A stretch of DNA of 39,202 nucleotides from Chitinophaga pinensis (lineage in GTDB: Bacteria > Bacteroidota > Bacteroidia > CAMBQF01): assembly GCA_945869825.1 (NCBI GenBank), contig CAMBQF010000009.1, forward strand, positions 1 through 39,202, read 5' to 3'. Below, piece after piece: positions 1 through 39,202 of this stretch. The notes under the pieces are model-generated. The model was not told where the DNA came from. It saw only the letters and a list, made by a program, of their open reading frames with translations, and ran no database searches. The stretch's first letter is position 1, and every line of letters begins with the position of its first letter. The position numbers and the translations under genes were made by a program.

Positions 1-549
1 ATGTGGACAGATGCCACACCCTACACCACAGGCAAATACATTGCTTTCCGCAGTGGTAATTGCATATATACGGTTGATGAATTTGAGGTATACCGTTCAC
101 GCCCAGTTACCACTACCATAAGTATTGCGCAGGCTGATACTACTGCTGATATATGGTTGGAGAACCAACTAGTAAATAGTGGAGCAGGCCATATCAGGTC
201 TATTGTTACAGACAATGCGGGCAATATATCGGGAATGGATGGGCAACCGGTAAACGTGGCCTTTACTGTTTATTGGACCGGTGCCGTAAGTACCGACTGG
301 AACAATAATTTAAACTGGTCGCCACCAAAGGTACCGACTATGCACATGGATGCTATAATCCCTGATGTAAGCCAGCAGAGTGGTAATTTCCCATTACTAA
401 GTACGGGCAATAACGCGGTAGTTAAAAACCTTGATGTGCGCTTAGGGGCAACTGTTACCAATACTAATGGCAAAACAATTACCGTGGTTAAAGACTTAAG
501 CAACAAGGGGACTATAAATGCCGGGGCTAATATTAAGGTAGGACAATAA
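1..549 (+). CDS. Secreted surface protein, C-terminal part (5' end outside window)
   Basis: The reading frame is open from the first base, so the ATG at position 1 is probably internal and the gene begins outside the window. Residues 1-90 resemble the beta-rich, golvesin-like tail seen in Bacteroidota secreted proteins. Residues 91-182 begin with W-T-G-x(3)-T-D-W-N-x(3)-N-W-S, a start seen in autotransporter-like beta repeats of exported Bacteroidota proteins. There is no recognisable T9SS sorting domain before the stop codon, which lies only about 18 bp before the first hairpin of the neighbouring RAYT element. I infer that the original C-terminus may have been lost to that insertion. Exact function is unknown. 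Confidence 0.6.
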   Translation: MWTDATPYTTGKYIAFRSGNCIYTVDEFEVYRSRPVTTTISIAQADTTADIWLENQLVNSGAGHIRSIVTDNAGNISGMDGQPVNVAFTVYWTGAVSTDWNNNLNWSPPKVPTMHMDAIIPDVSQQSGNFPLLSTGNNAVVKNLDVRLGATVTNTNGKTITVVKDLSNKGTINAGANIKVGQ

Positions 550-566
550 TTAAGGCTTCACAAATA

Positions 567-1178
567 ACGCTTTAGCGTATTTCTCAAGCCGCTTGCTGAA
601 GCAAGCGGATAAATTTACCGTATGATATAGGGCTTTAGCCCGTAATTTATATTTTAGCAACAAATCTTCCTAAATGCCACAGTCTAGTATTTTTATCCAT
701 CTTATTTGGTCTACCAAAAACAGATTTCCATTTATTACTAAAGATTTAAAGCCTCAGTTGTTGCCTTTTTTAAAACAGTATAGCATTGACAACAGCATTA
801 AAATTGAAGCTATTAATTGTGTAGAAGATCACATTCATATTCTTATATCATTAGGCACAGGACAAATGGTTGCAAAATTGGTTAGATTACTAAAAGGGGC
901 TTCTTCATTTTGGATTAATAAGAATAACTTATCAAAGGAAAAATTTGAATGGCAAGATAGTTATATTGCCTTATCAGTAAGCTTTACATCGGTTCCAAAA
1001 GTAAAGCAATACATAGCTAATCAGGAAGAACATCATCGTAAAACAACCTTTTCTGAAGAGTATAATAAGTTTATGGAGGGCTATAATTTGAAAGATGAAT
1101 AGCGGGCTAAAGCCCTTTTTGTTTCTTCCCCGATTACCTCGCGCTAAAGCGCGAGGCTTGAGAAATACCCTAAAGGGT
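567..1178 (+). mobile_element. RAYT element with mirrored REP-like hairpin arrays
   Basis: Three hairpins on each side frame a transposase gene in mirror order. Left: 567-578 (ACGC/GCGT stem), 589-608 (CCGCTTGC/GCAAGCGG) and 630-641 (GGGC/GCCC). Right: 1104-1115 (GGGC/GCCC), 1137-1156 (CCTCGCGC/GCGCGAGG) and 1167-1178 (ACCC/GGGT). Exact inverted repeats tie the sides together: 577-590 (GTATTTCTCAAGCC) matches 1155-1168 reversed, and 630-642 matches 1103-1115 reversed. Outer and middle stems differ in sequence between sides but stay perfectly paired. This is the layout expected of a REP-type unit mobilised by a single-strand HUH enzyme. The boundaries are those of the symmetry; actual cleavage sites are not known. 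Confidence 0.75.
674..1102 (+). CDS. REP-associated tyrosine transposase (Y1_Tnp / IS200-like)
   Basis: A 142-residue single-domain HUH transposase of the RAYT / transposase_17 family, which nicks and joins single-stranded DNA at hairpins. The metal-binding HUH motif is H53-I-H55 in EDHIHILIS. The likely nucleophile is Y113 in the helix KVKQYIANQEEHH, and acidic or histidine residues follow it (H120, H121). The N-terminal S-I-F-I-H-L-I-W-S-T-K-N-R-F-P strand is typical of the family. Length is normal and the frame is intact, so the enzyme may be active. It stands alone without a TnpB partner, and the flanking hairpins begin within 35 bp on the left and overlap the stop codon on the right. It is the only copy in this window. 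Confidence 0.9.
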   Translation: MPQSSIFIHLIWSTKNRFPFITKDLKPQLLPFLKQYSIDNSIKIEAINCVEDHIHILISLGTGQMVAKLVRLLKGASSFWINKNNLSKEKFEWQDSYIALSVSFTSVPKVKQYIANQEEHHRKTTFSEEYNKFMEGYNLKDE

Positions 1179-1180
1179 TA

Positions 1181-1211
1181 AAAATAAAAGCCGCAGATTT
1201 TTTCCGCGGCT
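1181..1211 (-). terminator. Rho-independent terminator of serS
   Basis: On the minus strand AGCCGC (1211-1206) pairs with GCGGCT (1194-1189) over an 11-nt loop, followed by a T-rich tract (TTTTATTTTT). It lies 29-59 bp after the serS stop codon and abuts the right-hand RAYT hairpins. Confidence 0.65.
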
Positions 1212-1239
1212 CATTCTTTATCTCTTTATCTGTTAACTC

Positions 1240-2511
1240 TTAATTGATAGTATCAAACCCTGTATAAGGAACCAACGCTGCCGGTATTTTAATACCATCG
1301 GGTGTTTGGTGGTTCTCAAGCAAGGCAGCTACAATGCGTGGCAATGCCAGTGCTGAGCCATTTAAGGTATGGGCCAGCTTGGTTTTGCCGTCGGCATCTT
1401 TAAAGCGCAGTTTAAGGCGGTTAGCCTGGAAGGTTTCAAAATTAGAAACAGAGCTGCACTCTAACCAACGGCTTTGCGCTGTAGAATACACCTCAAAATC
1501 GTATGTACAGGCCGATGCAAAGCCCATATCGCCACCACACAGGTGCAGAATACGGAAAGGCAGTTCCAGCTTTTCTAACAAGCCTTTTACATGCTCTTTC
1601 ATTTGCTCCAGCGTTTCGTAGCTTTTATCAGGGTGTTGCAATTGTACAATCTCTACCTTATCAAACTGGTGCAGGCGGTTAAGGCCACGCACGTGGGCAC
1701 CGTAAGAGCCTGCCTCGCGGCGGAAGCACGGGGTGTAGCCCATATTTTTAATAGGGAACTGCTCCGCTTTAAGAATAACATCGCGGTACAGGTTGGTAAT
1801 AGGCACCTCGGCGGTAGGAATCAAATACAAATCATCAACCTGCGCATGGTACATTTGTCCCTCTTTATCAGGCAACTGGCCCGTTCCAAAACCCGATGCA
1901 GCATTTACCATTAACGGCACCTGCACCTCATCGTAACCGGCTTTGGTGGCTTCCTCTAAAAAGAAGTTGATTAACGCCCTTTGCAGCTTAGCTCCTTTGC
2001 CAGTGTAAACAGGAAAGCCCGCGCCAGTAATTTTATTACCCAGTTCAAAGTCAATCAGTTTATATTGCTCAGTAAGCTCCCAGTGGGGTTTAGCACCTTC
2101 GTGCAAGGTTGGTATGTCGCCGTGCTCAAAAACGGTAACATTATCTTCGGGTGTAGCACCTTTGGGCACAAACAACGCAGGGGTATTGGGCAGGGTAACA
2201 AGCAAATCGTAAATGGCGGTTTCTAAAACCTCCAGTTCGGCACCTAAAACCTTTTCGCGCTCTTTAAGGGCAGCGGTTTGGGCTTTAAGCTCGTTAGCCT
2301 TATCTGTTTGCCCCGATTTAAACAGGTTGCCAATTTCTTTAGCCAGTGCGTTGGCTTCGGCAAGGCCGGTTTCAAGTTCAGCCTGTTTTTTGCGCTTATC
2401 GGCATCGGTAGCTAAAATACTCTCAATGGTAGCGCGGGCATCAATATTACGTATGGCAAGGCGTTCAATGGCCTCTTCTTTGTTTTCGCGTATGTACGGT
2501 AGGGTAATCAT
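1240..2511 (-). CDS. serS: Serine--tRNA ligase
   Basis: Cytoplasmic class II aminoacyl-tRNA synthetase that charges tRNA-Ser with serine. At 423 residues it has the family's full length. Residues 1-100 form the long antiparallel coiled-coil arm that grips the tRNA variable arm (Lys/Glu-rich around 38-100). The catalytic core carries T233-A-E-V-P, motif 2 F-R-R-E-A-G-S-Y-G at 263-271, and motif 3 around 385-401 (GSALALPRIVAALLENHQ). The start ITLPYIRENKEE matches the usual N-terminus of Bacteroidota SerS, which fixes the ATG at 2511. That ATG is directly preceded by a 22-bp perfect inverted repeat (2513-2560). The gene is divergent from the yceD-rpmF-fabH cluster. Confidence 0.97.
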   Translation of the reverse strand: MITLPYIRENKEEAIERLAIRNIDARATIESILATDADKRKKQAELETGLAEANALAKEIGNLFKSGQTDKANELKAQTAALKEREKVLGAELEVLETAIYDLLVTLPNTPALFVPKGATPEDNVTVFEHGDIPTLHEGAKPHWELTEQYKLIDFELGNKITGAGFPVYTGKGAKLQRALINFFLEEATKAGYDEVQVPLMVNAASGFGTGQLPDKEGQMYHAQVDDLYLIPTAEVPITNLYRDVILKAEQFPIKNMGYTPCFRREAGSYGAHVRGLNRLHQFDKVEIVQLQHPDKSYETLEQMKEHVKGLLEKLELPFRILHLCGGDMGFASACTYDFEVYSTAQSRWLECSSVSNFETFQANRLKLRFKDADGKTKLAHTLNGSALALPRIVAALLENHQTPDGIKIPAALVPYTGFDTIN

Positions 2512-2512
2512 G

Positions 2513-2560
2513 CCGCAAAATTAACAATTTAGCCGAATGGCTAAATTGTTAATTTTGCGG
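2513..2560. repeat. 22-bp perfect inverted repeat abutting the serS start codon
   Basis: Arms 2513-2534 (CCGCAAAATTAA then CAATTTAGCC) and 2539-2560 are exact reverse complements around a GAAT loop. Only one base separates the structure from the serS ATG. If present in the mRNA it would form a very stable hairpin over the ribosome landing site. Each arm also contains TAATTTTG, a match to the Bacteroidota -7 box TAnnTTTG, reading outward in both directions (2523-2516 minus, 2550-2557 plus). It could therefore be a two-way promoter dyad giving a near-leaderless serS mRNA. Not assignable to a known riboswitch or T-box. Confidence 0.85.
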
Positions 2561-2566
2561 TAGTAA

Positions 2567-2587
2567 TCAGTAGTCAGTAGTCAGTTG
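2567..2587. repeat. Short tandem repeat, three 7-bp units
   Basis: TCAGTAG TCAGTAG TCAGTTG in the serS/yceD intergenic region: two perfect units and one with a single change. No function can be assigned. Confidence 0.7.
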
Positions 2588-2653
2588 ATGGTTCTTAATC
2601 AATCCCTGATTGAATTTTCTTGCCCTAATGGCTATTTATTAACAAAATAATAT

Positions 2654-2661
2654 TATCTTTG
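2654..2661 (+). promoter_or_regulatory. Candidate -7 box for yceD-rpmF-fabH
   Basis: TATCTTTG matches the Bacteroidota -7 consensus TAnnTTTG exactly and ends 26 bp before the GTG start of yceD. No clear -33 TTTG element is present at the usual spacing. Confidence 0.5.
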
Positions 2662-2687
2662 CCGTCCTTTTGTAAAAAGGAATAGTC

Positions 2688-3266
2688 GTGAGTAAGCTTC
2701 GTGAATATGTGATTCCCTTTACGGGCCTAAGTATAGGAAAGCATACTTACGAGTTTGACATTGACAAAAAGTTCTTTGACGTTTACGGTACAGAATTAAT
2801 ACATAGCGGCCAGATTAAGGTGATTTTAGACCTTACCAAATCGGCCAACATGCTATTACTCGAATTTTCTCACTCCGGTGTTTTTAATACCGAGTGCGAC
2901 CGTTGCCTTAATGACATTGAAATGCCTATTGAAGGCAAAAACAAGGTAGTTATTAAGTTTGGGACGGAAAGCGGCGATGAAAGCGAAGAAATTGTGGTGT
3001 TGCCTACAGAGGCCCACGAAATTGACATAGCCCCGCTTATTTACGAGTTTATAGGTATTACGGTGCCATACCGCAGAGTTCCAGCAGATTGCGACGAAAC
3101 CGACAAGTATTGCGACACCGAAATAGGAAACCGACTTAGCGGTATAATTTTAACCGGAGACGACGAAGAAGATGAAATTGCAGAGCCCGAACCAGACCCG
3201 CGCTGGCAAAAGCTTAAAAATTTATTAGACGATAATAATAACGATAATAAAAGTAAAAAAGAATAA
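2688..3266 (+). CDS. yceD: YceD/DUF177 family protein
   Basis: DUF177 (YceD) proteins are small nucleic-acid-linked proteins found next to rpmF across bacteria and tied to rRNA/ribosome biogenesis; the exact biochemical role is unsettled. The 192-residue product has the family's cysteine pair C70-D-R-C73-L in the middle, an acidic stretch near 157-170 ([13 protein letters not shown]), the family's conserved D-P-R-W near 171-174, and a Lys/Asn-rich tail. The start is GTG at 2688, preceded by AAAAAGG at 2674-2680. The stop is 2 bp before rpmF, so the two are surely co-transcribed. Context strongly supports the call. Confidence 0.88.
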
Positions 3267-3268
3267 CA

Positions 3269-3460
3269 ATGGCACATCCTAAGCATAAGATATCAAAATC
3301 TCGCCGCGATAAACGCCGTACGCACTATAAGGCTACTTCAATGCCTATTGCTACAGACTCATCAACCGGTATGCCCCACATTTTACACCGCGCCCACTGG
3401 CACGAAGGTAAATTGTACTACAAAGGCAAGGTTGTAATTGATAAAACAGCAACTGCTTAG
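3269..3460 (+). CDS. rpmF: 50S ribosomal protein L32
   Basis: 63-residue L32 of the large ribosomal subunit. The N-terminus [20 protein letters not shown] is diagnostic. The C-terminal half ([20 protein letters not shown]) has no cysteines, so this is the zinc-free form found in Flavobacteria and relatives rather than the C-x-x-C zinc-ribbon form of Bacteroides. It follows yceD by 2 bp and precedes fabH by 24 bp, the classic order of this cluster. Confidence 0.96.
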
Positions 3461-3484
3461 TTTTATAACTAAGTAATAGTCCGT

Positions 3485-4474
3485 ATGCAAAAAGTAAGGG
3501 CGGCCATTACGGCCGTTAGCGGTTATGTACCACCTTATGTGCTTAACAACACAGAGTTGGAGCAAATGGTGGAAACCACGGACGAGTGGATTACCAGCCG
3601 TACGGGCATAAAAGAACGCCGTATTTTAAAGGGCGAAGATCAAGGTACATCAGTAATGGCGGTAGAAGCCGCTAAAGGGGTCCTGGCTAAGCGCGGAATA
3701 TCGGCCGCTGAGCTGGACCTTATTATTTGTGCTACCACCACACCCGATATGCAGTTTCCGGCTACTGCCAATATTATTGCCGATAAAATTGGCGCTATAA
3801 ACGCCTTTAGCTACGATTTGCAAGCTGCCTGTTCGGGCTTTATCTATTCATTAGTTACCGCATCAAAGTTTATAGAAAGCGGCACCCACAAAAAGGTGCT
3901 TGTTATTGGTGCCGATAAAATGTCGTCGATAATAGACTATACCGACCGCCAAACCTGTGTTATTTTTGGCGATGGCGCCGGTGCTGTATTGCTTGAGGCT
4001 GATACCGAAGGCAATGGCATACAAGATTCTATTTTGAAGAGCGACGGTGCAGGCTGTACGCATTTACACCAAAAAGCAGGCGGAAGCAGGCGTCCTGCCA
4101 GCCACGAAACGGTTGATGCACGGCAGCATTATGTATACCAGGAAGGGCAGGCGGTTTTTAAATTTGCAGTAACCCGCATGGCCGATGTATCGGCAGAGAT
4201 AATGGAGCGTAACAACCTTACCGCCGATGATGTGGCGTGGTTGGTGCCCCACCAGGCTAACCTGCGTATTATAGAAGCTACCGCCAACCGTATGGGTGTG
4301 GGCATGAGCAAGGTTATGCTTAACATACAACGTTACGGAAATACCACCAATGGCACTATTCCGCTGTGCCTGTGGGAGTGGGAGAGCCAACTTAAAAAAG
4401 GTGATAACATTGTACTGGCTGCTTTTGGCGGTGGGTTCACCTGGGGTTCGGTTTATCTTAAATGGGCCTACTAG
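3485..4474 (+). CDS. fabH: 3-oxoacyl-[acyl-carrier-protein] synthase III
   Basis: KAS III starts type II fatty-acid synthesis by condensing a short acyl-CoA with malonyl-ACP in the cytoplasm. The catalytic triad is visible: C116 in QAACSGF, H256 in VPHQANLR and N286 in YGNTTNG. The glycine-rich end [13 protein letters not shown] is family-typical, and 329 residues is the normal length. The yceD-rpmF-fabH order is widely conserved, usually followed by other fab genes; here an unrelated membrane protein follows after 160 bp. Confidence 0.96.
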
Positions 4475-4634
4475 GTGTCAGGTAATAAGTGCCAGGGGTT
4501 AGTTAATGCTTCATTAGAAAATTTTATTATTAGACATTAATATTCTGTAGCAAACTATTGCTCGGCTATCATTTTGCATTCTGCATTGTGAATTATGAAT
4601 TGGATAGTTACATTTACTCAAAACTTAAATAATT

Positions 4635-5216
4635 ATGCGTTTTATCAATCCGGGTTCGTTTGGTGTAGTAATACTTTGTTTCTTACTGCCTTTTTTAAGC
4701 ATTAAATGCAACGGTGTAAAGCTGGCTACCTTTAGTGGTGTGCAAATGGCTACCGGCGCTAATATTAGTGCCGGCGAGCAGGGGATGTTCGGTAAGAAAA
4801 TAATGGACAGCAGCAGCAACATCGATAAACGCAAAATGATATCGTACCCATTGCTTGCTACCCTTGTTATATTGTTAGCAGCTGGTACTACCATATTGGT
4901 TTTAACGCTAAAGGGCAGGGAAGAACGTAAAATACGCAAGCTGTCGTCTATTTTTCATGGGGTAGTTTTATTTGGGCTTGTAGCTGAACTGGCCCGAATG
5001 GAATACAGCATAATGAAGGTGAACGAAAAGGCCGAACTGGGGCCTATAACGCTATCGTGGGGGCTTGATATTGGCTTTTACCTGGCATTGCTAATCCCCA
5101 TAGGTATGATTGTATATAACATAATGCAACTGCGCAAGCAGGTTTTTGTGCCTGTGCTGAATGATTTGCCACCGCAACAGGGCGATGGAGGTCAGCCACC
5201 TGTAGCACAATTATAA
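4635..5216 (+). CDS. Four-TM membrane protein of unknown function
   Basis: I do not recognise this 193-residue protein. Hydrophobic stretches at about 8-25, 71-93, 104-121 and 141-163 suggest four membrane helices. Between the first two is a roughly 45-residue polar, glycine-rich loop (TGANISAGEQGMFG). The C-terminus is proline/glutamine/glycine-rich and probably cytoplasmic. The start is the ATG at 4635. The 160 bp before it show no strong promoter, only a GTGCCAGGGGTTAG motif (4489-4502) shared with position 13481. It lies alone between fabH and the two-component genes. Confidence 0.6.
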   Translation: MRFINPGSFGVVILCFLLPFLSIKCNGVKLATFSGVQMATGANISAGEQGMFGKKIMDSSSNIDKRKMISYPLLATLVILLAAGTTILVLTLKGREERKIRKLSSIFHGVVLFGLVAELARMEYSIMKVNEKAELGPITLSWGLDIGFYLALLIPIGMIVYNIMQLRKQVFVPVLNDLPPQQGDGGQPPVAQL

Positions 5217-5293
5217 TATTTGGCTTACTTCTTAGCCTTCAATCTAATACCCTTTTAATAAGTTTTTGCTGGGTAAAACCGTAAATTTGAGTT

Positions 5294-5971
5294 ATGAGAA
5301 TATTAGTAGCTGAAGACGAGGTGAAAACAGCCCTGATGATAAAACAAGGGTTGGATGAAAATGGCTATGAAACCGATATAGCATTTGATGGCGAAGCCGC
5401 TTTGGCTCTATACCGTCAAAACAACTACCACCTTATAGTTACAGATATTATTATGCCCAAACTTACCGGTTTAGAATTGTGCAAAATTATCCGTACTGAA
5501 AAAAATTCTCCACCAATAATAATGCTGACCGCGCTGGGCATGACCACCGATAAGATTAGCGGTTTTAACGCAGGCACAGATGATTACCTTGTAAAACCAT
5601 TTGAATTTGAAGAGCTTATAGCCCGTATAAAAGCTATTGTAAAACGCACCTACGGCACACAAAGCCCAACCAACCAGTTAACCTTTGCCGATGTGGTAAT
5701 AAACCTTGACTCGAAAGAAGTTACCCGCGCAGGCAATGCCATATCATTAACAGCAAAAGAGTTTATGCTGTTGCTGTTTTTAATAAAAAACAAAGGTCGC
5801 GTTATCTCAAAGGCAGATATAGCAGAGAATGTATGGGATGTAAACTTTGATACTGGTACCAATGTAGTAGAAGTTTATGTAAACTACCTGCGTAATAAAA
5901 TTGACAAAAACTACCCTACAAAATTAATCCACACCAAAATAGGCATGGGCTATATTTTAAAAGAAGCGTAG
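5294..5971 (+). CDS. OmpR-family response regulator
   Basis: 225-residue DNA-binding response regulator. The receiver domain (1-120) has the acidic pocket E7-D8-E9, phospho-acceptor D51, switch T79 and K101 (DYLVKPF). Residues ~125-225 are an OmpR/PhoB winged helix (EFMLLLFLIKNKGRVISKAD, then NVVEVYVNYLRNKID and a G-M-G-Y-I-L hairpin). The gene abuts the histidine kinase gene with no spacing, so the two form a cognate pair. The general look is CusR/ArlR-like, but the inducing signal cannot be read from sequence. The start at 5294 sits 4 bp after TAAATTTG (5282-5289), a possible -7 box. Confidence 0.93.
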   Translation: MRILVAEDEVKTALMIKQGLDENGYETDIAFDGEAALALYRQNNYHLIVTDIIMPKLTGLELCKIIRTEKNSPPIIMLTALGMTTDKISGFNAGTDDYLVKPFEFEELIARIKAIVKRTYGTQSPTNQLTFADVVINLDSKEVTRAGNAISLTAKEFMLLLFLIKNKGRVISKADIAENVWDVNFDTGTNVVEVYVNYLRNKIDKNYPTKLIHTKIGMGYILKEA

Positions 5972-7354
5972 ATGCAGCTAAAAACACGTTTAACACTTCA
6001 GTTTTTGATTGCCGTAGCCCCCATACTGCTAATTAGTTTCGCGGTAATTTATTGGTCGTCAGCAAAATACAGGCATAATGAGTTTTACGAGCGTTTACAA
6101 AAGAGGGCGCTAACCACCGTCGAGTTTTTAACTAAGGTTGACCAGATAGACTCTACACTACTTAAGGTAATAGACCGTACGCAAAAAGACAACCTACCCA
6201 AAGAAAACGTTACAGTGTATAACTACCTGAACCAGAAGTTATATACAAATAATGACTCGGTTTTTTTTGATGTAGATAAGCAGCTTATTGATGATATCAG
6301 GCTGAACTCGCCAATGCGGTTTACACAAAAAGGCTACGAAATTATTGGCCTTACCTATAACGATAAGTATAACCGTTTTATAATAATAGCCGGCGCAAAA
6401 GACCTTTATGGACTATCAAAACTGAGCAACCTGCGAAACACCCTTTTTCTCCTGTTTTTTATAATTGTAGGCATTACCGCATTAATAGGCTGGCTATACT
6501 CATCAAGGGCATTAAAACCCATATCAAATGTAGTAAGCAAAGCCGAAAAAATATCTGCCAACAACCTTAGCGAGCGCCTGACACCACCTAAGTATAATGA
6601 TGAGATTGGAAAACTGGTAAGCGCGTTTAACACCATGCTGGGGCGTATAGAAGATGCATTTAAAATACAGAAACTATTTGTTGCAGGTGCATCGCACGAA
6701 TTAAAAAACCCCTTAACGGTAATTACTACACAGCTGGAAGTATCGGCTATGAAAAACCGTACCACCGAGGAATATAAAGAGACCATAAAATCGGTACTGG
6801 AGGATATAAAAGAGTTAAACAGCCTTACTACACAGTTGATTGATTTTGGCCGCTTATCGCAAGAAAGTATTGACATTGATTACAAACCACTGCGAATTGA
6901 CGAATTGCTTAGCGACTTTACTGAAAGCTTTGCCAAACGAAATAAACAATCTGCCATCAATTATAAAATAGAAATTTTGCCCGATGATGAAAACAGGCTT
7001 GTATTGGCTATAAACAAAGCACTGCTTACTACCGCTTTTACCAACCTGGCTGACAATGCCTGCAAATTCTCGCCCGACAAAAAAGTTGATGTACGCTTGC
7101 GAGCAGAAAAAACTGCAATAGAAATACTTTTTATTAATAACGGCCCTGCGATTCCCGAAGAAGACAGGTCGTTTATTTTTGAACCGTTTTACCGCTCCAA
7201 ATCATCTTTAGCCGTGCAAGGGCATGGCATTGGGTTGGCATTGGTATCAAAAATTGTAACCCTGCATGGTGGTACTGTTTCGTTAGACGATTATTCTGCC
7301 GGCCACGTAGTTTTTAAAGTGCGTTTTGAAAGGGATAATATCAACCAGATTTAA
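5972..7354 (+). CDS. Two-component sensor histidine kinase
   Basis: 460-residue inner-membrane kinase. TM1 at ~11-28, a periplasmic sensor of ~125 residues with no recognised domain, TM2 at ~156-178, then HAMP (~180-232). HisKA has phospho-acceptor H242 in SHELKNPLTV. The HATPase domain shows the N-box N362 (NLADNACKFSP) and G-box GHGIGLALVSKI (417-428). It starts on the base after the regulator's stop, so translation is coupled. It ends convergently with the next gene: the stop codons of the two strands share TTAA at 7351-7354. Confidence 0.93.
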   Translation: MQLKTRLTLQFLIAVAPILLISFAVIYWSSAKYRHNEFYERLQKRALTTVEFLTKVDQIDSTLLKVIDRTQKDNLPKENVTVYNYLNQKLYTNNDSVFFDVDKQLIDDIRLNSPMRFTQKGYEIIGLTYNDKYNRFIIIAGAKDLYGLSKLSNLRNTLFLLFFIIVGITALIGWLYSSRALKPISNVVSKAEKISANNLSERLTPPKYNDEIGKLVSAFNTMLGRIEDAFKIQKLFVAGASHELKNPLTVITTQLEVSAMKNRTTEEYKETIKSVLEDIKELNSLTTQLIDFGRLSQESIDIDYKPLRIDELLSDFTESFAKRNKQSAINYKIEILPDDENRLVLAINKALLTTAFTNLADNACKFSPDKKVDVRLRAEKTAIEILFINNGPAIPEEDRSFIFEPFYRSKSSLAVQGHGIGLALVSKIVTLHGGTVSLDDYSAGHVVFKVRFERDNINQI

Positions 7355-7932
7355 GCCATTACTCGCTTAGCATTTCTCCATGCTATAAGGTAGTACATAC
7401 CTATTAACAAGCCTATGTATATTACCAGATTAATAATATCAATTGTAAACGGATGATACATTGTCCATGATGATGGGAGATAATCTCTATTCAGGCTTAT
7501 TACAATAATAACATAGAGCTCGAAAAAAGCAGGAATAAAAAGGAAAGGCAGTATCCATGCTGAATGGCGGATGCGTTTAAACCAAAGCAGATTGGGCAAT
7601 AGTATTGAGTTGACAATCATATACCAATAAGTAAACCAGTAAGGACCTGTGAACCTATTCATAATGGCGTATTGCTCGTATTCCACACCCGACATCCACG
7701 ATAGGTAAAGCTCTATAATGTACCAAACAGCATAAGCTATATAGAAAATAAGAAACAGGTTATTCGCCGCTATAATCCACTTAAGCAAGTTGGTTTTAAA
7801 GTCCCCTTTTTTAATTAGATAGTAACCCAGGCAAACCCCAACAAAAAGAAACGATCCGTCGGATACGCAATTGAATATAGGATTGAATAAGGCAAATTTT
7901 AAATCCATCGGGATAAATATAGAAAATAACAT
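7351..7932 (-). CDS. Multi-TM membrane protein of unknown function
   Basis: 193-residue, highly hydrophobic protein with about six membrane helices and many aromatic residues (GPYWFTYWYMIVNSILLP around 96-113). Bacteroidota genomes hold many such small integral membrane proteins; I cannot name a family. M9 (codon at 7908) is an equally likely start, since the first eight residues (MLFSIFIP) add little. It converges on the histidine kinase with overlapping stop codons. Its downstream neighbour is on the opposite strand, so it is a single-gene unit. Confidence 0.6.
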   Translation of the reverse strand: MLFSIFIPMDLKFALFNPIFNCVSDGSFLFVGVCLGYYLIKKGDFKTNLLKWIIAANNLFLIFYIAYAVWYIIELYLSWMSGVEYEQYAIMNRFTGPYWFTYWYMIVNSILLPNLLWFKRIRHSAWILPFLFIPAFFELYVIIVISLNRDYLPSSWTMYHPFTIDIINLVIYIGLLIGMYYLIAWRNAKRVMA

Positions 7933-7980
7933 CCACGCTTGGTGAGATAGTCAGCACGGCGCTTTTTAATAAAAGCTTGT

Positions 7981-8003
7981 AGTCCCGCCTACGCGGGAAT
8001 GAC
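7981..8003. repeat. Dispersed palindromic repeat (TCCCGC-CTAC-GCGGGA type)
   Basis: TCCCGC (7983-7988) pairs with GCGGGA (7993-7998) around CTAC and is followed by ATGACGA, the form of a REP-like palindrome found in many bacterial genomes. It lies between sufS and the membrane-protein gene and may serve as a 3'-end stem for the suf transcript. Confidence 0.6.
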
Positions 8004-8021
8004 GATGAACCTTTGCTGCCT

Positions 8022-9272
8022 TTACGATAGCATCTGCTTCGCTTTCAACAAACCCGCTACCAAGGCATCAACCTCGGCTTTGGTGTTGTAGAATGCAAAT
8101 GATGCACGCACGGTTCCGGGAATGGAGAAAATGTCCATGATGGGTTGGCAACAGTGGTGACCGGTGCGCACAGCTATGCCCAGTTTATCAAGGATAACAC
8201 CTATATCGTATGGGTGGATATCGCCCGCTAAAAACGACAATACGCTTACACGCTCTTTGGCATTGCCTATAAAACGCAGGCCTTCTATTGTGCTTAATTG
8301 TTCAACAGCATAGGCTACCAATTCGTGCTCGTAAGCAGCAATATTATCTATACCTATGGCATTGATATAATCTATCGCTGCACCAAGGCCAATAATGCCT
8401 TCTACGTGCGGCGTACCAGCTTCAAATTTAAAGGGAAGTTCGTTGTAGGTAGTTTTTTCTAACGTTACCTGCTTTATCATGCTGCCGCCGCCCTGGTAAG
8501 GGGGCATAGCATTTAGGTATTTATCTTTGCCATACAACACGCCAATGCCTGTTGGGCCAAATAGCTTGTGGCCCGAGAAGACAAAGAAATCGGCATCCAT
8601 AGCCTGCACATCAACCGCCATGTGTTGTATGCTTTGGGCACCATCAATAAGCACAGCAGCACCCACGACATGGGCTTTGGCAATAATATCGTTAACAGGA
8701 TTAACAGTGCCTAATGTATTAGAAACATGAACCAAGGCTACCAATTTGGTACGCTCGTTTAGCAGTTTATCGTATTCTTCTAAAATCAACTCGCCATTGG
8801 CATTGATTGGGATAACTCGGAGTATAGCGCCACGCTCTTCGCACAGCATTTGCCAGGGCACTATGTTGCTATGGTGTTCCATAGCGGTAATGATAATTTC
8901 ATCGCCGGCGTTTACAAAGGCTTTACCAAAGCTATGCGCTACAATGTTTATAGACTCTGTAGTACCACGGGTAAAGATTATCTCGTGTGTATGTTCAGCA
9001 TTGATAAAAGCACGGACACCCTCGCGCGCAGCCTCGTGCGCATCGGTAGCTTTTTGGCTAAGGTAATGCACCCCACGGTGGACGTTGGAATTGTAACCCT
9101 TGTAATATTCGACCATGGAGTTAATAACAGCGAGTGGCTTTTGGGCTGTTGCGCCATTATCAAGGTATACCAACGGCCTGCCATGTACGGTAGTTTGCAG
9201 GATAGGAAAATCTTCGCGAATTTTCTCCACGTCGAAGTTTGCTGTTGGTGCTATGTTGGTGTTGGTATTCAT
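8022..9272 (-). CDS. sufS: Cysteine desulfurase, SufS type
   Basis: PLP enzyme that takes sulfur from cysteine for Fe-S cluster assembly. Residues: PLP lysine K236 in FFVFSGHKLFGPTG, substrate/PLP region T130-A-M-E-H-H-S-N, and catalytic C374 in R-T-G-H-H-C-C-Q-P, followed by a second cysteine C375. At 416 residues it has full length and the group II (SufS/CsdA) form, without the long loop of IscS. It is last in the suf operon, 93 bp after sufD, with palindromic repeats in the gap. No sufE or sufU partner is in the window, so the sulfur acceptor is encoded elsewhere or bypassed. Confidence 0.96.
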   Translation of the reverse strand: MNTNTNIAPTANFDVEKIREDFPILQTTVHGRPLVYLDNGATAQKPLAVINSMVEYYKGYNSNVHRGVHYLSQKATDAHEAAREGVRAFINAEHTHEIIFTRGTTESINIVAHSFGKAFVNAGDEIIITAMEHHSNIVPWQMLCEERGAILRVIPINANGELILEEYDKLLNERTKLVALVHVSNTLGTVNPVNDIIAKAHVVGAAVLIDGAQSIQHMAVDVQAMDADFFVFSGHKLFGPTGIGVLYGKDKYLNAMPPYQGGGSMIKQVTLEKTTYNELPFKFEAGTPHVEGIIGLGAAIDYINAIGIDNIAAYEHELVAYAVEQLSTIEGLRFIGNAKERVSVLSFLAGDIHPYDIGVILDKLGIAVRTGHHCCQPIMDIFSIPGTVRASFAFYNTKAEVDALVAGLLKAKQMLS

Positions 9273-9305
9273 TTGTTAAACACCCCGCCTTCGCTTCGCT
9301 CGGCG

Positions 9306-9364
9306 CCCTCTCAAGAGGGGACATTTGCTCCCTCCCCTTTAAGGGAGAGGGTTGGAGAGGGGGT
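9306..9364. repeat. Palindromic repeat cluster in the sufD-sufS spacer
   Basis: CCCTCT (9306-9311) and AGAGGG (9314-9319) form one stem. At 9329-9364 lies a second C/G-rich palindrome ending GGGAGAGGGTTGGAGAGGGG. The second belongs to the same family as 11536-11571 and 36351-36379. It fills nearly the whole intergenic space inside an operon. Confidence 0.7.
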
Positions 9365-9365
9365 A

Positions 9366-10688
9366 CTAATAATTTATAAAACGTTGCGAGATGATGCTGT
9401 CTACATACTCGCGCAATGGTGCAATTTCTATATGGTTGATGATGTCGTTAGCGAAAGCATACATAAGCAAAGCCTTAGCATTGGTTTCGTCGATACCACG
9501 AGAGCGCAGGTAAAACATTGCCTCTGTATCTAACGAACCTGTTGACGAGCCATGCGAACACTTTACATCATCAGCATAAATTTCTAACTGCGGCTTGGTG
9601 TTTACCGTTGCCGTATCTGTCAGCAATATGTTTTTATTGCTTTGGTAAGCGTTGGTTTTTTGGGCGTCTTTACGCACAAATACCTTACCGTTGAATATAG
9701 CAGTGCCTTCATCGTCAACAATACCTTTATACAACTCGTTGCTGGTGCAATTAGGCGCGCGATGGTCTACAAGGGTATGGTTATCTACCAGCTGCTTGCC
9801 TACGGGCAAATACAAGCCGTAAAGTTCGGCGTGGCCGGCAGCACCGTTTAATGATATATTCAGGTTGTTGCGCACCCAACCTCCACTTAGGGTAATGTTG
9901 TTCGTGATGTAGTTGGCATTAGCCTCTACAAACACCTCAGATGTTAACACCTGGGCGGCATTGGTGTTGCCGTTTTGTATGCGGTAGTGCTTCAGGTTGG
10001 CATTATGGCCAACATACACTTCAGAAACGGTATTGCTAAGGGTGGTATTCTCCCCTTCTATTGATGCAAAAAACGAAACCAGTTCGGCCTGCGCAAAACG
10101 CTCTACCACAATAAGGTTGCGGCTTTGCAACAGTGTATTGTTTTTAGCTTTGCCGATATTCAACACCCAGATAGGCTTGGCTGCAACGGTTTTAGCGGCT
10201 ACATGAATATACACACCGTGGTGTGCAAAGGCCATGTTTAAGGCTGAGAAACCATCGGTTTCGCCGGTGGTGTAGTTTGTAAAATGCTTTTCAACCGTTA
10301 CGGGGTATTTCTCAAACGCATCGGTTAGCGAGCAAACGGTAATACCTTCTTCGGCGATGGTATCTGACAATTCATCAGAATACACGCCGTTTACCAATAC
10401 AATTTTGTGGGCATCTAAGCCTGTAACAAAAAGGCTGTCTACCGTCTCTTTATCTAACCTAGAATCGGGATTATAATCCAGTTCAAAATCAGTTCGCAAC
10501 AGGGTATCAACGTTGGCATATTTATATTCCTCATTACGTTTGGTAGGCAGGCCCAAGGCGGCAAAGCGTTGAATGGCTTTAGCACGCTGCTCGTTTACAA
10601 AAGCGTTGTTGCTTTTGTAAATTTCTGCAAACCTATCGTAAGCGGTTACAAACTTATCTTTCAAATTTATTTTTTCTGCTGTTTGCAT
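9366..10688 (-). CDS. sufD: Fe-S cluster assembly protein SufD
   Basis: Scaffold subunit of the SufBCD complex, a right-handed beta-helix protein that binds SufC and SufB in the cytoplasm. 440 residues. The conserved K-C-S-H-G-x(2)-T-G motif is present with C377 and H379; the histidine corresponds to the functionally important His of E. coli SufD. The C-terminal helical part (AKALLMYAFANDIINHIEI) is typical and binds SufC. The stop of sufC lies 2 bp before its ATG, indicating tight coupling. Confidence 0.95.
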   Translation of the reverse strand: MQTAEKINLKDKFVTAYDRFAEIYKSNNAFVNEQRAKAIQRFAALGLPTKRNEEYKYANVDTLLRTDFELDYNPDSRLDKETVDSLFVTGLDAHKIVLVNGVYSDELSDTIAEEGITVCSLTDAFEKYPVTVEKHFTNYTTGETDGFSALNMAFAHHGVYIHVAAKTVAAKPIWVLNIGKAKNNTLLQSRNLIVVERFAQAELVSFFASIEGENTTLSNTVSEVYVGHNANLKHYRIQNGNTNAAQVLTSEVFVEANANYITNNITLSGGWVRNNLNISLNGAAGHAELYGLYLPVGKQLVDNHTLVDHRAPNCTSNELYKGIVDDEGTAIFNGKVFVRKDAQKTNAYQSNKNILLTDTATVNTKPQLEIYADDVKCSHGSSTGSLDTEAMFYLRSRGIDETNAKALLMYAFANDIINHIEIAPLREYVDSIISQRFINY

Positions 10689-10690
10689 GA

Positions 10691-11449
10691 TTAGGCCAGT
10701 TCTGCAACTTCTTTCTTAATCCAATCGTAGCCTTTTTCTTCCAGTTCCAAAGCCAGTTCTTTTCCGCCCGATTTTACAATGCGGCCGTTGTACAATACAT
10801 GTACAAAATCAGGAACGATATAGTCTAACAAACGCTGGTAGTGCGTAATTACTACGGTAGCATTATCAGGGCTTTTAAGCTTATTTACGCCATTGGCAAC
10901 AATGCGTAAGGCATCAATATCAAGGCCAGAATCGGTCTCGTCTAATATAGCCAGTTTAGGCTCCAGCATAGCCATTTGAAGAATCTCGTTACGCTTTTTC
11001 TCTCCGCCCGAAAAGCCTTCGTTTACCGAACGGCTGGCCAGGTTAGAGTCCATCTCTACCAGGGCTTTTTTCTCGTTAAAGAATTTTAAAAACTCGCGGG
11101 CTTCCAACGCTGGTAAGCCACGGTGCTTGCGCACTTCGGCCACGGCCGTTTTAAGGAAGTTGATGTTTGATACACCTGGAATTTCTACAGGGTACTGGAA
11201 CGCAAGGAACAAGCCTTCGCGGGCACGCTCTTCGGGTGCCATATCTAACAGGTCTTTACCGTTAAAGGTAACTTCGCCATCGGTTACTTCGTAATCGGAG
11301 CGGCCGGCTAATACCGATGCTAAGGTACTTTTACCTGAGCCGTTAGGGCCCATAATGGCGTGTACCTCCCCTGCTTTTACCTCCAGGTTAAAGCCCTTCA
11401 AAATTTCTTTTTCCTCTATGCGGGCCTTTAAATTCTTTATTACTAGCAT
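10691..11449 (-). CDS. sufC: Fe-S cluster assembly ATPase SufC
   Basis: ABC-type ATPase that drives the SufBCD scaffold. 252 residues. Walker A is G-P-N-G-S-G-K-S-T (near residues 35-43), the signature is [13 protein letters not shown], and Walker B is [12 protein letters not shown] with the SufC-typical E-T-D-S-G. The H-loop is in [13 protein letters not shown]. It follows sufB after a 125-bp spacer full of palindromic repeats and precedes sufD by 2 bp. Confidence 0.97.
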
Positions 11450-11477
11450 TATCGTTTTTTATTTTTTGTGCTTAAAA

Positions 11478-11571
11478 AATCCCCCGTCTGCCGCCGTTAG
11501 CGGCATCCACCCCCTTTATAAGGGGGAGTTTTTTGCTCCCCTCTCCCCCGGGAGAGGGGTTGGGGGTGAGG
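11478..11571. repeat. Composite palindromic repeat in the sufB-sufC spacer
   Basis: Two units occupy the gap. The first (about 11478-11536) holds inverted C/G runs, with CCCCCTTTATAAGGGGG at its right end. The second (11536-11571) has a 10-bp perfect stem, 11538-11547 with 11550-11559, around CC, followed by TTGGGGGTGAGG. The latter is a recurring Bacteroidota intergenic repeat and has relatives at 9329-9364 and 36351-36379. It may act as an attenuating or RNA-stabilising stem within the suf mRNA. Confidence 0.7.
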
Positions 11572-11574
11572 CTC

Positions 11575-13011
11575 TTAACCTACGCTGCCTTCTAAGCTTA
11601 TGCTTAGTAGTTTTTGGGCTTCAACGGCAAACTCCATAGGTAGCTTGTTAAGCACCTCTTTGCAGTAGCCGTTTACAATCAAGCCAATAGCATCTTCGTT
11701 GCTTATGCCGCGTTGGTTGCAGTAAAATATCTGGTCTTCGCCAATTTTTGATGTGGTAGCCTCGTGTTCTACCATACCTGTTTTATTACCAATCTCGATG
11801 TAAGGGAAGGTATGCGCACCGCATTTATCGCCCATTAACAATGAGTCGCATTGCGAGAAGTTACGGGCATTTTCGGCCTTTTTGCCAATACGCACCAACC
11901 CGCGGTACGAGTTGTTACTTTTTCCTGCCGATATACCTTTTGATATAATGGTAGACTTGGTGTTTTTGCCAATGTGTATCATTTTGGTGCCGGTATCGGC
12001 CTGTTGCATATTGTTGGTAACGGCTACCGAATAAAACTCGCCGGTAGAGTTATCGCCTTTCAAAATAACACTTGGATATTTCCAGGTAATAGCCGAGCCG
12101 GTTTCTACCTGTGTCCACGATATTTTAGCGTTGGTTTCGCAAACGCCGCGCTTAGTTACAAAGTTGTAGATACCACCCTTACCGTCTTTATCGCCGGGGT
12201 ACCAGTTTTGCACGGTAGAGTATTTAATCTCGGCATTATCATGCGATATTAATTCTACAACGGCGGCATGTAGTTGGTTCTCGTCGCGCATTGGTGCGGT
12301 GCAACCTTCCAGGTAGCTAACATAGCTGCCTTCATCGGCTACAATAAGCGTACGCTCAAACTGGCCTGTACCCGCAGAGTTTATACGGAAATAGGTAGAA
12401 AGTTCCATTGGACAACGGGTGCCTTTTGGAATGTAGCAAAACGAACCATCAGAAAACACAGCAGCATTAAGGGCTGCGTAATAGTTATCGGTATAAGGTA
12501 CTACGCTACCCATGTACTTTTTAATCAGTTCGGGGTGTTCGTGCACGGCTTCGCTAAACGATGAGAAGATGATTCCCAGTTCGCCAAGTTTTTCTTTAAA
12601 GGTTGTTTTTACCGAAACACTGTCGATAACAGCATCTACGGCCACACCGGTAAGGCGCTTTTGCTCCTCTAACGATATGCCCAGCTTTTCAAATGTTTTT
12701 AGCAATTCAGGGTCTACCTCATCTAAGCTATTCAACACCTTTGTTTGCTTGGGTGCCGAGTAGTAGATGATATTCTGAAAATCGATTTTGGGGTACTGAA
12801 CATGTGCCCAGGTTGGCTCTTCCATTTTAAGCCAATGGCGGTAGGCTTTTAAACGGTACTCAAGCATCCACTCGGGTTCGTTCTTTTTTGCCGAAATAAA
12901 GCGTACAATGTCTTCGCTCAGGCCTTTGGGCGCGCTATCGGCCTCAATGTCTGTTACAAAGCCGTACTTATATTCCGACGACGTTATTTCTTCTAAAATA
13001 TCTTGGGCCAT
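11575..13011 (-). CDS. sufB: Fe-S cluster assembly protein SufB
   Basis: Core scaffold of SufBCD on which nascent Fe-S clusters are built. 478 residues, the usual length. The key cysteine is C431 in [10 protein letters not shown], equivalent to the essential Cys near the C-terminus of E. coli SufB. The flanking blocks [20 protein letters not shown] and [20 protein letters not shown] are diagnostic. It follows the A-type carrier gene by 21 bp. The order carrier-B-C-D-S is the standard suf order on this strand. Confidence 0.97.
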
Positions 13012-13032
13012 TACGGGCTGGTGTTAAAACTG

Positions 13033-13362
13033 TTAAAGCGAAAAACTCTCGCCACAACCGCAGGTGCGCTTGGCGTTAGGGTTGTTAAATTCAAAACCTT
13101 TGCCGTTGATGCCGCCTGAGTAATCTAACTCAGTACCTATCAAATACAAAAAGCTTTTTTTATCTACGGCTATTTTCACGCCTTTATCTTCAAATACCTG
13201 GTCGTCGGGACGGAGCTCGTTACTAAACTCCAACTTGTATGATAAGCCTGAGCAGCCACCACTTTCAACCCCTACGCGGATATAACTTTCGGCAGGATTT
13301 TTACCCTCTTCAGTAAGAAGGCCTACTACCTTGTTTTTTGCTGTTTCTGAAACGGTAATCAT
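13033..13362 (-). CDS. sufA: A-type iron-sulfur carrier protein (SufA/HesB family)
   Basis: 109-residue carrier that receives clusters from SufBCD and passes them to apo-proteins. The three ligand cysteines are present: C37 in GGCSGLSY, and C101 and C103 in RTCGCGESF near the C-terminus. The frame stays open upstream to 13458, but the start MITVSETA at 13362 matches the family. The predicted promoter (-7 box at 13432-13439) also lies inside that upstream extension, so the extension is not transcribed as coding sequence. First gene of the suf operon. SufA, ErpA and IscA cannot be separated by sequence alone; position favours SufA. Confidence 0.92.
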   Translation of the reverse strand: MITVSETAKNKVVGLLTEEGKNPAESYIRVGVESGGCSGLSYKLEFSNELRPDDQVFEDKGVKIAVDKKSFLYLIGTELDYSGGINGKGFEFNNPNAKRTCGCGESFSL

Positions 13363-13431
13363 AATAGTATAGTTTTTCAATCTAACAAAGGAATACGTAG
13401 TATGTTCAATCCTATTTAGATTTAATCTATA

Positions 13432-13464
13432 CAAAGATATAAAAAAAGAAATTGCCATCGCAAT
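13432..13464 (-). promoter_or_regulatory. Promoter of the suf operon
   Basis: On the minus strand TATCTTTG (13439-13432) is an exact Bacteroidota -7 box. ATTG (13464-13461), 21 bp upstream, is a partial -33 element. The predicted start near 13425 gives a leader of about 60 nt to the sufA ATG at 13362. The -33 part overlaps the terminator hairpin of the upstream gene. Confidence 0.65.
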
Positions 13465-13471
13465 TTCTTTT
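13441..13471 (-). terminator. Rho-independent terminator of the transglutaminase-like gene
   Basis: A 12-bp perfect stem, 13444-13455 with 13460-13471, around a 4-nt loop (GATG on the minus strand). On the minus strand the stem runs straight into a T tract (complement of 13441-13447). It lies 75 bp after the stop at 13546 and directly upstream of the suf -7 box. Confidence 0.7.
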
Positions 13472-13545
13472 AGGTTCTAGGTGCCAGAGGTTAGGTAAGC
13501 AATCCAGCCTATATCCCTCAAGTAAGGTGGAGGGACTTTAAATTG

Positions 13546-14505
13546 TTATATATCACTCACCTTTAGGTTATATACCATGGCACCCCAACCGTTGATAAAG
13601 ATGTAGAGGTAATAATTGCCGACGTAATCAAAGCGGCCGGTTAGCGTGTATTTATTTCCATCTTTCTCTACCTTATAGGGAAAGGATGAGACCACATCGC
13701 CACTTTTAGCGTTTAACTGGGCTATGACTGAGGTAATGGGCTTGGAAGAGGTGAACGAGAAGCAAAAATCTTCAGTACAGGTGTAGCTTAAGTTTTTGTT
13801 TTTAGGGAACTCATTGTCCATCCCATTTTCAAAAAAAGTAAAGTAGTAAAAGGGCTGGAGGTTAAAGTCGGGAAGCTCTATGTACTGCTCCCTGCGCTGA
13901 AAGTATTTGCTGGCGGTATCGGGAAAGTGCTGGCGGTTGAAGTTGACAGAATCGGTAAAAAAATAGTAGTTGTTAAAATTGCGGTTAAAGCGCTGCAGCT
14001 TATGGTCGAAATAGCCGGCAGCCCAGGTAGCATCAACCAGGTACCAGCGGTTGTTTAGCTTTACGGCGTTCCATGCGTGGTTGGCATCTTTAAACTCCAC
14101 ATCCAGCTCCTCGGGTGCGGCTTTTGTATAACCCGATATAGTTTTGCACCATAGGTTGGCGTGGTAGCAAAGGTCGTTGAGCAAATCGGAATAGCCGGCG
14201 CACACCGCCTTGCGGGTTTTAAGGGCTTTTTTAGCGTCGTAGCCCTTGCCGGCAAAAGAATAGGTTATGTTGTTGCACACCCACTTAAACAGCACACGGA
14301 ACTTCTCGTGGTCGGTACTAAGGTTGGCGGTAAGGGTATCGGCCAGCTCTTCGGTGTTTTTAAACACTTTGTCTTTGCCCGAGTAGAAATTGGCAATAGA
14401 GTCGGCCTTGTGGTAATTGAAATTCTTTAAATCTAGCGATTGGGAAAACAACGGCGCACTAGCCAGCATGCAGGTAAGCAGGATGAGTAAGCGGGTGGTT
14501 TTCAT
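13546..14505 (-). CDS. Secreted transglutaminase-like (papain-fold) protein
   Basis: 319 residues with a signal peptide (hydrophobic 4-20, cleavage near SAPLFSQS). The transglutaminase-like core has the full triad: C102 in RKAVCAGYSDLL, H143 in ANHAWNAV and D158 in WYLVDATWAAG. The layout matches the kyphoscoliosis-peptidase/CYK3 type of bacterial transglutaminase-like proteases. Residues 200-319 form a beta-rich extension that may bind a ligand. Location is periplasm or cell surface. Whether it acts as protease or cross-linking enzyme cannot be told. It is a single-gene unit ended by the hairpin at 13444-13471. Confidence 0.82.
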   Translation of the reverse strand: MKTTRLLILLTCMLASAPLFSQSLDLKNFNYHKADSIANFYSGKDKVFKNTEELADTLTANLSTDHEKFRVLFKWVCNNITYSFAGKGYDAKKALKTRKAVCAGYSDLLNDLCYHANLWCKTISGYTKAAPEELDVEFKDANHAWNAVKLNNRWYLVDATWAAGYFDHKLQRFNRNFNNYYFFTDSVNFNRQHFPDTASKYFQRREQYIELPDFNLQPFYYFTFFENGMDNEFPKNKNLSYTCTEDFCFSFTSSKPITSVIAQLNAKSGDVVSSFPYKVEKDGNKYTLTGRFDYVGNYYLYIFINGWGAMVYNLKVSDI

Positions 14506-14569
14506 GGTACTAAGGTAGGGAAATCAAATAATAAGTATCCCCCATTACAACGCCCTTTAGAAACTTATG

Positions 14570-16183
14570 TTAATAAACAGACAGCTTTTTAACCACATAA
14601 TACATTTTATTAAATACCAACGTTACAAATAACGTTTGGTTACTTATACCAGCTGGCAAATCTATATCCTTATTATTTTTGCCTACATTGGTAGTTAAAT
14701 CGCCCTGCTTAATTAATTGCCCCGATGTATTTGTAATAAAATAAGTTACAGCATAATCTTTTGCTATATCAAATTTTACGCTAAAAGCTTTATCTGCAGG
14801 GTTAGGAAATAAATCAAAATCAAATTTATTAGCCCCGTCAATATTATTTAATACCATGGGGTCGTTGTTAATAAGACTAACGCGGTAAATGCTACTGCTT
14901 GCAGTAGTTAAGCCTGTTTGGTTATTACTAAACGCATTTATTGCCGTACTGTTTATTCCGCCAACAATATGACCCAGCACAATAGTATCCTGCGCAATTA
15001 AATTAAGATTGACAACATCAGAAGAAATGTAAGGCAGGTTTTGATTAACGATAAATTCTGAACCAGCACCCTGGAGCAAAGGCATTTCAACCGGCAATTG
15101 AAATTCATGCAACATATTGTCGCTATTGCGTGTTAAAAGGCTAATGGTTTTAACAAAAGGAACAAGGTTGTCTTGCACCATAACGCCATTTTGGTAATAA
15201 TACTGGCTTATTCCACCAAAGAACAATGTATAGTTTATATTAGAAAGACTATCATACATTGAGGCGTGCGCAGAATGGTAATTGCTAAGGTATTGGCTAA
15301 AGGATGTGATTGGGGTATAGCCATTTTCTGAAATATCTACAGGGTATAAATAAGGCAAATCGACATTAGACTGGAAGACCCCCGACGAAATAGTATAACC
15401 TGGTGTATTGCCCTGAAATATTTGCGGAATAAGGTTATAATCGCGGCGGTGCAAATGCACAGCATCTGTAATTGTATCGTAATTAGCATAGCTTAGCTGT
15501 GTGCCGCTATTATTAACAGTAAATTTTCTTATTTGATTTGTATATGTTTGAGTATATGTTGGGTTGCCCATTGGGTTATAGCGACCATTAAAATTATGCC
15601 CGCCTACTAAGTAAAATGTATTATTTATTTTACCTAATTGCCCCCCTGTAACAGCAAAATTGGTGTTTGATATTTGTTTAAAGTAAGGTGTAATTTCGAG
15701 GCCGTTAATAACAGCATCAATTAAGCCGGATACTTTTACTGTTGCCAGGTAAGGAAAAGTGATATGATTGTTAGCTGAAACTGAAAAAGCATAGCCCCCA
15801 ACAATATAAAGTGTATCATTATCCTGATAAAAACACATATTGGTAGATTGTAGTTGCTCTGCTAGGTTTGTTTGCAAACCAGCAACAGGTGCAGACCAAA
15901 CCTGGCCGCTGGCCACATCTGCCACATATATATTTGTATTGTTTTGCGATTGAGAAAAAGCATTAAAAGGCTGCCTTGCATGTATTCCATCTAAACGCCC
16001 ACCAATAAACAGCCATTTGCCATTATGCTGCGCGTGCACATAAGAGTGTATTCCGGGCATTGCGGGAATATCAACCTGCGACAATTGCACTGAATAGTTA
16101 AATGAATTTTGCCCCAACGCTGCACTAAAAAAAGCAAGCAGAACAAAAAACAAAAATTTTACTTTCAAATATTTCATAACCAT
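14570..16183 (-). CDS. T9SS-exported kelch-like secreted protein
   Basis: 537 residues: signal peptide (hydrophobic ~9-24, cut near AALGQNS), then a middle with several kelch-like beta-propeller strands of the form W-L-F-I-G-G-R, L-Y-I-V-G-G-Y, F-Y-L-V-G-G-H and L-F-F-G-G. From about 455 there is a type A T9SS sorting domain (LFPNPADKAFSVKFD, closing KKLSVY). It should be exported across the outer membrane and attached or released. Its ATG overlaps the stop codon of the upstream CstB-like gene (TAATG), so translation may be coupled. M3 is an alternative start. Function of the propeller is unknown. Confidence 0.75.
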   Translation of the reverse strand: MVMKYLKVKFLFFVLLAFFSAALGQNSFNYSVQLSQVDIPAMPGIHSYVHAQHNGKWLFIGGRLDGIHARQPFNAFSQSQNNTNIYVADVASGQVWSAPVAGLQTNLAEQLQSTNMCFYQDNDTLYIVGGYAFSVSANNHITFPYLATVKVSGLIDAVINGLEITPYFKQISNTNFAVTGGQLGKINNTFYLVGGHNFNGRYNPMGNPTYTQTYTNQIRKFTVNNSGTQLSYANYDTITDAVHLHRRDYNLIPQIFQGNTPGYTISSGVFQSNVDLPYLYPVDISENGYTPITSFSQYLSNYHSAHASMYDSLSNINYTLFFGGISQYYYQNGVMVQDNLVPFVKTISLLTRNSDNMLHEFQLPVEMPLLQGAGSEFIVNQNLPYISSDVVNLNLIAQDTIVLGHIVGGINSTAINAFSNNQTGLTTASSSIYRVSLINNDPMVLNNIDGANKFDFDLFPNPADKAFSVKFDIAKDYAVTYFITNTSGQLIKQGDLTTNVGKNNKDIDLPAGISNQTLFVTLVFNKMYYVVKKLSVY

Positions 16184-17550
16184 TATGCCAGAGCTTTATG
16201 CTTAAATTGATTAACAGCCACACTTAAATCAAACACCTGCTGACGAGAAGAAACAGCCGATGCAATAATGCTTGCACCAGCGGCACTTCTGTAACCACCC
16301 GCACAATGTACTAAAATTGGCTTATCTAATGGTATTTCTGCAACACGTTCTCTTAACTGGTGCAAAGGTATATTTATAGCATTGCTAAAAATAATATCAG
16401 ATTTTGTTTCAGAATAATTACGAATATCGATTATTGTAAAAGCATCAGCATTTTGCAGTAGTAAAGCCGAATTAAATAATGGCGATTCAGAGTCGCCAAG
16501 ATTTAAAACAAATGCCGTTTTAACCTGACTTTCGTACCCAATTTTAGCAATACGCTGCAATAATTGTTCAATCACCTCATTGCTTTCGGCTACCAGATAA
16601 AACTCTTCTCCAGGATTTACAATGCTCCCCAGCCATGTTTCAAATTTTACATCATCCATCAAATTAATGGAATTTTGCAAGTGAGATTGTTTAAATTTTT
16701 CTTGCGGACGTGTATCAATAATTAAAACATCTTTATTAAGCACAAAATCACAACCTGTATATGTAAACGGGGGCCTTGTTTCTATTGATGAAACAGCTGA
16801 ACTAAAAGAAGTTGCACCTTTTTTGTTTATACCAACATTGAAAGGAAAATACTTTGGAATAAATGGCTGGTCGGCCAGAAGCTGGTTAACAAAATCATCT
16901 TCAGATAATGGTTGCAGACTCCAATTCCCAATTTTTTCAGCACCCATAGTACTGCTGTTTTGCGAGCTTAAACCTTTGCCACATAAACTGCCTGCCCCGT
17001 GTGCCGGATAAACCATAACGTGGTTGGGTAATGCAATTAACTTATCTCTCAAAGAATGGTACATTTGCTTTGCCAATTGGCTGCGCGATGCGGTTATAGC
17101 TCCGGCTTCTTCGCGTAAATCGGGCCTGCCACAATCTCCTATAAACAAAGTATCGCCAGTAAAAACGGCTTGTTCAACCCCTTGTTCATCTACTGCTAAA
17201 ATACTGATACTATCAGGCGAATGCCCGGGCGTATTAATGGCCTTTAACTTTATTTTCCCTATCGAAATTTCATCCCCGTCATCAAATGTTTGATGAGGGT
17301 ATTCTGCCCCCACTAATTTACTTACATAAATTGTTGCACTTGTATAATTATGAATTTCTAAATGACTGCTAACAAAATCAGCATGAGGATGCGTTTCTAT
17401 TACCGATGTTATTTTTGCATTATGAGCTTTAGCGAAATTGTAATATGGTTCGGGATTTCTAGCTGGGTCGATAAGTGCAATTTCACCATCGCTAAAAATT
17501 GCATAAGAGTAATGCGCCAGATTTTTATCTTCAAATTGCTCTATAATCAT
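16183..17550 (-). CDS. CstB-like persulfide dioxygenase / rhodanese fusion
   Basis: 455-residue cytoplasmic enzyme for hydrogen sulfide detoxification. Residues 1-215 are a metallo-beta-lactamase fold with iron ligands H54-P-H56-A-D58, H110, D133 and H184, as in ETHE1-type persulfide dioxygenases, which oxidise low-molecular-weight persulfides to sulfite. Residues ~265-360 are a rhodanese-like domain without a catalytic Cys: the active-site strand reads FYLVAESNE. Residues ~365-455 are a second rhodanese with catalytic C416 in LVHCAGGYRSAAG. This dioxygenase-pseudorhodanese-rhodanese order is that of Staphylococcus CstB, which makes thiosulfate. The upstream TauE-like gene fits export of the product. 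Confidence 0.85.
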   Translation of the reverse strand: MIIEQFEDKNLAHYSYAIFSDGEIALIDPARNPEPYYNFAKAHNAKITSVIETHPHADFVSSHLEIHNYTSATIYVSKLVGAEYPHQTFDDGDEISIGKIKLKAINTPGHSPDSISILAVDEQGVEQAVFTGDTLFIGDCGRPDLREEAGAITASRSQLAKQMYHSLRDKLIALPNHVMVYPAHGAGSLCGKGLSSQNSSTMGAEKIGNWSLQPLSEDDFVNQLLADQPFIPKYFPFNVGINKKGATSFSSAVSSIETRPPFTYTGCDFVLNKDVLIIDTRPQEKFKQSHLQNSINLMDDVKFETWLGSIVNPGEEFYLVAESNEVIEQLLQRIAKIGYESQVKTAFVLNLGDSESPLFNSALLLQNADAFTIIDIRNYSETKSDIIFSNAINIPLHQLRERVAEIPLDKPILVHCAGGYRSAAGASIIASAVSSRQQVFDLSVAVNQFKHKALA

Positions 17551-17572
17551 TGTTTAAAATTTAATTTATTTA

Positions 17573-17620
17573 CAAATTTATATTTACTTCAAGCCTTATA
17601 CAGCAACAATTGTTACATAA
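17573..17620 (-). promoter_or_regulatory. Promoter and activator-like site of the CstB-like gene
   Basis: Plus-strand CAGCAACAATTGTTACATAA (17601-17620) contains the near-palindrome GCAACAATTGTTAC. Twenty bp downstream on the minus strand lies TAAATTTG (17580-17573), an exact -7 box, 22 bp before the ATG. The same motif with one change and the same 20-bp spacing precedes the TauE-like gene. The dyad form and position suit a Crp/Fnr-family activator; no such regulator gene is in the window. Confidence 0.65.
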
Positions 17621-17641
17621 GCCCGGCAAAAGCAAACCAAC

Positions 17642-18004
17642 TTATTTTTGAAACCACATTTTTATAGCTATAACTACCATTAATACAGCAAAAGCCCTTC
17701 TTAAAACATCTTGAGGAAACTGGGTTGCAAATTTTGCACCCAGATAACCGCCTGCAAAAAAGAAAACAGCAAGTATGGCCGCCGATTTAACATCAACAAA
17801 ACCCTTTTGGTAATACTGGTAAGCAGCTAAAGCGCCCACCGGAAAAACCATCATTAACAATGTGGTACCCTGTGCCATTTGCTGCGAAAAGCCAAGTAGC
17901 ATAACCAAGGCGGGAATAATTATAATTGCCCCGCCAAGGCCAAACATACCCCCCATTATACCTGCTGCAATGCCAATAAATGCAATTAATATGATGTTTT
18001 GCAT
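17642..18004 (-). CDS. Half-size TauE/SafE-family sulfite/anion exporter
   Basis: 120 residues with four membrane helices. The first carries the family's glycine-rich signature (GIAAGIMGGMFGLGGAIIIIP, residues 13-33), the second M-A-Q-G-T-T-L, and the third F-A-G-G-Y-L-G-A. Full TauE/SafE exporters have about 250 residues in two such halves. This single half, common beside sulfide-oxidation genes in Bacteroidota, probably works as a dimer. The substrate is inferred to be sulfite or thiosulfate from the adjacent persulfide dioxygenase. It has its own copy of the promoter motif. Confidence 0.85.
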   Translation of the reverse strand: MQNIILIAFIGIAAGIMGGMFGLGGAIIIIPALVMLLGFSQQMAQGTTLLMMVFPVGALAAYQYYQKGFVDVKSAAILAVFFFAGGYLGAKFATQFPQDVLRRAFAVLMVVIAIKMWFQK

Positions 18005-18029
18005 AGTTTAAACCTTAGTATTTGAAATG

Positions 18030-18077
18030 CAAAGGTTGGGCAAAGGCAAATTACACACAGCAACATTTGTTACATAA
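18030..18077 (-). promoter_or_regulatory. Promoter and activator-like site of the TauE-like gene
   Basis: CAGCAACATTTGTTACATAA (18058-18077) differs at one base from the copy before the CstB-like gene. AACCTTTG on the minus strand (18037-18030) is a one-mismatch -7 box at the same 20-bp distance, 25 bp before the ATG at 18004. Confidence 0.6.
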
Positions 18078-18222
18078 AGTGCAACTAAATACAAACAGAT
18101 TAACAAAAAGGGATGAAAAATTTTCAGTATGTACTAATTAAGGCATTATGCAGGGAGAAATGGGTATTTAAACAATTACGCATTATCCCTACCTTTACTG
18201 CCTTATAAAATGATTTTACGCT

Positions 18223-18570
18223 ATGGAAGCCCAAAACATACTGGAGTTTGATAAATTTAAAGAATCTATTACCTACATGCAGGTGCTGGGCAATGGCAAT
18301 ATATTGTTCCCTGCTACAATAGCGTATACGTATAACGGCCAAACGGTTGTAGAAAAGTTGAATGTTAAACTTACCACAACTAAGTTTAACTACGGCAGTG
18401 TTAATATTGATGAAGGGGATGTGATAAACTCTGAGGATATGCATTTGAAAATATCGCCTAAATTTCAATCGTATGCGTTTAAGGACGGGGCGCTGTTTAT
18501 TGATAACAAAAGCAAATCGAAAATAGGTTTCTACAAAATTACTATTACCCCCATAGTGTTTACTAAGTAG
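18223..18570 (+). CDS. Hypothetical protein
   Basis: 115 residues, unrecognised. No signal peptide or membrane helix; sequence alternates beta-strand-like stretches (NILFPATIAYTYNGQTVVEKLNV), suggesting a small all-beta cytoplasmic protein. The start is ATG at 18223. An overlapping open frame on the other strand (18124-18615) has a less protein-like composition. It is followed 88 bp later by the DUF2953-like gene on the same strand, possibly the same transcript. Confidence 0.55.
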   Translation: MEAQNILEFDKFKESITYMQVLGNGNILFPATIAYTYNGQTVVEKLNVKLTTTKFNYGSVNIDEGDVINSEDMHLKISPKFQSYAFKDGALFIDNKSKSKIGFYKITITPIVFTK

Positions 18571-18658
18571 GTTTGCCAAGTGTGCGGGGCTGCTTATACT
18601 ATAAGTATTAAACAATGCAAGTAGTTGCAGGGTTTTGTTTAGACTAAAGGCTTACTAA

Positions 18659-19207
18659 ATGTGGATAGCGCTACTTATACTACTTACCATTTTGTTTGGT
18701 ATTATTATTTACGTGCTGGTTGCCCCTGTAGTAATAGAGATAGATACTATAAACAACCTATACAGGATTCGTTTTTTCAGGTTTGCAAACGGGCGACTTT
18801 ATTTTAATGGTATAGATCCCTGGGTTGAAATAAAAGTAGCCTGGTGGCATAAAAAGTACAACCTGCTTACTGCGCTTAAAAATTTACCTGCAGATAACCC
18901 CAAGCCTTTAATTGAAATAATGGAGGGAAACGAAGAGGCGCGCACAATACCCTGGAAAAAGTTGATAGCTATTATACGGTCTTTTAAAGTAGAAAAATTT
19001 AGCTGGCATTTAGATACGGGCGACTTTGCCCTTAACGGCGAGCTATATGGCGTTTTTGCCTGTTACAAGTATACATTTGGCCATGATGTTACAATAAATT
19101 TTGCGGGAGATAATTACCTGGTACTTACTGTAAAAAATAGCGCCTGGCGTGTATTAAAAGCAGTACTAAAAACAAATAAACAACCACTAAATAAAAACAT
19201 AAAATAA
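18659..19207 (+). CDS. DUF2953 (YtfI)-like membrane-anchored protein
   Basis: 182 residues: one N-terminal membrane helix (~3-25, ALLILLTILFGIIIYVLVAP), then a soluble beta-rich domain. The layout (helix, I-x-F-x-R-x-x-R-L-Y strands, a basic/Trp-rich middle W-K-K-L-I-A-I-I-R-S-F, then G-x-x-D-x-A-x-x-G-x-L-Y-G) resembles DUF2953, the family of Bacillus YtfI. The call is strengthened by the next gene, a GerW/YtfJ protein 2 bp away, because ytfI and ytfJ are neighbours in Firmicutes. Function in a non-sporulating Bacteroidota is unknown. Confidence 0.6.
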   Translation: MWIALLILLTILFGIIIYVLVAPVVIEIDTINNLYRIRFFRFANGRLYFNGIDPWVEIKVAWWHKKYNLLTALKNLPADNPKPLIEIMEGNEEARTIPWKKLIAIIRSFKVEKFSWHLDTGDFALNGELYGVFACYKYTFGHDVTINFAGDNYLVLTVKNSAWRVLKAVLKTNKQPLNKNIK

Positions 19208-19209
19208 CT

Positions 19210-19596
19210 ATGGGCACTAATGTAAATATTGACGAGCTATTGGCTAAAATGACTGAGTTTTTAAAAAACGAAGCCAAAATAGAATCTATTGTAGGGCAGC
19301 CATTTAAACTAGGCGAGTATGAGTGTGTACCTGTTATGCGCATTGGCTTTGGGCTTGGCGGCGGCGGTGGAGAAGCAGAGACCGGAAAAGCCAATGGCGG
19401 TGGCATTGCAGCCGGTGTGGGTATGGGGCCGGTTGGTTTTTTAGTATCGCGCGGTAACGAAATAAATTTTATACCCATTAAGCAAGGGGCGTTAGCATCG
19501 GCTATTGATAAAATACCGGGCCTATTGGAAACTGTACTAGACCGTACCAAAAAACCAGAGAAAACAGAAAAGGTAGAGAAAGTAGAGAAAAATTAA
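19210..19596 (+). CDS. GerW/YtfJ-family protein
   Basis: 128 residues. The conserved core has V-G-x-P-x-x-x-G-x-x-x-C-V-P-V near 28-43, a glycine-rich loop G-F-G-L-G-G-G-G-G around 46-54, then GGGIAAGVGMGPVGFLV (62-78) and I-N-F-I-P-I. This is the pattern of the GerW (YtfJ) family, named for a spore germination protein of Bacillus but widespread in non-sporulating bacteria. The C-terminus is a Lys/Glu repeat (KTEKVEKVEKN). It lies 2 bp after the DUF2953-like gene, so the pair is co-transcribed. Role outside sporulation is not established. Confidence 0.82.
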   Translation: MGTNVNIDELLAKMTEFLKNEAKIESIVGQPFKLGEYECVPVMRIGFGLGGGGGEAETGKANGGGIAAGVGMGPVGFLVSRGNEINFIPIKQGALASAIDKIPGLLETVLDRTKKPEKTEKVEKVEKN

Positions 19597-19631
19597 TCCT
19601 TTGTTTTTAGATAAACGATACAACCTTTATC

Positions 19632-19724
19632 ATGAAAAAGATGTTATTTGCCGCGCTTGCATTGCATTCCCTATCAACTGCGCGCTATAACGTAATTTTT
19701 ATACCTTGCTATCTAAATTTTTAA
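19632..19724 (+). pseudogene. 30-codon signal-peptide-like remnant
   Basis: ATG at 19632 opens a 30-codon frame: a lysine-start hydrophobic leader (MKKMLFAALALHSLSTA) and a dozen further codons, ending one base before the acs start. It looks like the leader of a secreted protein whose body is gone, or a short leader peptide coupled to acs. It could also be chance. Confidence 0.25.
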
Positions 19725-19725
19725 G

Positions 19726-21621
19726 ATGAATTACCGCATTACCACTTTTGAAGAATACGAAACCGCCTATAAACAAAGCGTAGATAACCCCGAAGGCTTT
19801 TGGGAGGCCATTGCCGATAATTTTACCTGGCAAAGCCGTTGGAACACCGTACTGGAGTGGAATTTTACCGAGCCCAGTATTAAGTGGTTTGACGGAGGGA
19901 AGCTGAACATTACCGAGAACTGCCTTGACCGCCACCTGGCTACACGGGGCAACAAAATTGCCCTTGTTTGGGAGCCTAACGACCCTAAAGAATTATCGAT
20001 ACGCTATACCTACCGCGAACTGTATGAAAACGTTTGTCGTATGGCCAATGTACTTAAAAACATGGGCGTAAAAAAAGGCAACAGGATATGTATTTACATG
20101 CCGATGATACCCGAGCTTACGTTTGCCGTACTGGCCTGTGCCCGTATAGGTGCAGTTCATTCGGTAGTGTTTGCAGGCTTTTCGGCAGCATCTATTGCAG
20201 ACAGGATAAACGACTCGCTGTGCGAATATGTGCTAACATCAGACGCACTTAGTCGCGGCAACAAGCAAATACCCGTAAAAGCGGTTGTAGATGAAGCATT
20301 GGAAACGTGCCCATCGGTTAAAAAAACTCTGGTGGTAAATCGTTTGAACTGGCCGGTACACATGGCCGAAGGGCGTGACTATTGGTACCACGATGAAGTG
20401 CAAGCCGTTAGTGGCGTGTGCGATGCTGAAGTGATGGATGCCGAAGATATGCTCTTCATACTTTACACATCAGGCTCTACAGGCAAGCCGAAAGGTGTGG
20501 TGCACACCTGCGGCGGCTATATGGTGTATGCGGGCTATAGCTTTGCTAATGTCTTTCAGTATAACGAGAGTGATGTGTTTTGGTGCACAGCCGATATTGG
20601 CTGGGTAACAGGGCATACCTATATTGTATATGGCCCGTTGCTAAACGGTGCTACTACGGTTATGTTTGAGGGTATACCCACGTACCCCGATGCAGGCCGT
20701 TTTTGGCAGGTTATTGATAAGCATAGCGTTAACATATTTTACACGGCACCAACCGCTATACGGTCGCTAATGGCCGCGGGTGTAGACCATGTGCTGGCTT
20801 ATAGTTTACACTCTATAAAAGCCCTGGGCAGTGTTGGCGAACCTATAAATGAAGAAGCATGGCAATGGTACAACATACACGTTGGTAAAGAGCGCGCGCC
20901 GGTTATTGATACCTGGTGGCAAACAGAAACCGGCGGGGTAATGATATCTGCACTGGCGGGTATTACCCCGCTTAAGCCATCGTTTGCAGGTCTGCCGCTG
21001 CCGGGCATACAGCCTATATTGGTTGATGCTAATGGCGAAGAAATTAAAGAGAATGGTGTAGAGGGGTATTTATGTATAAAGTTCCCCTGGCCCAGCATGA
21101 TACGCACTACTTACGGCGACCACGAGCGCTGCCGTGTAAACTACTTTTCAACCTACAAAAACCTATACTTTACGGGCGATGGGGCACGCCGCGACGAGGA
21201 TGGCCACTACCGTATTATAGGCAGGGTTGATGATGTAATAAACGTATCGGGCCACCGTTTTGGCACTGCCGAAATTGAGAATGCCATTAACCAGAATAAA
21301 AAGGTGGTAGAAAGCGCCGTTGTGGGCTTTCCGCACGATATTAAAGGACAGGGTATTTATGCCTTTGTAATATTGGCTGAAGGTGAACACGACCCCAAAA
21401 TAATAGAAGCCGAAATTACCGAAACAGTAGTGGAACATATTGGCCGCATTGCCAAGCCCGATAAAATACAGATAGTGCCGGGGCTGCCTAAAACCCGCAG
21501 CGGTAAAATTATGCGCCGCATATTGCGCAAGGTGGCCGAAGGTGATGTATCTAATTTAGGCGATACCACTACCCTGCTCGACCCTGCCGTTGTGGATGCT
21601 ATTGTAGAAGGTATGCTTTAA
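19726..21621 (+). CDS. acs: Acetyl-coenzyme A synthetase
   Basis: 631-residue AMP-forming acetate--CoA ligase (ANL superfamily) that activates acetate in the cytoplasm. Visible features are the P-loop Y-T-S-G-S-T-G-K-P-K-G at 247-257, the W-W-Q-T-E-T-G-G block near 394-401 that sets acetate specificity, Y-F-T-G-D-G-A-R-R-D-E-D-G-H, the hinge G-R-V-D-D-V-I-N-V-S-G-H, and C-terminal catalytic K594 in PKTRSGKIMRRILRK, the site controlled by acetylation in this family. The gene stands alone and converges on the phosphonate-type operon with 17 bp between stop codons. Confidence 0.96.
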   Translation: MNYRITTFEEYETAYKQSVDNPEGFWEAIADNFTWQSRWNTVLEWNFTEPSIKWFDGGKLNITENCLDRHLATRGNKIALVWEPNDPKELSIRYTYRELYENVCRMANVLKNMGVKKGNRICIYMPMIPELTFAVLACARIGAVHSVVFAGFSAASIADRINDSLCEYVLTSDALSRGNKQIPVKAVVDEALETCPSVKKTLVVNRLNWPVHMAEGRDYWYHDEVQAVSGVCDAEVMDAEDMLFILYTSGSTGKPKGVVHTCGGYMVYAGYSFANVFQYNESDVFWCTADIGWVTGHTYIVYGPLLNGATTVMFEGIPTYPDAGRFWQVIDKHSVNIFYTAPTAIRSLMAAGVDHVLAYSLHSIKALGSVGEPINEEAWQWYNIHVGKERAPVIDTWWQTETGGVMISALAGITPLKPSFAGLPLPGIQPILVDANGEEIKENGVEGYLCIKFPWPSMIRTTYGDHERCRVNYFSTYKNLYFTGDGARRDEDGHYRIIGRVDDVINVSGHRFGTAEIENAINQNKKVVESAVVGFPHDIKGQGIYAFVILAEGEHDPKIIEAEITETVVEHIGRIAKPDKIQIVPGLPKTRSGKIMRRILRKVAEGDVSNLGDTTTLLDPAVVDAIVEGML

Positions 21622-21638
21622 AACTGCCTACTTCTATT

Positions 21639-22676
21639 TTATAATAAATTAATACCCACACGGTAAGGCTTATGTTCGGCAGCATAAGCAAAAGCATTAT
21701 TTACACTGTTCAATGTAAAGCCACCGGTTATAAGTTGGGCAAATGGATAAGAACTGTGATATTGTTCGATAAATTTAACAGCAGTTATAAAATCAATTAT
21801 ATTATAGTTATGCAGTCCTTTAATCGTATAAAGGTTACGTATTATTTTTTCTGCATTTATTTTAATGTTTTCCTGTGGGAATGTTGCACCTACCCAAACA
21901 GCAACTCCTCCAATAGCAAGGGTGTTTAGCGTTTGTTCCATTGCATTTATCGCCCCACTAAATTCTAATACAATATCTACATCTTTAGGATCAACGGTGG
22001 GTATTGCGCCAAAATCTACTGCTGCATTTAATCGAATAGCGTTATTGTCTGATGCCAGGACCGTTGCGCCTAAACTACTACACATTGCGCAGGCCACTAT
22101 ACCCAACATACCCAAACCTGAAACCAAAACTGTTTTATTATGTATTTGGCCTGCAAGCCTAATAGCTCCTGCAACAGTTGCTACAGAACAATTGATTATA
22201 GCCAACACATTGTCTGGTATGTTATTTTTTATAACAACGATTGGGGTGTTTGCCCTAAGTAAAGTATGGGAGGCAAGCCCACCATGCAAAGTGCTTTCGG
22301 GGGTAAGCTTTTCATGACCGTATTTAATAAGGTTATCGCTTTTTTGGGGGATACCCATTTGCGCTAATTTACCCAAAGGGTTGCTTGAAAATATGGCCCA
22401 GGTAACCTTGTCGCCTTCCTGTAAAATATTTCCCCTTAGGTCAATAATGTTTTCCCGATGAGGCAATTGTTCTATACTACCTACTACTTCATGACCCAAT
22501 ATAGTAGGGCATTTTTCTATGCGCAGCCCGCTATAGGTATGCAAATCGCTACTACAAAGACATGTATAAGAATTTTTTACCAATACTTCACCTTTTTGTG
22601 GCTCTAACAAGGGTTGAGTCTGTAACGAAAAGGGTTGCCCGGCACCATGAAAAATGGCTATGGTAGCTTGTTTCAT
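21639..22676 (-). CDS. Medium-chain dehydrogenase, phosphonate-catabolism-associated type
   Basis: 345 residues. MDR fold with catalytic-zinc ligands C41 (Y-T-C-L-C-S-S-D-L-H) and H62-E63 (G-H-E-V-V-G), and an NAD(P) Rossmann motif V-L-V-S-G-L-G-M-L-G. The block G-I-P-Q-K-S-D-N-L-I-K-Y-G-H-E resembles the TIGR03366 group, alcohol dehydrogenases tied to phosphonate gene clusters. The four-cysteine structural zinc lobe usual in MDR enzymes is missing: that region reads FSSNPLGKLAQMG. It is last in the operon, and its ATG overlaps the stop of the DUF5690 gene (TAATG). Substrate unknown; an aldehyde or alcohol from phosphonate breakdown is the inference. Confidence 0.75.
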   Translation of the reverse strand: MKQATIAIFHGAGQPFSLQTQPLLEPQKGEVLVKNSYTCLCSSDLHTYSGLRIEKCPTILGHEVVGSIEQLPHRENIIDLRGNILQEGDKVTWAIFSSNPLGKLAQMGIPQKSDNLIKYGHEKLTPESTLHGGLASHTLLRANTPIVVIKNNIPDNVLAIINCSVATVAGAIRLAGQIHNKTVLVSGLGMLGIVACAMCSSLGATVLASDNNAIRLNAAVDFGAIPTVDPKDVDIVLEFSGAINAMEQTLNTLAIGGVAVWVGATFPQENIKINAEKIIRNLYTIKGLHNYNIIDFITAVKFIEQYHSSYPFAQLITGGFTLNSVNNAFAYAAEHKPYRVGINLL

Positions 22677-23938
22677 TAGGTTTTGGCAGAAAAGCGGCGG
22701 TTAATACTAAACAAAGAAAATATTAGGGCTACTATAGATAGCAAGGAAATAACAACGGAAAGACCTGTAAAAAACGAAAAAAAATTTTGATTGGTTTTAA
22801 GAGTGTCTTTGACAAACATAATTATAATGTAGCCTAGGTAGCCTAGTGTATCTGCAATATACATCAAAAAGCCTATGTTTGCATTTTCGCGCGTTAGTGA
22901 AAGAAAACGTTCAAATACCGTAGTATGTATTGCTACGTAAGGCAAATACGTGCCTACACCTAACAATATCATGAAATAAAAACCATTAATAGTTTTTTGT
23001 AATAGTCCTGCCGATATGACAACTAATATAAAACCTGCTACAGAACATAGGAGTGAAAAAGAGAGTGCGCGACGGTTATCTTTTATTAACATCATTAAAC
23101 CAGTTAGCACTAAGATAATAATGGCAACAATTAATTCAGACTGGGTGAAAACTGCGGGAATATTGGCATACCCTAAACTAGCCCATATTTCAGGAGCAAA
23201 GTCAGACCGTAAGCTGCGTAATAAAGTACAGAATAAATAAGCAATTAGGATACCAGCCAAAGCAATTCCGTATTTGGCAAAATAACGGTTACGTTCTTTA
23301 CTGCTCATAGGATTACGAACCGAACGGTGAGCTATATCGCCCTTAGTAGGGGGTGGTATCTTGGTCAGCATCCAAACAAAAAGCAACAAGGGCACTATAA
23401 ATAATGCCCCTGCTAAAACAGGCATAGCCTGGGTAGTTATGCCGCTTTGAAGCAAACCTTTACCTAACGATTTGGTAAATCCATCGGCTAATATAAAGCT
23501 AGCACACAGCCCTGCTATTAATGCTTCAGATACCCGCCTACCTTCCAAGTAACCTAAAACCAAACCAAACACCATACCTAGTGGTAGACCATTAAAAAAG
23601 ATAAAGATAAAATTATAAGGTGCAGGAACTACACTAAAGCCTAGCAACATGAGTTCTGCAAAGCCTATCAGCAATAAAATTCCTAACGCTCTTTTACCTG
23701 CCTTAATTTCTGAAATAACTTTAATCCCAATTACTTTTGAAAGAGCATAGCCTATAGTTTGAGAGGTAATTAAAATAGTTTTAAAACCAAGGCCCCATAA
23801 ACTTATACCTTCATAAGTTGCGGCGGTAAACGGCTTTCTAAAACCGTACATACAAAAGTATGTGCCAAATGCCGCTATCATAGCCCAAGGGGCTGAACGA
23901 TGAACATTCTCAAACCGCAATTTAAAAAAGGTTTGCAT
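22676..23938 (-). CDS. DUF5690-family, OPA/MFS-like membrane transporter
   Basis: 420 residues with about 12 membrane helices. The first helix region has Y-G-F-R34-K35-P-F, and the mid-protein helix 7 region has L-L-R241-S-L-R244-S-D-F-A-P-E-I-W. These resemble the two phosphate-gripping arginine sites of the organophosphate:phosphate antiporters GlpT and UhpT (V-R-K-N-F and L-R-Y-G-x-x-D-W-x-P). The general fold, including S-Q-T-I-G-Y-A-L-S-K-V-I-G near 59-71, is MFS-like. I infer import or exchange of a phosphonate or organophosphate across the inner membrane. It sits between the PhoD-like and dehydrogenase genes, 2 bp after the former. Confidence 0.72.
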   Translation of the reverse strand: MQTFFKLRFENVHRSAPWAMIAAFGTYFCMYGFRKPFTAATYEGISLWGLGFKTILITSQTIGYALSKVIGIKVISEIKAGKRALGILLLIGFAELMLLGFSVVPAPYNFIFIFFNGLPLGMVFGLVLGYLEGRRVSEALIAGLCASFILADGFTKSLGKGLLQSGITTQAMPVLAGALFIVPLLLFVWMLTKIPPPTKGDIAHRSVRNPMSSKERNRYFAKYGIALAGILIAYLFCTLLRSLRSDFAPEIWASLGYANIPAVFTQSELIVAIIILVLTGLMMLIKDNRRALSFSLLCSVAGFILVVISAGLLQKTINGFYFMILLGVGTYLPYVAIHTTVFERFLSLTRENANIGFLMYIADTLGYLGYIIIMFVKDTLKTNQNFFSFFTGLSVVISLLSIVALIFSLFSINRRFSAKT

Positions 23939-23940
23939 GG

Positions 23941-24933
23941 TTAATAGCCCAATTCCGAAAGATTAATCCGATATTCCAGTTCCATTCCCCCATTATCTGT
24001 ATTATATATTTTAAAGAGAAGGTGAGGAAGGTCTGTCCCGCTTTTTTCCCAATTAATTTTTATATAAGCACTACTGTTAAGTGATGTTGCAACAGTTGAT
24101 ACCCTGTACGAATTAAATTCAGGTTTTTCTGTTTGGTTAAGGCCACAAAATTGTAGTTCTATGGCATCATAACCAATACCATTTTTCAGGCGGCAAACCT
24201 CGCCATAATGTTGGTCGCCGGTTAAAAAAACAACCCCTTTGGCATTACTGTTATTTATAGTATTAAACAACCGTTGGCGTGCGTTTGAAAAATTGTCCCA
24301 TGTTTCAGAACCACTTTCTTTATCAAGGAGTATTTGAAAACCCGAAACAATAAAGCGCAGTTCTGCCTTTTCTTTCAAGCAGCCTTCTAACCATTTCCAT
24401 TGATTTTCGCCAAGCACATCGCCATTACTGCCAATACTATCGCGGTTATAACGCACATCCAGCATAATTACCTGATAGGTATGTCCATGGTCTTTAAATG
24501 TTTTAGCATAATAAATTCCATCTCGGTCCTCAGGAATTTCTTTCTCTATTTTCCAAAAGCTGATAAACTCTTTGCGCGTATCTACCTTTAGCGGATACAA
24601 CTTACCCCCATCATTAAGGCCAAAATCATGGTCGTCCCAAGTAGCCATATAGGGTGTGTTTTTCCTTAGTATATTAAAGCTTGAGTTTTGGCCTAATAGC
24701 TTATACGATTCTTGAAGGGCAGGCAAGCCAACCGATTTGGTGTCGCCATATACATTGTCACCAATCCATAGACAAAGGTCTGGTTTTGCATCAATATAAT
24801 GGGTAAAAGCCGGAACGGGTTGTTTTTCCCTAATACAGCCTAATACACCAATTAGCGTAGTGGCATTGTTTTGTGCCCATGATACTAAAGGTGCAAAGCC
24901 TACCAAAAAGACCAATACGATGATGCGGAACAT
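23941..24933 (-). CDS. Secreted PhoD-like metallophosphoesterase
   Basis: 330 residues: signal peptide (cut near A20, LVSWAQNN), then a PhoD-type calcineurin-like phosphoesterase. Motifs are GDNVYGD (58-64), the diagnostic W-D-D-H-D-F-G-L-N-D (99-108), L-D-V-R-Y-N-R-D (158-165) and TGDQHYGE (238-245). PhoD-like enzymes are extracytoplasmic phosphomono- or diesterases using Ca/Fe. The family's N-terminal twin-arginine leader and PhoD_N domain are absent. Its ATG overlaps the stop of the PhnZ-like gene (TAATG). In this context it may free a phosphonate head group from an ester. Confidence 0.85.
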   Translation of the reverse strand: MFRIIVLVFLVGFAPLVSWAQNNATTLIGVLGCIREKQPVPAFTHYIDAKPDLCLWIGDNVYGDTKSVGLPALQESYKLLGQNSSFNILRKNTPYMATWDDHDFGLNDGGKLYPLKVDTRKEFISFWKIEKEIPEDRDGIYYAKTFKDHGHTYQVIMLDVRYNRDSIGSNGDVLGENQWKWLEGCLKEKAELRFIVSGFQILLDKESGSETWDNFSNARQRLFNTINNSNAKGVVFLTGDQHYGEVCRLKNGIGYDAIELQFCGLNQTEKPEFNSYRVSTVATSLNSSAYIKINWEKSGTDLPHLLFKIYNTDNGGMELEYRINLSELGY

Positions 24934-25478
24934 TATACTAGAGATTGTTCAATATCAGGAATAAAGGACTCTAAAGGCTCTGTAACCATGTTGGGGTCTT
25001 TTGCTAATTCATCCCAATAGCGCAATTGTACCGCTTGCTTAAAATAGAGTTCCTTTTCAAATGCCTCAATTTCATCAGCATTCATTGGGCCACCTTGTAA
25101 ATTTAAGCTTATAACAGAAGGGCTGCTAAGTTTACCCATGTATTCGCTATCAGTAGCACATAAGTAGCGTTTAGCAGCAACATGCAGCCTAACAGATTCT
25201 GAAACTTCAGGTAAAAAATATTTGCTCAGGTAACGAGCCCCCAAGTTTTCGTGGTAATCGTCTATTCCATTATCAGGAGCATCTTCTGGTAGTGTATGCA
25301 ACAGGTGACCAATATCGTGCAACAATGCAGCAGTAACCGTTGCCGGAGTTGCTGCTTTTGCGCGCGCAGCAGTAGCTGCTTGTAAACCATGTTGTAATTG
25401 TGTTACAGCCTCGCCGCCATACATAGAATTACCCTTTTCATTAAAAAGGGCTATAATATTCAATATTGTTTCATTCAT
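24933..25478 (-). CDS. PhnZ-like HD-domain oxygenase
   Basis: 181-residue HD-fold protein of the group found in phosphonate operons (TIGR03276). PhnZ and TmpB are mixed-valent di-iron oxygenases that split the C-P bond of 1-hydroxyphosphonates, releasing phosphate. The expected ligands are in order: H30, H54-D55 (LLHDIGHLL), H76 (DDYHE), H99 (RLHVAAKRY) and D156 (LRYWDEL). Substrate residues of PhnZ have counterparts in Y20 and E23 (MYGGEAVTQ), K103 and R153. LQGGPM at 127-132 is also group-typical. First gene of a four-gene operon. No Fe/2-oxoglutarate hydroxylase (PhnY) is next to it, so the source of the hydroxylated substrate is open. Confidence 0.85.
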   Translation of the reverse strand: MNETILNIIALFNEKGNSMYGGEAVTQLQHGLQAATAARAKAATPATVTAALLHDIGHLLHTLPEDAPDNGIDDYHENLGARYLSKYFLPEVSESVRLHVAAKRYLCATDSEYMGKLSSPSVISLNLQGGPMNADEIEAFEKELYFKQAVQLRYWDELAKDPNMVTEPLESFIPDIEQSLV

Positions 25479-25515
25479 GCCATAAAACTATAAATAAGAA
25501 TTGGCTTATAAAAAG

Positions 25516-25533
25516 TATACATGATTATGTATA
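25516..25533. promoter_or_regulatory. Dyad upstream of the PhnZ-like operon, candidate operator
   Basis: TATACAT (25516-25522) and ATGTATA (25527-25533) are exact reverse complements around GATT, centred about 46 bp before the operon's first ATG. It is AT-rich, so chance is possible. The rest of 25479-25658 shows no gene; a weak 6-bp stem lies at 25561-25588. Confidence 0.4.
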
Positions 25534-25658
25534 TATTAAATAAGACTATTGCTCTGAACTCTGAGGCCAATTTAAAAAGTGACCTCAGGGGACTGATATT
25601 TTTTTACTTTAAATATTGATTATGAGAAATAAAAAAATCTCGCCCAATGCGGAGAGCT

Positions 25659-25819
25659 TTAATTAGAGACCCAAATATAAATCAGCGTCCAAGCTAAGGC
25701 AAAGCCGCCGTAGGTATACAGTGCGGGCATATGTTGCTTAATCTCGCGGGCAATTACAACGCGGTAAGCAGCCATATTATAAAGGCCGCTATTATTACAT
25801 ATCCTACAAATAACCTCAT
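25659..25819 (-). pseudogene. Frameshifted two-TM mini-protein
   Basis: Two overlapping minus-strand frames, each too short to be listed alone. 25819-25754 encodes MRLFVGYVIIAAFIIWLLTA, a membrane helix, and then stops. 25775-25659 in another frame encodes 38 residues (MAAYRVVIAREIKQHMPALY, then GGFALAWTLIYIWVSN), a basic loop and a second helix. Joined at the overlap by one frame change they make a coherent ~55-residue hairpin membrane protein, 13 bp after the esterase stop. This is either a broken gene, a sequencing error, or recoding. Confidence 0.45.
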
Positions 25820-25832
25820 AAATCAAAGGTAT

Positions 25833-26648
25833 TTATTTTTCAAGATTTAAACTTCCCAGCGCTTTGTAAATAGCATTGTGCAATATGGTAGCGTGGTTTT
25901 CTTTGGGAAGAAAGGTGAATGTCGTTTTCAGGTTGGGCTTTCTGCTTTTTTTAAGCATAGCAGCCAGTTTGCGGGCATCGCGTTTCATAACCTTTCCTTC
26001 TTGGCCCACCAACACATGGATATTTAATGGCAGATCGGAATGAAGCACTCGCGTTTCCTGCTTCAATAGCGATTGATTATCCCACCAAAGGCTGGGGCTT
26101 ACTATTATGTAGTGCGAAAAAAGGTTGTACTTTTTGAATAAGATTTCGGTTGCCAATAAGCCACCTAACGACTGCCCAATGAGTATTTTATCGTCATTGG
26201 TTTTATAGTGCTTTTCTATATAGGGTTGCAGTTCTTTCTCTAAAAAGGCGATAAATTTTGCCGAACCACCCGTTGTGGGGAAGGCTTTTTTGTCGGCCTC
26301 TATGGTGGTAGGGAAGGTAAAATCGCGCCTGCGGTCTACATTGGCAATACCTATTACTATGGCAGGGGACATTTTCTCAATCATGGTTAAAAACTGCACC
26401 AGGCCGGCTGTATGTACAAAATCTTCATTTGCTGACCCATCCAACAAATAAATAACGGGGTAGGTTTTAGCTGAGTCGGGATTGTAACCGGCGGGCAGAT
26501 AAATGTTAAGCATCCGTTTTTCTCCTAGTTCAAGCGATTGGACAGAATCGACCACCCCAATGCTAAACGGCTTGGTTTGTTGGGCTGTGGCGGGAATAAA
26601 GAATGTTAGCACCAGTGCTAAAAAGGCAAATCTGAAAGCTGAAATCAT
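25833..26648 (-). CDS. Secreted esterase of the EstD/Fes-like alpha/beta hydrolase family
   Basis: 271 residues with a signal peptide (hydrophobic 5-20, cut near ATAQQ). Alpha/beta hydrolase of the 'putative esterase' (esterase D / IroE / enterochelin-esterase-like) family. Nucleophile is S160 in I-G-Q-S-L-G-G-L, catalytic His is H252 in KENHATILH, and the oxyanion region is V-I-Y-L-L-D-G. The acid is probably D or E near residues 215-225. SPSLWWD (184-190) is typical of siderophore and acyl esterases. Substrate unknown. The mini-gene at 25659-25819 follows by 13 bp. Confidence 0.82.
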   Translation of the reverse strand: MISAFRFAFLALVLTFFIPATAQQTKPFSIGVVDSVQSLELGEKRMLNIYLPAGYNPDSAKTYPVIYLLDGSANEDFVHTAGLVQFLTMIEKMSPAIVIGIANVDRRRDFTFPTTIEADKKAFPTTGGSAKFIAFLEKELQPYIEKHYKTNDDKILIGQSLGGLLATEILFKKYNLFSHYIIVSPSLWWDNQSLLKQETRVLHSDLPLNIHVLVGQEGKVMKRDARKLAAMLKKSRKPNLKTTFTFLPKENHATILHNAIYKALGSLNLEK

Positions 26649-26693
26649 TAAAAAGCTATTGATGAGGCAATTTACTCAATAGGGTGTAATTAG

Positions 26694-26725
26694 AAACAAA
26701 AAAAATCCCGCCATAGGGCGGGATT
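26694..26725 (-). terminator. Terminator after the tRNA-Ala fragment
   Basis: AATCCCGCC (26704-26712) pairs with GGCGGGATT (26717-26725) around ATAG; on the minus strand the stem is followed by eight T. It is nearly identical to the true tRNA-Ala terminator at 27038-27063, as part of one duplicated block. Confidence 0.75.
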
Positions 26726-26729
26726 GAAG

Positions 26730-26793
26730 TGGAGAATATCGGAGTCGAACCAATGACCTCTTTCCCGATACATCGGGACAAGCAAGCGCTCTA
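26730..26793 (-). pseudogene. tRNA-Ala 3'-half fragment with palindrome in place of the anticodon
   Basis: On the minus strand the T-arm and 3' acceptor side (26730-26762) match the intact tRNA-Ala (27068-27100) with one difference. The anticodon-loop region is replaced by TTG plus TCCCGATGTATCGGGA; on the plus strand this palindrome is 26763-26778. GCGCTTGC and the end of the D-arm remain, up to 26793. The 5' acceptor and most of the D-arm are gone, replaced by the end of the GIY-YIG gene, whose TAG stop is formed by the tRNA's C-T-A-G-A-G-C region. Confidence 0.75.
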
Positions 26794-27036
26794 AACTTTT
26801 ATGAGTTCCTCTATAAATTTTCTGCTCTTTTGAGCCTTAATATATTTCTCACGATTCATCGCTAACTCTCTGTTTGCAAACTCTTCAGTATATGCAACTA
26901 CCCAGTCATTAGCTTTTGCTGTATAGACTGAAAGCCCTGAATTATGCTGATTTATTCGAATATTAAGGTTTTCTGTGTACCCGACATAATATCTATTAAT
27001 CCGAGCAGAGTATAATATGTATACTGTATAGGCCAT
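26791..27036 (-). CDS. Small GIY-YIG nuclease-domain protein
   Basis: 81 residues, a single GIY-YIG (URI/COG2827-type) domain. The signature is Y-T-V-Y-I-L-Y-S then R-Y-Y-V-G-Y-T, with the N-L-x-x-R-I-x-Q-H-N helix, the R-E motif (AMNREKYIKAQK) and a basic tail. The metal-binding Glu is likely in E-E-F or R-E. The open frame continues upstream through the tRNA-Ala terminator and gene, but those codons merely translate tRNA; the ATG at 27036 right after the terminator's T run is the sensible start. The gene lies exactly between the intact tRNA-Ala and the tRNA-Ala fragment. Confidence 0.85.
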   Translation of the reverse strand: MAYTVYILYSARINRYYVGYTENLNIRINQHNSGLSVYTAKANDWVVAYTEEFANRELAMNREKYIKAQKSRKFIEELIKV

Positions 27037-27037
27037 A

Positions 27038-27063
27038 ACAAAAAATCCCGCCAGGGCGGGATT
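27038..27063 (-). terminator. tRNA-Ala terminator
   Basis: AATCCCGCC (27044-27052) pairs with GGCGGGATT (27055-27063) around AG, followed on the minus strand by six T. It begins 5 bp after the tRNA's last base and ends 2 bp before the GIY-YIG ATG. Confidence 0.85.
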
Positions 27064-27067
27064 GAAG

Positions 27068-27141
<74 letters not shown>

Positions 27142-27148
27142 GTTTAAA

Positions 27149-27216
27149 GAACCGATGACCTCTTTCCCGATGTATCGGGACAAGCAAGCGCTTGTTTGAT
27201 AATCAGCTAATCGCCC
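27149..27216 (-). pseudogene. tRNA-Ala-like fragment with palindrome in place of the anticodon
   Basis: On the minus strand it starts GGGCGATTAGCT, like the tRNA-Ala 5' end, with a degenerate D-arm. It then has GCGCTTGC, TTG, the palindrome TCCCGATACATCGGGA (plus-strand 27165-27180) and AAGAGGTCATCGGTTC, and breaks off in the T-arm. A 43-nt core (27150-27192) matches 26749-26791. The two central bases of the palindrome are GT here and AC there on the plus strand, so the palindrome is inverted between copies. Confidence 0.75.
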
Positions 27217-27253
27217 TAAAAAAACAAAAGCCTATTTGCATAAGCTTTTGTTT
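27216..27253 (-). terminator. tRNA-Phe terminator
   Basis: AAACAAAAGC (27222-27231) pairs with GCTTTTGTTT (27244-27253) over a 12-nt loop, followed by a seven-T tract on the minus strand (27222-27216 side). It lies 11 bp after tRNA-Phe. Confidence 0.75.
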
Positions 27254-27263
27254 AGAACTGTTG

Positions 27264-27336
27264 TGGTGTGGGAGGGAATCGAACCCCCGACACAAGGATT
27301 TTCAGTCCTTTGCTCTACCGACTGAGCTACCGCACC
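27264..27336 (-). tRNA. tRNA-Phe (GAA)
   Basis: 73-nt cloverleaf on the minus strand: acceptor GGTGCGG with CCACACC (one C-A mismatch at pair 5-68), D-arm GCTCAGTCGGTAGAGC, anticodon arm AAGGA-CTGAAAA-TCCTT with anticodon GAA, T-arm GGGGG-TTCGATT-CCCTC, discriminator A. CCA is not encoded. The acceptor mismatch is unusual but the rest is canonical. Confidence 0.93.
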
Positions 27337-27353
27337 AACCTTAAATAGGGCTG

Positions 27354-27383
27354 CAAAGATAATATTTTTTATTTACTACCAAA
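27354..27383 (-). promoter_or_regulatory. tRNA-Phe promoter
   Basis: On the minus strand TTTG (27383-27380), 18 bp, then TATCTTTG (27361-27354): both Bacteroidota elements match exactly. It lies 17 bp before the tRNA 5' end. The 317-bp intergenic stretch 27337-27653 holds this promoter and, divergently, the one at 27589-27618; I see no gene in between. Confidence 0.75.
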
Positions 27384-27588
27384 CCCGAGGCGAAAATTTT
27401 CTGGGTTTAGGGCCAAAATTTATTGAAACAGTTCTTTTTAGTGGTTAGTACAGTACAATTTTGATTATTAGCATCAGCCAAACCGAAACATTTTTCTGTT
27501 AACCAGCCTGTTAGCTATTCCAGTACTAATTCCATCTTTCAAAACATCAAAAAAACTTACATACGCAAGTGTAAGCCAACCTATTGAC

Positions 27589-27618
27589 TTTGCACCCTAC
27601 GTAGCTGGCGTTTCTTTG
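27589..27618 (+). promoter_or_regulatory. Promoter of the T9SS mini-protein / PKD protein pair
   Basis: TTTG (27589-27592), 18 bp, then TTTCTTTG (27611-27618), one mismatch from TAnnTTTG. The spacing equals that of the tRNA-Phe promoter, and the box ends 35 bp before the ATG at 27654. Confidence 0.55.
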
Positions 27619-27653
27619 TAGTACCCCAATTAACAGTACAAAGAAGAATTGCT

Positions 27654-28094
27654 ATGAAAAAAGCTTTAACCCTGGCAATAGCCGCGATAATAACACTAAC
27701 AATGAGTGTAAATGCGCAAAATACATTCCCTGTAAACGCCCAAAACTACCGTGTTACGGCGTTTAAAAAGAACCAGCCCCTGGTATTCAGCGTGTCTAAC
27801 TACGCGCGTGTTGCCCCATCAGCGGTGCTATACATACCCAATGCATTTACCCCTAATGGCGATGGGATTAACGAAACATTTGCCCCAAAAGGCGATGGCA
27901 TAGAAACCTTTAAAATGCTTATATACAACCGCTGGGGCGAGTTGTTGTTTGAAACTCAAGATTTACAAAAAGGCTGGGACGGCACCTTTAAAGGCGTGTT
28001 GAGCCAGCAAGACGTATATATATATAAAGTAAGCGCGCGGGGCCAGGCCTATGGCTTGGTAGAACAAGAAGGTACAGTAACATTAATAGATTAA
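27654..28094 (+). CDS. Mini secreted protein: signal peptide plus type B T9SS domain
   Basis: 146 residues. Signal peptide 1-21 (MKKALTLAIAAIITLTMSVNA), a linker of about 35 residues, then a gliding-motility-associated C-terminal domain (CHU_C, T9SS type B) from about 57: V-L-Y-I-P-N-A-F-T-P-N-G-D-G-I-N-E, I-Y-N-R-W-G-E-L-L-F-E-T, K-G-W-D-G-T-F-K-G, Q-D-V-Y-I-Y-K-V and closing GTVTLID. Normally this domain ends a large surface protein; here nothing else is attached. The giant PKD gene follows 43 bp later on the same strand and lacks such a domain. The protein should be exported to the cell surface; role unknown. Confidence 0.85.
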   Translation: MKKALTLAIAAIITLTMSVNAQNTFPVNAQNYRVTAFKKNQPLVFSVSNYARVAPSAVLYIPNAFTPNGDGINETFAPKGDGIETFKMLIYNRWGELLFETQDLQKGWDGTFKGVLSQQDVYIYKVSARGQAYGLVEQEGTVTLID

Positions 28095-28137
28095 AACCAA
28101 AAACAATACAACCAACCACCAACCAACCCCAATTAAG

Positions 28138-31100
28138 ATGAACCCAAATTATACATCAATAAAGGAAAAAGCAAAATACCTGGCTTGCCTTGTAGTAGCC
28201 CTGTTATGGGGCTCGGGTGTTTTTGCGCAGGCATCGTTTACGGTGTCAGACAACAGCCTGTTTCTTTGTGGCGGTACTACGGCTTCGGTACAGTTTACCA
28301 ATACCACAACAGGTGTACCCCCGGGCTGTACCTACCAGTGGAACTTTGGTGACGGCACCCCAGGCAGCACACAAACAAGCCCATCGTATGTATACAATAC
28401 GGCTAATACCTATACCGTTACTTTGCAGGTATTGCAGGGCGGAAACCCTATTAGCAGCGCTACACAAACAATAACCGTAGGCATTCCGGTAGCCTCATTC
28501 ACTGTTGCGCCACCGTCGGGCTGCCAGCAACAAACGCTTTTCCAGTTTACAAACCAGGTTGTAAATGCTGACTCTTTTGTCTGGAACTTTGGCGATGGTG
28601 TAATTTTATCTGATGTATACAACCCTACACATATTTATAACAACTTTAATCCAAACACCAATGTAAGCCTTTTGGTATATGTTGATGGTTTTACCAATGC
28701 ATGTGCATCGCAGGTGGTAGCTGTAAACGTACAACCCAAACCTGTTGCCAATGCTACTGCCAGCAGCACGGTTGTTTGCGACCCTAACGAGTCTATTAAC
28801 TTTATACAAACATCTACAAACGCTGCTACCCATTTTTGGGATTTTGGCGATAGTGCAACCTCTGCAATTGCAGCTCCATCGCACATATATGGTAGCTACG
28901 GAACCTTTACCGTAACCTACATTGCAACAGGTACAAGCGGATGTACAGATACTACACATTTTGATATTGAAATAACCAATGGCATTATTCCACAGGTTAC
29001 AGCATCAGTAGATACCGGCTGTAGCGCATTGCCCGTTAACTTTATATGTACCAATGTTGCCAATGCACAACAATATGTTTGGGATTTTGGTGATGGTTCA
29101 TCGCCCGTAACCACTAATACACCAAACGTTACACATGTATTTGTAAACAGCACCCAAAGCCCTGTAAGCTACAACGTATCGCTTACCACTGTTTTTGGTG
29201 TAGGTTCATCATGTAACTCATCTATAACCTTAAATAACTTTATTACAGTAAACCCACAACCTGTAAGCTCATTAACAGTAAGTTCTCCAACTGCTTGTGT
29301 ATTGGCCCCGGTAACTTATACCAGCACCTCTACCAACGCTGTTAGCTTTTTATGGAATTTAGGTAATGGTACCAACTCTACAGACCCGAACCCAACTGCA
29401 ACTTACAACAGCAGCGGTGCTTACAATGTTACTCTTATTACTACTAATACTTATGGCTGCCAGGATACCGCCGTTGTTACTAATGCTATAAACATAATAC
29501 ACGTTATGGCAGACTTTAACTCAACCAATACTACGGGCTGTACAGTTAATGCACAATTTATAAATTACAGCCAGGGAGCTACCGAGTTTAACTGGATTTT
29601 TGGCGATGGTACAACATCTAACATAGCTAACCCAACGCATTATTATAATTTACCTGGTGCGTATGATGTAACACTAATAGCCAGCAATGGCACTTGTGTT
29701 GACACATTGATACTAAATGATTTTATTAATGTAAACTATTTGACACCAAGCTACACAACTCCAACAATTCCATTTGCTGGCTGTGTAGGCATTGCCTCAA
29801 CTTTTCAGGCAAATAACCCCACTGCTGTAAGCTATGTTTGGAATTTTGGCGACGGCAACACAGGCACAGGTGCTAACCCAACCCACGTATATGAGCAACC
29901 CGGAAGCTATACTATATCATTAATAACTATGACAGCAGATAGCTGCCAGGAATTAATTTCTGATTTTGCCCAGATAGACGTTTACGGCGGCGAGCCTGAA
30001 GTTATAACTGTGAACCAAAGCTGTTTTGCCCCTTACACGGTATCGTTTGAAACTCCGAGCAATGGCATTAGCTACCAATGGAATTTTGGAGACGGGTCGC
30101 CAATAAACAACCAACAAAACCCAACCCACGTTTATGGTGAAGATGGGTATTACAACGTATCGTTAACGGTAATAACACCAAGCGGCTGTTTAAGCACTTA
30201 CAACGGCTTTAACCAGTTAGCCTTATTTCCATTTACTGCAGGCGCCGCATCAAGCTGCGAGGGCATTATGAATGGCCTTGTATCGGCTGAATTCAGGCCA
30301 ATACCTGAAAATGCAACATCGGTACAATGGTTTTTCAGCGATGGCCAAACATCAACCGAAATTGCACCTACACTGCAATTTGATACAACAAATGCAAACA
30401 TTACCTACACCGCTATTATTACCAACCAGTTTGGTTGCGTAGACACAGTAACAGCAGAAGTATGTGCAGACAGCCCACCGGCAATACCCCAACCTGTTGG
30501 ATGGGATGTTCCACCGGATACCAGCACTACAGACCCACAATACCTGATATCTGCATGTGCCCCATACCAGCTTACATTTAACAACCAGTTTACGTATGCC
30601 GACTCTGTAATTTGGCACTTTGGCGATGGTTACTCATCAACAGACCTATCGCCAACACATGAGTATGGCTCATCGGGCACCTATGTAGTTTATACTGAAG
30701 TATGGTACGATAATTATAATACTTACGATGTTGTTTACCAGCCTTACATATATGATATTGGAGGGCATACGCCTACTATAACGGTATCGCAACAAAATTT
30801 TTGCGATAGTATTGTGGTGCTATTTTCAGGCAACTCGCCCGATGCTGTTTCGTGGCTATGGCTTTTGGGTAATGGTGATACTGAAACATCGCAAAGCTTT
30901 CAATATACCTACAACTCAACAGACCAAACTTACCATGTGCAGTTAACCACAGTTGACTCTGAAGGTTGCCCGGGCTCTGCCACCAGCAGTGTCTACTCTC
31001 CTATTACCGACCCTGTATTTAACTATCAAACAGTACTATGTAATGCACCACTAAATATAGCCCATAATCTTGATTCAGCATTTACATACATTTGGGATTT

Positions 31101-34100
31101 TGGCGATAGCACAACATCAACTGATATGTTGCCTGTACACCAATATGCCAACCCAGGCACATATAATGTTAGCCTGCACCTTACTGATGCTTTAGGATGC
31201 CCACATGATTATGCATTAAACCCCGTAACGGTGTACTTACCTACCGCCGGCTTTAATGCCAGCACCCATGCAGGTTGCGCACCTCTTACTGTAAACTTTA
31301 ATTCTACATCAATAAACTATTCGCCTGGCAATACACACTATTGGTTTTTTGGCAATATGGCTGTTATAAATAACAACGGCACTACAACCACAAGCTACAC
31401 ATTTACCCAACCTGGCGACTATGCCGTAAAACTGCAGGTATTTAACGTAAATGGCCAAAACTGCTCAGGCACATACATTGATACAATACACGTTTATGGT
31501 GCTAATGCTGATTTTGCATTTACCCAAAGCAAATCGTGTTTTCAACCCGATATTGATGTACAATATGCAGACAACAGTGATAATGCCGTTAGTTGGAACT
31601 GGGATTTTGGTGATGGCAATACATCTGCCTTACAAAACCCAATGCACACCTTTACTTATATGCCAACCAGCAATGTAACACTTGCAATAACAGATATAAA
31701 CGGCTGTGTTGATACTGTAAGTAAACCCAACATTAGTCTGTTTGCTGCTAACTATACCCTAAACAACAATACGGTATGCGGCTTTACACCAATAAACTTT
31801 AGTGTTACAGCTAATAACCCTAACTATAGCACCGTTTGGGACTTTGGAGACAACACAGCACCCGGCAGTGGCAACACAGCATCTCACATATACGGTTTAG
31901 ATGGTATTTACAATGCTACTGCGTATGTAACATCAGCCGATGGTTGTGCAGATACGATAGTTAACCAGGTTAACATAGTACAACCTACACCTTTATTCTC
32001 TTCAAACTCATCGGTTACCTGTGCTCCATCAAATGTTATATTCAATAACCTTTCATCTGCACCTTTAGGCTCTACTTATATTTGGGATTTTGGCGATGGT
32101 ATAATTACCAATAATAACCCTATTGTAGCACATACCTACATTACCCCTGGTGTATATGATGTCAGCTTAACGGTAATCTCTCCGCAAGGCTGTACTGCCG
32201 ACACTTCATATATTGATTATGTTACCGTACTGGGCCCTATTGCCAACTTTTTTGTAGCTAACACAAACGCTTGCGAAAATTTTCCGGTAGACTTTATTAA
32301 CCTAAGTACCAACGTAGACCATTTCTCTTGGTATTTTGGTGATGGTACATCAGACACTACTAACTTTAACACATCTCATGTTTTTACAAATGCAGGCAAC
32401 TATTTTAGCTCTATAGTGGTATATGATTCGGTAGGATGCTCAAGCTCTATGACATTGCAAAACCCTATTGTAATTAACAACATGCCTAATGCTGATATGG
32501 TTGTTGATTACCCATCGGGTTGCGCACCATACCTGCCACAGTTTTACAACAACTCTACAGAAGCTACAACCTACACCTGGACATTTGGCGACGGTAACTG
32601 GAGCAACGACTCGTTACCGCTGCATACTTACACTAACCCCGGTGTATACGATATAGTTTTAGTAGTTGGTAATGGCACCGGTTGCCAGGATAGTTCTTTT
32701 GCACAAATAACTGTAAATGCACCTCCGGTAGCATCGTTTACTATGGCTGTTATTGATAGTACCTGCCAGGGCATAACCTTTGGTTACAACAACACATCGC
32801 AAACCGATAGTGTAGCTAACTTTAAGTGGCTGTTTAACTATAGCGGACCATCGGCAGATATGACCCCGCCAAACTACACTGCAGACACCAGTGGCTTGTA
32901 TACCGCCTGGCTAATGGTTATAAATACCTATACCGGCTGCCAAGACACAATATCGCAAAGTTTATACATAACCGTACCCGGCCAACCCGGGGGTACTTTT
33001 GCAACAGCAGACACCATTGGCTGCGGGCAGGTGGTTGCTAACTTTAACCTGAACTATGTAAACACAACCAATATTGAAGTAAACTATGGTGATGGTGTTA
33101 CTGATACCGTATTTACCCCGCAACATACTTATAGCCTGCCCGGCACATACAACCCGTTTGTTGTGTTGTACAACCAATATGGCTGTATTGATACTTTATA
33201 CGCAAGCCCTATTACAGTAGTGCCAATTCCGGTAGCGGCATTTGTGGCCGATACTACTACCGGCTGTGCAGGTATTTTGGTAAACTTTACCAACAACTCA
33301 TCAGCGTTAGCAAACCCAACCTATAACTGGAATTTTGGAAATGGTCAAACATCGGCCCTGGAAAACCCACAAGGCATAGCTTTTACTAACCCGGGGGGTT
33401 ACAATGTATCGCTAATAGTTACCAATACCAACGGCTGTGCCGATACATTAACCCAAAACGCCTATATTATTATTGCTGATACTTTACCACCAGCAAACAT
33501 TCCATTGCGCAGGGTAACAGTACTATCTGAAACAGCAGTAAAAATAGAGTGGGCAGCATCTGCCGCGTTTGATTTTGGCAGCTATGATATTTTCCGCTTT
33601 GATGGTACAACCTACCAGCCAATTGCAACTATCAGCAACATAAACCAAACATCGTTTATTGATAACAGCGGCCTGGCAACACTTGCAAACTCTTACTGCT
33701 ACAAAATTGGTGTAACAGACCAGTGCGGATACACCAAAGGCATAGACAGTGTTGAGGCACATTGCACTATTGAGCTTACAGCTAACCTGTTACCAAGTAC
33801 CGACAGGTTGCTAAAATGGAACCCATACGGTGGCTGCACAGTTGATTACTACGAAGTATACCGCACACAGGCCAATGGCTGGAACGATACAACCGCGGCA
33901 TACTTAATTGCTACGGTGCCTGGCGATGTTACCGGATACCTTGACCAGGATAAAATTTGCCCACGCGAATACAAATACCGTGTGCGTGCAGTTAGCTTGT
34001 GTGGCGGCACTTTATATTCTTTAAGCGATACTGCCACATCGCCACTGCCTAAAATTGATTTTACCACCCTGCCTGCACACGTAGTGCGCACCACTGTGGT

Positions 34101-34569
34101 AGACAACCAGTTTACCCGCACCGAGTGGAAAGCACCCTACGCGCCTGAGTTGGTAAGTTACTACACTGTGTTCCGCTCTAGCGATAGTGTTAGCTACCAA
34201 AGTGTGGGCCAGCTAACAGGGCCATTTACTGCTGCCGATACACTACAGGCTTATGATGATTGGGATGCCAGCATACAAAGCATTAAGTACTATTACCGTA
34301 TAGAAACCAACAGCGTTTGTAACGATAAGAGCTACACTGGCAAAACAGGCGATAACATTGTGCTAAAAGCCAATATAGACCATTCTGCTTACGAAGTAAA
34401 ACTGGAATGGACACCTTACCAAAGCTGGGGTCCTAACGGTGTTGACCATTATATTATTGAATGGCAGGACGAAGCAGGGGTATGGCATGTGCTAGACCTA
34501 CCTGCAAACCAATACCAGAATAATGAAATACCGGGTAACGACCCAACAAGCTATACCGCGCCGTATTAA
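28138..34569 (+). CDS. Giant PKD-repeat surface protein, lacking a T9SS domain
   Basis: 2143 residues. Signal peptide ~12-30 (LACLVVALLWGSGVFA). From ~33 to ~1780 about 21 PKD-like repeats of 75-100 residues, each with a W-x-F-G-D/N-G core and a later P-x-H-x-Y turn (for example YVWNFGDGNTGTGANPTHVY). Most repeats start with a G-C or x-C step and many end with G-C-x-D-T, giving a regular cysteine ladder likely to form disulfides. From ~1785 three or four fibronectin-III-like modules follow. The protein stops inside the last one (NEIPGNDPTSYTAPY) with no CHU_C or type A domain. It is probably an adhesin-like filament; the C-terminus looks truncated. Confidence 0.85.
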   Translation: MNPNYTSIKEKAKYLACLVVALLWGSGVFAQASFTVSDNSLFLCGGTTASVQFTNTTTGVPPGCTYQWNFGDGTPGSTQTSPSYVYNTANTYTVTLQVLQGGNPISSATQTITVGIPVASFTVAPPSGCQQQTLFQFTNQVVNADSFVWNFGDGVILSDVYNPTHIYNNFNPNTNVSLLVYVDGFTNACASQVVAVNVQPKPVANATASSTVVCDPNESINFIQTSTNAATHFWDFGDSATSAIAAPSHIYGSYGTFTVTYIATGTSGCTDTTHFDIEITNGIIPQVTASVDTGCSALPVNFICTNVANAQQYVWDFGDGSSPVTTNTPNVTHVFVNSTQSPVSYNVSLTTVFGVGSSCNSSITLNNFITVNPQPVSSLTVSSPTACVLAPVTYTSTSTNAVSFLWNLGNGTNSTDPNPTATYNSSGAYNVTLITTNTYGCQDTAVVTNAINIIHVMADFNSTNTTGCTVNAQFINYSQGATEFNWIFGDGTTSNIANPTHYYNLPGAYDVTLIASNGTCVDTLILNDFINVNYLTPSYTTPTIPFAGCVGIASTFQANNPTAVSYVWNFGDGNTGTGANPTHVYEQPGSYTISLITMTADSCQELISDFAQIDVYGGEPEVITVNQSCFAPYTVSFETPSNGISYQWNFGDGSPINNQQNPTHVYGEDGYYNVSLTVITPSGCLSTYNGFNQLALFPFTAGAASSCEGIMNGLVSAEFRPIPENATSVQWFFSDGQTSTEIAPTLQFDTTNANITYTAIITNQFGCVDTVTAEVCADSPPAIPQPVGWDVPPDTSTTDPQYLISACAPYQLTFNNQFTYADSVIWHFGDGYSSTDLSPTHEYGSSGTYVVYTEVWYDNYNTYDVVYQPYIYDIGGHTPTITVSQQNFCDSIVVLFSGNSPDAVSWLWLLGNGDTETSQSFQYTYNSTDQTYHVQLTTVDSEGCPGSATSSVYSPITDPVFNYQTVLCNAPLNIAHNLDSAFTYIWDFGDSTTSTDMLPVHQYANPGTYNVSLHLTDALGCPHDYALNPVTVYLPTAGFNASTHAGCAPLTVNFNSTSINYSPGNTHYWFFGNMAVINNNGTTTTSYTFTQPGDYAVKLQVFNVNGQNCSGTYIDTIHVYGANADFAFTQSKSCFQPDIDVQYADNSDNAVSWNWDFGDGNTSALQNPMHTFTYMPTSNVTLAITDINGCVDTVSKPNISLFAANYTLNNNTVCGFTPINFSVTANNPNYSTVWDFGDNTAPGSGNTASHIYGLDGIYNATAYVTSADGCADTIVNQVNIVQPTPLFSSNSSVTCAPSNVIFNNLSSAPLGSTYIWDFGDGIITNNNPIVAHTYITPGVYDVSLTVISPQGCTADTSYIDYVTVLGPIANFFVANTNACENFPVDFINLSTNVDHFSWYFGDGTSDTTNFNTSHVFTNAGNYFSSIVVYDSVGCSSSMTLQNPIVINNMPNADMVVDYPSGCAPYLPQFYNNSTEATTYTWTFGDGNWSNDSLPLHTYTNPGVYDIVLVVGNGTGCQDSSFAQITVNAPPVASFTMAVIDSTCQGITFGYNNTSQTDSVANFKWLFNYSGPSADMTPPNYTADTSGLYTAWLMVINTYTGCQDTISQSLYITVPGQPGGTFATADTIGCGQVVANFNLNYVNTTNIEVNYGDGVTDTVFTPQHTYSLPGTYNPFVVLYNQYGCIDTLYASPITVVPIPVAAFVADTTTGCAGILVNFTNNSSALANPTYNWNFGNGQTSALENPQGIAFTNPGGYNVSLIVTNTNGCADTLTQNAYIIIADTLPPANIPLRRVTVLSETAVKIEWAASAAFDFGSYDIFRFDGTTYQPIATISNINQTSFIDNSGLATLANSYCYKIGVTDQCGYTKGIDSVEAHCTIELTANLLPSTDRLLKWNPYGGCTVDYYEVYRTQANGWNDTTAAYLIATVPGDVTGYLDQDKICPREYKYRVRAVSLCGGTLYSLSDTATSPLPKIDFTTLPAHVVRTTVVDNQFTRTEWKAPYAPELVSYYTVFRSSDSVSYQSVGQLTGPFTAADTLQAYDDWDASIQSIKYYYRIETNSVCNDKSYTGKTGDNIVLKANIDHSAYEVKLEWTPYQSWGPNGVDHYIIEWQDEAGVWHVLDLPANQYQNNEIPGNDPTSYTAPY

Positions 34570-35309
34570 AAGCCAGTTTCGCTGTCGGTAATCTTAGTAT
34601 CATCGCCATTTGTTTCTTTAGCAACAAATGGCGATGCCTTTTGGTGTTGTTTGATAGCCCTGAAAGCCAGATATAAACCAAACAATAGCGATGTAGCAGC
34701 GCCCACATACATAAAAGGTATGTTTTGAACGAATAAGAAATAATCATAAAAGCCATGAGCCAGCACTGCCGCCAAAACACCAACAAATAAATAGCCGGCC
34801 TTGTGTTCTGAGTGTTTGGCAAGACCTACAAAATATCCCATAATAACTGCAAAAACAGCGTGGGCGGGTATGGCGGTAAACATACGCAACAAGGCAACCT
34901 CTATCCCGTTGCCATTGTTGCCCAACACATACAACAGGTTTTCTATCATAGCAAAGCCCATACCTACCATTACAGAGTAGGTTATACCATCAAAGGGTTC
35001 GTTAAAGCTTTTGTTGGGGTATGCTATAAAGCGCAGGAAAAAGTATTTAGAAATTTCTTCGGCAAAGGCAACGCAAATAAAGGCATCAATGGCTATTTCA
35101 AAGTTGTTTACACTTTGGCCGCCCAGCACAATATCTTCAAGCCCACGACTTAAAAAATATGCGGGAACTACCGACGCTATGCCACCAAAAAAAGAACCTA
35201 CCAACAGGCTGAACGGCTCTTTATCAAACTTATCGCGCCAGTAAATAAACAACGCAATAATAATGCAGGGGGCAACAGCAAGGGCTATAAGTATGAGTAA
35301 ATCATTCAT
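34566..35309 (-). CDS. prsW: PrsW-family intramembrane metalloprotease
   Basis: 247 residues with about eight membrane helices. PrsW site-1 proteases cut membrane anti-sigma factors or other membrane proteins. All family motifs are present: E84-E85-x-x-K88 (AFAEEISKYF), F-A-M-I-E123-N124, H150 (IPAHAVF) and H185-x-x-x-D189 (AHGFYDYF). The C-terminal ~30 residues are polar and cytoplasmic. It converges on the PKD gene, and the stop codons of both strands share TTAA at 34566-34569. No sigma/anti-sigma pair is nearby, so the target is unknown. Confidence 0.9.
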   Translation of the reverse strand: MNDLLILIALAVAPCIIIALFIYWRDKFDKEPFSLLVGSFFGGIASVVPAYFLSRGLEDIVLGGQSVNNFEIAIDAFICVAFAEEISKYFFLRFIAYPNKSFNEPFDGITYSVMVGMGFAMIENLLYVLGNNGNGIEVALLRMFTAIPAHAVFAVIMGYFVGLAKHSEHKAGYLFVGVLAAVLAHGFYDYFLFVQNIPFMYVGAATSLLFGLYLAFRAIKQHQKASPFVAKETNGDDTKITDSETGF

Positions 35310-35435
35310 TGGCCTACAGACACAAACAAGGGATGAAGATAGGGCAAATTGTGGTAATGGTAAAAAAAATAAAGTACGGGGTAAAGCAAACCATTAAATA
35401 TGCCTTATTGGTATTACATTTGCTTTAGTCATATT

Positions 35436-36347
35436 ATGCAAAAGTTAGTAGCATTTATTCTTGTTTTAATTACAAACGGTATTGCAGCGCAACCGCCCGG
35501 CGAGGACTCTACCGCCTGGAAACTAACCTTTGCCGATGAGTTTAATGGTGACAGGATTAACCTAAGCCTATGGCGTACGAGTTTTGACTGGGGCCAGCAC
35601 CCGGGCAACATGGTTTCTATTTGCAACTATAACCAGCCGAATGAGATTAAAGAACCTGAAGCATGGATTGACCCCAGCGACACACATAATGTTAAAGTAT
35701 ATGATGGCACCCTTAAACTATATACCCGCGAAGAGAATACCACAGGCGATTTCTGGGATTGGGATAAGGGGTATTTTAATGTTACTAAAAAGGAGGTTAC
35801 CCATACTACAGGGCTCATTTTTTCGAAGCAAAAGTACTACCACGGATATTACGAAATGAGGTTTAAGCTACCCAAAGCTCCTAAATTTCCGATGACGTAT
35901 GCGCCCTTTGGCCCCGACTTTTGGCTGTTTGAAGGCGACTGCTGGCACGAGATTGACGGCTTTGAATTTATAAACGGACAAGACCGTACCATTACATCAA
36001 ACATACATTATGTAATACCCCCTACCATGATGGGTGCCGACACGGTTTGCGAAAATACTTTTACTACCCCTAAACACAAATCAGACTATAAGAGGTATAT
36101 AAGTGTAGAAGACAATGTATGGCACACCTTTGGCTTTAACTGGGAAAAAGGCCGCGTTACGTTTTACCTTGACGGGGTTAACTATTTTACCTCAACCATG
36201 GAATATATAGACAGCCTGGCACCTATGAGGATGGTAGCCGGTATTGCATCGCCCTTAAGCAGCACCTGTGTTGGCTTAAACGGTTTATTTACCAAGTTTC
36301 CGTATGTTTTTGAGATTGATTACATACGGATTTGGGAGAAGAGATAA
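35436..36347 (+). CDS. Secreted GH16-family glycoside hydrolase
   Basis: 303 residues from the ATG at 35436, where a signal peptide begins (MQKLVAFILVLITNGIAAQ). An in-frame ATG 36 bp earlier would only add a poor extension. GH16 jelly-roll endo-glucanase/galactanase family: the catalytic ExDxxE motif is E172-I-D174-G-F-E177 (CWHEIDGFEF). The sequence starts W-K-L-T-F-A-D-E-F-N-G, as in GH16, and ends YVFEIDYIRIWEKR. Residues in V-W-H-T-F-G-F-N-W also fit. The substrate (laminarin, agar, carrageenan, other beta-glycan) cannot be fixed from the sequence. No SusC/SusD pair is nearby. No T9SS domain. Confidence 0.88.
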   Translation: MQKLVAFILVLITNGIAAQPPGEDSTAWKLTFADEFNGDRINLSLWRTSFDWGQHPGNMVSICNYNQPNEIKEPEAWIDPSDTHNVKVYDGTLKLYTREENTTGDFWDWDKGYFNVTKKEVTHTTGLIFSKQKYYHGYYEMRFKLPKAPKFPMTYAPFGPDFWLFEGDCWHEIDGFEFINGQDRTITSNIHYVIPPTMMGADTVCENTFTTPKHKSDYKRYISVEDNVWHTFGFNWEKGRVTFYLDGVNYFTSTMEYIDSLAPMRMVAGIASPLSSTCVGLNGLFTKFPYVFEIDYIRIWEKR

Positions 36348-36350
36348 TTG

Positions 36351-36379
36351 CCTCATCCAACCCTCTCCAAATGAGAGGG
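36351..36379. repeat. Palindromic repeat / probable terminator after the GH16 gene
   Basis: CCCTCTC (36361-36367) pairs with GAGAGGG (36373-36379) around CAAAT, preceded by CCTCATCCAA. It is the same dispersed family as in the suf spacers, here in reverse orientation. It lies 4 bp after the stop of the GH16 gene and could end its transcript, though there is no T run. Confidence 0.6.
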
Positions 36380-36463
36380 CTTAAATCAGAATCGATATAT
36401 TAAGAATGACTTCCCCGTATTGCGCTTGCGCAAGCCACCAACACTTACAGGGGAATTTGTTAT

Positions 36464-37045
36464 TTATGCAGCAGCGGCGGCTAGTTCTTTTTTAGCTACT
36501 ATAGCATCGGCCAACCATAAAAACTCTGATACAAAGTTATGTACGCTGTTTTCAAAAAGCGGCAGTTTAAGGGTGCCATCTTCTTCAAACTTATCGGTAA
36601 CATTGCCTACAGGCAGCATATAAGGTGCTACATAGCCAAACAATGCGGCTATTAAATTTTGCATTTGAACAGCAGAACGCATGCCGGCTAATGCACCAGT
36701 AGATACTGTAACAATGCCAATGGCCTTTTTAATAAACTCGGTTTTGTTATAGTAATCAACCAGGTTTTTAAGTGCAGGCGCGTAGGTGCCGTTATATTCC
36801 GGAGTTAAAAACACCATACTATCAGCCCAGTTTAGCATGCCGGCAACTTCTTTGGCAGCCACGGTAGGGTTTTCATCGCGCACATATACCTCTTCAAACA
36901 TGGGTAGTTTATGCTCCATCAAATCGAGTATGCGGACTTCTACGCCGGCAACACCGTTAAACCTGTTAGCTAAATGCAACGCAACCCTGTGGCTGGTGCG
37001 GCCCTTGCGGGTACTCGAACTAATAATTAAGACTTTCATTTTCAT
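36464..37045 (-). CDS. NADPH-dependent FMN reductase family protein
   Basis: 193 residues, flavodoxin-like fold of the NADPH:FMN/quinone reductase family. The FMN phosphate loop is S9-S-S-T-R-K-G-R-T-S, and P-E-Y-N-G-T-Y-A-P-A-L-K-N near 83-95 is the flavin ring and NADPH contact. V-S-T-G-A-L-A-G-M-R-S is a second flavin loop. M3 is an alternative start. The C-terminus is an alanine run. It follows the CDGSH gene by 8 bp and ends the pirin operon; the likely job is two-electron reduction of quinones or azo-type electrophiles under redox stress. Confidence 0.87.
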   Translation of the reverse strand: MKMKVLIISSSTRKGRTSHRVALHLANRFNGVAGVEVRILDLMEHKLPMFEEVYVRDENPTVAAKEVAGMLNWADSMVFLTPEYNGTYAPALKNLVDYYNKTEFIKKAIGIVTVSTGALAGMRSAVQMQNLIAALFGYVAPYMLPVGNVTDKFEEDGTLKLPLFENSVHNFVSEFLWLADAIVAKKELAAAAA

Positions 37046-37053
37046 ATTTTATA

Positions 37054-37479
37054 TTACCCTTCAAAGCCTACTTTGCGGTGGTTACCATCGCAATAGGGTT
37101 TGTTGGCCGATTGCCCGCAACGGCACAAAGCTGTTACTTTGTTTTTAATGGTTTCGTTGCCCTGGGCATCTTTTATTTTAATGTTTCCGTAAACAAGCAG
37201 CGGCCCGTTTGCCGATACTTCTACAATAGTTTCAATATCAATGGCAGGATTGGTCATTTCGCTATTGTGGTAGTAGCTAAGTGCACCTGACGGGCATTTA
37301 TTAACCTGCGCTATAATTTCCTGCGTTGTGCCGCCTTCTGCTGTAATCCACGGGCGCTTGCGGGGGTCAAAAACGCCGGGGAGGCCATTAAAGCATATAG
37401 CAGAGTGTATGCACATGCTTGGTTTCCACACCACAGTAACCTCGCCGTTACTGTATTTTTTAGTTATTTCCTTATCCAT
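37054..37479 (-). CDS. Divergent 4Fe-4S (Fer4_19) plus CDGSH iron-sulfur protein
   Basis: 141-residue fusion of two Fe-S domains. Residues ~5-70 are the Fer4_19 mono-cluster type with C23, C29 and C62 (PSMCIHSAICFNG, VNKCPSGAL). Residues ~85-141 are a CDGSH zinc-finger-like 2Fe-2S domain with C119-x-C121, C130 and H134 (CRCGQSANKPYCDGNH), binding the cluster by three Cys and one His. Probably a cytoplasmic electron-transfer or redox-sensing protein. It is between pirin (27 bp) and FMN reductase (8 bp), all on one transcript; the nearby suf operon would supply its clusters. Confidence 0.88.
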   Translation of the reverse strand: MDKEITKKYSNGEVTVVWKPSMCIHSAICFNGLPGVFDPRKRPWITAEGGTTQEIIAQVNKCPSGALSYYHNSEMTNPAIDIETIVEVSANGPLLVYGNIKIKDAQGNETIKNKVTALCRCGQSANKPYCDGNHRKVGFEG

Positions 37480-37506
37480 TTTTAGGTTTTTTAGGGTTAA
37501 GGTATT

Positions 37507-38217
37507 TTAAACGGCCATTGGTATTTCAATAGCCAAAAGCTCTGTTTCTGCACTGGTTTTAATGGTAACGCTGTCAACATCCCATACACCAATGGCATCT
37601 CGCCTGTTAAGTACCTGTCCGTCAACTTCGGCCTGGCCTTCTACAACCATCAAAAACACACCATTGCCATTAGTGTTCATTTTATAGTCAACATTGCTGT
37701 TTGCATCAAAGTGCCCTAAATTAAAATAAGCGTCCTGATTTATCCAAACAGCACCTTCGTGCGTAGGCGATACTACCACCTGCCAGCTGTTTTTGCGGCC
37801 TTCAAGCGGATATGTTTTTTGGTCGTACCGGGGGGCTATGTTACGTTCTTTAGGGAATACCCATATCTGGAACAGTTTTAGCAATTCCTCTTTGCTGGCA
37901 TTAAATTCTGAGTGGGCAATACCCGAGCCAGCACTCATAATCTGAACATCGCCGCGTTTAATAATGCCGTGGTTACCCATACTGTCTTTATGCTCTACAG
38001 CACCTTCTAAGGGTATAGTTACAATTTCAAAATTATCGTGTGGGTGGGTACCAAAGCCCATGCCTGCCGCTATATAATCATCATTCAACACGCGCAGGGC
38101 ACCAAAGTGAGAACGTTGCGGATTATAATATTGTGCAAAGCTAAAGGTGTGCCAGCTTTCTAACCATCCATGGTTAGCATGGCCCCTGTCATCTGCCTTA
38201 TAAAATGAGGTTTTCAT
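37507..38217 (-). CDS. Pirin family protein (YhaK type)
   Basis: 236 residues, bicupin of the pirin family; some members have quercetin 2,3-dioxygenase activity, others sense redox state. Metal ligands of the N-terminal cupin are H58, H60, H102 and E104 (GFGTHPHDNFEIVTIP and SGIAHSEFN). The N-terminus contains W-x-x-S-W-H-T-F-S-F-A and the family's F-G-x-L-R-V-L-N-D-D. First gene of a three-gene operon after MarR; the candidate MarR operator at 38272-38297 lies 55-80 bp before its ATG. Native substrate is unknown. Confidence 0.92.
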   Translation of the reverse strand: MKTSFYKADDRGHANHGWLESWHTFSFAQYYNPQRSHFGALRVLNDDYIAAGMGFGTHPHDNFEIVTIPLEGAVEHKDSMGNHGIIKRGDVQIMSAGSGIAHSEFNASKEELLKLFQIWVFPKERNIAPRYDQKTYPLEGRKNSWQVVVSPTHEGAVWINQDAYFNLGHFDANSNVDYKMNTNGNGVFLMVVEGQAEVDGQVLNRRDAIGVWDVDSVTIKTSAETELLAIEIPMAV

Positions 38218-38271
38218 AACAATTATATTGTTTTAAGTAAAACTATAAAATCAAAACAAGGTTTAAATTTA

Positions 38272-38297
38272 TTGTGTCAACATTAATGTTGCAACAA
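38272..38297. promoter_or_regulatory. Candidate MarR operator upstream of pirin
   Basis: CAACATTAATGTTG (38278-38291) is a perfect 14-bp palindrome. Extended to 26 bp (TTGT at 38272-38275 and ACAA at 38294-38297) it stays symmetric except for two pairs. This size suits a MarR dimer. It sits between the MarR gene's stop and the pirin start, and includes TTGACA on the minus strand. Confidence 0.6.
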
Positions 38298-38316
38298 CAA
38301 TTATGCCAAAAAGAAT

Positions 38317-38772
38317 CTATGAGCTTCTAAGTTTATCTAATAGCAGGTTAAGCTCTTCCGCTTCTGCACTTGTAAGTCCGCTTGAGTACATCATATTATC
38401 TACACCAAACTGCTTATCAATGCGTTTCAGCATGTCTGCGCCCTTATCTGTAAGCCCTATTTGCACTTCCCTCCTATCGGTTGCCGAAGCCACCCTTATA
38501 ATCCAGCCTTTATCTGCCAACTTGTCAACTATGCGCGATGTGTTTGAGTTACGGTCTACCATACGGCAGGTAATATCTTTTAAACATGCAGCCTGTGGGT
38601 AGCAGCCACGCAGTATTCGTAAAACGTTATACTGTTCGGGAGTTACGCCAAAAGGTTTTAACGATGCTGAAATGCCACAACGAACCCAACCGGCAGTAAA
38701 CAAAATGTTTAACTGAGCCTTTTGGTTTTCGCTTCCAAAACCCTTGGTTTTCAATTCCTCTTCAATTCGCAT
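38317..38772 (-). CDS. MarR-family transcriptional regulator
   Basis: 151-residue winged-helix repressor. Dimerisation helices lie at both ends. The DNA-binding domain spans ~42-110: T-P-E-Q-Y-N-V-L-R-I-L-R, recognition helix region DRNSNTSRIVDKLADKGW, and wing with the family-typical D-R-R-E-V-Q-I-x-L-T-D-K-G. Cysteines at 32, 57 and 63 and one in K-D-I-T-C-R could sense oxidants or electrophiles, but this is inference. It lies 99 bp upstream of pirin on the same strand and is divergent from dps, so it may control both sides. Confidence 0.92.
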   Translation of the reverse strand: MRIEEELKTKGFGSENQKAQLNILFTAGWVRCGISASLKPFGVTPEQYNVLRILRGCYPQAACLKDITCRMVDRNSNTSRIVDKLADKGWIIRVASATDRREVQIGLTDKGADMLKRIDKQFGVDNMMYSSGLTSAEAEELNLLLDKLRSS

Positions 38773-38791
38773 TTTATAGGTTTTTTATTGA

Positions 38792-38809
38792 TGTTTAAAC
38801 AATAATTGT
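38792..38809. promoter_or_regulatory. Small dyads in the marR-dps intergenic region
   Basis: TGTTTAAACA (38792-38801) and ACAATAATTGT (38799-38809) are overlapping palindromes 20-37 bp upstream of the MarR ATG. They share TTGT/ACAA ends with the site at 38272-38297 and may serve autoregulation. AT-rich, so uncertain. Confidence 0.35.
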
Positions 38810-38904
38810 CAATTCATCTAAAAATTAAAGTTGGAATAATATTTCGGATTTTAAAAAACAATTACATTCGTTTTTGTTATTGAATAATAATACAGACAGC
38901 AAAA

Positions 38905-39202
38905 ATGAAAGACAAAACTAAAAAAGCCGCCAAAACATTAAATGTAATTGGCTTAGATGAAAAAAAATGCCAGCAACTGGCCGATAATTTAAACGACCTG
39001 CTTACCAACTACCAGGTGTTTTATATGAATGTACGCGGGTATCATTGGAATATTAAAGGAGAGAAATTTTTCGAGCTTCATTTAAAGTTTGAAGAGTTAT
39101 ATACCGATGCTTTACTTAAAATTGATGAAATAGCTGAGCGCATTTTAACCCTTGGGCATACCCCTGTTCATAGCTATACTGAATACCTTAAAAAATCGGC
39201 AA
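38905..39202 (+). CDS. dps: Dps ferritin-like DNA-protection protein (3' end outside window)
   Basis: The first 99 codons are visible, starting MKDKTKKAAKTLNVIGLDEK. The frame runs off the window. The ferroxidase ligands characteristic of Dps dodecamers are at the right spacing: H47 (RGYHWNIKG), H59, D74 and E78 (KIDEIAERIL). The Lys-rich N-terminal tail could bind DNA. Dps stores iron and consumes peroxide, protecting DNA. The gene is divergent from the MarR regulator, consistent with a shared oxidative-stress control region. Confidence 0.93.
   Translation, partial: MKDKTKKAAKTLNVIGLDEKKCQQLADNLNDLLTNYQVFYMNVRGYHWNIKGEKFFELHLKFEELYTDALLKIDEIAERILTLGHTPVHSYTEYLKKSA

Follow-up and report, generated by a model that had tools for sequence, protein, structure and literature searches.

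Two neighbouring genes on the minus strand of a 39,202-nucleotide stretch of Chitinophaga pinensis DNA (the window) encode proteins that resemble a persulfide-processing enzyme and a sulfur-compound exporter, and each gene is preceded by a nearly identical short sequence. Are these sequences regulatory sites, which protein acts on them, and to what signal does it respond? The answer developed here, to which we assign a probability of about 80%, is that they are sites centred at -41.5 for a Crp/Fnr activator of the type of P0003, a protein encoded on another contig of the same genome. This activator would control a reactive-sulfur and thiol-repair regulon, with persulfide as the probable input through Cys79 together with Cys85 and Cys86.

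Two sites and their promoters

The relevant features of the window are as follows.

14570-16183, minus strand: gene for a 537-aa protein without a Pfam match; overlaps the stop of the cstB-like gene by one base
16183-17550, minus strand: cstB-like gene; the 455-aa CstB-like protein matches 3tp9 and 3r2u over its full length
17573-17580, minus strand: -7 box of the cstB-like gene, TAAATTTG
17603-17616, minus strand: predicted Crp/Fnr-type site of the cstB-like gene, GTAACAATTGTTGC within TTATGTAACAATTGTTGCTG, centre at -41.5
17642-18004, minus strand: tauE-like gene for a TauE/SafE-type half-size transporter of 120 aa (PF01925, E 3.9e-23)
18030-18037, minus strand: -7 box of the tauE-like gene, AACCTTTG, with one mismatch to TAnnTTTG
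18060-18073, minus strand: predicted Crp/Fnr-type site of the tauE-like gene, GTAACAAATGTTGC within TTATGTAACAAATGTTGCTG, centre at -41.5

Judged by its sequence, the CstB-like protein has the architecture of CstB, with a metallo-beta-lactamase/persulfide dioxygenase domain and two rhodanese domains; the first rhodanese domain lacks the active-site cysteine and the second has one (HCAGGYRS). The gene for the 537-aa protein is possibly co-transcribed with the cstB-like gene. Fe-S cluster assembly genes (SufB, SufC, SufD, SufS-like) lie at 7351-13011, some 3 kb downstream of the cstB-like gene and on the minus strand like it, with no site found in front of them. On the plus strand, 28138-34569 encodes a 2143-aa protein that contains many PKD repeats.

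The 20-mers CAGCAACAATTGTTACATAA (17601-17620) and CAGCAACATTTGTTACATAA (18058-18077) are identical at 19 of 20 positions, as a previous sequence-only reading of this DNA had reported. They are the sole matches in the window when up to three mismatches are allowed; the expected number is 0.03, and two copies appeared in none of 100 shuffles, which bears out the earlier view that chance is a very unlikely origin. Read on the minus strand, both sites are TGTAAC-N4-GTTGC and lie 22 nt 5' of a TAnnTTTG-type -7 box. The gap is 20 nt when counted from the 20-mer and 22 nt when counted from the 14-bp core; the fixed 20-bp spacing claimed before thus holds at both sites, with one mismatch in the second box. 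The box occupies -12 to -5 in a flavobacterial map of transcription starts (PMC9723704), and the centre of the core is therefore at -41.5, not at about -44 as first proposed. Transcription is predicted to start near 17568 for the cstB-like gene and near 18025 for the tauE-like gene. Neither window promoter shows a -33 TTG at the ordinary spacing.

The near-palindrome GYAACAnTTGTTRC of the sequence-only reading survives in part. Its dyad, GTAAC-N4-GTTRC, is conserved, together with a preferred 5' T (present in 46 of 58 sites); the remaining letters of the window 20-mer are not kept at sites elsewhere.

Spacing and targets across genomes

The pattern GTAAC-N4-GTTRC-N23-AnnTTTG has 72 matches, distributed over 52 of the genomes of 198 relatives, against 8 for a reversed control pattern. 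When the spacer is left free from 8 to 38, and a repeated element in genome G114 is counted once, the 198 genomes give 49 matches at 22 nt, 19 at 23 nt and about 1.7 at each other spacing (P about 5e-53 for the 22/23 peak over background). This peak is the strongest single result of the analysis and indicates that the spacing itself is under selection. It also yields a usable promoter rule: TGTAAC-N4-GTTAC placed 22-23 nt 5' of TAnnTTTG. The G114 sequence, GTAACTGATGTTACCCTTTTTTAATAATGTAAATTTG, is found at eight places in that genome, several of them at contig ends, and is probably a repeated mobile element. Genes that stand behind a site in relatives (L117, L118, L122, L128, L129, L136) include, from the look of their sequences, DsbD-like, outer-membrane-efflux-like, DUF302-like and DUF983-like genes.

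The site of the cstB-like gene has the same placement before orthologs from other families. Promoter duplication or chance could by itself have made the two window copies alike, with no regulatory meaning, and the 20-mers do match beyond the conserved core. However, the core and its spacing are kept in other families and the spacer sequence is not; these cross-genome tests, along with the chance expectation of 0.03 per window, contradict that explanation, which can practically be dismissed.

Sites centred at -41.5 or -42.5 stand in dozens of unrelated promoters. This is the position of a class II activator, and it bears on a further possibility, namely that the sites are repressor operators which are released on sulfide. 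The known ArsR/CsoR-type persulfide regulators are repressors, and the downstream half-site does touch the -33 region, but repression would be at odds with the position of the centre and with the lack of an ordinarily spaced -33 TTG in both window promoters. It is very unlikely indeed. With activation preferred, both 20-bp copies would be bound by a dimeric member of the Crp/Fnr family centred at -41.5; the downstream half-site would overlap the -33 region of a sigma-A promoter, giving class II activation.

The genome to which the window belongs contains five perfect site-plus-box matches, each of which precedes one or more sulfur or thiol genes; a scan for the motif before TAnnTTTG boxes had been advised by the sequence-only reading. 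The perfect targets and two near-perfect ones are listed here.

Window, perfect: CstB-like gene
Window, perfect: TauE gene
Contig C23, perfect: thioredoxin reductase gene (trxB)
Contig C32, perfect: thioredoxin gene
Contig C26, perfect: operon for a short membrane protein (DUF6132-like by eye, not by Pfam), an 83-aa protein and a rhodanese-thioredoxin protein
Contig C16, near-perfect: DsbD-like gene, spacer of 23
Contig C4, near-perfect: second rhodanese-thioredoxin operon, one mismatch

Both congeners, G001 and G002, have counterparts of the DsbD-like site on C16 and the rhodanese-thioredoxin site on C4, and the thioredoxin site is found in G001 too, with one mismatch. The trxB site lacks conservation in G001 and in most relatives tested, being found in few others; trxB is therefore a lineage-specific or doubtful member of the regulon. 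Its box ends four bases 5' of the ATG (L096 5409-5457, C23), which predicts a leaderless transcript. The sequence-only reading had proposed a small sulfide/persulfide regulon. The sulfur targets agree with this, but the description is too narrow, since thioredoxin, thioredoxin reductase and DsbD are also among the targets.

Other exact cores annotated in the genome lie inside genes, with the exception of one on C65; cores on C102, C115 and C134 are outside the annotated set. The core on C65, GTAACATAGGTTAC, is a perfect one and stands 5' of the gene for a Thioredoxin_9 protein (L180 1501-1514); the only good box is 49 nt from it, which puts the centre near -68.5, and there is none at the right distance. 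When two mismatches are allowed, the genome gives 39 matches against 32 for the control. As this is no enrichment, loose matches are excluded as evidence unless backed by position or conservation. Strict matches to the 20-mer motif on C8 (inside a coding region), C55 and C118 were set aside. The genome's own cstB paralog, on C167, has a weak site with 4 mismatches; 5% of shuffles are equally good. On C77, GTAACATATGTTAA occurs with the correct spacing (L022 1501-1544) between divergent genes for a Crp/Fnr protein and a FAD-type oxidoreductase, and may belong to another Crp/Fnr protein.

A candidate regulator and its cysteines

Eight Crp/Fnr genes are carried by this genome. One of these, on contig C53, encodes P0003, a protein of 215 aa with cNMP_binding and Crp helix-turn-helix domains (PF00027, PF13545, PF00325) which does not reach the cut-off of any NCBIfam model. 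Two rhodanese genes follow it, so that there is indeed a Crp/Fnr gene beside other sulfur genes, as the sequence-only reading had suggested looking for. A degenerate site, GTGATATTGGTTAC-22-TACTTTTG, lies at the exact spacing between crp and the two rhodanese genes, and likewise in G002; no site was found at the start of the P0003 gene itself.

In relatives, the neighbour of the TauE/CstB genes is a Crp/Fnr gene. A P0003 ortholog is located directly upstream of TauE-CstB in G050, G007 and G014, and a site follows the crp stop codon immediately in about 20 genomes. Of 80 named Bacteroidota loci retrieved with a P0003 alignment, 29 have TauE close to crp and 31 have CstB there. These loci contain 38 site-plus-box matches (control: 0); a perfect one is nearby in 24 of the 80, and most have none. 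Four loci share the arrangement of the window, in which TauE and CstB are each preceded by a site of their own: L226, L236 (Sphingobacterium olei), L237 and L262 (an Aquimarina). P0003 orthologs occur in 47 of the 52 genomes with a site-plus-box, compared with 117 of 198 overall (Fisher p 2.4e-8). Among the five genomes without one, G180 carries a fragment of an ortholog, cut off at the end of a contig, which raises the count to 48 of 52.

P0003 is thus the likely regulator of the window sites. It would bind TTATGTAACAAnTGTTGCTG and, as its orthologs would do in relatives, switch on the CstB-like persulfide dioxygenase/rhodanese, the TauE exporter, the rhodanese-thioredoxin proteins, thioredoxin, thioredoxin reductase and DsbD. 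The spacing peak, the co-occurrence and adjacency of the P0003 family, and the sulfur and thiol targets, as three independent lines of evidence, all support the Crp/Fnr class II reading offered earlier, from which we infer binding and activation. The window CstB-like gene has no close ortholog in G001 and G002, where only paralogs of about 35% are present; its relatives at 67-70% belong to other families and are linked to crp there. The TauE-CstB unit is likely to have arrived with its own sites and to be served now by the resident regulator on C53.

A different Crp/Fnr protein, either an HcpR-like nitrosative-stress regulator or another of the eight, might bind the sites instead. The identical site and spacing occur before hcp in family f32, which has no P0003 ortholog (L114, G073); the motif is therefore not unique to the P0003 family. 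The same arrangement precedes another short gene in this P0003-less family (L115, G033). An HcpR-type regulator there, it is suggested, uses the same DNA word. Against such a regulator in the present genome, about 20 genomes have a P0003-type gene beside the site, the occurrence of P0003 orthologs correlates with that of the site, and hcp is missing here, a search for the Prismane family having given no match; this last point weakens the HcpR explanation in particular. Overall, control by a Crp/Fnr protein other than P0003 is very unlikely.

The cysteines of P0003 are at positions 32, 79, 85, 86 and 102 only. Among 118 orthologs, Cys79 is present in 118, Cys85 in 110 and Cys86 in 107; eight lack Cys85, most having Gly there, and Cys79 alone is therefore universal. 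Cys79, Cys85 and Cys86 fall within the cyclic-nucleotide pocket segment, at the place that accommodates the nucleotide phosphate in cAMP-binding relatives. A [4Fe-4S] FNR has an N-terminal cysteine cluster and one central Cys; P0003 has no such N-terminal cluster, which does not agree with an FNR of this type. In cAMP-dependent CRP, a phosphate-binding Arg precedes a Ser in the pocket; the P0003 family has an invariant Ser92, but position 91 is K, P, R, T or A, which does not agree with a cAMP-dependent CRP. The input is probably the modification of Cys79, together with Cys85/Cys86, by persulfide or polysulfide. In the activator FisR, reactive sulfur is sensed by three cysteines, between which di- and tetrasulfide links form (PMC9774590); this makes a similar mechanism plausible for P0003.

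The same site and P0003-type activator could also respond to general thiol oxidation (peroxide, HOCl, electrophiles or disulfide stress) rather than to persulfide, in which case the sulfur genes would be one branch of a thiol-redox regulon. Such a signal fits the presence of thioredoxin, thioredoxin reductase, DsbD-like and thioredoxin-fold proteins among the targets. However, TauE, CstB and rhodanese form the conserved core of crp partners throughout the class, and as a target trxB is lineage-specific; we consider general thiol oxidation unlikely, and thiol/persulfide sensing the likely input of the P0003 family.

Relation to known systems

Class II control by Crp/Fnr proteins is already known, as are persulfide regulons under other regulator families. 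The bacterial persulfide sensors in the literature searched belong to the CsoR, ArsR, FisR, MarR, OxyR and LasR families. No Crp/Fnr persulfide regulon in Bacteroidota was found there; subscription papers were largely outside the coverage of this search, and absence is not proven. Recurrence of the site arrangement across the class beside the gene of a cysteine-rich regulator suggests an undescribed route of reactive-sulfur sensing. Somewhat better than even, in our estimate, are the odds that the P0003 family consists of undescribed Crp/Fnr activators whose cyclic-nucleotide pocket now serves as a cysteine-based sensor of reactive sulfur, and which govern thiol repair and the detoxification of sulfide and persulfide in much of the Bacteroidota. 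If true, this would explain how sulfide detoxification is controlled in a large group of Bacteroidota from sediment, soil and water, would link it to repair by thioredoxin and DsbD, and would offer an example, open to testing, of how a pocket for cyclic nucleotides was converted into a thiol switch.

The nearest solved relative of P0003 is 3dv8, the structure of a Crp/Fnr regulator with no assigned function, which has cysteines at the positions of Cys79 and Cys85. Its alignment with P0003 alone extends over only about 160 residues, and it has Ile in place of Cys86. HcpR of Bacteroides and Porphyromonas, which acts in nitrosative stress, belongs to the same protein family and phylum. It controls hcp and binds heme (PMC13370916), whereas the genome studied here has no hcp and the targets are sulfur and thiol genes.

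The persulfide regulons of CstR, SqrR, BigR and FisR resemble the proposed one in their targets (persulfide dioxygenase, rhodanese and TauE) and in the cysteine-based sensing proposed; FisR is likewise an activator with three cysteines (PMC9774590). Their regulators, however, belong to the CsoR, ArsR or sigma-54 families and not to Crp/Fnr.

Class II activation is exemplified by E. coli CRP and FNR acting at -41.5. The systems share a two-fold symmetric site at that position and a regulator with cNMP_binding and HTH_Crp domains. They differ in the half-site, which here is TGTAAC and not TGTGA or TTGAT; in the promoter, which here is of the Bacteroidota TAnnTTTG type; and in the pocket, which here contains cysteines and does not conserve the arginine that binds the cAMP phosphate.
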